Source: Hellea sp. (GTDB taxonomy: Bacteria; Pseudomonadota; Alphaproteobacteria; Caulobacterales; Maricaulaceae). Taken from it: a stretch of DNA of 64,000 nt. A program made the position numbers and the translations under genes. The notes beneath the pieces are model-generated. The model saw only the letters and a list, made by a program, of their open reading frames with translations, was not told the origin of the DNA and searched no databases. This document shows positions 1-64,000 of this stretch, piece by piece (within the stretch, counting starts at the first letter, position 1; each line of letters starts with the position of its first letter). Where the stretch lies: positions 116,615-180,614 of the forward strand of contig JAHDEZ010000001.1 in NCBI GenBank assembly GCA_020628425.1, read 5' to 3'.

Positions 1-66
1 TTTTAATAATTAAATATTTCGAGGGTTTTTTATCGCAATATTCGAACTGAATCTGAACTGAGCACA

Positions 67-354
67 TTGACATTACCGAATTTTTTGCTAACCGCCGCGA
101 AAAATCATTCACAAGCTAGCGAATTTCCCGTTTTTAGACCAATGACAGATCTCGAGTTAACATTGACGGGACTTATCCTGTGCGCCCTGATAGGCACCTT
201 CAGTTTTTGGCGGCATTTCCGAAAGCGTGAAACCTTGAAAGCGGCCCCGATTATTCCATGGATTATCCCTGGACTAGGCGCGGCCGCCACTGGATTTATG
301 CTAATGGTCCACCTGGCAAATTTAATGGGATTTGAGACCGGAGGACGGTTCTAA
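67..354 (+). CDS. hypothetical small membrane protein
   Basis: 95-aa ORF with two hydrophobic segments; ends 8 bp before a convergent gene. Confidence 0.45.
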   Translation: MTLPNFLLTAAKNHSQASEFPVFRPMTDLELTLTGLILCALIGTFSFWRHFRKRETLKAAPIIPWIIPGLGAAATGFMLMVHLANLMGFETGGRF

Positions 355-362
355 ATCCGGAG

Positions 363-1124
363 CTAAGCGGCAGATAATTCACCCTCATATCCCGCAGCCG
401 ACAGGGATTTCAGGGCTTTTTTATAAATCATAGGGTCTTGAATTTTCATGCGTGCTCTCGCCTTCGACAAAGGTTCGTGCATAAGCGCCACAATGTCTTC
501 ATTGACTAGAGATAAACTGCCCTTGCCTCCGGTTTTAGCTTCTTTTCTCGCCGCTTTAACCAGACCTAGTTCAGCCACTTCTTTTGCCAAATCCCGGGCG
601 GCCATAAAAGATATAAACACGGCACCCAAACCGCCTTGATGGGCATGACTGAACGCCAAGACACAGATTTCACCCAATTTATCCCTGCCATAGCCTGTTA
701 GAACATGATAGAGATCGTGCGTATCGCGCAATCGACGACCATAAAACTCCAGATCATCATCAAAACGCTCATGATGCGCGAACATTTTTTCGCTTTCTTC
801 TACGAGCCCAGCAGCTGTGAGACCCTCTCGTTTCATGAAAGCAACATAAGCGCGACCGACTGTCCCCTCCGGCAGAGCTTCCCATCGTCCGTGGTTATCC
901 ATGACTTCCGGCAGTTCTACACGACGACCCATCATGGCCCGTCCTTCTGGCGTCCGAACGGCCCGCTTCAAATGGCGTTCAAGCGTGCGTCCATTCAGGG
1001 CCTCTATGATATGAAACACCTGTTCTGTATCTTCCTTGTCAGCGAGCAATGTATTCATATGCCCCATAGCTTTGAATGGCCGGATCCGCGGGGGCTTGCG
1101 ACGAGAATCAATGTAAAGCTTCAT
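363..1124 (-). CDS. COQ4-family ubiquinone biosynthesis protein
   Basis: Motif RDTHDLYHVLTGYGRDKLGE...AFSHAHQGG typical of the Coq4 family (HDxxH-type). Confidence 0.85.
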   Translation of the reverse strand: MKLYIDSRRKPPRIRPFKAMGHMNTLLADKEDTEQVFHIIEALNGRTLERHLKRAVRTPEGRAMMGRRVELPEVMDNHGRWEALPEGTVGRAYVAFMKREGLTAAGLVEESEKMFAHHERFDDDLEFYGRRLRDTHDLYHVLTGYGRDKLGEICVLAFSHAHQGGLGAVFISFMAARDLAKEVAELGLVKAARKEAKTGGKGSLSLVNEDIVALMHEPLSKARARMKIQDPMIYKKALKSLSAAGYEGELSAA

Positions 1125-1332
1125 AACCTAATCTCTTTAATCGCCTTTTGAATTAAAAGCCTGAGACTCGAAAATCAAAGCAAATTGCAGGCGCTATATC
1201 ATGCAAATTTGAATAAGTCTGAAATGAAGGCAAAATCATCAGCCATTAAAAAGATGTTAGAATGTGAGCCTACGACTTGAGTCTGAGCGTATATATTCTA
1301 ATTTTGTCAGAACAATAAATGAGGCGTAAGAT

Positions 1333-2754
1333 ATGAATAAGCTCTTGAAATCCACGGCCATCGGGACCGCACTTCTCTTGGCACCCTTTACGGCCCTCTC
1401 TGCGAATGCCGGAATGGTGACGAACGCGACCGCGTTTCAAAGCAGCGCTATGATGGTTGATGATGACCGAGGCGTGCTCACGATGGCCCCACTGCTGGAG
1501 CGCGTGACTCCGGCCGTTGTCAGCATTCAAACTGAAGGGGCTGAGCGCCCTCGAAATGATGAAATGGACGAATTCTTCGAGCGCTTCTTTGGAGATCGTC
1601 CGGAGCAAAGGCGCGGCGGGTCTATTGGGTCCGGTGTTATTGTCGACGCTGACAAAGGCTATATTATGACCAATAATCACGTTGTGGAAAATTCCGATGA
1701 GATCATTGTTACCCTCAAGGATAAACGCGAATTAACCGCAGAACTGGTCGGTGGTGATGCGCGAACCGACATCGCCATTCTAAAGGTTGATGCCACAGGG
1801 CTACGTGAAATGAAACTTGCGCCCGAAGACACCACGCGGGTCGGCGACTATGTGATTGCCATCGGAAATGCCTTTGGATTGGAACATACGGTCACAACTG
1901 GCATCGTCAGTGCTATGGGACGATCTGTAGACCGGGGAGACCGCTTGCAGAACATGATCCAGACGGATGCGTCTATCAATCCTGGGAACTCCGGGGGTGC
2001 TTTGATCAATTCTAAAGGTGAGTTGATCGGTATCAATACCATGATCATTTCACGATCAGGCGGCAATAATGGCATTGGTTTCGCTGTTCCGGTTAAAATG
2101 GCAAAAACAGTTATGGATCAATTGGTTAACTATGGAGAAGTCCGACGTGGTCGTATCGGGGTTTCCATTCGCGATATCGATCCGGCCCTGCAACAGGCAT
2201 TGGGACTAACCACGTTAAACGGAGCTTTAGTCAATGACGTCAATGCGGACAGCCCAGCTGAAAAAGCTGGTCTGGAGTCAGGGGATGTTATCGTTGGATT
2301 TAACGGCGATGACATAAAAAATGCCAATGATATCCGAAATTCCGTCGGTCTTGTTCAACCAGGCACGCGGACCGATTTAACCTATCTCAGAGATGGTCGA
2401 CGACTGACCACACGCATCACGGTTGAAGCTTTTGTCGAAGAAGCTTCCGAACAACCTACGTCCAAAAGTAGCAGTTCCAGCCGAAAATCAGAAAGTTTCT
2501 CGGGTGCGCAGCTGACGGATATTCCAGATGATATGGAACTCATGGACGGGAATGCTGGTGTTCTTGTTTCCAGCGTTACGCGGGGTTCTCGAGCTCAACG
2601 GGCAGGACTTAGACGTGGCGATATCATCCGTGCCGTTGGCCGTGAGAAAGTCTCTGACCTGGCGGAGTTCAATGCAGCAACAGATGGAAAGTCCGGGCCC
2701 TTCGCCTTAACGGTCGAAAGAGACGGTAACAACCTCTTTCTAGCCATAAGGTAG
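1333..2754 (+). CDS. Do/DegP/HtrA-family periplasmic serine protease with two PDZ domains
   Basis: Signal peptide; catalytic H (TNNHVV), D (DIAILK), S (NPGNSGGALI); two C-terminal PDZ domains. Confidence 0.95.
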   Translation: MNKLLKSTAIGTALLLAPFTALSANAGMVTNATAFQSSAMMVDDDRGVLTMAPLLERVTPAVVSIQTEGAERPRNDEMDEFFERFFGDRPEQRRGGSIGSGVIVDADKGYIMTNNHVVENSDEIIVTLKDKRELTAELVGGDARTDIAILKVDATGLREMKLAPEDTTRVGDYVIAIGNAFGLEHTVTTGIVSAMGRSVDRGDRLQNMIQTDASINPGNSGGALINSKGELIGINTMIISRSGGNNGIGFAVPVKMAKTVMDQLVNYGEVRRGRIGVSIRDIDPALQQALGLTTLNGALVNDVNADSPAEKAGLESGDVIVGFNGDDIKNANDIRNSVGLVQPGTRTDLTYLRDGRRLTTRITVEAFVEEASEQPTSKSSSSSRKSESFSGAQLTDIPDDMELMDGNAGVLVSSVTRGSRAQRAGLRRGDIIRAVGREKVSDLAEFNAATDGKSGPFALTVERDGNNLFLAIR

Positions 2755-2759
2755 TTCTC

Positions 2760-3674
2760 TCAAGCGCGTTTGATTTGTCCGGCAGCCGGAACATATTCCT
2801 GAGGTGGGATAGTTGGTAATTCTGGCTCCGGCTCAGGGATTATTTCCATAGGATGTTTTTTGAGAACATTTGGATATTCAGCAATCGGGTCAAAGTTATA
2901 ACTTGACGATGGTATTTCTTCTTCGGCACCAAACATGAGATAACACTCATGATGGACAATAGAAGACAAAGAACGAATAACTCGTATCTGTGCTGGTGAG
3001 GAATAATGTTTCAAGCTATTCCTGAATAGTACCAAATCGAATTTCCCGAGACTGTCTAGTTTTGATAGAAGATGAAACTCCTTGAACGTCACCATCTCGC
3101 GGATTGCAGGCTTCACGATCCAGTCTTCACCAGCGCGGTCAAAATAATTGACTAGGTCTCGTATGGGTAGGCCACGTTGAACTTCAAAATGCGTATATTG
3201 TGCAGCTTTTGCCCGTGTCAGAGCTGGTGACGGATAGTCTACGCCCAAGATTTCGACTTTAAAATCCGGATGTTTTTGGCGAAACTTATCGACTAATACA
3301 GCTAACGAATAAGGTTCCTGCCCACTGCTACAGGCAAAGGAAAGAATTTTTATGCCCAACTTACCTTTTTGCTCATAGAGCTTGGGCAATAAGTAATCTT
3401 GGATAACCTTTATTCCGTCCGGGTCGGGATTAAAATGAGTGTCGCGCTCTAAAAGCGACGAAACCACTTTAATGGCCAACCGAGTTTGGCCCTGGCCAAA
3501 CAAATCATCAATCATCTTATTGAGATTCTGATACCCTTCCTGTCGGGCCAGCACCCCCAAACGCGTTTCAACTAGGAAGGCATGATCATCTCCCAGATGA
3601 ACACCGGCGAGTTCAAGGGTCAATCGTTTCAGAGCTTCATAATAGCTGGGTTTGAGACTTAATACTCCGCTCAT
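2760..3674 (-). CDS. CheR-family protein-glutamate O-methyltransferase
   Basis: SAM-MTase pattern ILSFACSSGQEPYSLAV and N-terminal CheR helical domain. Confidence 0.85.
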   Translation of the reverse strand: MSGVLSLKPSYYEALKRLTLELAGVHLGDDHAFLVETRLGVLARQEGYQNLNKMIDDLFGQGQTRLAIKVVSSLLERDTHFNPDPDGIKVIQDYLLPKLYEQKGKLGIKILSFACSSGQEPYSLAVLVDKFRQKHPDFKVEILGVDYPSPALTRAKAAQYTHFEVQRGLPIRDLVNYFDRAGEDWIVKPAIREMVTFKEFHLLSKLDSLGKFDLVLFRNSLKHYSSPAQIRVIRSLSSIVHHECYLMFGAEEEIPSSSYNFDPIAEYPNVLKKHPMEIIPEPEPELPTIPPQEYVPAAGQIKRA

Positions 3675-4042
3675 CAGCCCGTTAGTCCTGCCTGATAAAA
3701 CTTGCTATTGATAATATCACTATCAAAGGGCTTCATGATATACTCGTTGGCGCCTGCATTCAAAGCTTCTGTAATCTTGAGAATATCCCGTTCCGAGGTA
3801 CAAAACAAAACCACGGGCCTGTCTCCACTGGGCTCTTGTCGCAGCGTTTTCAAGAAAGTCAGTCCATCCATGACAGGCATATTCCAATCCAAAAGGATGA
3901 CATCAGGCATGCTAGCGCGACACATGTTAAGTGCTTCGAGGCCATTTTCAGCTTCCTCTGTATTGAAGCGCATATCTGATAATATACGTCCCGCAACCCG
4001 GCGTATCATTTTTGAGTTATCGACAATCAGACAGGTCTTCAC
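3674..4042 (-). CDS. CheY-like single-domain response regulator
   Basis: VDNSKMIRR, DVILLDWNMPVMDGL, FCTSE, MKPFD receiver motifs. Confidence 0.93.
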   Translation of the reverse strand: MKTCLIVDNSKMIRRVAGRILSDMRFNTEEAENGLEALNMCRASMPDVILLDWNMPVMDGLTFLKTLRQEPSGDRPVVLFCTSERDILKITEALNAGANEYIMKPFDSDIINSKFYQAGLTG

Positions 4043-5028
4043 GAAACGGCCTCTTGCTCTGATGGAATTGCAGGCCGCGCGGGAATATTTCTAATTTCCA
4101 GCCGAATGATGTCCTCTTGGAAATCTAAGTAAGGCGACAAACCACAAGCTCTTAAGTCTTTGACGATTGATTGCGCCAATCCTTCCTCAAACCCCTGACC
4201 GCCACAACTCAACAACACCGTCAAAGTCTTTTGCTTAAAACGAGCGGTCACCGCCATGTGGGCAGACCGACTTAGACCTTTGGCCTCCAAAGTTTCTGGT
4301 GTTCCAACACTTTCAGAAATCAGAATCTCGCCAAACCCTCTTAGGCCGGATTGAATTTTGTTTAATATGTCGGATGCCACAAGGGCGTCATCACATGCGG
4401 AAGAGACACTTATCGATTTTCCTTGAGAACGGGCCTCTCTCAACCATCCATTTGTTAGCGCCGGCAAAATAACATCAAATTGCTCAAGATCAGATACTAA
4501 TCCTGCGCGTGGAATCATATTCTTCCTAGAATACACCTGAGTCTTACTATCGGCCTTTCCTCGGTTAGCTGCCAAGTTAACCAATTTAAACAGGCTCGGA
4601 CGGTCTTCTTTGTTAGCATATTTAATCAAAGGGACCAGTGTGCGAGCCGTCTCAATTTGGCGGGTCAATTCCGACACGATTGCGGGTCCAACTGGATTTG
4701 TTTTTTCAGATTTGACGACCGGGCTGATCTGCGGTGCAATTTCTGAAAGCCCGCTCTCATATTGATTGATAAGTTTCTGCAGAACCAGAACCGAACTTGC
4801 GCAATCAGTTGGTGACCGATGCCGCGTCAGATCATCGATAACAGTTTGGGCCGATTTATAGATATATCTCGCTCGCATGAGCTTGGCCTGTGATTGAATT
4901 TCGGAAAGACGCATTACCACATCTTCCATGGGGACCTCACCACCGGAAAACATTTCAGACATGTGATTGCGGCACAGATTCATGAATCTGCGGGCAGCTA
5001 TCAGATCATCTCCGCATTTTTCGGCCAT
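4039..5028 (-). CDS. hypothetical protein between ChpT and CheY/CheR; possibly a degenerate Hpt/histidine-kinase-like protein
   Basis: Overlaps cheY start by 4 nt; helical N-terminus, no clear catalytic motif. Confidence 0.55.
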   Translation of the reverse strand: MAEKCGDDLIAARRFMNLCRNHMSEMFSGGEVPMEDVVMRLSEIQSQAKLMRARYIYKSAQTVIDDLTRHRSPTDCASSVLVLQKLINQYESGLSEIAPQISPVVKSEKTNPVGPAIVSELTRQIETARTLVPLIKYANKEDRPSLFKLVNLAANRGKADSKTQVYSRKNMIPRAGLVSDLEQFDVILPALTNGWLREARSQGKSISVSSACDDALVASDILNKIQSGLRGFGEILISESVGTPETLEAKGLSRSAHMAVTARFKQKTLTVLLSCGGQGFEEGLAQSIVKDLRACGLSPYLDFQEDIIRLEIRNIPARPAIPSEQEAVS

Positions 5029-5142
5029 TTATCCTCTCAAGAACGAATCAGCTTGAGCGCAAAGCGTTCACGCTGACTTCTGAAGGGACAGTCCCAATAA
5101 ATCGTTAAAATGCGCCTAAAAACCGTTGATTACGTGCGATTA

Positions 5143-5814
5143 TCAGGCCGCGTTTTGAGCCTGTTTCGACGGTAGAAAAACCATAAATCGTGCTTCTTCA
5201 TCATTCAGGGAAGAATCGATCCGACCGCCCAGTTCTCTGACTAGCATGCCCGCATAAAAAGGTTGAATGGTGCGACCATCGAACCCGTCCTCCGGGGCGC
5301 GCCCGGTTAAGGACCGCTGAAATTCCTCATAAATCCTAGCTTTGGGCCCTTTAGCCGTCAGATTATAAATCGAGGCATCAGCCTTTTTTGTAAGCTCAAT
5401 GACAAGCTCACCACCCCTTGGAATACTTTGTAAGGCGACCATCACCAGGTTCAGCAAGAGACGCCCTTGCGTTTTCTCAACTTCAGTCAGAGACGTTTCA
5501 AATCTGATGGAGGCCTTCCCTGCGCCGTACATATCCTGTACCAGTGTTTCCAGCTGTCCCATGCCGAGCATGCCTGGGGCTGATGTGCCAGCTCCAAAAG
5601 CCAACCGTAAAAATTTAAGTTTATTTGATGCTTGCCCTGCTGATGTTCGCACCAGATCCATAGCATCTTCATGCATATCAGCATTGCTTTCGTCATTCAG
5701 CACTTCTAGCGCGGCACCCAAAGCTCCAATAGGGCTAACCAAATCGTGACAAATGCGAGCGCACATCAGCGCCGCCAGACTGGAAGGTGTCAGTTTCGAA
5801 GTTTTATCGGACAT
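5143..5814 (-). CDS. chpT: ChpT-type histidine phosphotransferase
   Basis: ALMCARICHDLVSPIGALGAALEVLND motif with phosphoacceptor His in CHDLVSP. Confidence 0.88.
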   Translation of the reverse strand: MSDKTSKLTPSSLAALMCARICHDLVSPIGALGAALEVLNDESNADMHEDAMDLVRTSAGQASNKLKFLRLAFGAGTSAPGMLGMGQLETLVQDMYGAGKASIRFETSLTEVEKTQGRLLLNLVMVALQSIPRGGELVIELTKKADASIYNLTAKGPKARIYEEFQRSLTGRAPEDGFDGRTIQPFYAGMLVRELGGRIDSSLNDEEARFMVFLPSKQAQNAA

Positions 5815-5897
5815 GGAGCCGGATCCTGCTTGCAGCTAATTATGAACGCAACTGAATCAACCCATCCGGTAAATCAAGTGTTAACGAGCGAGTAAAC

Positions 5898-6290
5898 TTA
5901 TTTTGAAATCCAGACGCCGTCTGCACCTCGAACTTTTTGCCCACTCGGAGCATTTGCTACCAGCTTCTCACCAGTCAATTGCGCGATGACTTCGGTTTGA
6001 ACATTTTGCTGACGCGCCTTTTGGGTAAAAACGGTTTTGCGTCCAATATTGATTTCATTCATAGCGTCTTCAATATCTTGTGGCAAAGGCTCTGACACGG
6101 CCGAAAGATAGCCCGTGATACTTTCACCAATAACGCCATCGGCCTTAGCCTGATCTACGACCTGTTTAGCATCGCTGGCTTGAGCGTGAGCTGTGCCCGC
6201 CAAGGACGTAGTTATTGCCACGGCGCCGCCCACCATGAAGATCGCGGCCAATAGAGCTGTGATTGATTTCTTAAAAGTCATATTTAGCAC
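5898..6290 (-). CDS. YdbL family (DUF1318) protein
   Basis: Signal peptide; AKADGVIGESITGYLSAV; adjacent to YnbE- and YdbH-like genes. Confidence 0.8.
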   Translation of the reverse strand: MLNMTFKKSITALLAAIFMVGGAVAITTSLAGTAHAQASDAKQVVDQAKADGVIGESITGYLSAVSEPLPQDIEDAMNEINIGRKTVFTQKARQQNVQTEVIAQLTGEKLVANAPSGQKVRGADGVWISK

Positions 6291-6479
6291 CTAAAACAAA
6301 TCCGGGTTTTCTTCGATGAGGTCTTCAACTTCTTTATCCAACCTCACTCTGACCTCCTGATCAATCTTGACATTCAGATTGATTTCAATCGGTTTGTCGG
6401 GAGCAGCAATCTGTACCCGCGGCGCACACGCGCTAGCGAAAACGGCCACCAAGCCGATCGAAATTACTACCTGTTTCAT
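6291..6479 (-). CDS. YnbE-like lipoprotein
   Basis: 62 aa, lipobox-like ASAC, IAAPDKPIEINLNVKIDQEVRVRLDKEVEDLI. Confidence 0.82.
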   Translation of the reverse strand: MKQVVISIGLVAVFASACAPRVQIAAPDKPIEINLNVKIDQEVRVRLDKEVEDLIEENPDLF

Positions 6480-6545
6480 GCTTCAAATTACCTTTTTACG
6501 TCTGAACTGTCGATTAACACGCCATTCAGAAAAATGCACACGTTT

Positions 6546-9500
6546 TTAGTTCGTGATGGCCTTTTTAACCTCTTCAGCGATCATAGTTCCCAATTGGAAA
6601 TTTCGAATGATATTCAACAACTCTCCTTCAATTCGTACGTTGAATTTGAAGGGTATTCCATAAAGCACATCTGGATTGGAACCTTGGAAAACAAGACGTA
6701 AAACAATCAAACCATCTAACGGTCCGTTAAAAGTTGCTTCCAATTCCTCATATTTAAATTCCTTCAGGGAATCAAAGGCATAGCCTGCATAGGCATTAAC
6801 ATCGGCAGCCAAATCGGTTTGCGCTGAGGAGAACTTTATCACACCACCGTCTTTGACACCAATAGTCCCGTTTTCAACCTCTACATTCAGGCCATCAACC
6901 TTAATAGGCATTCGTCCATTGACCGTCCCGCTCACAAAGAAGTTTTCACCGCCAAGATCGCTGAACAAGTCCTCAAGTTCAACATTAATGACATTAAGCT
7001 CTACCCGGTTTATATCCCTGTCATAGCGCCACTCTGTTGGGTTCAATGCAACAGACCCTCTCCCCAATGGCCACTGCGCTTTTTGTATTTCAAATCCCCC
7101 CGGTATTGCTTCAAATTCGACAATACCGTCTTTGAGCGGAAACCCCGGATCAAATTCGTCAATCGTCACAAATTGCCGACCTTCAGATACTAAAGGAAAA
7201 AACGACGCAAATTTTAGTTCTGTATTGATACCAGACATAGGGCCAGGCATTGTGCCCATACTCATATCAATCAGACGCGCGGACCCCGAGGATTTTAACT
7301 CTTCTCCATCGGCAAACTCTAACTGCATATTGACTTTAGCCGCACCTTCGACACTGCTTATTTTACCTTTTAGTATCGGGATTAACATTTGCGGTTGCAG
7401 CCCTCGAGGTGTGAAATAAATCTCGGGGATATCGACATCCGCATAGCCTCGGCTATCCACAAAACGATAGTCGACATTTAACGGCGTTACCCCGTCAAAT
7501 GGCAAATAACTGTCTGCGGCGCCAAACCAGTTATCGTCATTATAATCTACATAACCGTCCATCTTGAAAGGTGGAAAATCAGTGGCGGTAAAGCTGATAT
7601 CCCCGTTTTGATAGTTCACCCGAAAAGCCTCCGGTTGACCAGCAACTTGAACGGATAACCCCCTGGCATTAACGGCCTCTGTTTTGACAGAGGCAGACGG
7701 CGTATCAATTGTAAATTCCGTTTTGCCATTCTCATCGAGAAACGCCGTTATGTCCGCTCGGTTTGCTGACATCACAGTCCCCTCACTCGGCATGTTATCC
7801 GACGTCATTTGGATATCAACTCCATCAATCTGCCAACTTTGCGAAGTTCCGATTTTGGCATCAATCAGTGCCTGTCCAAAGGCAATGCTCAGAGCACGTG
7901 TTTGCTCTAAATTTTCCAACTCCATACTCAGAGCACTGACTTGCGCGGACAAACTACCTTCATCATTGCCCAGTGTGAAATTCGGTTTTTCACCGGACTC
8001 CAGAAGGAATTTTATATTCCTAGCTTCCCATGGAATGTCAGATAGAAATCGGTCAATAGTTATTGGGCGGGCTTCGTCAGGCTGGAAATAAAGACGGGAC
8101 GTAACCCCCAAATCCCCTGTAAAATATCCAGAGGTCTTTAGCCCCTCCACATATCCACCGGGAATATTGCCGTCAAAATCCAGTTGACCCGATAATATGA
8201 GACGACGCCGGTTTTGTGGCCCGCCAAAATTCACCTTGGCAGATGTTGGCGCTAATCGAACTGGACGAGCTTCGCCCGTTTGGGCCACCCAAACTTTGGG
8301 TAGGGTAATCTGACCCTCGAATGATTTTGTGCCTTTTATATTACGCCCATTAGTTGAAACCAATTCGAGCCGAGAGCCGTTGAAATACATCGGATAAGGT
8401 CCATCCAAACTGGCATTTATCAATAGTCGCATTGACTGCTCAGGGCGATTAAACAGAAGTACCGGACCATCAAGGTTTGGCTGCAATACCGCGCTTTGAG
8501 AGGATGTCCGCCAATTTAAAGGACCATGCAGAGATATAGTCATAGACTGGGGCGCTTTGTGAATTCGCCCTTTGCCATCAATGGTTGCCCTATCAAACAA
8601 TCTGCCAATAGAGCGGGTTAGAGGCTCAGCAAAATCCTCTGTCACCGGAGTTCGCGATAGGCTTTTGTACAGTGAGAGCGTTTCAGCAATCTCACGTTTG
8701 TCTTCTTTGCGTGTGATTGAAAACGCGTCGACCGATGTTTCCCATTCACCATCGGCTAGGAGAATATTTCCGTCACCTCGGGTCATGCCGATAGCACCGT
8801 CCCAATTAAGCGTCGTATTCTCTATCTCAACAGCAGCTCCTTCGAAAAAACCCAACTTGGTGGATAGCGGACCTTCCAGATAAAAAGCATCTTCTTCCAA
8901 TCGATAAGCCCCCTCTCCGCTCAGGCTCAATACCTCCCCGCGCATTTTTTTATAAGTCCACTTCGGTACAGAAAGTTCAAAGACCGCGTGGTTGCGGCCC
9001 TGTGTGTAGTCGACCTGGACTTTACCCAAAACGTCAAAACTTACATCCCCGTATTTTATGTTGGCAGGCATGATTTCGATACCTGCATTGAAAGTGTCAG
9101 TACTCTGCATCGTCCCGTTTACGACTGAGGTCACAGTCCCAAAGGGACTGATTAAGTCCATTTGACTATTTGTTATCACAATACCTTTTGGTGGAAATAT
9201 GAAACCCTCCCCATCTCCTGTTCTTCCACTAGTTTCAAATGGCAGAGACAACTGGCCATTTTCATCAATGGAGACGCTGGCGTTGATACCGTCGGCGGTG
9301 ATTTTTTTGAACCGTCCCTCCAAAGCATCGCGCCAAGCATAGTCAATATTCAGAGTTTTCGCTGTAAGGATCCTAACGTTATCTCTAGACAGAACTACAT
9401 TCTTTAGCTGAGCTTGTTTGTCCTCGAGCTGGGTAACGGTCAGCTCTATCTCGTATCCCAATTCGGCGAGACGATTTTTGATCTGATCTTCGACAAGAGC

Positions 9501-9638
9501 CTGTCGGTTTGCCCAAACATACCAGGCAATGAGAGTCAAAAGGGTCAGAAATATCAGGACAAGCCATAGAAAAATCCACCATCGAGACCGGCGTCTGACC
9601 GGTTCGGCAGGCTGATTATGGATCCCGCGTTTCGACAT
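6546..9638 (-). CDS. YdbH-like AsmA/TamB-type intermembrane transport protein
   Basis: 1030 aa, N-terminal TM, long beta-rich periplasmic region; YdbH-YnbE-YdbL gene order. Confidence 0.82.
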   Translation of the reverse strand: MSKRGIHNQPAEPVRRRSRWWIFLWLVLIFLTLLTLIAWYVWANRQALVEDQIKNRLAELGYEIELTVTQLEDKQAQLKNVVLSRDNVRILTAKTLNIDYAWRDALEGRFKKITADGINASVSIDENGQLSLPFETSGRTGDGEGFIFPPKGIVITNSQMDLISPFGTVTSVVNGTMQSTDTFNAGIEIMPANIKYGDVSFDVLGKVQVDYTQGRNHAVFELSVPKWTYKKMRGEVLSLSGEGAYRLEEDAFYLEGPLSTKLGFFEGAAVEIENTTLNWDGAIGMTRGDGNILLADGEWETSVDAFSITRKEDKREIAETLSLYKSLSRTPVTEDFAEPLTRSIGRLFDRATIDGKGRIHKAPQSMTISLHGPLNWRTSSQSAVLQPNLDGPVLLFNRPEQSMRLLINASLDGPYPMYFNGSRLELVSTNGRNIKGTKSFEGQITLPKVWVAQTGEARPVRLAPTSAKVNFGGPQNRRRLILSGQLDFDGNIPGGYVEGLKTSGYFTGDLGVTSRLYFQPDEARPITIDRFLSDIPWEARNIKFLLESGEKPNFTLGNDEGSLSAQVSALSMELENLEQTRALSIAFGQALIDAKIGTSQSWQIDGVDIQMTSDNMPSEGTVMSANRADITAFLDENGKTEFTIDTPSASVKTEAVNARGLSVQVAGQPEAFRVNYQNGDISFTATDFPPFKMDGYVDYNDDNWFGAADSYLPFDGVTPLNVDYRFVDSRGYADVDIPEIYFTPRGLQPQMLIPILKGKISSVEGAAKVNMQLEFADGEELKSSGSARLIDMSMGTMPGPMSGINTELKFASFFPLVSEGRQFVTIDEFDPGFPLKDGIVEFEAIPGGFEIQKAQWPLGRGSVALNPTEWRYDRDINRVELNVINVELEDLFSDLGGENFFVSGTVNGRMPIKVDGLNVEVENGTIGVKDGGVIKFSSAQTDLAADVNAYAGYAFDSLKEFKYEELEATFNGPLDGLIVLRLVFQGSNPDVLYGIPFKFNVRIEGELLNIIRNFQLGTMIAEEVKKAITN

Positions 9639-9768
9639 TTTAATTTGCGCCTTTGGACCTTTTCTGGCTATAGGCTCTCGGGGCCTTTAAAAATTGATAA
9701 GACATTAACCTTAGCTAAGGCATTTAGGGGATATCTGGAAATGAATTTCTTGGAAGATTTCAGTCAAT

Positions 9769-11202
9769 ATGCAGGCTCGCAAAAACATCAAGTTTCCCTT
9801 TTTGTCTCGCTATGTGATCAACCCCCTGCAGATCCGTCTTAAGGCCTATTTCGAAATGGATAATACAAGAATTTACAGAGACAAACGATATCGCTTTTTT
9901 GGCGGTTGCGTAGCGGCGGCCCTGGTTCTGGCCTGGATACTACCGGATAGTGAAAATGCCGAAGCATTGGACGAACCGGTTGTTGCAGAAATCGCCGAAC
10001 CGCTTTTTGATTTGAGCCGGGATGACCTCTATTTAGTTAAGCATCCGATAACAAGCAAAGCGAAAACTTTGAAGTTGGAATATGGTGACTCTCTGGGACC
10101 ACTCCTGCAAGAAAACGGCTTTGAACCTTCGGAAGCCTACGCCATCACTCAGAGCTTCTCATCTGTTTACGATCCTCGATATCTCAGAGTCGGTCAAAGT
10201 TTCAATCTATATTATGAAGGCGATGACTTTGCCCATCTGACCTATAAACCGAGCCTGGAAAAAACAGTTTACGTTACCCGTCAAACTGATGGCAGTTTCA
10301 CATCTCGGGACATCGAAGCTGAATTTAAGATGGAGACAGTCTCTTTAAAGGCAACCATTGAAAACTCAATATATATGGATGCAGTCGAATTGGGCGCGCC
10401 TGATAAAGTGATCATTCAATTTGCTAACATTTACGAATACTCGGTCGATTTCCAACGCGACATTCAGCCTGGTGACGAGTTTGAAATGTTTTTCGAAGTC
10501 GCCCGTGACAACCACGGCAATATCGTAAAAGCTGGTGACCTACTTTACACGAGCTTCTCTCCTCGTGGAAAGAAAATGGATTATTATCTGTTCACAGACT
10601 CTCAAGATCGCGAAAACTTTTATGATGCTGATGGCAAAACTGCGAAACGGAAGTTAAGGGCTACGCCTATAAACGGCGCACGAATTTCCTCATCCTATGG
10701 CCATCGCCGCCACCCTATTCAAGGGTACCGCAAAATGCATTCCGGTGTAGACTTTGCTGCACCGACAGGAACACCCATTATGGCCGCGGGCAACGGCACC
10801 ATTGAGGTGGCTGGACGCAATGGTGGTTACGGCAACTATATTCGTATTCGCCACACGGATGGCTACAAGACGGCATATGCCCACCTCTCAAAATTTCGTC
10901 GCGGTATTCGACCCGGAGTATATGTGACACAGGATCAAATCATCGGTTATGTTGGGTCGACTGGCATGTCGACAGGCCCGCACTTGCATTACGAAGTGCA
11001 TTTGAACGGAAAAAAAATCAACCCTCGCCGCCTGTCACAACTATCTGGCAAGCCTTTGTCAGACGCCGAAATGCCCGCTTTTAACGAACGCCGAATAGAA
11101 ATTGATGCCTTGCGTGCTGTTGCGCCTGTTCTTCAAAACGAAAACTATGTGGAAATTGAGGACAACAATGGTGCTTTAACAGATGGAACCCAGGGTCAAT
11201 AG
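9769..11202 (+). CDS. M23-family metallopeptidase
   Basis: HSGVDFAAPTGTPIMAAGNG and TGPHLHYEVHLNGK (LytM/M23 motifs); start may be ATG at 9856. Confidence 0.9.
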   Translation: MQARKNIKFPFLSRYVINPLQIRLKAYFEMDNTRIYRDKRYRFFGGCVAAALVLAWILPDSENAEALDEPVVAEIAEPLFDLSRDDLYLVKHPITSKAKTLKLEYGDSLGPLLQENGFEPSEAYAITQSFSSVYDPRYLRVGQSFNLYYEGDDFAHLTYKPSLEKTVYVTRQTDGSFTSRDIEAEFKMETVSLKATIENSIYMDAVELGAPDKVIIQFANIYEYSVDFQRDIQPGDEFEMFFEVARDNHGNIVKAGDLLYTSFSPRGKKMDYYLFTDSQDRENFYDADGKTAKRKLRATPINGARISSSYGHRRHPIQGYRKMHSGVDFAAPTGTPIMAAGNGTIEVAGRNGGYGNYIRIRHTDGYKTAYAHLSKFRRGIRPGVYVTQDQIIGYVGSTGMSTGPHLHYEVHLNGKKINPRRLSQLSGKPLSDAEMPAFNERRIEIDALRAVAPVLQNENYVEIEDNNGALTDGTQGQ

Positions 11203-11212
11203 GTCCGAAAGT

Positions 11213-12184
11213 TCAACCCCATAAAATTAATTTGCGCATGGTTTTGAAATATGCCTCTGATACGGCATAATCTGTCGTATCGTCGACAGCTTGTTGAGTG
11301 AGTTCCATAAGGCGTACCAAATCGGCTTGAGAAAATTCCAACTCCGAGCATGTAAACTGATATTTGTTCTTTTCCATCATCCACGCCTCGAGCTTCGGTT
11401 CCTCCCCGAGATTGCCCAGAAGTGGATTTATAAGCTGGAATGTGCCTGACTGGGAGAATTCCTTTTTGAGGTCTTTATGAGCCCGTTTAATTTGTCGGGC
11501 TATGTCCATATTTGTGGCCGCATCCTCGGCGTATTTCACCCCATATCGACCTAAGACCATGCCAATTGCAGGCAAGGCTGCCTTTGCTGCAACAGCAGCG
11601 CCCGCCAGAGGATTGACTAGAGCAACCAGTCCACCGACCAATAATAACCCTTTGAATGCCGTCTCATCCACTTTGTCGATTTCATCCAGCAGCGCACTGA
11701 TATTGGCGCTCAAATAACCAGGTTCACGGGGTTTATTTTTAATATCTTCGCTGGCGGCTTCCAGGACGACCGCTTCCAATTGCGGCAAGGCGTGTTCCGA
11801 CGGCAAATGCAGGATACGACGTTTTGGAAAATTGTTTACTGGCGGCACCCCGTCCGGCAAACATCGCATCACATAAAGCGAGTAGTTGTCTTCTTCGCCC
11901 AAATCCGGCACTAGAAAATAATGCCGCTCATCATATTTGGTGTGGTCATAAGATTTGGAATTTGCCGTATTACCAAAAAATGGAATTCCGCCAATTGTTG
12001 AACGTACGAGACCGTAGCCACCTGTGGCAACGCCTGCGACTTTTGAAATCAAAGCTTCGCCTAATCCTAATGCCGGGCTGATACCAGGAACTTGGAATCC
12101 CGAACCCGGCATTTTCGGCTTAAGAAGCTTGGGCCGAGGAAGCTTTGATTTGGGTAGTCTTATTTTGGAGAATAGTTTTTTCAA
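11213..12184 (-). CDS. hypothetical protein with basic Pro/Lys-rich N-terminus
   Basis: Long ORF; hydrophobic segment LLLVGGLVALVNPLAGAAVAAKAALP. Confidence 0.6.
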   Translation of the reverse strand: MKKLFSKIRLPKSKLPRPKLLKPKMPGSGFQVPGISPALGLGEALISKVAGVATGGYGLVRSTIGGIPFFGNTANSKSYDHTKYDERHYFLVPDLGEEDNYSLYVMRCLPDGVPPVNNFPKRRILHLPSEHALPQLEAVVLEAASEDIKNKPREPGYLSANISALLDEIDKVDETAFKGLLLVGGLVALVNPLAGAAVAAKAALPAIGMVLGRYGVKYAEDAATNMDIARQIKRAHKDLKKEFSQSGTFQLINPLLGNLGEEPKLEAWMMEKNKYQFTCSELEFSQADLVRLMELTQQAVDDTTDYAVSEAYFKTMRKLILWG

Positions 12185-12285
12185 TTGTTGTGCCTCTTAG
12201 TCTACCTAATCAAGCCCGCCTCAAATTCAAGATTGTATCTGTCACCAAAAATGCCTAAATAAATGAAAGACACTGGGAGACCCTC

Positions 12286-12858
12286 ATGAAAAACTTGCTC
12301 AATTTCTTTTTCTCATTTGACAAATTGATGAAACACAAGCTTGTGCCCATGTTTTTCTGGGCGGCGCTAATATATGGTGGCATCCGGTTTATTCGCGAAA
12401 TTCTCGAATGGACGTTCCTGACTGAATGGCTCGCCAGTCTAACTTATATTTTCCAAATCACCGCATTAGCAGTCATGGGTTTCGTAGGTCTGAGACTGAT
12501 TTGTGAACTGGCCATAGCAATTTTTCGGATCAATGACAGTCTGTCGCCGGATGGCGGTGCGTCGGACCTGGCAGATATTGACCCACTGGAAGAAACCCGC
12601 CGGGCAGCTGAAGAAGCGGCTAGGATGGCTCGCGACGTAACCGGGAAAGCCGTCGATAAAACCAAAGAAGTCGCCTCCAACCTCAAAGAGACGGCCGAAA
12701 AGAAGTTTGATAAAGCCGCTGACACAAGCGGTGATGCGGCAGATCAGGTTTTTGAAAAACCCAAAGTTGAGCCAAAGCCTGAACCCAAACCTAAAACAAC
12801 AACAAAGAAAACATCAACGACCAAGAAATCAACCGGTTCTAAAACCAAAAAAGACTGA
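12286..12858 (+). CDS. hypothetical membrane protein (DUF4282-like?) with Lys/Pro/Thr-rich tail
   Basis: Two TM segments then KPEPKPKTTTKKTSTTKKSTGSKTKKD tail. Confidence 0.6.
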   Translation: MKNLLNFFFSFDKLMKHKLVPMFFWAALIYGGIRFIREILEWTFLTEWLASLTYIFQITALAVMGFVGLRLICELAIAIFRINDSLSPDGGASDLADIDPLEETRRAAEEAARMARDVTGKAVDKTKEVASNLKETAEKKFDKAADTSGDAADQVFEKPKVEPKPEPKPKTTTKKTSTTKKSTGSKTKKD

Positions 12859-12862
12859 TTTC

Positions 12863-13465
12863 ATGATATTTCGCTTTAAATCAGTATTAGCCAGTCTCTT
12901 CATGGCTCTTACGGGGCTCGCAGTTGCCAATGCGGATGATATCAACATTCAAGAAAACAAACCTCCGGCCGAGTATGAAAGAACCTATGATAATATACCA
13001 GCCGACTGGGAGGAGTTCTGGCTCGACGATGAAAGCATATATGGCTTCCTAGGCGAGCCTATCGATGTCATGCATATGACAAAACTTATTTACGGCAAAA
13101 GTGGAGACGGCGTGCAATTAGCCGGCGGCGCGTTTTTTACTGTTATTAGTCCGAAAATGATTCTTGTACAGGACGAAAGCACAGAAACCCTATTAGTAGA
13201 ATTTCGATTTTGCAAAGAACTGGATCGGGCAAGATATATATTTCTACGAACTAAGCAGGTTGATATTAAATTCAGACGTAATAGTGGAATTACATTTATG
13301 ACAGCCCAATCTCGGGGATTTATGGCCTGCCCTATTGAGGAAATTTACAAATGGCATGGTCCCACTTTTTACATTGAAGACATAAATAGACCCGAGCGAA
13401 CCTATCGTGATATGTCGCAAATTCGCCGTGATAAGGGGACGAGAATTGGTCGCTTAGGGCACTAA
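12863..13465 (+). CDS. hypothetical secreted protein
   Basis: Signal peptide MIFRFKSVLASLFMALTGLAVANA; start trimmed from ORF-track 12707. Confidence 0.6.
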   Translation: MIFRFKSVLASLFMALTGLAVANADDINIQENKPPAEYERTYDNIPADWEEFWLDDESIYGFLGEPIDVMHMTKLIYGKSGDGVQLAGGAFFTVISPKMILVQDESTETLLVEFRFCKELDRARYIFLRTKQVDIKFRRNSGITFMTAQSRGFMACPIEEIYKWHGPTFYIEDINRPERTYRDMSQIRRDKGTRIGRLGH

Positions 13466-14103
13466 GCTTTGCGTGTCGTCCACAAAGCCAAAGCAAACAG
13501 GATAAAATGTGCTGCATTCATAGCGATTGGGAAAAGATAAAGCCCAATCATTGTTCCGGCAAAATATAAGGCGAATATAGTCGTTAGTAAAACGGCTGGG
13601 CTAAAAATGGCCATCCATTTAGGAAAGCTTGTTTTACCGGTTAAAATCAACCAAATCCAGATTATCGAAAGCACCGGCAAAGCTGCCCGCAAGACATTGA
13701 CAAAGGGTTCATTATGTTCGGAAAATTTTAACAAAAGCGGGCTGATATTTGCGCCGTCTGATATTGCGTGAACAGTTGTCCCAATAAAATAACGCTGTCC
13801 AATCCAAGCCGTGGCAATAATAAAAGCATAGGCCCCGATACAGAAAAATACTTTGGAAGCCAGCTTGTGCGCTGGCTCTAAATGTCTGGACAAAAACCAG
13901 TATCCGAAAAGATATAATGGAGCTGCAAGTACAGCCAAAAAATGCCCCCAGCTTAACCGCGTTTCACTGATATCATTGAAATATAAATATGCCGTAAGAT
14001 CTTCGAGACCGCCCTCAGGGGAAAAGTGTAGCCAGAATTCAGCCAAACCAACGAGGAACGAGGCCAGCAAACCAAGCCAACCAGTCAAACGTAACGGGGT
14101 CAT
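13462..14103 (-). CDS. multi-TM protein, DUF6796-like
   Basis: Several hydrophobic helices; LAEFWLHFSPEGGLEDLTAYLYFNDIS. Confidence 0.6.
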   Translation of the reverse strand: MTPLRLTGWLGLLASFLVGLAEFWLHFSPEGGLEDLTAYLYFNDISETRLSWGHFLAVLAAPLYLFGYWFLSRHLEPAHKLASKVFFCIGAYAFIIATAWIGQRYFIGTTVHAISDGANISPLLLKFSEHNEPFVNVLRAALPVLSIIWIWLILTGKTSFPKWMAIFSPAVLLTTIFALYFAGTMIGLYLFPIAMNAAHFILFALALWTTRKA

Positions 14104-15692
14104 GGTTCAATGGTTTGGTTAATTTCCGGCGAGTCCACCATAACAACATCCCCACTGGAATAGTAAACTCTGATACTCATCACATCTTCCGAGAGCCCCA
14201 AACCAAATATCATATCTCTTCCCTGGTCTGAGCCCATACCCTGTGTTGTCAAAAATTGCTTGGTGAGTTTTGTGCCGTCGCCCAACAAGACCTGAACGCG
14301 GGCACCCAAAGATGTCGCGTTATTGGGCAATCGTATCTTCAGCCAATTATTTTGACCGCCTTCATTTATATAGGCCTGCGAAGGTCCGGCCAGATTTGCC
14401 CAGACGAGGTCAGGCCAACCGTCTCCATTGAAGTCGGAAACAATAGGTGCAATCCCGAATTTGTAATTCGTTGCGCCCGAAACCTTTTCGACAGGTTTGA
14501 AGCCGTCACCATAATTTTGAAAAATTTTACCGGGATATTTTGGCATCATATAGGTAATAGGTGACCGCGCATAATTTTGCGCCATCAATATATCCTCCCG
14601 GCCGTCCAGGTTCATATCAGAAAATATAGTACCCCAGGCAAAGCCAAAGCGGGCGACACCCGCATCAGTCGCCACATCGGAAAACCTCATATCTCCGTCA
14701 TTATGAAACAACATGTGCGACCCATTAAAAACCTGTTCGTCCTTGAGGTTTCCGCGCAACATGAAATCTGGAAACGTATGCCCGACATTTGAAAAAAACA
14801 AATCCATCAATCCGTCATTGTCGTAATCTCCGACCGCTATTCCCATGGGGTAGGCGTATTTAGATGGATTCGCAGACCGGGTAAATTCCAAGGTCCCATT
14901 ACCGCTATATGTTTCTACCTTGCCCGTGTCTTGCGCGATGACCAGGTCCGAGTTCTTGTCATTATTCAAATCAGCGAACAGGCCCACAAATGTATTATGC
15001 TGACGCCATACGCCGGCCTCTTTAGAAATATCTACCCATTCGAAACCACCGGAATGGGTATAAAGATGGCTGAAGCCGCCATAGTTTTCATCAAAATTTG
15101 TTTCACCTTCATTGCGTTCGACTTTGATATAGCCGGCCACATACATCTCAAGGAGACCGTCCTTGTTTGGGTCACCGAAACCAATATTTAATGGGGTCGT
15201 ATTCGCCGAGATTTTTAAGTCGAGTTTTTGATTTCTAAATTTTCCGCCTATGTTTTCATGAAACCACACTCCGGATTCCCGAGCCACAAACAGGTCATTA
15301 TCTCCGTCATAATCAATATCGATATATGCGGCGCCGTGTGAGGCATCACTTTTGCCCTTCTCCAACTTTATGGGTAAAAGCATAAATTCGCCATTTTTGA
15401 ACTCAAAGAATTGGTCCGCCTGTTCATCACCACCGCCCAGGAAAAGCTCGTCCTGTCCGTCGCCGTTGATATCAATGGCGGCACTCGCTAGAAACGGCAA
15501 AGACCCTGCCAGATCTGCCTTATGCGTAAAGGGTAGTTCAATTTGTCGAAATCGCAAATCAGTTTCGCCTTGAGGCGTACGTTCGGTCTGCAGAAAACGA
15601 ACGACCAATATTGCAATGAATAGAAAAAGGAGGATGACCAAAAACGCTCTGCGAAAAAATCTAGCCATGAAACCCTCCTTACGTCCATTCAT
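14100..15692 (-). CDS. FG-GAP repeat/CRTAC1-like protein with C-terminal ASPIC/UnbV-like domain
   Basis: Repeated DxDGDxDLF/DxNxDGxED motifs; C-terminal NNWLKIRLPNNATSLGARVQV. Confidence 0.88.
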   Translation of the reverse strand: MNGRKEGFMARFFRRAFLVILLFLFIAILVVRFLQTERTPQGETDLRFRQIELPFTHKADLAGSLPFLASAAIDINGDGQDELFLGGGDEQADQFFEFKNGEFMLLPIKLEKGKSDASHGAAYIDIDYDGDNDLFVARESGVWFHENIGGKFRNQKLDLKISANTTPLNIGFGDPNKDGLLEMYVAGYIKVERNEGETNFDENYGGFSHLYTHSGGFEWVDISKEAGVWRQHNTFVGLFADLNNDKNSDLVIAQDTGKVETYSGNGTLEFTRSANPSKYAYPMGIAVGDYDNDGLMDLFFSNVGHTFPDFMLRGNLKDEQVFNGSHMLFHNDGDMRFSDVATDAGVARFGFAWGTIFSDMNLDGREDILMAQNYARSPITYMMPKYPGKIFQNYGDGFKPVEKVSGATNYKFGIAPIVSDFNGDGWPDLVWANLAGPSQAYINEGGQNNWLKIRLPNNATSLGARVQVLLGDGTKLTKQFLTTQGMGSDQGRDMIFGLGLSEDVMSIRVYYSSGDVVMVDSPEINQTIEP

Positions 15693-15732
15693 GCACAGAG
15701 AGTTGAGATGTGTCCAGTCACGAAATATTGAG

Positions 15733-18303
15733 TTAGCCGGTCGTAAATATCAGTTTTTTGTTCTTCACATCCACTTTAACAGTTTTACCTTCAGAAAGCT
15801 CTCCAGTTAAAACCATTCGCGCCAACACATCCTGAACTTCCTTCTGAATAACACGCTTCAATGGCCGAGCCCCATAAGAAGGGTCATAGCCCAATTCCCC
15901 CAAAAGGGTTCTCGCTGTCTCCGAAATAATGATTGTCACTTGCCGGTCCTCAAGCCAACCTTGAAGTCGGGCAATCTGAATTTCGACAATTGCCCCCATA
16001 TGTTCAGGCTTCAGGCGCTCGAATAAAATGGTCTCATCCAGTCTGTTGAGGAATTCAGGCCGGAAAAATGCAGCGACTTCTGCCATAACTCCTACCTTTG
16101 CGACGTTGACATTATCACCCTCAGATAAGTTCAGCAAATGCTGAGCTCCTATATTGGATGTCATGATTATCAAAGTATTTCGAAAATCCACGGTCCGTCC
16201 TTGCCCGTCAGTTAAACGGCCATCGTCAAGGACTTGTAAAAGCACATTGAATACATCTGGATGCGCTTTCTCAATCTCGTCAAACAGCACCACTTGATAG
16301 GGACGACGGCGTACCGACTCCGTCAGGGCACCACCTTCGTCATAACCTATATAGCCCGGAGGCGCACCTATCATACGTGAAACGGAATGCTTCTCCATAT
16401 ATTCACTCATATCAAGACGTATAATGGCCGTATCGTCATCAAACAAAAACTCGGCCAAGGCCTTGGTCAACTCGGTTTTGCCGACTCCTGTGGGGCCAAG
16501 AAACATAAACGACCCGATAGGACGCGCTGGATCTTTTAGCCCGACCCGAGCCCTTCGAACGGCATCTGAAACGGCGGAGACCGCCTCAGATTGACCGACG
16601 ACCCGTTTAGATAAAACGTCTTCCATAGAAAGAAGTTTATCCCTTTCGCCCTCGAGCATTTTCTCAACGGGAACACCCGTCCACCGGGACACGACTGCGG
16701 CTATGGCCTCTGAGGTCACAGTCTCAGCGGCGAGCGCTCTTTGATCGTTTTCAGCGTCGTCCAGCAGTTTCATCTGGGCTTCTAGTGCTGGGATATCCTC
16801 ATGTTGCAATTTCCCGGCCGTCTCGTAGTCCCCTCGACGAACGGCGTTTTGCAAGGTAAACCGAGCGTGTTCTAATTGCTCCTTGACCTCAGTGGCCGAA
16901 GCGAGCTTGGCTTTTTCAGCCTGCCAGGCCGCGGTCAGTTCGGCGCTTTGAGCCTCCAGTTCTGAAATTTCTGTCTGTCGGCGAGACAAACGGTCTTTGG
17001 AAGGATTGTCTTTCTCCTTTTTCAATGCCTCAGCCTCAATTTTCAACTGCACTAATCGGCGATCAATTTCATCCAAAGCCTCCGGCTTGCTATCGACCTG
17101 CATACGTAAACGGGAAGCAGCTTCATCCATCAAATCAATAGCTTTGTCAGGAAGAAAGCGGTCGGTGATATAACGATTGGACAGTTGGGCCGCGGTGACG
17201 ATCGCGCTGTCAGAAATATTGATTCCGTGATGGACCTCATATTTTTCCTTGAGACCTCGAAGAATTGATACAGTATCTTCCACTGTCGGCTCTGTTACAA
17301 ATACAGATAAAAACCGACGGGCGAGCGCTGCATCCTTCTCCAGATGTCTGCGGTATTCATCAAGTGTGGTCGCGCCCACACAATGCAGTTCAGCTCGCGC
17401 TAATGCAGGCTTCAAGAGATTTGCCGCATCCATAGCCCCATCGCCCTTACCGGCTCCGACAAGCGTATGGATTTCATCAATAAAAAGTATGATTTTACCA
17501 TCAGCTTTTTCAACTTCCTTGAGCACGGCCTTAAGACGTTCCTCAAATTCACCGCGGTATTTTGCGCCTGCAATTAGCGCGCCCATATCCAGTGCTAGTA
17601 ATCGTTTACCTGCGATGCTTTCAGGGACATCACCTGACACGATCCTGTTCGCCAAACCTTCTGCGATAGCCGTTTTGCCCACTCCTGGTTCACCGATTAA
17701 AAGCGGATTATTTTTAGAGCGGCGCGACAAAACCTGAATTGTGCGGCGAATCTCTTCATCACGGCCAATGACCGGGTCGAGCTTTCCGTCACGGGAAGCC
17801 TGGGTCAAATCCCGCGCATATTTGCTAAGCGCTTCATACTGGTCTTCGGCAACATCAGAGGAAACAGGTTCATCTTGCCGAACGGAACGGATAGCCTTGA
17901 TTAGCCGGTCTTTATCTAAAGCGTTAATTGCTTTTTTCAGGCCAGCATCCGCGCCCAAAACAGTTACGAGTAACAAGCGTTCAACGGTGGCAAAGGCATC
18001 CCCAGCCTCCTTGGCCGACTTTTGCGCATTGGCAAGAATTTTTGTTGTATCTTTGGATAATGTGAGACCAGAACCACCCTCAACACGGGGAAGCTTCAAA
18101 AGTTCTTTTTCAACAGAGCTTTTCAAACTTGATGGATCAGCGCCTGCCATTGTTAAGAGTTTGGAAGGCAGACCCCCATCCTCTATCAGTAATCCATACA
18201 TAAGGTGCAGTGGCACCAACTGCTGGTGATCCCGCGTAACGGCCTCAGTTTGCGCCGTTTGAATGACAGCGCGCCCGCGCTGTGTAAAAGCCTGTATGTC
18301 CAT
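15733..18303 (-). CDS. clpB: ATP-dependent disaggregase ClpB
   Basis: Two AAA modules ([28 protein letters not shown]), middle domain, Clp_N. Confidence 0.97.
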
Positions 18304-18338
18304 TTAATCCTCTTGGAACCATATGCATTCATCCCCAG

Positions 18339-18366
18339 AGGTAGGAAGTTTAATCAAGCTTTCAAG
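18339..18366 (-). promoter_or_regulatory. candidate sigma-32 (RpoH) promoter of clpB
   Basis: Minus strand CTTGAAA-N14-CCTACCT ending 36 bp upstream of the clpB start. Confidence 0.6.
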
Positions 18367-18371
18367 TCGGT

Positions 18372-18629
18372 TTATCCGAGCAGAGAAAGCTGCGCGGGTT
18401 CGCGACCCGACGAGGGCGTGATCGACTTGCTTTGTGCCTTCATAGCAGCCAATAAATTAAACTCTGCTCGTTCAACCACTTGGGTTCGCGGCGCACGCCA
18501 GTTCAGAACACGGGCTAAATCACTTCCGGGCGCAACATACCATTTACGAACACTGGCATCCCAGCGCGCACCCAGACGTTTAGCAAGATCTTTGTCCTTA
18601 TAGTCCACATTCAAATATTGTTTAGCCAT
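18372..18629 (-). CDS. DUF5710-domain protein
   Basis: YLNVDYKDKDLAKRLGARWDASVRKWYVAPGSDL. Confidence 0.75.
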   Translation of the reverse strand: MAKQYLNVDYKDKDLAKRLGARWDASVRKWYVAPGSDLARVLNWRAPRTQVVERAEFNLLAAMKAQSKSITPSSGREPAQLSLLG

Positions 18630-18652
18630 GTTACAGCTCCATTATTGGATGA

Positions 18653-18667
18653 GAACATAACAAGAAC
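18653..18667 (-). promoter_or_regulatory. candidate LexA (SOS) box
   Basis: GTTCTTGTTATGTTC = GTTC-N7-GTTC on minus strand, 23 bp upstream of the DUF5710 start. Confidence 0.65.
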
Positions 18668-19052
18668 ATTTAATCTGTTCAAGCCCTTTATTCATTCTGT
18701 TTTATGTTTTTAGAATTCAAAGTGTTTAATGAAATTCTTTATAAATTTTTTGCTCTTGTCTCGCGTTCGTTTGGAGCGAAGAGGATAGTGCTGATCGTCG
18801 TTATTCCTGTGAAATTTATATTATTTGTCTACCGGCGGTTATTACAAAACAAGGACCGATTGAAGAAAGTTGGCTTGCTTATAGATTGTCCTGAAAGGTC
18901 GTTCCGCCCGCTATAAGTCTTATAACTTACCTCATACCTTTAATTTCGACTTTGTTTATTCTTAATCTTCCGGCTAGTTATTTAAGCAAACACAAAGAAA
19001 ATCCTCCCATGACTCTCAGACTATTTAATCTTACAATGGTCTCATATCATTA

Positions 19053-20018
19053 TTGACCCAAACTCTGGCAACGCACATGACAAATTTGTTTGACCCCATC
19101 TCCTATAAGCTCTGGTTCAAGGATAAGTCCGCATTTGCAAATGCCATCGGAGAAAGCTTCCGTGAAACAGGCTTTGCCGTTATTTCTGATCACATCATCG
19201 TTCAAGACATAATCGATGATGTTGGAGCAGCGACAAAATCATTCTTTGAGCGGTCAGAAATAACCAAAAAAAGATACCATGACCCGAAGGGCGGCGGACA
19301 ACGGGGTTACACGCCTTTTGGGACAGAAAGCGCGAAGGGTGAGACCGCCATTGATCTCAAGGAATTTTGGCACACAGGCCGACGGTTTTCAGATCCAAAT
19401 GACTATAATTATATTATGTTGAAGACCCCGTCCGTGTCAGAAGTGCCAGGTTTTGACCGGGCGTCCCACGGATTGTTCACGGCTATGGACGAGTTTGGAC
19501 GAGATATATTAGCGGGCATTGCGCTTTTCCTGGGACTTGAAGAAGGCTGGTTTGAAGATAAGGTCGATCGTGGGAATTCCATTTTACGTCTGATCCATTA
19601 CCCTGCCCAGAACAAGCCCTTCCCGACAGGCTCTGTCCGTGCCGCCGCTCATGAAGACATCAATGTCATAACATTGTTATTAGGCGCTGAAGAGGCCGGA
19701 CTACAAGTTCAACATAAATCCGGAAAATGGCTGGATATCAATCCGCCTGCTGGCACGCTAGTAGTCAATTGCGGGGATATGCTTCAAAGATACACGGCAG
19801 GCTATCTCCCGTCGACCAGTCATCGTGTGTTAAATCCGACGCCCGAACGCGCGCACCTGCCACGCTATTCCATGCCCTATTTTTTACATTTCAATCCCGA
19901 GTTTCTAATCGAAGCCCTACCTGGTTGTATTGAGAAGGGCGGAAAGGCAGAAGCGCCTATTACGGCCATTGACTATCTGATGGAACGATTGAGGGAAATC
20001 GGTCTGGTGAAGGGTTAA
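19053..20018 (+). CDS. isopenicillin-N-synthase-like 2OG-Fe(II) oxygenase
   Basis: AAHEDINVITLLLGA (HxD), TSHRVLNP, RYSMPYFLHFN. Confidence 0.88.
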   Translation: MTQTLATHMTNLFDPISYKLWFKDKSAFANAIGESFRETGFAVISDHIIVQDIIDDVGAATKSFFERSEITKKRYHDPKGGGQRGYTPFGTESAKGETAIDLKEFWHTGRRFSDPNDYNYIMLKTPSVSEVPGFDRASHGLFTAMDEFGRDILAGIALFLGLEEGWFEDKVDRGNSILRLIHYPAQNKPFPTGSVRAAAHEDINVITLLLGAEEAGLQVQHKSGKWLDINPPAGTLVVNCGDMLQRYTAGYLPSTSHRVLNPTPERAHLPRYSMPYFLHFNPEFLIEALPGCIEKGGKAEAPITAIDYLMERLREIGLVKG

Positions 20019-21589
20019 CCTATCATTCCGCTCATACTCAGCATGATACCCGCTACAGCAGCGTTGAGTAGATTTGCGAGTGAGGCAGCGAGTACCGCTT
20101 TGACACCCATTTCGGCTATATCACCCATTTTCTCAGGAACGAGGGACCCTAACCCGCCCAACAAAATGCCAATGGAGCTCAAATTGGCAAAACCACAGAG
20201 TGAGAAAATCAATACGGCATACGTATACTCTGAAAAGGGCTGTTCTCCCGCCATTGCTGCTTTCAGATTCAGATAGGCAACAAATTCGTTTGTTGAGATT
20301 TTTTCCCCAAAAAATCCGCCGGCGCGAACGGCCTCTTCCCACGGCACATTCATCAAATACATGATGGGCGCAAAGAAATAACCCAATAACATTTGGAGCG
20401 TCAACCCTTCAATTCCGACAAGGCTTCCCAACGCCCCTAAGATACCGTTTAGAAGCGCTACCAGTGCTACAAAGACCATGACCATGGCGCCGACGTTAAC
20501 GGCAAGCATTAAACCGTTTTGAGTACCAACAGCTGCCGCTAGAATGACATTCCTATGCTTAGACTCATGGTTCGTACTTTCAAAGACTTGCTTGGCCTCC
20601 GCAGCCGTCGGCTTAGGATCCGGCATCATGATTTTTGCCATCATAAGAGCAGCAGGCGCCGTCATAAAACAGGCCGCGATCAAATATTCCGGACTGATCC
20701 CCATGCCAATATACCCAAAGAGTACTGAGCCAGCGATAGACGCGAGTCCGGACACCATCAATGTGAATAATTCAAACTTTGTCACAGTTGGCAGATATGG
20801 CTTAAGCGATAAAGGCGCTTCCGTTTGGCCAACGAAAACATTCGCGACGGCATTCAAGCTTTCGATAGGTCTGGTGCCCGTAATAAATTGCAGAGCCCGA
20901 CCGCCAAGTTTGACGATAAATTGCATAATACCGATATGGTAAAGCACCTCCATGAGCGCGCCAAAAAAAACGATAACCGGGAGAACGAGAACCAAAAAGC
21001 TGAAAGCAGGTTGTGTGGGCACCAAACTGCCGAACAGAAATGTGATACCTTCATTCGCATAGTTTAAAACATTTTGGGCACCGCGGGCCATCCCTTCCAA
21101 TGCGACTTTTCCAACGGGCACCAATTCCTGTGTGACCTCAGGAACCATGGTTTTGACCATCTCTCCCGCTTCATTTTCGACCATAGCCTCAACAAGGATA
21201 TCTGGATTTTCGACATCAACTTCCACCTTGAATGTATAAGGACCATCATAAAGCACAAACCAGGCAATCAAAATCTGCAGAATAAAAGCCGGAATTATTG
21301 CTCTTGGCCTTACTTTGAGTTTTGTTTCCATGGCCTCCTCAGAACGCGCTCTGGCGGCCACCAGCTTTTCTTTAACTTTAGCACCATCTGGCAGCAAAAT
21401 TTTGCTGATAGTCCCCAAGACAGGAACATCGTTTAGAGCGGCTCTGACTGAACCTAAGGACGCCATGACGATATAATATATATTTACAAGCGGACGTCTG
21501 ATCCAAACAGCTCTGTAGTCGCTAGAAAATAGAAAGGCCAACAATAGAATTGCTGCAACACCTAAAAGACCAAACAATGGATGGTTCAC
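20015..21589 (-). CDS. NupC/CNT-family concentrative nucleoside transporter
   Basis: NVFVGQTEAPLSLKPYLP and GFANLSSIGILLGGLGSLVPE CNT motifs. Confidence 0.9.
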   Translation of the reverse strand: MNHPLFGLLGVAAILLLAFLFSSDYRAVWIRRPLVNIYYIVMASLGSVRAALNDVPVLGTISKILLPDGAKVKEKLVAARARSEEAMETKLKVRPRAIIPAFILQILIAWFVLYDGPYTFKVEVDVENPDILVEAMVENEAGEMVKTMVPEVTQELVPVGKVALEGMARGAQNVLNYANEGITFLFGSLVPTQPAFSFLVLVLPVIVFFGALMEVLYHIGIMQFIVKLGGRALQFITGTRPIESLNAVANVFVGQTEAPLSLKPYLPTVTKFELFTLMVSGLASIAGSVLFGYIGMGISPEYLIAACFMTAPAALMMAKIMMPDPKPTAAEAKQVFESTNHESKHRNVILAAAVGTQNGLMLAVNVGAMVMVFVALVALLNGILGALGSLVGIEGLTLQMLLGYFFAPIMYLMNVPWEEAVRAGGFFGEKISTNEFVAYLNLKAAMAGEQPFSEYTYAVLIFSLCGFANLSSIGILLGGLGSLVPEKMGDIAEMGVKAVLAASLANLLNAAVAGIMLSMSGMIG

Positions 21590-21629
21590 CTATTTTCCCC
21601 GCAAGAATTTCTGCCTTTTCTACCGGATT

Positions 21630-22250
21630 CTATGGCTCTGTCCATTGCTGAATAAGCGCCTGCACTAATTCATCGCCGCAGGACAAATATTCATCCTGAG
21701 AAAGTACTATTTTTGCATGTTGGGCAGATGGATCCACCCATTTTTTCTGGCTGGGATCCACATTCTCGTAAAATTGCTCGAAGACACTTTGTTCGGTCCT
21801 CCCGCGCTCTACAACGTCACGACGGAAACGACGTTCAAGCCTAAGCTCGCGAGGACATTGTATAAACAGACTATGGTCCAAAGTCGCAACTATTTCCGGC
21901 ACAGCGAGTATAAGTATACCCTCAAGAATAATCACAGGTCTCGGATCGATTGTCCCCGTTTCTTGTCGTCTGTAATGTCGCGCAAAATCATAGGTCGGGA
22001 TTTGAACGGTCTTTGCCTTCTTCAAAGCAAATAAATGGTCAACCAGTAACGACCAATCAAGAGATGACGGATTGTCAAAATCCGGTAGGCCTCCGTCAGG
22101 GCACAGGATACGTACATCAGTATAGTAATTATCTTGTGAAATAATGGCACAGCGATCGGGCCCCATTGCCGAATAAATTTTGTGGGCCAGTGTGGTTTTG
22201 CCGGAGCCCGAGCCTCCGGCGATTCCGATTATTTTGGGCCTGATAGTCAC
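21630..22250 (-). CDS. udk: uridine kinase
   Basis: GIAGGSGSGKTTLAHKI, YDFARHYRR, VIILEGILI. Confidence 0.88.
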   Translation of the reverse strand: MTIRPKIIGIAGGSGSGKTTLAHKIYSAMGPDRCAIISQDNYYTDVRILCPDGGLPDFDNPSSLDWSLLVDHLFALKKAKTVQIPTYDFARHYRRQETGTIDPRPVIILEGILILAVPEIVATLDHSLFIQCPRELRLERRFRRDVVERGRTEQSVFEQFYENVDPSQKKWVDPSAQHAKIVLSQDEYLSCGDELVQALIQQWTEP

Positions 22251-22262
22251 AGCTCCCTTTGA

Positions 22263-23699
22263 TTACTCTGAGCGGATTTTGTCTACTATTTTCTGAACCG
22301 CAGCCGCATGACCTTCTGCCAATTTTCCGTTTGCAAATACATCTAATGGCCAGTCGGGTTCAATTCCGCGATCCTCCCAAAACGTGCCTTCATAGTCGAG
22401 ATAAATCTCGTTGGATATGCCAAGTTCCCAGCCATTGGGCAGAGTTTTGGCCAAAATATCTGACAGAGCGCCACGCGTCGGCTCGCCAACAGTGGTAACA
22501 TTTGGTAGCGGATCCAGACTCATGACAAAAATTTCGCCGGCGCTGACGGACATGTCTGAATTTAACACATAAACCGGACCAGTGAACCGCGAGCCATCGG
22601 ATGGTTCCAGATATAGTTGCGTTTTATATGGTGCTTCGGCTTCCGCTGGGCGCTTGCTATATATCTTAGTTTTCTGGTCGGCAAAATGGCTCGCCATCTG
22701 ACGACTTATAAAATCATACCCACCGTGATTAACGGAATTATCGATGATAACGGCTTTGACATCTTTCTTATTGTACAAGTCAACGGCCTTATTCATGATT
22801 TCATCCAAGATCCCGATGTCTTCGATTGGACCGCCATCTTCGGAGTAAAGGCCCATCGTTATGGCTGCAAAATAGCCGATATCTTCATCTACAAGCCCAT
22901 ATTGAATACGATTATTAGCAACCAACTCTCCTTTTCCGCCTAAAATTCTATCGGCAATATTTTCGTGCCAAATAGATCCCCGAAATGAATGACGATAGGC
23001 AGAAGCCTCTTCGCCAACATCCGTAGCCATCTGATTGACCTGACTATAGGCATTCCCGGGATCCGGATTGAAGGTCTTATCCTCGCCGTCAATTTCCGCA
23101 GATAGCCCCAAATGAGAGTCTTCCAGATCCCGCATCATATAGGCCATGAGATCAAAAAGTTCAGTCTCACTCATTTCCTCTGAGACTTTTTCTCGAGCCG
23201 CTACGACCTCTGCATCCCAGTTAACGCCATGCAGATCAAAAAAAGCGTAGTGATTGCTCATATAGCTTACAAAAACCTCAAAATTGTCGATAGGCGATTT
23301 TGAATAGTTTTCCATACAATGGCTGGGTAAATCGCCCAATCGCGTAAATTCATAAGTATGTTGTTCAACACTAATTCCGACGCGAAGCGTCTTTTTGTCA
23401 TCGGAAAGATGATAACTGTCGATATAATCGGTAAAGCTTTCACTGTCTTCTCCGGTCGGATAACAGAATTCCGGTGTATGCTGCCATAGCTCGAGCCCGT
23501 CCTCATCGACCTTGACCAATTCTCCATATCCGTTTGATAGCCAAAAACCCGCCATTTCTGGCGTTATGTCTTCGAGACTTTTCATTTCAGATATTTTCAT
23601 CGACTCGCGAATAGACAGCTCCCCGGCATCAAAGGAGGCTGAAACCGCACACCCCGCCAGGAACAAACCTGTACTGAAAAGCAAATGTGAAAAGCGCAT
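22263..23699 (-). CDS. S41-family (tail-specific type) peptidase, lipoprotein
   Basis: Lipobox LAGC; DNSVNHGGYD, VLNSDMSVSAGEIFVMSL, GEPTRGALSD. Confidence 0.82.
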   Translation of the reverse strand: MRFSHLLFSTGLFLAGCAVSASFDAGELSIRESMKISEMKSLEDITPEMAGFWLSNGYGELVKVDEDGLELWQHTPEFCYPTGEDSESFTDYIDSYHLSDDKKTLRVGISVEQHTYEFTRLGDLPSHCMENYSKSPIDNFEVFVSYMSNHYAFFDLHGVNWDAEVVAAREKVSEEMSETELFDLMAYMMRDLEDSHLGLSAEIDGEDKTFNPDPGNAYSQVNQMATDVGEEASAYRHSFRGSIWHENIADRILGGKGELVANNRIQYGLVDEDIGYFAAITMGLYSEDGGPIEDIGILDEIMNKAVDLYNKKDVKAVIIDNSVNHGGYDFISRQMASHFADQKTKIYSKRPAEAEAPYKTQLYLEPSDGSRFTGPVYVLNSDMSVSAGEIFVMSLDPLPNVTTVGEPTRGALSDILAKTLPNGWELGISNEIYLDYEGTFWEDRGIEPDWPLDVFANGKLAEGHAAAVQKIVDKIRSE

Positions 23700-23782
23700 A
23701 TTATTTCCTTTGTTAGTTCTTGAATTTTATAGCTAAAAACCACATAACAATCTCGCTTTATTTCGGCGTTGATTTGCCGTTT

Positions 23783-23811
23783 TTTTGCATATATAAGCAA
23801 TATATGCAAAA
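23783..23811. repeat. perfect 12-bp inverted repeat (5-nt spacer) over the Lrp/AsnC start codon
   Basis: TTTTGCATATAT-aagca-ATATATGCAAAA. Confidence 0.9.
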
Positions 23812-24283
23812 TATTGGCGCTAACAAATTAAAAGCTATAGACGATTTCGATCGATCAATTCTGCGGATTATTCAGACCGATAACGACCAAACCCATCAGC
23901 AGATTGGCGACACTATCGGCTTATCTGGCTCCGCTGTAAGACGGCGTATTAAACGAATGAAAGAGGATGGAATCATCCATAAGCAGGTGGCTTTGTTAAA
24001 CCCCGATATGACTGGTGTAACACTCGTAGCCTTTATAACTTTTGCCGATGACACTATAGAAGCCTATCAAAATTTTGCAGAACAATCCCGGGAGGCACCT
24101 GAGGTCTTACAATGCTACCATATCGCCGGTGAAACAGATTTTATGCTCGTTTGCCATGTCCCGTCACTACAATATTATGAAAACTGGTCCATGAGCACTT
24201 TCATGACCAATCCGGCTATTAGGCGTTATGACACCAAAATAATTTATTCTTGCAAAAAATTCGAAACGGCGATCCCTGTTTAG
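23804..24283 (+). CDS. Lrp/AsnC-family transcriptional regulator
   Basis: LKAIDDFDRSILRIIQTDNDQTHQQIGDTIGLSGSAVRRRIKRMKEDGII. Confidence 0.93.
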   Translation: MQNIGANKLKAIDDFDRSILRIIQTDNDQTHQQIGDTIGLSGSAVRRRIKRMKEDGIIHKQVALLNPDMTGVTLVAFITFADDTIEAYQNFAEQSREAPEVLQCYHIAGETDFMLVCHVPSLQYYENWSMSTFMTNPAIRRYDTKIIYSCKKFETAIPV

Positions 24284-24723
24284 GCCTGCATAGCCTGCAG
24301 AGCAACAACATCATCAAACCTCAGAGCACCTATCACATTGTGTTTTTCGTCCAATAGCTCGATGACATTCGGATCTCCGTGCCCCCTTACACTATATAAA
24401 ACGATAGCGCCGTCCGGCCCGCCGCCTTCTGTGTGCACATCATCCCGGATGCCCACATAATAATGTCCAACTGTGCGTCGATCACGCACAGACCCGTCTT
24501 CCTCATATATAATCAGCTCTCCTTCGAGAATGAGCATATTGGTTTGTGAAACATGACGATGCAGTGAAACCGCGTCATTAACCGGAAATCTAAAAACCGC
24601 ATCAATGATCTGTCGTTCTAGATCCACATCAAAGACATAAACTTCCAGACCATCTACGCCCGGAAATGGTTGAAAAGGAATAACAGAAAAATCATGGTCC
24701 ATGGCTTGCCTCGTCTCAACCAT
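24280..24723 (-). CDS. cupin-like protein
   Basis: FPVNDAVSLHRHVSQTNMLILEGELIIYEEDGSV; start trimmed to avoid overlap with divergent gene. Confidence 0.6.
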   Translation of the reverse strand: MVETRQAMDHDFSVIPFQPFPGVDGLEVYVFDVDLERQIIDAVFRFPVNDAVSLHRHVSQTNMLILEGELIIYEEDGSVRDRRTVGHYYVGIRDDVHTEGGGPDGAIVLYSVRGHGDPNVIELLDEKHNVIGALRFDDVVALQAMQA

Positions 24724-24739
24724 GGTATAAGCTAAAATC

Positions 24740-25525
24740 ATGGTTTTGGAACGAGAAAACTCTTCAAATGGCGTTTGCCGATTAACGCTCAATGATGTTG
24801 CTCGTCGTAATGCCTTGTCTGAGGCCATGATGACGGCAATGTCACTAGCCCTCTCAGACACAGCAGCTGCACCTGAAATCAAAGTGATTATCATTGCCGC
24901 CAATGGTCCAGTCTTCAGTGCGGGTCACGATCTCAAAGAAATAACCGCTGCCCGTCAAAACGTGGATAAGGGACGTATTTACTTCGAAAAGCTTATGCAA
25001 AGCTGTGCGATGCTTATGCAGTCTATCGTCCACCATCCCAAACCCGTCATTGCTGAAATTGACGGCGTAGCGACCGCCGCAGGCTGTCAGCTCGTCGCTA
25101 GCTGTGATCTCGCCTATGCATCAGAAAACTCACGATTTGCCACGCCCGGCGTCAATATCGGCTTGTTTTGCTCTACGCCAATGGTAGCATTATCCCGCAA
25201 TGTTTCGCGCAAGCATGCTATGGAGATGTTGCTCTCCGGCGACATGATCCCCGCAACTCACGCCGAAAACATCGGTCTTATCAACCGTGTAGTATCTGCC
25301 GATATTCTTTCCAGTAATGTCAATGAAATCGCTGCACGCATAGCTTCAAAAGCTGGGACCACGCTTAAAGTCGGCAAGCGTGCATTTTACGAACAAGCCC
25401 AAATGACACTAACGGACGCTTATGCCCATACTTCCAAAGTTATGGTGGAGAACATGTTGGCGCGCGACGCTGAGGAAGGTATTAGCGCCTTTCTTGAAAA
25501 ACGAAGCCCCGAGTGGAAAAGCTAG
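24740..25525 (+). CDS. enoyl-CoA hydratase/isomerase family protein
   Basis: NGPVFSAGHDLKEI, VIAEIDGVATAAGCQLVASCDLAYAS. Confidence 0.92.
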   Translation: MVLERENSSNGVCRLTLNDVARRNALSEAMMTAMSLALSDTAAAPEIKVIIIAANGPVFSAGHDLKEITAARQNVDKGRIYFEKLMQSCAMLMQSIVHHPKPVIAEIDGVATAAGCQLVASCDLAYASENSRFATPGVNIGLFCSTPMVALSRNVSRKHAMEMLLSGDMIPATHAENIGLINRVVSADILSSNVNEIAARIASKAGTTLKVGKRAFYEQAQMTLTDAYAHTSKVMVENMLARDAEEGISAFLEKRSPEWKS

Positions 25526-26307
25526 CGATTTAGCAGAGCGTCCAACAATCTGCCCCGCGATGGATCAATTGCAACATATACGGTTTCACCCGGTTTAGAT
25601 GACGCAGCCCCCCGTAATAGTTTAAACGGCTCGCCTTTGGTCCGATTCTTGGGTTGATAAAGTTCGTGGAGGCCCTCATCATAAAGCAGATATTGCCCGT
25701 CAGGCGTAAAGACGATGTAAGACCCTATGCGGATAACCTCTTTTTCTTCAAGGTTATCTCTTACACGAACGTTTGCCGTAAATCGCGACACCTCCCTTTG
25801 CGCCCGGTGCTCTGTCTTAAAGGCTACAAACATGGCCTCGAAGTTATCAACAGGGGTTCGGTCATCGGCCCGTTGCATATTTTGGTATACTTCAAGGCCC
25901 TGAGGATATTGCGCATAGACAACAGAACGGCGAGCGCGCGCGACGGATTGCTCCGCCCTAATTCGGGTCAATCCATAAACATCGACTAATTCTGTTAAGC
26001 GGGATATCCGCTCTTCATATAGTTCATCGATCATATCTTTGTTTGCGATAATCCGGGCTTTATCTGCGTCTGCTCGCGCCTGTAATGCGTCAAAGTTCAA
26101 CCGAAGCGCTGCGAGTTTCTTGGCCCATTCATCGCGCTCTTGCCGAAACCGACGCTCGCGGTCAGCGATCTCGGCCATAGTTTTTTTATGATAACTAGTT
26201 GTGCTAGATTCGGGAATTATTTGAGATAGTGTTTGGGCTTTCGCCGTCCCGGCGCAAAGGAAAACAAATCCAAAAATGAAACTTCTGACTATCATTCGCA
26301 ACTCCAC
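25522..26307 (-). CDS. hypothetical secreted protein, paralog of next gene
   Basis: Signal peptide; shares coiled-coil and AQREVSRF layout with 26308..27087. Confidence 0.65.
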   Translation of the reverse strand: MELRMIVRSFIFGFVFLCAGTAKAQTLSQIIPESSTTSYHKKTMAEIADRERRFRQERDEWAKKLAALRLNFDALQARADADKARIIANKDMIDELYEERISRLTELVDVYGLTRIRAEQSVARARRSVVYAQYPQGLEVYQNMQRADDRTPVDNFEAMFVAFKTEHRAQREVSRFTANVRVRDNLEEKEVIRIGSYIVFTPDGQYLLYDEGLHELYQPKNRTKGEPFKLLRGAASSKPGETVYVAIDPSRGRLLDALLNR

Positions 26308-27087
26308 TCAACGTCTTGGTTTTGTCTTGATGAAATAGCCCCCTGTCGGATCCACGGGCGCAAAAACTATATCGCCCGGTTTGGCTCTCGACGTGTTGGA
26401 AATGGCTTTGAACTCGCTGGCGACAGGTATACGGCGGGAAACCGCCAGTGGCACTAACGCCTCCGAGTCATAACGGACAAATTTGCCTTTGGTCGTAAAT
26501 AGCATAAATGGGCCGATCCGGATGATGTCGCGCGAAACCGAATTATAGAAGTTTCCGTGCCATACGCCCGCTTCAAACCGCGAGACTTCTCTTTGCGCCT
26601 GAATTTCACCAAGCAATATAGCAATAATTTCCTCTAGGTCCTCGGACCTTGGCAGGGGATCGGCCAATCTCATTCGCTCAAACACATCCGCTCGGTTGGG
26701 GTATTCCGAAGAAATCATCGACTCTCGAAAATGACCTGCCCAATCTGAAAGGCGCGCCTCATTCAGTCCAATTGACGTCAAAAAACCCAGAACCTCGGCT
26801 TGGTGTTCTGCTTCCAAGTCATCAATACGGTTTGCGTTGAAATCGAACTTGCGTTGAACAGCGTCCCGTCTGGCGGTGAGCTCATCAACTTCTCTTTGTC
26901 CCATAACCATCGCGCGTGCTCGACTTAATGGTTCTGAAGAAAATCGTTCAAGCTTTTCCTCATTTTCGCGTTGGGTTTCGGCGGCTTGCGTCCGGATATC
27001 ATTTAAGAATTCTCGGATGGGAGTTTGCCCTGCCGCTGGCGTTACCCACAGCAGTGAAAACCCACATATCAAGCCGCGAAATCTCAC
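26308..27087 (-). CDS. hypothetical secreted protein, paralog of previous gene
   Basis: Signal peptide MRFRGLICGFSLLWVTPAAGQ; IQAQREVSRFEAGV. Confidence 0.65.
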   Translation of the reverse strand: MRFRGLICGFSLLWVTPAAGQTPIREFLNDIRTQAAETQRENEEKLERFSSEPLSRARAMVMGQREVDELTARRDAVQRKFDFNANRIDDLEAEHQAEVLGFLTSIGLNEARLSDWAGHFRESMISSEYPNRADVFERMRLADPLPRSEDLEEIIAILLGEIQAQREVSRFEAGVWHGNFYNSVSRDIIRIGPFMLFTTKGKFVRYDSEALVPLAVSRRIPVASEFKAISNTSRAKPGDIVFAPVDPTGGYFIKTKPRR

Positions 27088-27725
27088 TCGCCCGCTTCAG
27101 CCTCATTTTTATCAAGCGCCGCTTTATATAATGAATTTTTCGGCACAGCGAAAAGACGCTGCACCATGGGCTCAAAAAACTCTAACGGTTCACTTTCATA
27201 ATCCGGGTCGAAGGCCATTTGATCATAGAGATGACAGAATTGCGCCGTATATTCATACCAAGGATGGTCTTTAAAATTATCCCGTAGATTTTTGTCGAGC
27301 CCAATATAATCAAAGAAGTAATAGCCTTGAAACACACCATGATGGGTCACCATCCAGTGGTTTTTCTCTGAAACAAAGGGCTTTAAAATAGCCGCTGCCA
27401 CATCCGGGTGATTGTAACTGCCAAGCGTATCGCCAATATCATGCAAAAGCGCACAGACCACATATTCTTCATCGCGGCCATCACGATAGGCCCGCGTTGC
27501 GGTCTGGAGAGAATGCTGCAAGCGATCCACGGGAAAGCCGCCAAAATCGCCGTCCAACAGACGCAAATGACCCAGCACACGATCGGCAAGGCCTTTGTTA
27601 AATTTCATGGCGTGGGTGACAATATGGGTCCAATCTTCTTTGGTCCCATCAATCATAGCTTTGAACTTAGCCCTTGATTTTTCTGGGTCTTCTGTTGGCG
27701 CTTCCGGCTCTTTGACATCGGACAT
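27084..27725 (-). CDS. HD-domain protein (COG4341-like; hydrolase or MIOX/PhnZ-like oxygenase)
   Basis: QHSLQTATRAYRDG..VVCALLHDIGD..YNHPDVAA..HH. Confidence 0.8.
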   Translation of the reverse strand: MSDVKEPEAPTEDPEKSRAKFKAMIDGTKEDWTHIVTHAMKFNKGLADRVLGHLRLLDGDFGGFPVDRLQHSLQTATRAYRDGRDEEYVVCALLHDIGDTLGSYNHPDVAAAILKPFVSEKNHWMVTHHGVFQGYYFFDYIGLDKNLRDNFKDHPWYEYTAQFCHLYDQMAFDPDYESEPLEFFEPMVQRLFAVPKNSLYKAALDKNEAEAGE

Positions 27726-27785
27726 AGACTTCTCCCTTTGCGAGGAGTTTAACGAAAATATTAACTCAGGTCAAAAACCATGGTT

Positions 27786-28406
27786 TTAGTTCATCTCCTG
27801 AGCAATCACATCAGCTACGGCCGGGCGTAGCAAAAGTCGATCTCGATAGGCGATAAGACTGTCAAAAGCCCTCAAATCAGCCCCTGCTCGCGGCGCAAGA
27901 TTCAAGGCCCAAACAAAATAAGCGTCGGCCACGCTGAAATGATCACCAACTGTAAAATCACGATTTCCCAAATAAGTATTTAAATGCGCTAGCCGGTTTT
28001 GTGCCAAGCGACGAAATTCATCTTTTACTGGGTCTGTTGCCTCATCATAAAAGACAACTCGGAACAAACCTTTGTGAATTTCGGTGGCGATAAAGCTGAC
28101 CCACCGAAGAATCTGAAAATAATCAGGATCATCTGGAGCTCGATGGAAACCAGCTTTCTGCGAACGCGACTGTACCCACATGAGTATGGCTGTATTTTCT
28201 GTCAAAACAGAGCCGTCTTTGAATTTCAAAGTTGAGACCTGTCCCAGCGGATTGATAGCCCTGTAATTGCGTCCATCATCCAGGGTTTTCATAGACAAGT
28301 TGACCTGTTCAATATTGAGCGCGACGTCGCCTTCCCGGGCTGCAATCAAAACCGCCTGCGAACAAGTATCAGGGGTATGATAGAGTATCGGCGTGCCCGC
28401 CATCAC
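27786..28406 (-). CDS. glutathione S-transferase family protein
   Basis: LYHTPDTCSQAVLIAAREG, NPLGQVSTLKFKDGSVLTENTAILMWV. Confidence 0.88.
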   Translation of the reverse strand: MMAGTPILYHTPDTCSQAVLIAAREGDVALNIEQVNLSMKTLDDGRNYRAINPLGQVSTLKFKDGSVLTENTAILMWVQSRSQKAGFHRAPDDPDYFQILRWVSFIATEIHKGLFRVVFYDEATDPVKDEFRRLAQNRLAHLNTYLGNRDFTVGDHFSVADAYFVWALNLAPRAGADLRAFDSLIAYRDRLLLRPAVADVIAQEMN

Positions 28407-29590
28407 AGGGAAGCCTTCATATACCAGTCCGCGAATTGTGTGCAGAATTGCTCCGGCGGGGCAAACGGTCCTGGTTTGTAATATCTTGACCGCGCGCCCT
28501 CCGTCATGGATTGGCAGAGTCCCACATCCTCTGCATTGGTTACCAGCCAGACTTCTTTCATATGTTCGGCCGTGTAATCGACATCTTCCACGGCGTCTTC
28601 ATGGACGATCCAGCTCGTATAAAACGCGCATTTATTCTCAGAGAGTGGCAGGATCCAATTGGCAATAATATGATCAGAAACAAAATGGACCCAGGCATTG
28701 GGATTGAGCCAAAATGACAATGTGCCCTCATCAGCTTCACCGTCGACAAATGGCCCGATCAGTTTCTGACTGGCCAACTCACCATCAAAAGTCTGGGATT
28801 TAAACCCCTCTCCCATAGGATAGCGGGAAATCCGTATATTTTCGCTGGTGTTAAACGCCTGCTCTTGCCAAGCTAGGCCTTTGTCTTCCCAACGGGCCTG
28901 CGCGGCCTTTAACCTCGCTTTATAGTCAGGCGTGTGTTCTCCGTTAAAACTCGACGGGTCAAACAGTGATAACAGACGTTTATGGTTTTGCGCGCAATGG
29001 CAGCACTCCCGATTATTGAGCATGGCCATCAGCCAGCTGGCATCCAGAATTTCCCGGTGATGATAGGCTTGCTTGTAACCATGCCCCGCCTTGGCGAACG
29101 GATCCATATAGGGGGCAATCGTCTCGACGATCAAATCCATTTCATTTTCGGGCGCTGCATCTCCGAGACAGGCAAAGAGCATCAATCCCGCCTCGCGTAG
29201 AGGAATTTCTGTCAAGCCGAACTCGTCACATTCCCTCGACCCGACAAAACCCTCCGGCATAAAGCTGGCGTGGACGACCTGACCACTATTGGGATCAAAT
29301 GCCCACTGATGGTTTGGACAGACAATCCGGGCCGCACAGCGTCCTGCCTCACCTTTGACCAGGCGGGCGCTCTGATGGGCGCAGCGGTTAACATAACAGC
29401 GAATGACGCCGTCATTGCCATGAATCAGGAAATATTCCTCATCAAACAGCTGGAATTTCAGATAGTCACGCTTATTAGGGACATCGCCGCGCATGCCGGC
29501 AAAAAACCATTTGCGTGCAAACAGACGCTCCATGCGTTGCCGATCCCAAATCACTTCAGCCGGAAAGCCATATCCACTGCGATAAGTCAT
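28403..29590 (-). CDS. Rieske non-heme iron oxygenase alpha subunit (GbcA/Stc2-like)
   Basis: CAH-x-CPNH Rieske motif; NNRECCHCAQNH iron-binding motif. Confidence 0.88.
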   Translation of the reverse strand: MTYRSGYGFPAEVIWDRQRMERLFARKWFFAGMRGDVPNKRDYLKFQLFDEEYFLIHGNDGVIRCYVNRCAHQSARLVKGEAGRCAARIVCPNHQWAFDPNSGQVVHASFMPEGFVGSRECDEFGLTEIPLREAGLMLFACLGDAAPENEMDLIVETIAPYMDPFAKAGHGYKQAYHHREILDASWLMAMLNNRECCHCAQNHKRLLSLFDPSSFNGEHTPDYKARLKAAQARWEDKGLAWQEQAFNTSENIRISRYPMGEGFKSQTFDGELASQKLIGPFVDGEADEGTLSFWLNPNAWVHFVSDHIIANWILPLSENKCAFYTSWIVHEDAVEDVDYTAEHMKEVWLVTNAEDVGLCQSMTEGARSRYYKPGPFAPPEQFCTQFADWYMKASL

Positions 29591-29641
29591 ATTTTGCCTT
29601 TACGACAAAATTCCAAATGGCAAAGTCAAAAATACTTGATA

Positions 29642-30253
29642 CTATATTTTATGCCGTTCTTTGAGCACCTCAATCACATCAACCAAATCGATATCCCGCG
29701 CTCGTAACACGACCATCAAATGATAGAGTAGATCGGCGGCCTCGCCTTTGAGAGCGTCGTCATCTTCATCGACGGCAGCGAGGGCCGTTTCGACACCTTC
29801 CTCGCCCACCTTTTGAGCGGCTTTCCGCAAAGGCCCTTGTAAAAGACTGGCCGTGTAAGAACTCTCAGGATCAGCGGCTTTACGGTTTTTGATAAGATTA
29901 TCGAGATAGGACAGAAATGCGAGGTCTGAGCTGGCCTCATTGCCAAAACAACTTTGCGTTCCCAGGTGACAGGTTGGACCTTTAGGACGGGCTAACACAA
30001 GTAAAGTGTCCGCGTCACAATCCATTATCATCTCAACAAGTTCAAGATAATTTTCCGACGTTTCACCCTTGGTCCAAAGACGCTTTTTGCTCCGAGATAA
30101 AAAGGTGACCTTACCGAGCTCTAATGTCTTCTCTGCTGCCGCTTTATTCATATAGCCAAGCATTAGCACTGTTCCAGAGGTCGCGTCTTGGATGATGGCT
30201 GGAACGAGACCTCCGCCTTTTTCAAAATCAATTTTGTCTAAATCGACGCTCAT
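29642..30253 (-). CDS. hisIE: bifunctional phosphoribosyl-AMP cyclohydrolase/phosphoribosyl-ATP pyrophosphatase
   Basis: [36 protein letters not shown]. Confidence 0.95.
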
Positions 30254-31017
30254 AGTCTAATCTCTATGCCGCTTTCCTTTAGGCTTTTCTTTAAGTCCGG
30301 GATTGCAATAACGGATTTATGGAAAACGCTCGCGGCCAGCGCGCCGTCTACATTGGCTTGTTTGAACACGTCTTTGAAGTGTTCCACCGCCCCAGCGCCC
30401 CCGGATGCAATTAAGGGAACCGGACAGTCTTTGCGCAGCGCTGCAAGTTGGGGAATGTCATAACCTTTGCGTACGCCGTCCTGGTTCATACAGTTGAGCA
30501 CAATTTCGCCGACACCGCGATCGATGACTTCTTTGGCCCAGTCCAGCATCTCTCGGCCGGTTTCGCGCATTTTGTCCGGATCGCCTGTATGAGACTTGAC
30601 GCGGTAGACTTCGCCATCAAAAAAACTATCAATCCCGGAAACAATACATTGTGTCCCGAAGGCAGCAACCAACTCGTCTATAAGCTCAGGACGCGCCAGT
30701 GCCGGTGAGTTAACTGAAATTTTATCCGCACCAGCCGAGAGCCGCGCACCCGCCGCCTCTACACTATCAATGCCACCCGCCACACAAAAGGGAATATCAA
30801 TTTCGCTGGATATCAAACTAATCCATTCGGGGCTAACAGTGCGGTCATCGACAGAAGCGGTAATATCATAGAAGACCAGCTCGTCCGCACCCTCATCCCG
30901 GTAGCGCATAGCCAGTTCTAGAATATCGCCGACGTCCTCGTGATTGCGAAATTGCACGCCCTTGACCACACGGCCATCACGTACATCAAGGCAGGGTATA
31001 ATTCGACGTGCTAGCAC
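30250..31017 (-). CDS. hisF: imidazole glycerol phosphate synthase cyclase subunit
   Basis: [23 protein letters not shown]. Confidence 0.97.
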
Positions 31018-31745
31018 GAAATAGCCTCTTCAAGGGTGAAGTTGTTTTCGTAAAGCGCCTTGCCGATAATAATGCCGTGCGGTTTGAGCTTTTTCAGTGC
31101 TTTGACATGGGTAAGAGTACCAACCCCGCCCGAGGTAATAAGGTTCAATGTCGGATATTCCTGCCGGATCATTTTATAGAGGTCTTCATTGGATCCTTTT
31201 TGTACGCCGTCCTTATCAATATCGGTGACCAGCATGGTTTCCAGACCAGACGGGCCATATTCATTCATGAGCTGCCAGAGGCTTTTCTCACCGGTTTCCT
31301 TCCAGCCATGCGATGTTGGATAGGGCACACCCTGTGCGTCCATTTTAACATCCAAAGCCAGTACGATTTTGTCAGGTCCAAGATCGGAAATCCACCGCCG
31401 AACCAGAACTGGTTCTTTGAGAGCCAGAGATCCGATAACGACACGCTCTATACCACCCGCTAACAAACGCTCTACTTGTGAGCGTTCACGAATGCCGCCG
31501 CCGGTTTGAACCCGCAGTCCGCTTTCCTGTGCAATACTAATGATAAGGTCTGACTGTTCAGCCTTGGCATTTTTTGCACCATCCAGATCGACCACATGGA
31601 GCCATTCGGCACCAGCCGCTTTAAATCCTTTAGCCACATCGATCGGATCAGTATCATAATCCGTCCGCTGATTAAAATCACCCTTGAACAGTCGCACACA
31701 GCCACCTTCCATGAGATCGATTGCCGGAAAGATTGCAGTCATCAA
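31011..31745 (-). CDS. hisA: ProFAR isomerase
   Basis: [29 protein letters not shown]. Confidence 0.95.
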
Positions 31746-32338
31746 GATAGCTCCAAAAAGTTTTTTAAAATCTGCGACCCGACTCGACTGGACCGTTCAG
31801 GGTGGAATTGACAGCCCATGACGTTGTCCTTACGGACGATAGCGGTAAACGGACTGCCATAGTCGCAAGCAGCCATGGTATGTTGCGAAAGGGGCGCCCC
31901 GTAGGAATGCACGAAATAGGCATAGTCACCTGTTTTAATCTCATTGAGCAAAGGAAAGTCCGTGAGTGGATGTAACTGGTTCCAACCCATGTGCGGTGAC
32001 GGCAGATCTCGCGTATCGAGCGCGCCTACATGACCGGGAATTAAACCTAATCCCTCGATTACCTCACCACCTTCCTCAAGGGTATCAAATAAAAGCTGCA
32101 TGCCCAGGCAAATCCCCAAAATAGGTTGTTTCACCTGCTTCAATATCGACACGAGGTCTTTGGTGCGAATGTTTTTCATAGCATAAGGCGCTGCCCCGAC
32201 ACCAGGAAGAACAAGCTTGTCCGCGGTGGCAATAGTCAGCGCTTCATCAGATATAATCGGCTCGGCCCCGAGACGCTCAAATGCGAACTTCACGCTGGAA
32301 AGATTAGCGCATCCCGTGTCAATGATCACAAGACGCAT
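31742..32338 (-). CDS. hisH: imidazole glycerol phosphate synthase glutamine amidotransferase subunit
   Basis: ILGICLGMQLLFD, GCQFHPERSS; start trimmed to MRLVIIDTGCAN. Confidence 0.95.
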   Translation of the reverse strand: MRLVIIDTGCANLSSVKFAFERLGAEPIISDEALTIATADKLVLPGVGAAPYAMKNIRTKDLVSILKQVKQPILGICLGMQLLFDTLEEGGEVIEGLGLIPGHVGALDTRDLPSPHMGWNQLHPLTDFPLLNEIKTGDYAYFVHSYGAPLSQHTMAACDYGSPFTAIVRKDNVMGCQFHPERSSRVGSQILKNFLELS

Positions 32339-33996
32339 CAGATAACGCCCTTTGTAGACGGAATATCTGTTGAGGGACCGAGAGAAATTGCGGGGCGTAA
32401 TGCCCGACCGACGCCTTTGAAACAAGCCTCGATCATGTGGTGAGTATTATCACCTTTCACATCAATCTGGATAGAAGCACCTAGGGCCTGTGACAGGGAC
32501 AAAAAGAAGTGAGGACACATTTCGGCAGCAAACTCTCCTACGGTTTCTGAAGGGAAATTCCCATTAAACACGAAAGCAGGCCTGCCAGATAAATCAATGG
32601 CGACCTTGGCCTGTGTCTCATCCATGGGCATTACAAACCCGTAACGGCCAATGCCCGCTTTATTACCAAGCGCGGTCTTTAGCGCGGCACCAAAAGCCAG
32701 CGCCGTATCTTCCACCGAGTGATGACTATCAATGTGCAGATCTCCTGCGCATTTTAGGGTCAGGCCCATACCGCCATGTTTAGCGATTTGTTCGAGCATA
32801 TGGTCAAAAAATCCGAGACCTGTGTCTATGCTAACATTGGACGGATCGTCCAGATTAACCCGCACAGAAATGTCTGTTTCTTTGGTCGTGCGGAACTCTT
32901 CAGCGACCCGTACATCTTTGGCTTCTTGCGCGGTAATGCCGAGAGCCTGAAGCAGTAAGCTGTTATCCTCAGGCATACCAACGGAAATTCGGAAATGCCC
33001 CGGAATTTTTGACCGGAAATCACGGATTTTGATATTAAAACGCGCGAGAGAGGAAAGAAGCTTGTCCTCATTGGCGGCTTTTAACAGGATAAAATTGGCA
33101 TCGCTCGGGTAGATGGATTCAATCAAATTCGTCTTTGGGAGTTCTGACAATAGACGCGCACGTTCGCTTTGCCAAATAGCCATACGAGCGTCGTGAACAG
33201 CCATGGCTGAAGGCGCCAATGCTTTGAGCACCGCTTGCTCAACCGGACGAGGCACAGGATAAGGCGGCAGAACTTTGAGCATAAGATTGATGATTTCCTG
33301 ATTTGCTAAAGCCACACCTGCCCGCACACCTGCCAAACCGTAAGCTTTAGACAAAGTGCGCGTCAAAACCAGATTACGGAAATCCGTCAACATATCACAG
33401 AGACTGCCATGTGGCGAAAACTCAACATAGGCTTCGTCGACGAGAATGAGTGTATCAGGATTATCCGCACAAAGCGTTTTGACAAAAGCGCGGTCAATGG
33501 AATTCCCAGTTGGATTATTCGGCGAACATAACATGACAACTTTAATGGCATTGTCTTTAAGCGCTTGTTTCACACCGGTTTGGTCGACGCCGGAATCCGT
33601 TGTCAGAGGAACCTTGATAATAGCCGCTCCTTGTACCTGGGCAGCAATATCGAAATAACCAAAACTAGGCGGGCATATGAGGACATTATCTTGTCCAGAT
33701 TCGCAAAAGGTTCGAAGTAAAACATCCAGGGCCTCATCGGCCCCGCGCCCCAACATGATGTTTTCTGCAGGTACACCGTAAAGGCTCGCCAGACGGTTCA
33801 TCAACGCCGGTGGTTGTTGGGCTGGATATCGGTTATATTCGGACTCGCGCGTGCCTGCTGGCGGTGGTGACCAGGGACTTTCATTGGCGTCCATATGCAA
33901 GGCATCGGTCGAGGCGCCGCGCGCGCTATAGGCTTTGAAACCTGCGATAGCAGGTCGCGCCAAGGCATTTGCCCAAGTAAAATCATCATTGTTCAT
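32338..33996 (-). CDS. fusion of histidinol-phosphate aminotransferase and imidazoleglycerol-phosphate dehydratase
   Basis: N-terminal HisC (SPNNPTGN, TRTLSKAYGLAGVRAG), C-terminal HisB dehydratase (FFDHMLEQIAKHGG, DSHHSVEDTAL) in one 552-aa frame. Confidence 0.92.
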   Translation of the reverse strand: MNNDDFTWANALARPAIAGFKAYSARGASTDALHMDANESPWSPPPAGTRESEYNRYPAQQPPALMNRLASLYGVPAENIMLGRGADEALDVLLRTFCESGQDNVLICPPSFGYFDIAAQVQGAAIIKVPLTTDSGVDQTGVKQALKDNAIKVVMLCSPNNPTGNSIDRAFVKTLCADNPDTLILVDEAYVEFSPHGSLCDMLTDFRNLVLTRTLSKAYGLAGVRAGVALANQEIINLMLKVLPPYPVPRPVEQAVLKALAPSAMAVHDARMAIWQSERARLLSELPKTNLIESIYPSDANFILLKAANEDKLLSSLARFNIKIRDFRSKIPGHFRISVGMPEDNSLLLQALGITAQEAKDVRVAEEFRTTKETDISVRVNLDDPSNVSIDTGLGFFDHMLEQIAKHGGMGLTLKCAGDLHIDSHHSVEDTALAFGAALKTALGNKAGIGRYGFVMPMDETQAKVAIDLSGRPAFVFNGNFPSETVGEFAAEMCPHFFLSLSQALGASIQIDVKGDNTHHMIEACFKGVGRALRPAISLGPSTDIPSTKGVI

Positions 33997-35290
33997 TGAG
34001 GACCTCCAACCGATAGGTCACCGCCCGTTTGTGGGCATCCAGTCCCTCCATCTCGGCCAAAGTTTCAACGGTAGGGCCAAGCTTGCGCAGGCCGTCCGCG
34101 GTCAGGTTTTGGAAGGATACATATTTGAAATAGCTCTCAAGTGTGACGCCGCTGTAGTTCCGCGCCGCACCAAAGGTCGGGAGCGTATGGTTCGTCCCGC
34201 TGGCATAGTCGCCAACGCTTTCGGGCGTCCACGGGCCGATAAAAACAGAGCCCGCATTAACGATGGTTTCAGCCAAATTCTCTGCATTGGCGTTTTGCAG
34301 AATAATATGCTCAGGCGCATAGCTTTCAATAATATCCTGAATATCCTCAAATTTATCTGCGATAATCATGCGAGAGCCCGCCATGGCTTTGGAAGCAATA
34401 TCGGCCCGCGGCAGCGTTGGTAATTGACGCTCGACCTCAGCTGCGACGCGCTTGGCCGTGTCTTGATTGTCAGCCACACAAATCACCTGGGCCAGCGTAT
34501 CATGCTCAGCCTGTGATAAGAGATCCGATGCCACAAAAATCGGATTAGAAGCGTCATCTGCGATGACCATAGCTTCGCTGGGCCCTGCTGGTAAGTCGAT
34601 CGCCGGGCCGCCCGGAATTTGAGCCGCAGCTTGTTTCGCCGCGGCCACATAGGCATTACCAGGGCCGAAAATTTTGTCGCATTTGGGAATGCTCTCTGTT
34701 CCATAGGTGAGCGCAGCAATAGCTTGGGCGCCGCCGCAGGCGAAAACATCCGTTACCTCACAGAGCCAAGCCGCCGCTAGGATGGCTTGATTAATTTTTC
34801 CATCATGACCCGGCGGTGTAACCATGACCCGTCGGACGCAACCTGCTACTTTGGCAGGCACAGCTAGCATGATTGTGGTGGACACCAGTGGTGCTGTTCC
34901 CCCCGGAATGTAAAGCCCCACTGTTTTGAGCGCACGGGGAATACGTTTGCAAAACACACCCGGCATGGTCTCGGTTTCTATGGTTTTAGGCATTTGTGCC
35001 GCGTGGAACATTTCCACATTGGCCTTCGCAATTTTCAGCGCATCTTGCTGGTCTGTCGGCAACGCCTTCCAAGCAACTTTACAGTCAGACAGCGGAACTC
35101 GTAACTTTTCTATTTCAGGCGCGTCAAATTCCCGGGTATACTCAAGAGCCGCCGCGTCGCCCTGCATTTGAACTTTTGACATAATAACGTCGACAGCGCT
35201 TAAAACCGAACCATTCATCAAGCCTTCTGGTCGGCACAGCGCAATCCGTTTCTCGTCGCTCGACAGATTATCCCAGACATAGGTTTTCAT
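33986..35290 (-). CDS. hisD: histidinol dehydrogenase
   Basis: YIPGGTAPLVSTTIML, DLPAGPSEAMVIAD, NHTLPTFGAARNYSG. Confidence 0.97.
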   Translation of the reverse strand: MKTYVWDNLSSDEKRIALCRPEGLMNGSVLSAVDVIMSKVQMQGDAAALEYTREFDAPEIEKLRVPLSDCKVAWKALPTDQQDALKIAKANVEMFHAAQMPKTIETETMPGVFCKRIPRALKTVGLYIPGGTAPLVSTTIMLAVPAKVAGCVRRVMVTPPGHDGKINQAILAAAWLCEVTDVFACGGAQAIAALTYGTESIPKCDKIFGPGNAYVAAAKQAAAQIPGGPAIDLPAGPSEAMVIADDASNPIFVASDLLSQAEHDTLAQVICVADNQDTAKRVAAEVERQLPTLPRADIASKAMAGSRMIIADKFEDIQDIIESYAPEHIILQNANAENLAETIVNAGSVFIGPWTPESVGDYASGTNHTLPTFGAARNYSGVTLESYFKYVSFQNLTADGLRKLGPTVETLAEMEGLDAHKRAVTYRLEVLNEQ

Positions 35291-36177
35291 TAGGACATCA
35301 TCTTCTCTATGGGGAGTACAAGAATAGCGCGAGCACCTAGAGCTTTAAGCTCTTCAAGAGTTTCCCAGAAAATATTTTCCGTACAGACGGCCTGAAGGGC
35401 AACCAGGTTTTCTTTGCCCGCTAGTGGCATGATGGTGGGGGCGTCAGCCCCGGGCAACAGCTCTGTGATAGCGTCTACCTTGTCTGTAGGAGCGTTCATC
35501 ATGATATATTTAGTCTCTGCCGATTTGATGACCCCATCGATACGACTGGAGAGTTTGTCCAGTATATCCTGTTTCTTCGACGATAATTTTCTCGAGGATT
35601 TAATGAGGACAGCCTCAGAATTTAAAATCGTCTCAAAAGCCGTCAGACCATTGGCCTCCAATGTAGCACCCGATGAAACCAGGTCGCAAATGCTCTCTGC
35701 GATATTGATAGACGGGGCCAATTCGACGGCCCCTTTCATTTCGACGGAATTCGCGTCGATCCCTTGCTCTTTTAAAAATCGGCCCAATACACCCGGATAG
35801 GTCGTTGCGATACGCGTCCCTATTAAATCCGAAGCGGACTTAATAGGCCCATTATCGGGAGCCGCCAGACAGAGTCGACAGCGGGAAAAGCCCAATCGCA
35901 TATCGATTTCAGCATCAAGGCCATTTTTGGCCGTCAGTTGCTCTTCGACGAGTACGTTTTCGCCAACAATACCGATATCAGCTGCATCATTCGCGACAAA
36001 AGAAGGAATATCGTCATCCCGCACCAGCAACAGGTCAATTGGCATGTTTTTTACGCGCGCCAACAGACCGCCACCGCGAATGGCGAATCGCAAACCACAT
36101 TTTTTGAGCAGCGCATAGCTATCATCTGCCAGCCGCCCTTTTTTCTGAAGGGCGATTCTCAGTCTTTGTTCAGTCAT
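35290..36177 (-). CDS. hisG: ATP phosphoribosyltransferase (long form)
   Basis: LRIALQKKGRL, DLVSSGATLEANGL, C-terminal ACT-like regulatory region. Confidence 0.95.
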   Translation of the reverse strand: MTEQRLRIALQKKGRLADDSYALLKKCGLRFAIRGGGLLARVKNMPIDLLLVRDDDIPSFVANDAADIGIVGENVLVEEQLTAKNGLDAEIDMRLGFSRCRLCLAAPDNGPIKSASDLIGTRIATTYPGVLGRFLKEQGIDANSVEMKGAVELAPSINIAESICDLVSSGATLEANGLTAFETILNSEAVLIKSSRKLSSKKQDILDKLSSRIDGVIKSAETKYIMMNAPTDKVDAITELLPGADAPTIMPLAGKENLVALQAVCTENIFWETLEELKALGARAILVLPIEKMMS

Positions 36178-36178
36178 T

Positions 36179-36484
36179 TTAGTGCTTTCTTGTGTTGGCC
36201 TGACCGATACGGTCCAAAACGATGCGATACCCTTGATGCGGCTCGTCTTTCAAAAATCTTGCAACACGTCCGATAGTCGTTGTGGAAACACCCGTTTGGG
36301 CGGAAATATCGCGGTATGACAAATCGGTACCGTCCAAAAGTTGAGCCACTAGCCATCGTTCCGTCAGGGCTCTGACTTCAGCAGGCGTGCATAAGTCCAC
36401 CAGAAAACGACGCATTTCTTCAGCCGTCTCCAACTTTGCAAGAGCCTCGTTTAAGCCGATTGATTTACCTAAAACATTCGTCAT
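36179..36484 (-). CDS. YerC/YecD-type TrpR-superfamily regulator
   Basis: FLVDLCTPAEVRALTERWLVAQLLDGTDLSYRDISAQTGVSTTTIGRVARFL. Confidence 0.88.
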   Translation of the reverse strand: MTNVLGKSIGLNEALAKLETAEEMRRFLVDLCTPAEVRALTERWLVAQLLDGTDLSYRDISAQTGVSTTTIGRVARFLKDEPHQGYRIVLDRIGQANTRKH

Positions 36485-36487
36485 AAC

Positions 36488-36505
36488 GTACTACCATGTT
36501 AATAC
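36488..36505. promoter_or_regulatory. candidate operator upstream of the yerC-like gene/his operon
   Basis: GTACTACCATGTTAATAC, 14/18 positions palindromic; half-site GTACTA as in E. coli TrpR operators. Confidence 0.45.
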
Positions 36506-36736
36506 AGTGGTTCGCACTATCATGAATTTCGAAAGAGTCAATGGATAAACTTCATATGGCATTTTTCAGACTAAAACCCATTGATTGCTACGAAATAACA
36601 TTAAGTTTACTAGTGCCAGCGGAATCAGGCCTGAATCTGTACAAGTTGTAATTATTCTGACATTTAGTGCTCAGGAGTCGTTCATAATCTGGTAAGTATT
36701 GTGAGCATGACAGAAAGAGACAGAAAGGGCCCCACA

Positions 36737-38887
36737 GTGAAATCACGCCTTCTTAATTCTGCTTTAATAATTAGCGCTTTAGCCATAGGCGCCTGTGCTT
36801 CTTCTGCTAAAGGCAAGAAAACCTCTGCTTTTACAACAAGTAAATCAGCCCCACAGGAACAATTAGAGGTTCAAGCCCCGGAAGGCAGTATTTTAGCGGT
36901 CGTTCGCTACCCGGCTGTAGTTGATAAAGATGCCAAAGATAAGTTTCGCGAAGCCTATCTATCCAGTCCCATTGGCGGGCGCATTAAAAGTGCTACGGAT
37001 GATGAAACCATGGCACAAAACATGGTCGACTCTACCATTGTTAAATCCAATTATTTTGCCCTGTCTCTATACAAGGAACTCGTTGCCCGTTTACCTGAGC
37101 ATTCTGTTTTGCTCTCGCCTCATGAGATTAAGCTGGGCCCGGACGGCGAGCTGACGTCTATACCCGTGACGATGGCCGAAACTCTGCCTAGTGTCGTTAC
37201 CGTGGATTTTGCTACTTATTCTTTCCCGGATCCGGACCGGATGATGAATAAGGAACCCCTGACATTCGGCGATCTCATTACACCTATTGTTTCCGTAAAA
37301 ACAGACCATCGCGCTGCTGTGCCGACCAATGGTGTATTGCTGGCCAGCCAGCCTATTGCGGAAGCGGCCGTTGGGAATGGATACAAAACTGCGCAAGCCG
37401 ATCTGTCGGAATTGCAATCTGGACGGCTCAAGGCGAACATTCCAGAATTGGATTTTATATCATTGATTTCAAACGAGCCTGGAAGACGAACATCGACGCA
37501 GAGTCTGTCCATGCGGGCTGAGGGTAATAGCGTACAAGTTTCGCCACTCGAAAAACTCCAAATGGACGGCGATCTGATTCTGGCTTTGGACAAAGGCAAT
37601 AATCAAGGCGAGATTGACCCTCTTCAACCAATTTTCTCGGATGGGTTTGCCGACCGAATTATCGATATCATTAATGATAACGCCTCTGAAAAGACGGCCA
37701 TGGCCAAACGCGCAGCGGCAATTGCCAATTACGACCCATCTTTAGCCGCTCTAACATATGTCGGCTCTGACAGTCCGGAATATGAAGCACGCTATAATTA
37801 TGTAAACCGTATGCTGGATGCCGAGCGGAAATATTTATCTGTTCAAAGTCTGCGTCTGTTTGATGGTGTTCATAATGGTGAAATGGGCGCTCAGGTTCGC
37901 GACATGCTTAAGGCTGAATACGGGATATTAGAGAAACGTCGTGATCTGGCCAGAAAGCAAAATCAAGCTACAGCCTTGGCAGTCATCGGTGCGGTTGCCA
38001 CAGGTGCCACAATGGGCGGCGGCTCACCTTTGATTATGGGCGGCGGAGCCTCAAGCACACGAAATGACCCTTGCGGTCAACTTCGTCGTCAACCTTATTC
38101 TTCGCCGTCTCAGCAACGGTCGGCTTTGCGTCAATGCTACGCCAATTACGAACGTCAACTTGAAGAACAATGTCGAGGCGCCGTGCAAGATGGACGTTAC
38201 GCGACAATCCGTGAATGTATTGATCGCAACCACTATCGAAACCAGGGTCGGCAGACCCAGGCCGGGGCTAATTTGGGCGGTAATATTTTCATGAGTGGTG
38301 CTATTTACGCCACCACACAGATTTTTGCTTACAAAGAACAATCCAAAGCTGTTGGTGAAAATTATCTTACCTCTATCGTCCCGGCTCTGGAGCAACAGAC
38401 AAATATCCAAATCAGCCTGATAGACTCTAATGAGACCATCACAGCCATTCGTTTCGATGATTTACAGGATCAACTAAAGACTATCTATTTGGAAAAGCAA
38501 CGTTCTCTCGATGAGGTGGCCTCAAACTGTGCTTTCAATAGCGCGGGTTCGGCAACCGGCACCTGGATGGGTGTTTGTGATGGCGGCTTTGCCAACGGAA
38601 CTGGTGTCGGCGTTATTAAGCAAGCCGACGGCAGCTCTGTAGAGTATTATGGTTATGCCACAAACGGTACCCCTAATGGTCCGGGTTATATGATCGTTCA
38701 CGACACAACTGGTTCATATTCCTTGGAAGGCAATTTTATTGCTGGTCATGCTGAAGGCGATATGCGCGTATCCCGCGCCGGAAAGCCGGACGAACTACGC
38801 CGTTATAGTGCCGGTGAAGATGTCGGTCGCGCCTCCAAGAGCGCTGTCATAGTTTCACCCTTTGAAACTCTTAGATCGGGAGCCTGA
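36737..38887 (+). CDS. large hypothetical lipoprotein with MORN-like C-terminus
   Basis: GTG start gives MKSRLLNSALIISALAIGAC lipobox; ORF-track start 36701; C-terminal MORN-like glycine-rich repeats. Confidence 0.65.
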   Translation: MKSRLLNSALIISALAIGACASSAKGKKTSAFTTSKSAPQEQLEVQAPEGSILAVVRYPAVVDKDAKDKFREAYLSSPIGGRIKSATDDETMAQNMVDSTIVKSNYFALSLYKELVARLPEHSVLLSPHEIKLGPDGELTSIPVTMAETLPSVVTVDFATYSFPDPDRMMNKEPLTFGDLITPIVSVKTDHRAAVPTNGVLLASQPIAEAAVGNGYKTAQADLSELQSGRLKANIPELDFISLISNEPGRRTSTQSLSMRAEGNSVQVSPLEKLQMDGDLILALDKGNNQGEIDPLQPIFSDGFADRIIDIINDNASEKTAMAKRAAAIANYDPSLAALTYVGSDSPEYEARYNYVNRMLDAERKYLSVQSLRLFDGVHNGEMGAQVRDMLKAEYGILEKRRDLARKQNQATALAVIGAVATGATMGGGSPLIMGGGASSTRNDPCGQLRRQPYSSPSQQRSALRQCYANYERQLEEQCRGAVQDGRYATIRECIDRNHYRNQGRQTQAGANLGGNIFMSGAIYATTQIFAYKEQSKAVGENYLTSIVPALEQQTNIQISLIDSNETITAIRFDDLQDQLKTIYLEKQRSLDEVASNCAFNSAGSATGTWMGVCDGGFANGTGVGVIKQADGSSVEYYGYATNGTPNGPGYMIVHDTTGSYSLEGNFIAGHAEGDMRVSRAGKPDELRRYSAGEDVGRASKSAVIVSPFETLRSGA

Positions 38888-38889
38888 TC

Positions 38890-39843
38890 ATGTTGAGAAC
38901 CAGTGCACTCGCCCTTATTCTTAGCCTCGGTGGAATATCCGCGCAGGCACAAGATAAGACAGATGTTCAGAATTCGGGCGTTAAAACCGCCACTGAAAAA
39001 GAAATAGACGTCGTTACAAATGTCGCTAATGATGCCGTTCAAAAGGTTGTCCCTGAAATTATTGTGCCGGAAGTACCCGCTTTTACAATGCAGGACGCGC
39101 TGGCCAGTGGTGAACGTGCAATCATTGCCCAACCCATTCAGGAAAAATGTATTACGATCATGAACGGCTTCCCTGATGCCGGTCACGAACCCCGCTATCA
39201 GTTTTTCCGTCTGACTCAGGAACTGGCCAAGGATGTCAATCCAACGATGCGGTCAGCCATAGATTTTTTCGGCGACAGCTCAGTAACCCCTCAGACGCCT
39301 GTCATCGAAGTTATCGAAAATATTGCGAACCCAGTTTACCGACAAGCTGCACCCGAAATTACCGTGGGTAATATGGGCTATCTTATCGATTTTGCTCTGG
39401 ATTGTCAGAGCTATCTTGACGGGCAAATCAAGAGCCTTGAGGCTTTTGATGCTAATTTAACGCAATCAGATTTTGATGTCGTAATCGGCGAGGATGCCTT
39501 GTTTATGCGACAAATCCTGTCCGACTCGCTTTACCGTTTAGGCGGCCAGGAACATGAGATCTTCGGACCGACCGTTCTCGCTTACGCAGACGGGTTGGTT
39601 CGGGCTCGAAACGAGGTCGAGTTCGCCAGTTTTAACAGCCAAATGGATAATATTGAGGCGACCTTTATGGCCGATCTTGATGGACGTTTGGCCCGCTCAA
39701 ATGACGTCATCAATAATGAGATGGACCGGGAAAAGCTAGCCCACGCTCTGGAAGTGACCAAAGACCTGAATGAACATGCCAAGCTGGAAGCCAAGCGCAA
39801 ACAAATCCAGACACTGGCCAAAATTCTGGGCGGCGGATATTAA
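38890..39843 (+). CDS. hypothetical secreted protein
   Basis: Signal peptide MLRTSALALILSLGGISAQAQ; 2 bp after previous stop. Confidence 0.65.
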   Translation: MLRTSALALILSLGGISAQAQDKTDVQNSGVKTATEKEIDVVTNVANDAVQKVVPEIIVPEVPAFTMQDALASGERAIIAQPIQEKCITIMNGFPDAGHEPRYQFFRLTQELAKDVNPTMRSAIDFFGDSSVTPQTPVIEVIENIANPVYRQAAPEITVGNMGYLIDFALDCQSYLDGQIKSLEAFDANLTQSDFDVVIGEDALFMRQILSDSLYRLGGQEHEIFGPTVLAYADGLVRARNEVEFASFNSQMDNIEATFMADLDGRLARSNDVINNEMDREKLAHALEVTKDLNEHAKLEAKRKQIQTLAKILGGGY

Positions 39844-39868
39844 TTATTAATTTGAATAAACTATCCCT

Positions 39869-40825
39869 ATGAAAGCCAGACGGCGCAATATTTCTGTCTT
39901 TTCCATGTCGGCACTCGACCTGTTCGCGGCGGCACTGGCGGCGTTTCTGCTCATCGTGGTTGTTCTTTTTCCATATTATAACAAAGGCGGAACGGACGAA
40001 GCCACACTGGAAGAACTAGAAGAAGTGGTAAAACAGCGGCGATTTATAGCCGAACAGGAACAATCAGACCAATCCGTTATTAGGGCGTTACAATCTGAAA
40101 TTAATCTTCTCGACAAGGAATACCGGACATCTGCTGAAAACATGTCTGAGATCGAAGAAAAACTACAAGAAGTCCTGAAGCGCACGACGGAAATTGTCAT
40201 TCCGGATCCAGTTCCCGTTAAACCTGTCGAAGAGCCAACCCCTGAACCGGAACCAGAACCTATCCCTGAGCCGCCACGCAGTACAAATACCGGAGTTGAA
40301 TTTTCTATCCTCGGTTTGGGCACCGATAAAAAAGATGTCGTCATGGTTGTTGATATGTCCGGCTCCATGGTTGCTCACCGGGGCAAAGTTGTCGATGCAC
40401 TCAATGAAATTCTCGACCAGATGACACCCGATCACCGCTTTGCTATTATAGGTTATCGAGGTGGACCTAACTATTCCGTTTATCCACCTGGTGGGCGGCA
40501 AACATCTGTCAATGTTCAATCCATCACCCAGGCCCGGGAGTTTGTTCGACGCCTGCCAAATCAGTTTGGAGGCGGGACCCCGACAAAAGCTGCAATGATG
40601 CGGGCACTGACCTTGAAACCCGAAGCCATCATCTTGATGAGTGACGGAGCGCCGGATGACGGTTCCGGGCGGGGAATTGTTTCCACGGTTACCCGGTCCA
40701 ATACAGGCAATGCGGAAATACATACGGTCGCCATTGGTGAATATACCAAAGACCAACAGCTCACACTTTTTTTACAAGAGTTGGCACGAAACAATGACGG
40801 TCAATTTGTAGGACGTGCCCGATGA
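39869..40825 (+). CDS. VWA-domain protein with MotB/ExbD-like N-terminal TM
   Basis: SALDLFAAALAAFLLIVVVLFPYY; VVMVVDMSGSM; GGTPTKAA; LMSDG. Confidence 0.82.
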   Translation: MKARRRNISVFSMSALDLFAAALAAFLLIVVVLFPYYNKGGTDEATLEELEEVVKQRRFIAEQEQSDQSVIRALQSEINLLDKEYRTSAENMSEIEEKLQEVLKRTTEIVIPDPVPVKPVEEPTPEPEPEPIPEPPRSTNTGVEFSILGLGTDKKDVVMVVDMSGSMVAHRGKVVDALNEILDQMTPDHRFAIIGYRGGPNYSVYPPGGRQTSVNVQSITQAREFVRRLPNQFGGGTPTKAAMMRALTLKPEAIILMSDGAPDDGSGRGIVSTVTRSNTGNAEIHTVAIGEYTKDQQLTLFLQELARNNDGQFVGRAR

Positions 40826-41808
40826 AAAGACGTGCGCGAAATATTGAGATATTCTCGCTCTCATCTGTTGATTTGTTTGCCGCAGCCATGGGTGCATTTG
40901 CCCTACTGACTATAGTGCTGTTGCCCTATTATAAAAAGGTATTGGTGGAGAGAACTCCCGAGAACAACATTGCCGACAAAGCTTTCGCTGAAGGCCTGTC
41001 GCTCGTAGAAACACAAGAAAAACGCAAAGCCCTCGAGGTCAAACGCGACGCACAAAAGCGCAATGTGTCGGACATCGAATCCCGCGAGCAAAAACTGCTG
41101 AATGAATTGCGCGCGGCCGAGGCTTCTCTGGAAGAAAAAATGGCCAAAGCCGAAGCCGCACGGGCCATTCCTTTACCTGAGCCACCCGAGCCCATCCCAG
41201 AACCTAAGCCGGCGCCGCAAGAAGCCGAACCCGTTATAACCTTCCGCTTTTTGGGAATGAAAACCAAGAAGGACGATATCGTCGTAGCCATGGACCTCAA
41301 CAAATGTATGGGCGGTCACGAAGACTCGGTCAATCAGTCGGTCAAGCGGATTATTGACAGCCTGCAGGACAACCATGCCGTTCGTGTTGTAGGTTTCCAG
41401 CAGACTGATAACGGCGCCCGGACAACAAGCTGGCCCACTAGCGGTCTAAAACGTATCAACACGTCTAACCGTAGACAGGCTATTTCCTTTGCAGACGGAC
41501 TAACCCGTCAATTTGGTGGCTCCGCATCTATGCTCGATGCTTTTGATGAAATGCTCGATGGCCCTGGTGAAGCCATTTTCTTGGTCAGTGACGGCCTACC
41601 TAACCCGGCGGCTAATAATGGGCTCAGACCTAATGCAGTCATCCGTGAAATTACACGAATGAACCAGGGACGGAAAGAAATTCACACTGTGGTTGTGGGA
41701 AATTATTTTGACTATAAAGGCACAGTGGAATTTATGGAAAAGCTGGCCGAAGATAATAACGGACAATTTATGGCACTGGCCTCCGGGCGAAGCGGTGTTT
41801 GTGACTAA
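40822..41808 (+). CDS. VWA-like paralog with MotB/ExbD-like N-terminal TM and degenerate MIDAS
   Basis: SSVDLFAAAMGAFALLTIVLLPYY; VVAMDLNKCM replaces DxSxS; LVSDG retained. Confidence 0.8.
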   Translation: MKRRARNIEIFSLSSVDLFAAAMGAFALLTIVLLPYYKKVLVERTPENNIADKAFAEGLSLVETQEKRKALEVKRDAQKRNVSDIESREQKLLNELRAAEASLEEKMAKAEAARAIPLPEPPEPIPEPKPAPQEAEPVITFRFLGMKTKKDDIVVAMDLNKCMGGHEDSVNQSVKRIIDSLQDNHAVRVVGFQQTDNGARTTSWPTSGLKRINTSNRRQAISFADGLTRQFGGSASMLDAFDEMLDGPGEAIFLVSDGLPNPAANNGLRPNAVIREITRMNQGRKEIHTVVVGNYFDYKGTVEFMEKLAEDNNGQFMALASGRSGVCD

Positions 41809-41820
41809 AGGACGATAAAC

Positions 41821-42582
41821 ATGAAATATTTCAATACGATGCGCCGAGTGGCCGTTTACGCTATCGCCCTGGTTGCCGCTTTGGTTTTTATCGGGATCAT
41901 GTATTTCACCTTGGGTGACACGCTCCGGGATATATTGTTGGATGCGGATGCCGGTTATTGGCCTTTCACCATCCAAAACATTATGTGGATTGCGCTGTTC
42001 TTTGGCTTTGGCGAATTATTCTTACGATGGAGCGCCGCCACGGATGAAGAAAGTCAGCTGGCGCGCAAATATCTCCCGACAGATGGCCGCAGGCTTGATG
42101 CCGGCACAATCCAAAAAATTCGCGATGGTATTGTGAACCGTAAATACGGGCTCGACGCCTTCTTGCCACGCATGATTCAAAGAACACTAGATCAGTATTC
42201 AGTCTCGCGCAAAACCGATCAGGCCATTTCCGTTTTAAACTCATCTCTTGAGCTTTACATGCACGAAATTGACCTGCGATATTCCACCCTGCGTTATCTC
42301 ACTTGGCTTATCCCGTCTTTGGGATTTATCGGGACGGTTATGGGGATCATGCTAGCCTTGAATTATGCAGGCGTGCCCGGCAATGCAGAGTCTGAAACTT
42401 TCCTATATGAGGTGACCTCCCGTTTGGGGGTAGCCTTTACCACAACCTTGTTGGCTTTGATCATGTCGGCCGTTCTGGTCCTGGTCCAAAGCATCATTCA
42501 ATCGAAGGAAGAACGGGCACTCAATGAGGCCGGTCAATACTGTCTAGATAATCTGATTTTACGTCTCGAAGATGAGGACTAA
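41821..42582 (+). CDS. MotA/TolQ/ExbB-like proton channel family protein
   Basis: LIPSLGFIGTVMGIMLAL...SRLGVAFTTTLLALIMSAVLVLVQSI. Confidence 0.78.
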   Translation: MKYFNTMRRVAVYAIALVAALVFIGIMYFTLGDTLRDILLDADAGYWPFTIQNIMWIALFFGFGELFLRWSAATDEESQLARKYLPTDGRRLDAGTIQKIRDGIVNRKYGLDAFLPRMIQRTLDQYSVSRKTDQAISVLNSSLELYMHEIDLRYSTLRYLTWLIPSLGFIGTVMGIMLALNYAGVPGNAESETFLYEVTSRLGVAFTTTLLALIMSAVLVLVQSIIQSKEERALNEAGQYCLDNLILRLEDED

Positions 42583-42584
42583 TC

Positions 42585-44792
42585 GTGAGCGATAATAACA
42601 CTACAGATTCCGACTGGGCCCCGGTTGGGGAACTACAGAACCGGGTAGAACTAAAGACCAGTTCTAAAGCCATGATCGGACTTATTGCGCTGGCGGCTTT
42701 CATCATTGCGCTTGGAATTTACATTATCATCAATGATGACGGCGGAACGTTTAGGGTTCGCAAGGTTGGCCGCTTTTCTGAATGGTTGGCAGGTCGTCTA
42801 GTTACCGGCGCCGGCATTATCGGCGTTTTGAGCGGACTATTCTTTTTACTAAAACCCAACCGCTTCACTCTAACTCGCGAAGGCTTCGATTATTCTGGAA
42901 TGCGCGGAACGGGTTCGGAAAAATGGACTGAGGTCTCTGAATTTTTGATCAGAGAAATTGCGGTCGACAAGCGCAGCAAAGCCTATACCGTGGTTTATTC
43001 AAGGCTGGACCTTGAAGGCAATCCAACAGAGTTACAAACCATAAAAGAAACATACGGCATGAAACCAGAAGAGTTTCAAACCTTACTCAATGATTTCCGC
43101 ATGCGGGCCATTCAGCATAGCGATAATCCCAATCTAGCGAATTCCGTTTTTAGATCAGATAACGAAAGCTCGAATGATGACTGGACACCTGGTGTGTTGG
43201 ACACAGATGACGATGGCTATAAGGTCGGACAGGAACGGGCGCCCTGGCTCAAATGGGGGCTGGGCGGCTTGTTATTGTCCTTAGTGGCAGCCGGTGCAAT
43301 ATATCTGGGCTCTATTTGGTTTTTCGACAATGCACCCGAGAAGAAGATTGAATTCCCAAGCGGTAATGCTTCTGTGGCCAATGGCGGCCCTGATTCAAAC
43401 GAGGCCCCACCAAAATCCGCCGACGATTTAGCCTGGGTTGAAGCCCTCGAAAAGGATACCCTGCAGGGCTACAAGGACTACATAGAAGCTTTCCCAGAGG
43501 GTCGGTATGTGGACAAGGCGCAAGCCGAAATCGATGTTTATGACGACGAAGCCTGGGCCATTGCCGAAGAGCGCAACACCATCGCTGGCTATGAAGACTA
43601 TCTGACAGAATGGCCTGAGGGCAAGCATGCCCCAAAAGCGCAAGAGCTTATAGACCAGATGAAGAAGGCTATTGAGGCCGCAGAAAAAGACGCCGCAGAA
43701 AAGGCCGAACAGGCTCGGCGCGAAGCCGCTGCTCGAGCCGCAAGAGACCGTCAGGCTTGGTCTACGGCCGAGACTGCTAATACGGTTCAGAGCTATCAGC
43801 GATATCTGGGTGAATTCCCATCCGGTCAAAACGCAGCTGAAGCGCAATCTCGGATCGATCGCTTCATGGCTGACGCCGCAACTGCTGAGGCAAATGCCAT
43901 TGAACAGTCTGCGTGGAATACGGCGAAAACCAGCAATACGGCGGAAAGCTATCAAACTTACCTGTCCAGCTATCCCAATGGTGCCTATGCGCCTCTGGCC
44001 AAGGCAGCCCTCGAAGAACTCCGCCCATCACCGGGCCGAACTTTTCAGGATTGCAATGTCTGCCCCATGATGAAGACTTTAGATAGCGGCACTGCGCAAT
44101 TAGGCGCTTCAGGTTCAGAACCGGGCGTGAAACCCAATGAACAGCCTAAACGGCCTGTTATTTTCAGTACGCCTTTTTCCATCAGCTTGACCGAAGTGAC
44201 TTTCGCGCAATGGGGCGCTTGCGTCTCTGACGGTGGCTGCTCAGGTCAGCCCAATGACAATGGCTGGGGCAGAGGAAATCGACCGGTTATCAATGTCTCT
44301 TGGGACGATGCCCAAAAATATGCCCAGTGGTTGTCCAACAAGACTGGGCACAAATACAGCCTTCCGTCGGAAGCCCAATGGGAATATGCGGCCCGCGGCG
44401 GCGAAACAGGACATTATATGGGCGGATCGCAGGCTGCACTCTGTGCGTTCGCCAATGGTGCCGGCAATGAATCTGGCCTGACCTGGGCCAATATAACCTG
44501 TTCTGACTTATCTTCTGATAGAACCCTGCCGGTCGGTAGTCTGTCCGCCAATAAGTTCGGCATCAAAGATATGTTGGGTAATGTGCAAGAGTGGGTGCTA
44601 GACTGCAATACACTTAACCTGAAAGACGCACCGACCAATGGCGAACCGGACCTGCGTGGCTCTTGCAATCAGCGCATTGTTCGAGGCGGGTCGTGGTTCT
44701 CACCACCAGCGGGTCTGCGTTTTACAGCGCGTGAAAATCAGCGCCGCGGTGACAGCAATGACTTCACAGGCTTTAGAGTGGTCCGGAACTGA
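42585..44792 (+). CDS. multi-TM protein with four repeats and C-terminal SUMF1/FGE-like domain
   Basis: Three TM segments; four copies of AWxxAxxxNTxxxYxxYLxxxPxGxxAxxAxxxI; INVSWDDAQKYAQWLSNKTGHKYSLPSEAQWEYAARGG. Confidence 0.85.
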   Translation: MSDNNTTDSDWAPVGELQNRVELKTSSKAMIGLIALAAFIIALGIYIIINDDGGTFRVRKVGRFSEWLAGRLVTGAGIIGVLSGLFFLLKPNRFTLTREGFDYSGMRGTGSEKWTEVSEFLIREIAVDKRSKAYTVVYSRLDLEGNPTELQTIKETYGMKPEEFQTLLNDFRMRAIQHSDNPNLANSVFRSDNESSNDDWTPGVLDTDDDGYKVGQERAPWLKWGLGGLLLSLVAAGAIYLGSIWFFDNAPEKKIEFPSGNASVANGGPDSNEAPPKSADDLAWVEALEKDTLQGYKDYIEAFPEGRYVDKAQAEIDVYDDEAWAIAEERNTIAGYEDYLTEWPEGKHAPKAQELIDQMKKAIEAAEKDAAEKAEQARREAAARAARDRQAWSTAETANTVQSYQRYLGEFPSGQNAAEAQSRIDRFMADAATAEANAIEQSAWNTAKTSNTAESYQTYLSSYPNGAYAPLAKAALEELRPSPGRTFQDCNVCPMMKTLDSGTAQLGASGSEPGVKPNEQPKRPVIFSTPFSISLTEVTFAQWGACVSDGGCSGQPNDNGWGRGNRPVINVSWDDAQKYAQWLSNKTGHKYSLPSEAQWEYAARGGETGHYMGGSQAALCAFANGAGNESGLTWANITCSDLSSDRTLPVGSLSANKFGIKDMLGNVQEWVLDCNTLNLKDAPTNGEPDLRGSCNQRIVRGGSWFSPPAGLRFTARENQRRGDSNDFTGFRVVRN

Positions 44793-44818
44793 TAAAATAT
44801 TTTTCCATATCCACAGGA

Positions 44819-45238
44819 TTGATTGCATTTCTCTCAGCATGCCAACCTATGCCTGCTGATCCGGTTGAAACTGATGGGCTATTGACATGGGAAAACTTTG
44901 GCGAACCTCACCCCAAAATTATTGAAGGCGGTTTTCCAAGCCAACTCAATATTGATCAATTAATGAAGAATGATGAATGTCATGTAGTCATCGAATTCGG
45001 GAGCTATGCGACTGGCATCTCCCTACCTCATGCAGCAAACGTGAAAACCTGGCTTTTAAACTCGCCTGATGTCGAAAGCATATACCGGATATATTGGGGT
45101 AAAGAAGGCGAAGTCAGTTTTTGCGCAAAAGTTTCAGATATTTCACGACGTCAAAAAGTCATCCATGGACTCAACTTGATGGTCTTGAATACTGGTCCGG
45201 TTTTGAACGGCTCGGTAAGCAAGGCACGCGCTAATTAA
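44819..45238 (+). CDS. small hypothetical lipoprotein
   Basis: LSAC lipobox; only non-ATG starts available (TTG 44819 or CTG 44789). Confidence 0.5.
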   Translation: MIAFLSACQPMPADPVETDGLLTWENFGEPHPKIIEGGFPSQLNIDQLMKNDECHVVIEFGSYATGISLPHAANVKTWLLNSPDVESIYRIYWGKEGEVSFCAKVSDISRRQKVIHGLNLMVLNTGPVLNGSVSKARAN

Positions 45239-45408
45239 AGTAGCGACATCTATCACTTTTTTGATAAATATGTAGAAATACAATTCGATTAAATTTTTTC
45301 TATTTATTTTCAACAACTTGACTGTGGTGAACAGGTAAGAACCTGTCCAATTGTTCATTTTTCTGACAGGTCACATTCATATGCCACTCATACGGATTCT
45401 GGTATATA

Positions 45409-47595
45409 ATGATCATTATGAAGAAACTTGCTCTTATCCTTGCTTTTTCCGTATCCACTTCAGCGTTGATGGCCCCACAGGCTTTAGCGCAGGATAATAC
45501 AACTAATCCCGATACACGTCAGACAGATCAATCCGAAGATGATTGGCGGAAATCCCGCAAAGTCAAAGACGAAAAAGAAGTCTTTGAGGACATTCTCGAT
45601 ACGATAACAAATGGCGGATATAATATAGACAAGCCACAACCTAGCGAAGTCGAGACCTTACCGGAAGAGAGCTACCGCCATGTCATGAAAGAGCGGGCTC
45701 GTGTCATGGCCGAGACCGATCCCGGTCAGCCTATCGATGATAGCTATAACCCATCCGAAGCCGCTAAGGCTGATCCTGAACTCAAGAAACAGGAAGAAGA
45801 AGCATGGGAGATCATTATGACTGATCTCAAGAGCGCTAATGGGCAGCAACCCGGCCAACAACAGGGTGGACAAGGCGGCGAGCATAAGGTTGCCGTTGCT
45901 GGACAGAATACAGGTGGCAGCGCCCGCGATACCAGTATTCGTGGCGGCTCGTCAGCCTCTGCTTCCGATATCATGAATGCCATTAAGAATGGCGGAATGG
46001 GTCAGGGCGGTCAGCCCGGACAATCAGGTCAGAGCGGTCAAAGTCAGCAACAGGCCAGCAATGGACAATCCGGTCAACAAGGTCAAAGTCAGCAACAAGC
46101 CAGCAATCAAGGCCCGCGAGGTGGGTCTGCGCAATCCATCATGGAGATTATGAGCGGTATTCGAGGCAGTAGCCCGTCAGGGACACCATCAGGTCAACCG
46201 GGTGGTCAAGGTACAAGTCAGCAAAGCGCACAACGCGGAGGCGCATCGACATCCGCATCTTCCATCTTAAATGGTTTGGGGCAAAGCCCAACCGGTTCTC
46301 CGAACGGATCTCCCCTCGGAACGTCGCCTTCCGGTTCACCAACAGGTCAACCTGGTGGCCAAGCTAGCAACCAGCAAAGCGGGCCACGTGGCGGTTCCTC
46401 GGCCTCGGCAGCTTCAATTCTTAACGGAATTCGGGGTGGCCAAGGTCAAAGCCCAACCGGCTCTCCATTTGGGACGTCGCCAACCGGGGCTCCCACGGGT
46501 TCGCCAAGCGGACAATCCGGTGGCGCATCTTCATCGGCCTCGTCCGTTCTTAACGGACTCAGTCAAGGTCAGGGTCAAACCCCGACCGGATCCCAAAATG
46601 GATCACCTACAGGTACGTCGCCAACAGGCAGCTCAACGGGGTCACAAAGCGGATCTCAAAATGGACAACCAAGCGGTCAAAGCGGTGGGTCATCGTCATC
46701 TGCATCTTCCCTCTTAAATGGGATGAGCGGTCAAGGGCAATCCGGTCAGTCCGCAGGACAAAGCGCTCAGTCAGCACAATCGGCCGCCCAAGCCGCAGGA
46801 CAGGCGGCGGCGCAGGCCGCTCAGTCTGCAAGTGCGGCAGCCGCCCGAGCAGCACAATCCGGAAGCTCACAAAGCGCGTCCGACTCGGCACGGGCTCAAG
46901 CCGCGGCTCAATCTGCCCAGGCCGCCGCTAATCAGGCGAGCGCCGCCGCTGCACAAGCGGCAAATGCGACGAGTGCCGGAGAAGCTCAAGCCGCCGCACA
47001 AACTGCGCAAAACGCAGCTGCTCAGGCCCAACAAGCTGCCAACCAGGCTGCCGCCGCTGCTTCCGGTCAGCAGCCCGCTGAATACATGCGGGGATCGCAA
47101 GCGACAGCTCAGGCTGCTGCTCAGGCTGCTCAGCAAGCCGCATCCCGTGCCGCACAATCAGCCAATAGCGCCGCCGATAATGCCATGGCGAGCCGTAGCT
47201 CTGAGAGCTTTGCGCAATCCGCTGCGGCTACGGCCGCTGCACAAGCCGCGCAACAAGCCAATTTAGAGGCTCGTGAGGCTGCAGAGCGAGCACAAAATGC
47301 CACAAGTGCCAGCGAAGCCGAAACAGCAGCGGGGCAGGCTCAAGCAGCCGCGCAAGCTGCGCAAGAGGCTGCCGCCCAAGCCGCTCAAGCCGCAGGACAT
47401 TCAGACGGGCAGGTTTGTGAAAATCCGGAAAACTGCCCTCATGAGCATGACGAAACGGGCAATCATACTGATGGATCACCGAACGGTACGGAAAACGGAA
47501 CCGGTTATACGCCAATTGACAGTTCCAGCTCTCAAGGCGGCACAACCAGTGCTTATGAATATATCCGTCGTCAGCAAGAACAAGGCGGAAACTAA
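45409..47595 (+). CDS. secreted Gly/Ser/Gln/Ala-rich modular repeat protein
   Basis: Signal peptide LALILAFSVSTSALMAPQALAQ; six GGSSxSASxxLNGxxxG modules, then A/Q-rich region and Cys/His-rich tail. Confidence 0.75.
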   Translation: MIIMKKLALILAFSVSTSALMAPQALAQDNTTNPDTRQTDQSEDDWRKSRKVKDEKEVFEDILDTITNGGYNIDKPQPSEVETLPEESYRHVMKERARVMAETDPGQPIDDSYNPSEAAKADPELKKQEEEAWEIIMTDLKSANGQQPGQQQGGQGGEHKVAVAGQNTGGSARDTSIRGGSSASASDIMNAIKNGGMGQGGQPGQSGQSGQSQQQASNGQSGQQGQSQQQASNQGPRGGSAQSIMEIMSGIRGSSPSGTPSGQPGGQGTSQQSAQRGGASTSASSILNGLGQSPTGSPNGSPLGTSPSGSPTGQPGGQASNQQSGPRGGSSASAASILNGIRGGQGQSPTGSPFGTSPTGAPTGSPSGQSGGASSSASSVLNGLSQGQGQTPTGSQNGSPTGTSPTGSSTGSQSGSQNGQPSGQSGGSSSSASSLLNGMSGQGQSGQSAGQSAQSAQSAAQAAGQAAAQAAQSASAAAARAAQSGSSQSASDSARAQAAAQSAQAAANQASAAAAQAANATSAGEAQAAAQTAQNAAAQAQQAANQAAAAASGQQPAEYMRGSQATAQAAAQAAQQAASRAAQSANSAADNAMASRSSESFAQSAAATAAAQAAQQANLEAREAAERAQNATSASEAETAAGQAQAAAQAAQEAAAQAAQAAGHSDGQVCENPENCPHEHDETGNHTDGSPNGTENGTGYTPIDSSSSQGGTTSAYEYIRRQQEQGGN
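45940..46745 (+). repeat. degenerate coding tandem repeats in the 728-aa protein
   Basis: Six module copies; includes 27/28 identical units at 46036 and 46081 (45-bp period). Confidence 0.8.
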
Positions 47596-47655
47596 GTCCG
47601 CCGACCGTTCAAGGAATCCGTGCCTTGCCAAAACTAATAAGGTATTCGTGCTGAT

Positions 47656-48819
47656 CTAAATCAGCAAACCGCCAATAGGCGCCGCGCGGTTCCCTGGAAA
47701 TACAGTTTCGGCGATGTAGGCCTCCGAAACCCCTAAATGTCCCATCAGCATAGATTTAAAGATGCCTTCGCAGGCATTAACTGGACGTAAGTCGCGACCC
47801 TCATAAAGGGAGCGATTATCCAGACCCGGCCAATGCCCGGCAATGCGGCCACCATTGACGGCACCACCGGCCAACATAACCAATCCACCTGTACCGTGAT
47901 CAGTTCCCCGGTTTCCATTCTCGGCGGCCGTTCGGCCAAATTCGCTGACGATCATTATCACCGTTTTATCCCAGACCGGATCAAGTCCGGTCTTAAGATA
48001 GCCAACAGCATTATCCAACTGACGGAACAAACGGGTCAATCGGGACATTTGATCAAAATGAGTATCCCAACCTTGAGATTCTATGACTGCAATTCTTGGC
48101 CCGTCGGGCATTGCCAGAAGTTGCCCGGCAGCCTCGGCCGACCGACGTAGACTATCTCCGCCCAATAGTTTTTTCCCCATCATGCCGGGTTCGCTGAGCA
48201 TTGGGTCCATAGCAGCTCTCGCATCGTTCAAGGCCTTGGAAAACAGCGGATCAGCGCCATAGGTCTGACTAACGCGCTCAAGAAAAGCGTCACTAACATC
48301 TGGCAGCTCGGACTCGCTCCACGTTTGTATATTCGCGGATCCTTTGAGAATGAGGGGGGTACGCGCGCCGACCGATAGACCCAAACGTTTGTCGCCAACT
48401 GAAAGACCTGAAATTGCCCGGTTGAGCCAACCATCATGCGATCCAAAGGGTTTACCGGTCCCGTTTTCAAGCAGGTTTTGCGCATCAAAATGCGAACGTT
48501 CTCGATAGCTTGTCGCCGCAGCAGGTATAAGCGCAAGATCTCCACCAAGGTAAAGACTATGTAATTGCGTCAATTCAGGATGGAGACCAAAATGACCGCC
48601 GATCTTTAACGGATTTTCCACTTGCAGACGGGGGCGCAATGAACGGTAATTTGGATCCCCATAAGGTACCAGTGCATGTAAACTGTCCAGGGCACCTCGC
48701 AGAAAAACCATAACGAAACGACTATCAGTCGGTGCATTGGCAAAAGCAAATCCGGGCGCCAGAGCAGCACCTGTCAAACCAACGGCAGTAGATTGTAGAA
48801 ATAAGCGACGGTCCATCAT
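47656..48819 (-). CDS. DUF1501 domain protein with Tat-like signal
   Basis: MMDRRLFLQSTAVGLTGAALAPGFAFA; IVSEFGRTAAENGNRGTDHGTGGLVMLAGG. Confidence 0.9.
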   Translation of the reverse strand: MMDRRLFLQSTAVGLTGAALAPGFAFANAPTDSRFVMVFLRGALDSLHALVPYGDPNYRSLRPRLQVENPLKIGGHFGLHPELTQLHSLYLGGDLALIPAAATSYRERSHFDAQNLLENGTGKPFGSHDGWLNRAISGLSVGDKRLGLSVGARTPLILKGSANIQTWSESELPDVSDAFLERVSQTYGADPLFSKALNDARAAMDPMLSEPGMMGKKLLGGDSLRRSAEAAGQLLAMPDGPRIAVIESQGWDTHFDQMSRLTRLFRQLDNAVGYLKTGLDPVWDKTVIMIVSEFGRTAAENGNRGTDHGTGGLVMLAGGAVNGGRIAGHWPGLDNRSLYEGRDLRPVNACEGIFKSMLMGHLGVSEAYIAETVFPGNRAAPIGGLLI

Positions 48820-48821
48820 AA

Positions 48822-50186
48822 CTACCTCCTTTGAAACTCGGGGCTGGTCAAAATCAGGCTAATCGCCGAATCCTGTGTCGAAGCTCGTGACACCCAAAGT
48901 CTTAGTTCATCGGAGGCCACCGGTCCGACCGTTTCATCTAGAAACCGCTCAGGTTCTATATCGGCGGAGATGGTTCGAGCATATTTACGGGCCCATTCTA
49001 TCCGGCGCATCAAGCTCTCTGGGGCGATCCAGTCGGACCCAATATCAGGCCATCCCGCTGGAGACGGCGCAGAGAAAGGCACATGACCAAATTCTCGAAG
49101 AGGTTCGATAAAGTCCATAGGGTCAAATTTCGATTTTCCCGTGGAACGGAATGAAGACACCATATATTCATAATGGGTTTTCACTTTAGGCATTGGTTTC
49201 TCCCAGACTTCTGGAAGCATTATTAATGCCTTGGTCACGTCGGACAGGTCACCTTTGGATTTTAGAAATATGCCGGTAATTTCGTCCACAGCGCGAGCCG
49301 GTGGCTCATCCGATACAAAATGCCGAACCAATTTCGTCGCAATAAAGCGCGCTGTAGATGGATGCCGGGCCAGATCTTCAAGGACATAAACTCCAGTCTT
49401 TTCACCCCGGTCACGATAACGCCGCCCTATAACATATTTGCTGTCAGGCTCGTGGAAATAGGGTTTAAATTCAAACTTACCGTGTATAGACGTCCGGTCC
49501 ATAGGCAGCCTTGCGCCGCCATGACTCCAACCGGAAATTGCCTTGGCCAATCCGATGACATCATCCTGATCATAACCGCCATTGACGCCCAGCGTATGTA
49601 GTTCAAGAATTTCACGGGCAAGGTTTTCATTCAAGCCTGTTTCGGCACCGGTTCTGAACTTACGTCTCAGACCTGCAATTGAATAAGGCCCCATTGACAA
49701 TTGATTATCCAGATAAGTCAACATCGCCGGATGGCGGGTGGCGGCGATCAACATATCCTCAAACTTACCAAAAATATGCGGGCGTATAGCCTCCCGCTCA
49801 TAGGCTGGCGTGATTGGTCCCACGATCCGCTTATCCGTAGACACGGTAAAATGATTGGACCAAAACATGACCATGCGCTCGACAAAAGGTTTGTCTGTTT
49901 CGACCATATGAATAGCGCGTGCCATGACTTCAGCACCATAATCGAGACGAAAGGCGCGCGATGCGAGGTTACGATAACGCTCTTTGTCTTTTTGACGTGC
50001 TTTTCCTAATTGCTCGATGATTTCGGAACTGCTGCGAAAATCTTCCAAAGCTTTAGGCGTTTTCTGACGACGACTGATTTGTTCCCGAACCCAGTCTTGT
50101 GGGTCTTTCTCAACTTCACTGGCTTCGCCTGGAGCTGGCCCCAATCCAAATCTATTGAGGGCAATATAAGTTTCTAATGTTTTCAT
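48822..50186 (-). CDS. DUF1800 domain protein
   Basis: LNRFGLGPAPGE, MVMFWSNHFTVSTDK, NENLAREILELHTLGVNGGY. Confidence 0.9.
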   Translation of the reverse strand: MKTLETYIALNRFGLGPAPGEASEVEKDPQDWVREQISRRQKTPKALEDFRSSSEIIEQLGKARQKDKERYRNLASRAFRLDYGAEVMARAIHMVETDKPFVERMVMFWSNHFTVSTDKRIVGPITPAYEREAIRPHIFGKFEDMLIAATRHPAMLTYLDNQLSMGPYSIAGLRRKFRTGAETGLNENLAREILELHTLGVNGGYDQDDVIGLAKAISGWSHGGARLPMDRTSIHGKFEFKPYFHEPDSKYVIGRRYRDRGEKTGVYVLEDLARHPSTARFIATKLVRHFVSDEPPARAVDEITGIFLKSKGDLSDVTKALIMLPEVWEKPMPKVKTHYEYMVSSFRSTGKSKFDPMDFIEPLREFGHVPFSAPSPAGWPDIGSDWIAPESLMRRIEWARKYARTISADIEPERFLDETVGPVASDELRLWVSRASTQDSAISLILTSPEFQRR

Positions 50187-50261
50187 AACGTGGCTCTATA
50201 ATGAACCTAACGGATGAGTTTTAACAATCCGTCGTTACAAATTAGAAATATTCAGCAGGGC

Positions 50262-53200
50262 TTAGTCAATTTCTACCAGCAAATCCTTGGCATCGACTTG
50301 ATCGCCGGGCGCAACATAAACGGATTTGACGGTCCCACCAACGTCCGCATGGATAGCTGTTTCCATTTTCATAGCCTCTATTGTCAACATCAGATCGCCG
50401 GGCCTAACCTCGTCGCCCTCAGCAATAGCTACCGTCGCAATAGAACCAGGCATAGGCGCACCAATTTGGTTTTTATTGCCGGCGTCTTTTTTCTGTCGGC
50501 GTGTGGTGAGGTTTTGCACGGATCGATCCGGCACCATAATTGACCGCGGCTGACCATTTAGTTCAAAAAAGACTTTGACATCTCCGTCTTCGCGTGTGTT
50601 ACCAATAGCTACTAGTCGGATTTCTAACGTTTTACCCGGGTCGATTTCGACTGAAATTTCTTCACCTATATTCATGCCCCAAAAGAAAACCGGTGTAGGC
50701 AATGACCAGACAGGCCCGTAAGTCCGACGACGCCCCATATAGTCAAGGAACACTTTCGGATAGATGGTGTAAGCTGTCAGCTCGTCAATATCCACATCAT
50801 ACCCCTCAAGCTCCTTCTTAAGGGCTTTGCGGGTTGTATCCATGTTGATACTGGCTAGTTTTTCACCGGGACGAACTGTGAAAGCGGCCTCATCCTTAAG
50901 AACTTTCTTTTGAATGCCTTTCGGCCAGCCGCCTGGAGGTTGCCCAAGATTACCGCGCATCATCTCAATCACCGAGGCCGGGAAAGCAATATCCTTATTC
51001 GGGTTTTCTACATCATCTCGGGTCAGACCTTGAGTAACCATCATCAAGGCCATATCGCCAACCACTTTGGAGGACGGCGTGACTTTGACAATATCACCAA
51101 ACATCAAATTCGCATCCGCGTATTTTTGCGCTACTTCACTCCATCGATCGGCCAGGCCTAAGCTGGCAGCCTGTGCCCTGAGGTTGGTATATTGACCGCC
51201 TGGCATTTCATGGAGGTAGACTTCGGAGGCCGGCGGGTTCACACCTATTTCAAAAGCGCTATAGCTCTGACGGACTTGCTTCCAATAATCGGAGATTTCC
51301 CTTATAGCGGTGATATCGAGACCGGTGTCTCGTTCCGTATGCCGTAAGGCCTCCACGATTGATCCCAGACAAGGCTGCGATGTTCCGCCAGAGAAAGAAT
51401 CCATCGCCGCATCCACAGCGTCAGCCCCCGCTTCAACTGCTGCCAACACGGTTGCGGCGGCAATACCGCTAGTGTCATGAGTGTGAAAGTGGACGGGTAG
51501 ACCGGTTTCATCTTTCAGGGCTTTAACCAATAATCGTGCGGAGGCGGGTTTGAGCAGGCCGGCCATATCTTTGAGGCCCAAAATATGGACACCCATATCT
51601 TTGAGCTCACGACCCATGCCAACAAAATAATCGAGATTATATTTAGAGCGCTCTGGGTTTAAAATATCGCCGGTGTAACACACCGTACCTTCGCAAATAT
51701 GCCCGGTCTTGAGGACGGTCTCAATGGCAAGACGCATATTGGTCGTCCAGTTGAGACTGTCAAAAACACGGAAGACATCAACCCCGTTTTCAGCTGCCCG
51801 CCAAATGAATTGCTCAACTACGTTATCCGGGTAGTTGGTGTAACCGACTGCATTAGACGCCCGCAAGAGCATTTGTGTCAACAGGTTCGGCATTCGATAA
51901 CGCAGCTCGCGCAATCGCTGCCAAGGATCTTCTTGCAAGAAACGATAGGCCACGTCAAAAGTCGCCCCGCCCCAGCACTCCATAGAAAATAGGTCGGGCA
52001 GATTATGGCTGTAAGTTTTTGCGACACCAAACATGTCTTGTGAGCGCATGCGAGTCGCCAGTAATGACTGATGCCCGTCCCGCATGGTAGTGTCGGTAAT
52101 CATGACACGTTTTTGCGCCAACAGATAATCGGCCACTGCCTGAGCGCCTTTATCTTCCAACATGTTTTTAAGACCTGGTGGCGGCGTCTCATCTCTCAAC
52201 ACAGGCGGTTCGATTTTTAGCTTAGCAGCTGTGGGGCGCGGAGTCCCTTTGGTTTGTGTATGCCCATTGACTGAAATATCGGCAATATAAGTCAGTAGCT
52301 TATTGGCCCGGTTCTTACGCCTGGCAAACTCAAACAGTTCGGGCGTTGTATCGATGAATTTAGTCGTATAGCTATTATCGAGAAATGATGGGTGTTTGAG
52401 TAGGTTCTCCACAAAGGGGATATTGGTCGACACACCACGAACTCGAAACTCGCGTAAAGAACGGTCGAGCCTCGATATGGCCATTTCCGGTGTCGGCGCC
52501 CAAGCTGTTACTTTCACCAGCAAGCTGTCATAATATCGGGTGATAACCGCGCCCGCATAGGCCGTCCCACCATCAAGGCGAATACCCATACCATTTGCTG
52601 AACGGTACGCGGTGATGCGGCCGTAATCCGGAATGAAATTGTTCTGCGGGTCTTCGGTAGTCACCCGAGCCTGAATGGCATGACCGTTGAGGATAATGTC
52701 GTCTTGCGACATTGCACCTGTAGCTCGTTCCAAAGATTTACCTTCGGCCAGAAGGATTTGCGCTCGAACAATATCGATGCCGGTCACTTCCTCAGTGACT
52801 GTATGTTCAACCTGCACCCGCGGATTGACTTCTATAAAGTAAAAGGCATCCGTTTCCATATCCATGAGAAACTCGACAGTACAGGCACATTCATAACCGA
52901 CAAATTTAGTCAGCTTCACGGCCAGTGCGCAAATCTCTTCGCGTTGTTCATCCGTCAGATAGGGCGCAGGGGCGCGCTCGACCACCTTTTGGTTGCGCCG
53001 CTGAACGGAACAATCCCTCTCCCAGAGATGGTAGATATTACCAGACTTATCGCCCAGGATTTGGACTTCAACGTGCCGGGCCCGTGTAATCATTTTCTCA
53101 AGGAAACCCTCGCCATTGCCAAAGGCGGCTTCAGCTTCTCGGCGGCCTTCAAGGATTTTGTTCTGTAATTCTTCCTCGCTATGAATCGGGCGCATGCCAC

Positions 53201-53705
53201 GGCCACCGCCGCCCCAACTTGCCTTGAGCATAAGTGGATAACCAATCTCAGTTGCCTGCTTCGTGATCTTTTCAAAATTGTCGTCCAGAACATCCGTGGC
53301 CGGTATAACCGGAACTCCCGCCTCCACAGCCACATTCCGGGCGGAAGCCTTGTCGCCCAACAAACGCATGCTTTCGGCTCTCGGGCCGATAAATGTGATA
53401 CCAGCCTCATTACAGGCATCTACAAAATCCGGGTTTTCAGACAACAAGCCATAACCGGGATGAACCGCGTCTGCCCCGCTTTCTTTGGCTACGCGAACGA
53501 TCTCTTCAATAGAGAGATAAGCCCCGACAGGCGAGAGCCCCTGCCCGATGAGATAAGCCTCATCAGCTTTGTAGCGATGAAGCCCCAGTTTATCTTCCTC
53601 CGCGTAAACAGCCACGGTTTTTTTACCTAGCTCATTAGCCGCGCGCATAATGCGAATGGCGATTTCGCCCCGGTTAGCAATAAGGATTTTCTGAAATTCA
53701 ACCAT
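50262..53705 (-). CDS. pyc: pyruvate carboxylase
   Basis: 1147 aa; biotin carboxylase, HMGL-like and biotinyl (EAMKMET) domains. Confidence 0.97.
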   Translation of the reverse strand: MVEFQKILIANRGEIAIRIMRAANELGKKTVAVYAEEDKLGLHRYKADEAYLIGQGLSPVGAYLSIEEIVRVAKESGADAVHPGYGLLSENPDFVDACNEAGITFIGPRAESMRLLGDKASARNVAVEAGVPVIPATDVLDDNFEKITKQATEIGYPLMLKASWGGGGRGMRPIHSEEELQNKILEGRREAEAAFGNGEGFLEKMITRARHVEVQILGDKSGNIYHLWERDCSVQRRNQKVVERAPAPYLTDEQREEICALAVKLTKFVGYECACTVEFLMDMETDAFYFIEVNPRVQVEHTVTEEVTGIDIVRAQILLAEGKSLERATGAMSQDDIILNGHAIQARVTTEDPQNNFIPDYGRITAYRSANGMGIRLDGGTAYAGAVITRYYDSLLVKVTAWAPTPEMAISRLDRSLREFRVRGVSTNIPFVENLLKHPSFLDNSYTTKFIDTTPELFEFARRKNRANKLLTYIADISVNGHTQTKGTPRPTAAKLKIEPPVLRDETPPPGLKNMLEDKGAQAVADYLLAQKRVMITDTTMRDGHQSLLATRMRSQDMFGVAKTYSHNLPDLFSMECWGGATFDVAYRFLQEDPWQRLRELRYRMPNLLTQMLLRASNAVGYTNYPDNVVEQFIWRAAENGVDVFRVFDSLNWTTNMRLAIETVLKTGHICEGTVCYTGDILNPERSKYNLDYFVGMGRELKDMGVHILGLKDMAGLLKPASARLLVKALKDETGLPVHFHTHDTSGIAAATVLAAVEAGADAVDAAMDSFSGGTSQPCLGSIVEALRHTERDTGLDITAIREISDYWKQVRQSYSAFEIGVNPPASEVYLHEMPGGQYTNLRAQAASLGLADRWSEVAQKYADANLMFGDIVKVTPSSKVVGDMALMMVTQGLTRDDVENPNKDIAFPASVIEMMRGNLGQPPGGWPKGIQKKVLKDEAAFTVRPGEKLASINMDTTRKALKKELEGYDVDIDELTAYTIYPKVFLDYMGRRRTYGPVWSLPTPVFFWGMNIGEEISVEIDPGKTLEIRLVAIGNTREDGDVKVFFELNGQPRSIMVPDRSVQNLTTRRQKKDAGNKNQIGAPMPGSIATVAIAEGDEVRPGDLMLTIEAMKMETAIHADVGGTVKSVYVAPGDQVDAKDLLVEID

Positions 53706-53732
53706 GATGCCCTATGAATTGGCTACTCTAAA

Positions 53733-53758
53733 CTGTCAAATATGACAGCGCTGTCATA
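53733..53758. promoter_or_regulatory. candidate operator array upstream of pyc
   Basis: CTGTCA-aata-TGACAG-cg-CTGTCA; includes perfect 18-bp palindrome TATGACAGCGCTGTCATA at 53741-53758. Confidence 0.6.
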
Positions 53759-53801
53759 CCAAGTTCTATCATAAAGCAAAAAGAGCTGATTGGGTCAAGA
53801 A

Positions 53802-55442
53802 CTAGATGGAATGAACGAATAGCTCGAAACAGGCATCGCCGGCACGGCTGGAATTTCCATTGACGTTGAAGAAGTCGAAACTCTCAATAACATAGGAGCC
53901 CGCTTCCAGCGTTCCAATATATGTCTCCTGATTAATCAGAGAGCTTTGGGATTTGGCAAGCTCTACCCCGGCAGACCAAATCTTGAAATCAGGATCTCGT
54001 TCACCCTGCGTCGATTGTCCACGCATGGCGATCTCATATTGACCGGTTGTTGGAATATCGACAAAGACAAATTCCCGATTACCAAGCTTATTGAACCGAC
54101 CTGCATCATCCACAGAGCAAACGGTTGCAGAGGTCGTATCAATGACTACCTCTTTGTAAATAGGTAAGCTCGATGCAATAGCGCCATTATTACGCTCACC
54201 GACGCCTTGTGCATCGCTGGAGGTGATATTTTGCGTACCCAGCAGCAGACGGAAATCCGCTTCATTAATACCAACTTGTTTAACTAGGACATCGGAGAAA
54301 GAAAACACGGTCGCAAACACGTCAGCGTCCGTAAATGCTTCGGAGGTCATAGCCCCATAGATAGGGGCAAAACCGGCGGCGACATGATCATTACTGTCCA
54401 CCGCGTCATCGTGAATATCGTAGATAATAGCGGCGACAGAACCCTGATGAAACCAACCTGCACGGCTAGAGCGAAGGTCTTCGAAATCAATGCCAAAACC
54501 GCTTCCCTGCCCGGCACCAGCGCTGTCCTTATAAACGGGATCATCGGTCACAATTGCCGCTAGGCCATTGCCAAAACCTTCGGAAAAAGCCAGACGCGGG
54601 TCTAGTTTGTCATTCAAAGAATGTAGCCCCCCCATAGAGTCCATACGTGCAATTTGGTGTTCGAAATAATGGCCCCATTCATGGACAATCACGTGAGGAT
54701 CATATTCATCCGTGTCCCGGTCAGCCGCCCCCAAGAGATAAACCGCGTTTTCATCCCGGTGATAACCCGACGTACCAATCTGGCCTAATTCCTTACTCCC
54801 CGCCACAGGCTGATTATCCGGACTCCAACGAAACTCAATCGCTGGAAACTCTGCACGGGCGTCGACCTCCAAGACTAGCTGCACAGCGTCATATATAGGA
54901 TACAGAATAGCAAAAGGTGCAGCAGCACGCTCGGAATTATACCCCTCACCATTCCAACCTGACGCAGCATGCAAATTTCGGGTCTGGCTTGCATTCGTCC
55001 CTGTCGACGCCAATGATCCTTCCAGAACATAGAGCGCATTATCCATTGTATTATCCGTAACCTGAACGTCCCAATTCGAGCCCCGAGAAAGTTGTGCTCG
55101 CGCCTGAACTTTCAATTCTTTTGCAGAGGCAAGCCCTGAAAAACTGTAACGGCCTTTGTCATCTGTCAGCGTCTCTGCGACCACTTCATCCCCATCATCT
55201 AATAGAACGACCACGACACCGCGGGCCGGTAACCGTTCGGTGGCTTCATAATCCAATCCATATCCGCTTTGTTTGTGTGGCACATTATCAAAGGTGATTT
55301 GCCCGGATAATGTGACTTTGGCGGGCGTAGAACCGCCGGACACCGACGTGCTGGTGGTCGAGGAAGAGCTACTGCCACCTCCGCCGCAGGCGGAAAGAAA
55401 AATCAAACCCATTGCTGTTCCGACAATTTTGACCAATTCCAT
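53802..55442 (-). CDS. lipoprotein with carboxypeptidase-regulatory-like domain and HEWGH putative zinc-peptidase motif
   Basis: Lipobox LSAC; VIVHEWGHYFEHQIA. Confidence 0.7.
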   Translation of the reverse strand: MELVKIVGTAMGLIFLSACGGGGSSSSSTTSTSVSGGSTPAKVTLSGQITFDNVPHKQSGYGLDYEATERLPARGVVVVLLDDGDEVVAETLTDDKGRYSFSGLASAKELKVQARAQLSRGSNWDVQVTDNTMDNALYVLEGSLASTGTNASQTRNLHAASGWNGEGYNSERAAAPFAILYPIYDAVQLVLEVDARAEFPAIEFRWSPDNQPVAGSKELGQIGTSGYHRDENAVYLLGAADRDTDEYDPHVIVHEWGHYFEHQIARMDSMGGLHSLNDKLDPRLAFSEGFGNGLAAIVTDDPVYKDSAGAGQGSGFGIDFEDLRSSRAGWFHQGSVAAIIYDIHDDAVDSNDHVAAGFAPIYGAMTSEAFTDADVFATVFSFSDVLVKQVGINEADFRLLLGTQNITSSDAQGVGERNNGAIASSLPIYKEVVIDTTSATVCSVDDAGRFNKLGNREFVFVDIPTTGQYEIAMRGQSTQGERDPDFKIWSAGVELAKSQSSLINQETYIGTLEAGSYVIESFDFFNVNGNSSRAGDACFELFVHSI

Positions 55443-55629
55443 TTTCGGGTGCTCCGCTGCGTTGGAACCCCCACCGGAGCAATTAAGATGCCATTAACTA
55501 TGTCTGTCTCAAAAATAGATTTTGGTGGTGTGTGATATCTGCGTTTTCCCTGCCTATTCTGCTTTACGCTGTCTAGGAGTTCTGCGCATAATTCGTGCGA
55601 CCGAGAGGCTCAAACCGCAAGGACCAATC

Positions 55630-56121
55630 ATGAAAAAATCTATTATCAGCGCGCTGACACTGACAATTTGCCTGGGCTTCGCGCCTCAAGCTATAGCTGA
55701 TGAAAATGCGGCCTTGTGCCATCTCTACAGTGCGACAGGCGCTGGGACTGTTGAATTCCTTTTACCTCTTACCGTGCAGCAATATGTCAACCTGACAGCC
55801 GGTAAAGATAAGGCCTTGGCAGACCAGATGACTCAGGCCATCGTCAGACAATATAACCCGCAGATAATTGCTCAATTACAGAACACAAGTCCTGAAAAAA
55901 TCGGACTCATGGGCGAAGCAGCAGGACAAACGGTGACACAATTGCTGATGAGTGGTCAAGCCACCAGTAAGGCAGACGTTCAGGGCGTGATGACTTCAGC
56001 CTGTCAAGCATTAGGGGCCAACACAATTATAGAAGAACAGAAAAAACTGCGTGAATCGCTGCAACAACAAGCCGCGCAACAAGGTCCCCAAACCGTTACG
56101 TCATCCGGTGAAAGTCGCTAA
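55630..56121 (+). CDS. hypothetical secreted protein
   Basis: Signal peptide MKKSIISALTLTICLGFAPQAIA; start trimmed. Confidence 0.55.
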   Translation: MKKSIISALTLTICLGFAPQAIADENAALCHLYSATGAGTVEFLLPLTVQQYVNLTAGKDKALADQMTQAIVRQYNPQIIAQLQNTSPEKIGLMGEAAGQTVTQLLMSGQATSKADVQGVMTSACQALGANTIIEEQKKLRESLQQQAAQQGPQTVTSSGESR

Positions 56122-56129
56122 AGACGCAT

Positions 56130-57488
56130 CTATTCAACCAACCTCGCGCCATCATCCGTATAGGGTTTGAGTGGGGGCAAACCAGCGGCGACATGGTCAA
56201 CAGAGACTTGCATATGTGTACGGCCCGAAAATTCGATCTGGTGCGCGATGAAACTCGTCGCAGGGGATTGGGACGACACAGAATTATCACTTGTCACCAG
56301 AAGCTTGTGATTAGGCAAATAGGCCGTTCCAATAATTGTTAATCCACCGCCTGAATTTATCTCGCTAACAGACGTTTGGGTTTCCGGAACGGCCGGCACA
56401 ATTCCATTAATGTAGTCCTGTAACTCGAGATAGCGTTGCCAGAAAACCAAACCGGCTGTCAGACCGCTGGACGGCGCCTTCAACCAGACTTGCGCACCTT
56501 CCTCAATCATAAGAGGGGTATCTTCACCCTTTAGAAGGAAAGTTACACCATTGCCATAAACACCTGCATTTTGAGTAAAAGTCAATCCACCCCAAATATG
56601 ATATACGCCGGGCGAAAGCGTCACATTAGCGCCACTGATCTCTAGGCCGCGGCAATATATGCCGGGCATAAGCGTTGCATGATCTGGGATAAGACTTTCA
56701 CCCTCAATATTTGTAGAAAGCTGAGACTCCAGGAAGGCCCGGCCAGCGCCTTTTCCGTTTTTATTTTTGATAATAACCTGACGATTCTGATCACAGGACG
56801 AGGCGGCAGGCGGTATCACCAGATCCTTATAAGGATCCTCCACAGGCGAACAATTGGCTTTGACCCTTGGATAATAATTCCCGATCGCGCCACCAACTGA
56901 GCAAAAGTTTCGAGCCCTCGGAGGGGTCAAGGTAGCGGATATCATGGCCTGTGGATGAATTGAGTTGACCTGCACGGAGCAGGTCGACGCATCGAAAACA
57001 GCATTGTCTTCGAAACGCAGGGAGTAAGCGTTTTCTTTGTCCAAAGTCATCACACAGATCGTGTCCGATCGGGTCAAAACTGCTTTGGAGCGATCATGCA
57101 AATGCGTTTTGTGAACCCCGACCAAACCACCAACCAGAGACGGAACCTCCAACGTCGCAGATATTTCGACTGTTTCTCGACTGGCCGCAACCTTCAGCGC
57201 AACGACCTCGTCCTCGTCGCTTTGAAAGTTTTTATGAAAGACTTCACGTGCGTAAGAGGCGCGTTCCGCATTACTCAACATATCTGGAATAACGGCCGCC
57301 AATGCCGCAGCATCAAGAGCTGCCTCAAGGGATTTATTATGGCGATTGCGATTTTCCATATCCAGGGCCAGGCCTACGCCCGCAATAAGCGGCAGACCAA
57401 GCAAGCTGGTCCAAACGGCAAACTGGCCGCTCTGGTTGAAACAATACCTATCAAAATGTGTCTTAAGCGATCTCATTACGCCCATCAT
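56130..57488 (-). CDS. TadE/TadG-like pilus assembly protein
   Basis: N-terminal QFAVWTSLLGLPLIAGVGLALDMENRNRHNKSLEAALDAAALAA. Confidence 0.75.
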   Translation of the reverse strand: MMGVMRSLKTHFDRYCFNQSGQFAVWTSLLGLPLIAGVGLALDMENRNRHNKSLEAALDAAALAAVIPDMLSNAERASYAREVFHKNFQSDEDEVVALKVAASRETVEISATLEVPSLVGGLVGVHKTHLHDRSKAVLTRSDTICVMTLDKENAYSLRFEDNAVFDASTCSVQVNSIHPQAMISATLTPPRARNFCSVGGAIGNYYPRVKANCSPVEDPYKDLVIPPAASSCDQNRQVIIKNKNGKGAGRAFLESQLSTNIEGESLIPDHATLMPGIYCRGLEISGANVTLSPGVYHIWGGLTFTQNAGVYGNGVTFLLKGEDTPLMIEEGAQVWLKAPSSGLTAGLVFWQRYLELQDYINGIVPAVPETQTSVSEINSGGGLTIIGTAYLPNHKLLVTSDNSVSSQSPATSFIAHQIEFSGRTHMQVSVDHVAAGLPPLKPYTDDGARLVE

Positions 57489-57665
57489 ACACCCCTAGCC
57501 TTGTGTAATGATCGCTTCATAAATGTTAACAATTTAAAGAGCGGTTATTAATCATTGTTAAGAATTCATAAAAATTCACTATTCTCTGAAGCATAAAACC
57601 TTAGCATCTCTTTCCGATCAGCTTCTTACTTGCCCTGATTGCCTCCCTCCCTTAGAGGGCCCCCC

Positions 57666-58043
57666 ATGAATGGAATTTTAAATGTCGCTATAGGCGGAGC
57701 GCTTGGCGCCAGTGGACGCTATCTGATCGGTCAGTGGGCCGGAAGAACATTTAATTCGGAATTTCCATTTGGGACTTTTATCGTCAATATTTTTGGCAGT
57801 CTTTTGATGGGTATTTTGATCGGCTGGCTATTAACCCGTGAAGGCGGTGAACAGATGAAGTTATTTCTAGCAACCGGATTTTTGGGTGGATTTACCACTT
57901 TTAGCGCGTTTTCCCTGGACGTAATCAACCTATTGGAACGCAAAGCTTATACACCGTTCATTCTTTATGTGTCCGGGTCCGTAGTTTTAGCCATAGCGGC
58001 TTTGGCCATTGGCCTGTTTGTCGCAAAGCGAGTATTCGGATGA
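57666..58043 (+). CDS. crcB: CrcB/Fluc fluoride channel
   Basis: GGALGASGRYLIG, GTFIVNIFGSLLMGI, GFLGGFTTFSAFS. Confidence 0.93.
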   Translation: MNGILNVAIGGALGASGRYLIGQWAGRTFNSEFPFGTFIVNIFGSLLMGILIGWLLTREGGEQMKLFLATGFLGGFTTFSAFSLDVINLLERKAYTPFILYVSGSVVLAIAALAIGLFVAKRVFG

Positions 58044-59023
58044 GCGGAGTCCAGTTAATAACCATCCCCCAAGAAGATACCGGTCAAAGGCTTGACCGCT
58101 GGTTTAAGCGCCGCTTTCCGCATATTCCCCACGGTCGGGTCGAAAAATTGCTACGAACCGGACAGATTCGGATTAATGGTAAACGTTCCAAAGGTTCGGA
58201 CCGAATTGAGGTCGGTGACGATATTCGGATACCTCCTTTGCCTGAACCATCGGCAATCAAAACGCAAAAGGGTCCAAACGAAGGTGAAATACGCTTTATG
58301 CGGGATCTAGTCTTGTATGAAGACAACGACCTGATTGCCCTCAATAAACCTTTTGGTCTTGCTGTTCAAGGCGGATCAAAAACAACGCGCCACATTGATG
58401 GTCTTTTGCCCGCACTGGGTCAGGGCTGCCGCTTGGTACATCGGCTTGACCGTGATACCTCCGGCGTATTGCTCGTCGCCAAACATGCCAAATCTGCTGC
58501 CTGGGCCGGCAAGGCCTTTCAAAGCCGACGAGCCGAGAAGATTTACTGGGGTGTCACCAATGGCGTTCCCAATCCCAGATCTGGCGAGATTAAAGGATAT
58601 GTTGCGAAAGGCAAAACAGATAACCGCTTTGGCAACAAAAATGCAGGCAAAGAGATCATGATGGCCGTGCGCCATGGACATGCCGGTGCGAAACACGCAC
58701 GCACACTATATCAAACGGTTCAAACTGCCGGCGCGAAAGCCGGTTTGGTGGTCATGCAGCCACTCACAGGCCGCACCCACCAATTACGGCTACACACGCA
58801 AATTTTAGGCGCGCCGATTGCGGGTGACCCCAAATATATGACAGACCGCCCCCTGCCTGGCGGACTGGAAAAAAAACTGCATCTGCATGCGCGTGAACTG
58901 ATCTTACCCACTCCCAATGGTGACATTTCCGTTACGGCGCCCTTACCGCCCCATATGAAATCAGCTTTCGACAAGCTTGGCTTTGATACCAAAATCCAAT
59001 TGGAAGTCTGGGAAGACATATAA
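58040..59023 (+). CDS. RluA-family pseudouridine synthase (RluC-like)
   Basis: S4 domain; HRLDRDTSGVLLVAK; GRTHQLRLH. Confidence 0.92.
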   Translation: MSGVQLITIPQEDTGQRLDRWFKRRFPHIPHGRVEKLLRTGQIRINGKRSKGSDRIEVGDDIRIPPLPEPSAIKTQKGPNEGEIRFMRDLVLYEDNDLIALNKPFGLAVQGGSKTTRHIDGLLPALGQGCRLVHRLDRDTSGVLLVAKHAKSAAWAGKAFQSRRAEKIYWGVTNGVPNPRSGEIKGYVAKGKTDNRFGNKNAGKEIMMAVRHGHAGAKHARTLYQTVQTAGAKAGLVVMQPLTGRTHQLRLHTQILGAPIAGDPKYMTDRPLPGGLEKKLHLHARELILPTPNGDISVTAPLPPHMKSAFDKLGFDTKIQLEVWEDI

Positions 59024-59715
59024 TGCAGGGAGCGAAAAGGTTTTATAAATCGGCAGTCACTACTGTCCTTAAGGATGGTTACGGCGTGCATTTGGATGGC
59101 CGCACCTTGAAAACACCCGGAAAAAAGACCCTCAAGGTCAATTCTGAATTTGTTGCCGGCCTGGTGGCCCTGGAATGGGAATCGCAAATTGAAACTATTA
59201 AACCGGAAACCATGCCGGTTACTCGATTGGTCAATGTATCTGTTGACTTCACACCCCACAACAGAGACAAGCTGGCACTGGAGGCTCGCAATTATGGCGG
59301 AACAGATCTCTTATCTTATCGTGCAAAAACCCCTGCGGAACTTGCGGAGCGACAGGCGGCCGGATGGGACCCGCTACTGGATTGGGCCGCTGACCGAGGT
59401 ATAAAACTCGCGACGACCCAAGCGGTTCTTGCGATACCGCAAGATGAAGATGTTTTACAAAAAATCACCGATTATGCGTTAACGCTCAAGGATCTCCATT
59501 TAACCCTTTTTGTTCATCTTATCGCAGTCTACGGTTCGACGGTTCTGAGCATGGCCGTTATGGAAAAACATATTTCCGGGTCACAAGCTTTTGAACTGTC
59601 ACGAGTGGACAATCTCTATCAGATCGAGCAGTGGGGAGAGGACGAAGAAGCCGCCGAGATTGCTGCCAACCTATCTGCAGAAGTTTCGGCACTCTGTCGT
59701 ATTTTGGACGATTGA
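59023..59715 (+). CDS. ATP12-family F1 assembly chaperone
   Basis: DGYGVHLDGRTLKTPGKKTL; AEWD-like LVALEWESQ; ARNYGGTDLLSYRA. Confidence 0.9.
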   Translation: MQGAKRFYKSAVTTVLKDGYGVHLDGRTLKTPGKKTLKVNSEFVAGLVALEWESQIETIKPETMPVTRLVNVSVDFTPHNRDKLALEARNYGGTDLLSYRAKTPAELAERQAAGWDPLLDWAADRGIKLATTQAVLAIPQDEDVLQKITDYALTLKDLHLTLFVHLIAVYGSTVLSMAVMEKHISGSQAFELSRVDNLYQIEQWGEDEEAAEIAANLSAEVSALCRILDD

Positions 59716-59731
59716 ACTATTGGAGAGCCAA

Positions 59732-60139
59732 ATGGCTGAAGCGATAAGAGTATCAGAGCGCCCCGGTGGTAAATATACCAATGACATACGGTCATCCCGC
59801 CACCACGCTTATGCGGACGAGCCGGTTGAATTAGGAGGAGCAGATTTAGGGCCGACGCCCTATGAATATCTCAATGCCGCGCTCGGTTCCTGTACGTCCA
59901 TCACCATGCGCATGTATGCTGACCGTAAAGGCTGGCCTGTCGAGAGAATTTCTGTTGATGTGACGCATGCCAAAGAAATCCATGGAGACGGTATAAAGCG
60001 GGATGTCTTTACCCGTGTGATTGTGATCGAGGGTGAACTGGACGAAGCCCAAAGAGCGCGCATGTTGGAAATTGCCAATAAATGCCCGGTCCACCGTACC
60101 CTGGAAGCCGGCTCTGACGTAATTACAAAAGCCGGATAG
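59732..60139 (+). CDS. OsmC-family protein
   Basis: GPTPYEYLNAALGSCTSITMRMYADRKGWP; CPVHRTLEA; start trimmed. Confidence 0.9.
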   Translation: MAEAIRVSERPGGKYTNDIRSSRHHAYADEPVELGGADLGPTPYEYLNAALGSCTSITMRMYADRKGWPVERISVDVTHAKEIHGDGIKRDVFTRVIVIEGELDEAQRARMLEIANKCPVHRTLEAGSDVITKAG

Positions 60140-60205
60140 TTAGCCCTTCTGTAACCTTATTCGCATAGAAATGGTCCGACAGGAGTATTTCTATAGGGGC
60201 TGACC

Positions 60206-61147
60206 ATGTCACGCTTACAAGACCAGTTACAGAGCATTCTAGATGAAAATCTATTGGACGAAACACGTTTTAACGAGGTTCGCCGCCAGATTTTTGATGA
60301 CGGGAATGTTCAGACCGAAGAAGCCGACTTATTATTCCGCATCGATACCGATATCACAGACCTCCCCGAAGGATGGGATGAATTTTTCGTCGGTGCTTTG
60401 ACAGATTTTTTGATACGGCAGACTTTGCCGGTCGGTTATATAGATCCTATACATGCTAGCTGGTTGATGGAACGCCTTGAGCAGGACGACCGTCTCTCAG
60501 AGGAAACTGAGCTTGAGCTATTGCTCAACATTTTACGTCTTGCCCGAGATGTACCGGAGAGCCTAGAGCAATATGCGCTCGCTAAAGCACGGGATCGCAT
60601 CCTGGCTCGAACACCGCTTATGGTCACATCCAGTGACGTTGAGACGCTTAAGAAAATTCTGTACGCCTGCGGTGGCTCAGACGGATTTTCCATTAGTGAG
60701 GGCGAAGCCCGCTTCCTATTTGACCTGGACGAAGTAACTCAGTCATCAGCGAATGATCCAGAGTGGCAAAGGCTATTTGTTGGCGCTATCGCCAACCACC
60801 TTATGACTATTGGTGCACCAGCACCGCTGGAAAGTAAAACAGCACGTCGCGGCGATGAGTTTCTTATGTCCAATGAGACCATTTCATGGAATTTAAGCCG
60901 CTCGTTCAAGAGTTGGTTGGAGCAATTCCGGACAGGTTCAAATGGCAGCCTTCGCTCACAATATCTGGACGAAGATCGTCTTGCCAAAGCCCAAACTATA
61001 ACCTTTGACGAAGCCGGCTGGCTGATTGATCAAATTAACCGCGACGGAAGCCGCAGCGACAATGAACAGGCATTGCTGGCATTCCTAAAAGACGAGTGCC
61101 CGAACATTCACGAGAGCCTGAATTCGCTGTTACGCTACGCCGCATAG
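60206..61147 (+). CDS. hypothetical protein
   Basis: 313-aa ORF with AUG start, acidic helical composition. Confidence 0.6.
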   Translation: MSRLQDQLQSILDENLLDETRFNEVRRQIFDDGNVQTEEADLLFRIDTDITDLPEGWDEFFVGALTDFLIRQTLPVGYIDPIHASWLMERLEQDDRLSEETELELLLNILRLARDVPESLEQYALAKARDRILARTPLMVTSSDVETLKKILYACGGSDGFSISEGEARFLFDLDEVTQSSANDPEWQRLFVGAIANHLMTIGAPAPLESKTARRGDEFLMSNETISWNLSRSFKSWLEQFRTGSNGSLRSQYLDEDRLAKAQTITFDEAGWLIDQINRDGSRSDNEQALLAFLKDECPNIHESLNSLLRYAA

Positions 61148-61208
61148 GCGCATTATGGCAAGACTTCTAAAAGACGTTCCTTAAAGGGTTGTTTTTTGAG
61201 AGTCATCT

Positions 61209-61685
61209 GTGCTTAGTCTGTTTTTTAGTCCAACCGGTCTGATATCTCGCCCGCAATACTGGCTGGCCTGCGGTGCGTATGTTCTCTGCTATATTGCTCT
61301 GATATATGTGGTTGACCTGACGAGTATGACGGGTTTCTGGCTTGGTTTTTTCTTTGTTCCGGCGCTGTTCTACTCCATCTATCAGGTCAGTAAAAAACGG
61401 CTTCATGATATGGGTTATTCAGCACGCCCCTTCTGGATGTGGTTTTTATTGCTCATTATCTTGTTTGTCGGTCTCGCACTCTATTTTGGATGGGGCGAAT
61501 ATTTCAATGTGCTGTTTGACAATCCCGAAAAGCACAATGACGAGGCCTGGATCAAAATGCAGGAAATCAAACTTCAGGAAAGCCTCGCCATAGGTCGGGA
61601 GCCGACTCGACTCATCATGCTTATTCCGTCTATTCTATTTCTTATCTGGTTGGCGGTGACCCCCGGAAAATCTGACCGGACTTAA
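61209..61685 (+). CDS. DUF805-family membrane protein
   Basis: LFFSPTGLISRPQYW; SKKRLHDMGYSARPFW. Confidence 0.75.
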   Translation: MLSLFFSPTGLISRPQYWLACGAYVLCYIALIYVVDLTSMTGFWLGFFFVPALFYSIYQVSKKRLHDMGYSARPFWMWFLLLIILFVGLALYFGWGEYFNVLFDNPEKHNDEAWIKMQEIKLQESLAIGREPTRLIMLIPSILFLIWLAVTPGKSDRT

Positions 61686-61728
61686 AAACGGGCTTGATTT
61701 TCCACGAATTCCTGCCCATCACGCTTTC

Positions 61729-62256
61729 ATGGGTAAACTATTTTTCAGCCCGGATGGGCGCATCGGCTCTCAAGAGTTCATCAAAGGAGCCGTCATTTTA
61801 TTGGCCATAAACTTTGCTTTATGGCTGGCCTGGTTCGTATCGGGGACCGTCGCTATTTTAGCTATCATGATTTCACTAGCGACAATATATTGCTGGAGCT
61901 GTCTGTTCGCCAAAAGGTTTCACGATGCAGGCCTTAATGGCTGGATGTTTCTGGCGGTATTTTTGCTATTTGTCTTATTAGCCACCTTGGTTGTTCCCAT
62001 CCTTCTTAGTCCAATCCTGCCTGTCAGCGATGCCGCGCTCGAAGTTGTCGAAAAGATGGATGTGATGCGGGAAGAATTGGAGACAAACCCACCGCAAACG
62101 CTCGATGGTTTTTCGCCTATATTTTCTTTGTTTCATGAGTTTTATCAACTCACGGCTCTCCAGTCGGCCATTACATATTTTCTCTCTGGCGCCATTGTCG
62201 CCTTTGGTACCAATAAGCTTTTAAAAACCGATCCCAATCCTAATCAGTGGGGATAA
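61729..62256 (+). CDS. DUF805-family membrane protein
   Basis: LFFSPDGRIGSQEFIKG; AKRFHDAGLNGWMFL. Confidence 0.75.
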   Translation: MGKLFFSPDGRIGSQEFIKGAVILLAINFALWLAWFVSGTVAILAIMISLATIYCWSCLFAKRFHDAGLNGWMFLAVFLLFVLLATLVVPILLSPILPVSDAALEVVEKMDVMREELETNPPQTLDGFSPIFSLFHEFYQLTALQSAITYFLSGAIVAFGTNKLLKTDPNPNQWG

Positions 62257-62266
62257 AGGAGACATC

Positions 62267-62707
62267 ATGAGAAAATTAATTTACGCGTCTGTATTGACCA
62301 TATCGCTGGCTGCTTGTGGCGGCAACACAGAGCCGGAAATCGAAGCCTCCAAAGTGCCAACGCATCTGAACGGCAATTGGAATGCCACATCTTTGGTTAT
62401 GGGCGGCAATGAATTACCTGCGGAAATGACCAAAGAAATCAGCATCACTATTAACAACCTGACCTATGAAACACGCGCCATGGGTCAGAAGGAAACAGGC
62501 ACAATGGTCTATCACGATGACCACACGCCTCTGCGTCTCGATATTATGCCTAAGAACGGCCCTATGGCCGGCAATACTCTCAAGGCTATCTATAAGCTTG
62601 AAGGTGAAAAACTGACGGTCGCCTATAATACGACATCAGAGGATTACCCGTCCGGCTTTTACAGCAATGCTGAAAACGGATATCTGGTGACGGTTTACAC
62701 CCGCTAG
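62267..62707 (+). CDS. hypothetical lipoprotein (TIGR03067-like fold?)
   Basis: Lipobox [25 protein letters not shown]. Confidence 0.6.
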
Positions 62708-63390
62708 TCCGAAGTGGGTCCAAAAGTCTTTTCGAAATTCCGGCGCAACGCCTCGTCGAGCTGCGCCATTTTTGTGTCCCGACCAAGAGCACTTAGACTG
62801 GTCACGCCGTGCTCGCTGATACCGCAGGGCACAATTCCGGAAAAATGCGACAAGTCTGGATCCACATTAATTGATATACCATGGAAGCTCACCCATTTCT
62901 TGAGCCGGATACCGATAGCCGCGATCTTTTCCTCGCGCCCGTCCGGATGTTCCACCCAAACACCCACGCGGCCGCAGCGCCGCTCGGCTTTCACGTCAGT
63001 TTCCGCTAGCGTATCCATGATCCACTGTTCCAATCCTCGGACGAAGGCCGAAACATCTCGGCCTCGTTTCCGTAGATCCATCATCAGATAGGCAACGCGC
63101 TGACCTGGCCCATGATAAGTATATTGCCCACCGCGACCGCTTTCAAAAACGTCAAAACGGTTCGGCTCTACCAAGTCTGAGATGTCAGCGCTGGTCCCTG
63201 CGCTATAAAGCGGAGGGTGTTCCAACAGCCAGATGAGCTCATCAGCTTCACCAGCGGCGATGGCGCGCGCACGCGCTTCCATTTCTGCGACAGCCTCAGG
63301 ATAAGCGACCAGCCCTTCGCTAACCCGCCAACCTACAGGTGCCTCATTCCAAATCTTGGATGCCTCAGTTATTTCACATATCTTGGACAT
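62704..63390 (-). CDS. lipB: lipoyl(octanoyl) transferase
   Basis: [41 protein letters not shown]; start trimmed to MSKICEITE. Confidence 0.94.
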
Positions 63391-63476
63391 GGCAGCTATC
63401 TGGGCCCGGCGCGACATATTTGCAAGCCCTATTGCACGGCACTGAACACACACTACATTCCATCGGTGAGGTAGCC

Positions 63477-63803
63477 ATGTCCATTAGACCACCGAGAAAC
63501 CTGTCATCACTGCCCGGAACCGGGCAAACTGGTTTTTCTGTGCTGGAACATGAGCTCCTGGCTGAGCAGGCTGCCGGCCTCGGCCATGCGGAACGGCTCT
63601 TTCAAAAAGCCTATAAACAACTGGATACGCTCCGCCCAGGACAAAACTATACGGAAGACGTTTATCAGTCGGTCGCCGATGCTCTCTATGCCTATATCAT
63701 TCAGCGCGAGGCCGTCGGCCACAGAAGCCACGATGATGTCTATGCGATCTATGACATTCCAGGTCAGGTTCGGGCGCGCGTCGGCGCCATCAAAAGACCC
63801 TAA
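63477..63803 (+). CDS. hypothetical protein (DUF6665-like?)
   Basis: [45 protein letters not shown]; start trimmed. Confidence 0.5.
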
Positions 63804-63856
63804 AAAAGCGCTTCACAAAACCGAGATGAGTTGCTAAAGCCCCGCTTCCTCAATGT

Positions 63857-63943
63857 GCGGCCGTGGCGGAATTGGTAGACGCGCAGCGTTGAGGTCGCTG
63901 TGGGGTAAAACCCGTGGAAGTTCGAGTCTTCTCGGCCGCACCA
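63857..63943 (+). tRNA. tRNA-Leu (anticodon GAG), CCA encoded
   Basis: Acceptor GCGGCCG/CGGCCGC, anticodon stem CAGCG/CGCTG with loop TTGAGGT (GAG at 63891-63893), long variable arm, T-loop TTCGAGT. Confidence 0.95.
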
Positions 63944-64000
63944 TTTCTCTGGAATTCTAAACCGATTTGTGAATATTGTTGAGGGAAGGGATTCCGTCGC

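Follow-up and report, generated by a model that had tools for sequence, protein, structure and literature searches.

What do two tandem VWA proteins, each anchored by a helix that carries an aspartate, do beside a gene for a TolQ/ExbB-like protein? They lie on the plus strand of the window, by which we mean the whole 64,000-nucleotide stretch of Hellea sp. DNA that was analyzed. The first-pass annotation had proposed that they are B-type stator subunits with VWA heads, and we consider this likely. VWA1 (39869..40825, 318 aa) and VWA2 (40822..41808, 328 aa) are encoded by tandem open reading frames that share an ATGA overlap. Both N-termini are Arg-rich and continue as x-x-F-S-x-S-x-x-D-L-F-A-A-A, in which Asp is residue 17. 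Each protein has one hydrophobic stretch starting from residue 16, with Kyte-Doolittle means of 2.83 and 2.31, respectively; a coiled coil comes next, and a Pro/Glu linker connects it to the VWA domain. In the AF2 model of VWA1, built on an 11-row alignment (A2), residues 15-38 are helical and residues 48-106 form a second, coiled-coil-like helix; a disordered linker of low confidence then leads to a VWA fold (156-316) whose pLDDT is mostly near 90. Foldseek matched this head to VWA domains with prob 1.00. Pfam detected VWA_3 in VWA1 (7.7e-15) and in VWA2 (6.8e-4), the latter at 20.2 bits, under the 27-bit cut-off. The open reading frames, Pfam, and the AF2 model of VWA1 thus bear out the common architecture that had been read from the sequence. 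The longer N-terminal consensus given for both proteins holds for the shared start and is one letter off in VWA1, which reads AFLLIVV, not AFxLLxx.

The gene that begins 12 bases 3' of VWA2 (41821..42582, +) had been called MotA/TolQ/ExbB-like, and this assignment was confirmed. Its product matched MotA_ExbB (PF01618) in Pfam at 4.2e-12 and 46.4 bits against a cut-off of 22.9, and its AF2 model (pLDDT 86.5) had TolQ/ExbB proteins as the top Foldseek matches (prob 1.00, best E 9.7e-4, TM 0.60). A profile of this putative pentamer-forming A subunit found only MotA, PomA, TolQ, and ZorA among PDB sequences, all weakly (E 0.07-0.74). The pore residues Thr172 and Thr209 align with threonines that we take to be functionally essential in TolQ/ExbB. 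Thr172 (GFIGTV) was invariant in the window-type, VWA-pair, and TolQ/ExbB groups, and Thr209 was present wherever a row has a residue at that position, in each of the four groups including MotA. An A-subunit tree of 57 rows contained 21 rows of the window type and 8 rows of the VWA-pair type, from loci that combine a TolQ-like gene with two unlike VWA proteins (L143, L219-L226), besides TolQ/ExbB and MotA. In this tree, for which the program warned of long branches, a 98/98 branch placed the window-type and VWA-pair A subunits on one side, apart from TolQ/ExbB and MotA; support was 90/83 for TolQ/ExbB, 100/99 for MotA, and weaker, 67/84, for the window type alone.

The three genes belong to an operon of six. 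Upstream lie genes for a predicted lipoprotein of 728 aa (36701..38887, +; lipobox IGAC by eye) and a predicted periplasmic protein of 317 aa (38890..39843, +; signal peptide by eye), both of which gave no Pfam match. The sixth gene (42585..44792, +) begins 2 bases past the end of the A gene and encodes a membrane protein with three hydrophobic stretches and an FGE-sulfatase domain (496-734), which the GldK model matched at 7.4e-21, far under that model's cut-off. Pfam, NCBIfam, and PADLOC found no ExbD, MotB_plug, or defence system over the operon, the A subunit giving no more than weak ZorA-like scores. VWA1, VWA2, the TolQ-like gene, and the FGE-domain gene were on one strand in all 35 Caulobacterales-type loci (L031-L065), the periplasmic gene was present in 34/35, and the lipoprotein gene in 33/35. 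The full six-gene operon was found in 33 loci, the remaining two being short (5.8-6.3 kb). Because the pair and the A subunit recur in 35/35 loci, the architecture of VWA1 and VWA2 is not a matter of chance. The VWA proteins were present in 27 of the 149 nearest genomes. A search of 399 Pseudomonadota at E 1e-30 with the A-subunit profile recovered just two genomes, that of the window and one with the VWA-pair locus L143, so the window type is seldom seen beyond its own family. That locus (L143:5979-10197) contains a TolQ-like gene, a gene for a 434-aa protein, and genes for two differing VWA proteins (FSLSFLDIMSCGFGA, FSISFLDVICCGFGA). Downstream of the window operon, a small predicted lipoprotein (44819..45238, +; lipobox LSAC by eye) was not detected as a conserved partner in the 35 loci. 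It is followed at 45409-47595 by a gene for a 728-aa secreted protein, rich in Gln, Ser, Gly, and Ala with repeats GGxSxSASSILNGL, for which Pfam gave no match at E up to 1.

More distant A subunits, with 31-50% identity to that of the window (alignment A1), were found in Kiloniellales, Gammaproteobacteria including Parabeggiatoa, Gemmatimonadota, Latescibacterota, Binatota, Myxococcota, Verrucomicrobiota, and Rhizobiales; searches of Myxococcota and Verrucomicrobiota gave no further members. Their B proteins have the same helix with varying heads, mostly VWA. Pfam found no VWA match in the tested Rhizobiales B protein or in the C-terminal head of the Parabeggiatoa B protein (L066:9526-10386; L112:12125-12988), which has the same helix. 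Tandem B pairs with near-identical helices occur in two genomes (L116:9482-11413, Latescibacterota, and L121:10350-12281), apparently by independent duplication. A few genes from a Gammaproteobacterium A subunit, L126:3820-7242 encodes a protein of 1141 aa whose start, VLFVVDTSGSM, is VWA-like and which by eye resembles a pilus-tip PilY1-like protein.

Near the distant A/B genes, Pfam analysis (on L069) identified genes for a small FHA protein, a second FHA protein, PP2C, a Ser/Thr kinase, and a trypsin-FHA protein, and such genes cluster with A/B genes across several phyla. Many of these kinase-type relatives carry a single B gene, and thus a heterodimer is not general. The linkage to kinases and phosphatases suggests that some 5:2 motors are under Ser/Thr phosphorylation control. 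It also lends weight to a different reading, that the A/B pore is an ion channel or sensor of membrane potential or envelope state and not a force generator, the VWA heads reporting what is sensed, in those clusters to a kinase or phosphatase. The window operon, however, has no FHA, PP2C, kinase, or trypsin-FHA domains and encodes envelope proteins, and a coiled coil with a linker suits mechanical coupling; we regard a sensor as unlikely here. In one relative (L071:10706-12769), a Pkinase-PEGA-FGE-sulfatase fusion, a Ser/Thr kinase, adjoins the B gene. We speculate that a fusion of this type may explain why the window operon, which has no kinase, retains a membrane protein with an FGE domain.

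The motor reading gives a central role to Asp17, which had been expected to be conserved in homologues. When an HMM with the Asp column masked was applied to the fetched loci, Asp was kept at the masked column in 115 of the 119 distinct proteins, as expected. One of the four exceptions (L035:2789) is an apparent chance match, and the three true ones are all from Rhizobiales, namely Hyphomicrobium, Rhodoblastus, and Xanthobacter (L073, L076, L077). Their helix reads ...GxEVAMMAVITKAMGAF...: Ala replaces the Asp, a Glu precedes it by about one turn, and a Lys follows one turn after it. Asp is retained in G1455, a genome of the same order as the Xanthobacter locus, so the loss is a narrow one. 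The Rhizobiales B proteins with Ala for Asp (also in L133, L135, and L136) have coiled coils and no VWA match, and the A subunit beside them is still present and retains the pore Thr. Possibly these systems are motors with a relocated acidic residue, or inactive ones.

Could the Asp instead be a helix N-cap, the capping-box residue (SxxD) of a signal anchor, with the VWA proteins as passive anchored binders and the A subunit as a scaffold? Such a role would fit the Asp, which falls within the opening turn of predicted helix 15-38, and the Ser that is frequent three residues before it. However, one paralogue in the VWA-pair loci reads AFLD, having lost this Ser while retaining Asp, which argues that Asp is more than a cap, and the constant A gene with its intact pore Thr would be left unexplained. 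We consider passive binders quite unlikely.

The helix had also been likened to those of MotB, ExbD, and TolR, and this relation was not recovered by profiles. Pfam gave no ExbD (PF02472) or MotB_plug (PF13677) match in VWA1 or VWA2 at E up to 1, and no peptidoglycan-binding (OmpA-like) domain. In hhalign, the 39-column helix scored 12.3 against ExbD and 14.2 against MotB, whereas column shuffles reached 19.5 and 18.6, respectively; at 16.2, ExbD compared with MotB as the positive control was itself inside the shuffle range. Since the helix scores were not above the shuffles, no profile relation was found, an outcome that the first-pass annotation had itself listed against its proposal; since the control likewise failed to exceed them, the comparison is non-decisive. 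The sequence of the helix being non-decisive, the case for putative B subunits comes from the partner protein, the Asp, the surrounding genes, and the published model of the complex discussed below. In the window's genome, ExbD matches are on contigs C94 and C48 and the MotB_plug match is on C8, and the window's own contig (C36) has no ExbD or MotB_plug gene. It is therefore very unlikely that the VWA proteins are TolA/TonB-like transducers outside the A pentamer, with another ExbD/TolR-type protein filling the pore: a vWA family of this kind beside tolQ plus a tolR pair is described in the main-text section of Williams-Jones et al. 2025 (PMC12204202), but that family is marked by an SHLS motif and by a TM-helix His that binds the motor, whereas the helices of VWA1 and VWA2 have no His and a near-invariant Asp instead.

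The same section describes other vWA proteins, termed TPH-vWA, that tightly co-occur with tolQ homologues without tolR/exbD neighbours. They are mostly heterologous pairs with a conserved proton-binding Asp in the trans-pore helix, AF3 predicts these helices inside a Thr-ringed pentamer, and the type example is Idiomarina loihiensis. The idea of a B-type VWA motor has thus already been published for a related group, and the B-subunit proposal for the window matches that prediction because the architecture described is the same. On the whole, the proposal that VWA1 and VWA2 are B-type stator subunits is favoured by the Asp, the pore Thr and fold of the A subunit, its pairing with the VWA genes, the absence of ExbD and MotB_plug from the contig, and the AF3 model; the lack of a significant profile link and the loss of Asp in three Rhizobiales loci speak against it.

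The two VWA proteins differ from each other in a constant manner. The MIDAS of VWA1 was intact (DMSGS and GGGTPT) in 35/35 loci, and VWA1 was Cys-free across them. The MIDAS of VWA2 is degenerate: it reads DLNKC in the window and D-[ML]-[NS]-[KR]-C wherever the pattern matched (31/35 loci). The C-terminus of VWA2 is GVCD in the window and G[VI]C[DA] across loci, and its Cys count was exactly two in 34/35 loci. Because VWA2 has exactly two Cys, one of them at the lost MIDAS, the simplest reading of these residues suggests a disulfide in the periplasm that links the Cys at the MIDAS position to the C-terminal one.

If VWA1 and VWA2 are B subunits, they would, probably one each as a heterodimer, form a 5:2 ion-driven motor with a pentamer of the 41821 product. 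A proton or other ion would pass Asp17 of both trans-pore helices and the Thr ring of the A subunit, making the two helices turn against the pentamer. Through the coiled coils and Pro/Glu linkers this motion would reach the VWA heads on the far side of the periplasm, and the heads may pull on a partner in the envelope or remodel it. The partner is most likely encoded in the operon itself, as the lipoprotein, the periplasmic protein, or the FGE-domain protein. The VWA1 head would bind a ligand via its intact metal site, and in VWA2 the putative disulfide would tie the C-terminal tail over the lost site. We tentatively extend this to an obligate heterodimeric, asymmetric B pair, in which VWA1 may grip by its metal site, a disulfide-tied tail may replace that of VWA2, and the heads may alternate with every half-turn, the motor of distant relatives being under FHA/PP2C/Ser-Thr-kinase control. 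If so, each half-turn would show the envelope partner a different head.

What is new here is the inbuilt asymmetry of the pair, the fixed six-gene operon in Caulobacterales, and the signalling-linked relatives; they provide a second, independent body of evidence for a motor type until now backed by prediction alone. The main-text section of PMC12204202 contains no kinase/phosphatase linkage, operon partners of the window type, or MIDAS asymmetry. vWA is absent from a 2026 review of Ton and Tol motors, and in the literature searched we found no relevant paper joining ExbB or a proton channel with VWA and FHA/PP2C and no description of 5:2 motors controlled by Ser/Thr phosphorylation. The operon is conserved in Caulobacterales, among them the described species Algimonas arctica and Litorimonas cladophorae, and puts names to candidate partners; the invariant MIDAS/Cys asymmetry and the Asp allow single-residue tests.

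Among known systems, the TPH-vWA proteins, as described in the main-text section of PMC12204202, share with the window a heterologous vWA pair, the Asp helix, a tolQ-like neighbour without tolR/exbD, and the Thr ring of the A subunit, whereas the window type has lipoprotein, periplasmic, and FGE-domain partners and the MIDAS/Cys asymmetry. Idiomarina was compared by description; VWA-pair loci of the TPH-vWA layout, such as L143, share the 98/98 branch with the window's A subunit, which is on a separate branch within it. TolQR and ExbBD resemble the window system in the A fold, both pore threonines, and a B subunit with one TM helix and an Asp close to where that helix begins, whereas the window's B head is a VWA domain and not the ExbD/TolR periplasmic domain. 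GldLM, of gliding and type 9 secretion, is a 5:2 motor that works with the FGE-sulfatase-like protein GldK, and the FGE-domain resemblance of the 42585 product was the sole likeness seen. With MotAB and ZorAB the window would share the logic of a 5:2 ion motor, and its A profile weakly finds MotA, PomA, and ZorA in the PDB; there was no match to ZorB, however, no Zorya partner genes were seen, and the window has no MotB_plug or OmpA-like peptidoglycan-binding domain. Instead, the proposed B subunits of the window carry a VWA domain in place of the usual cell-wall-binding domain of such motors.
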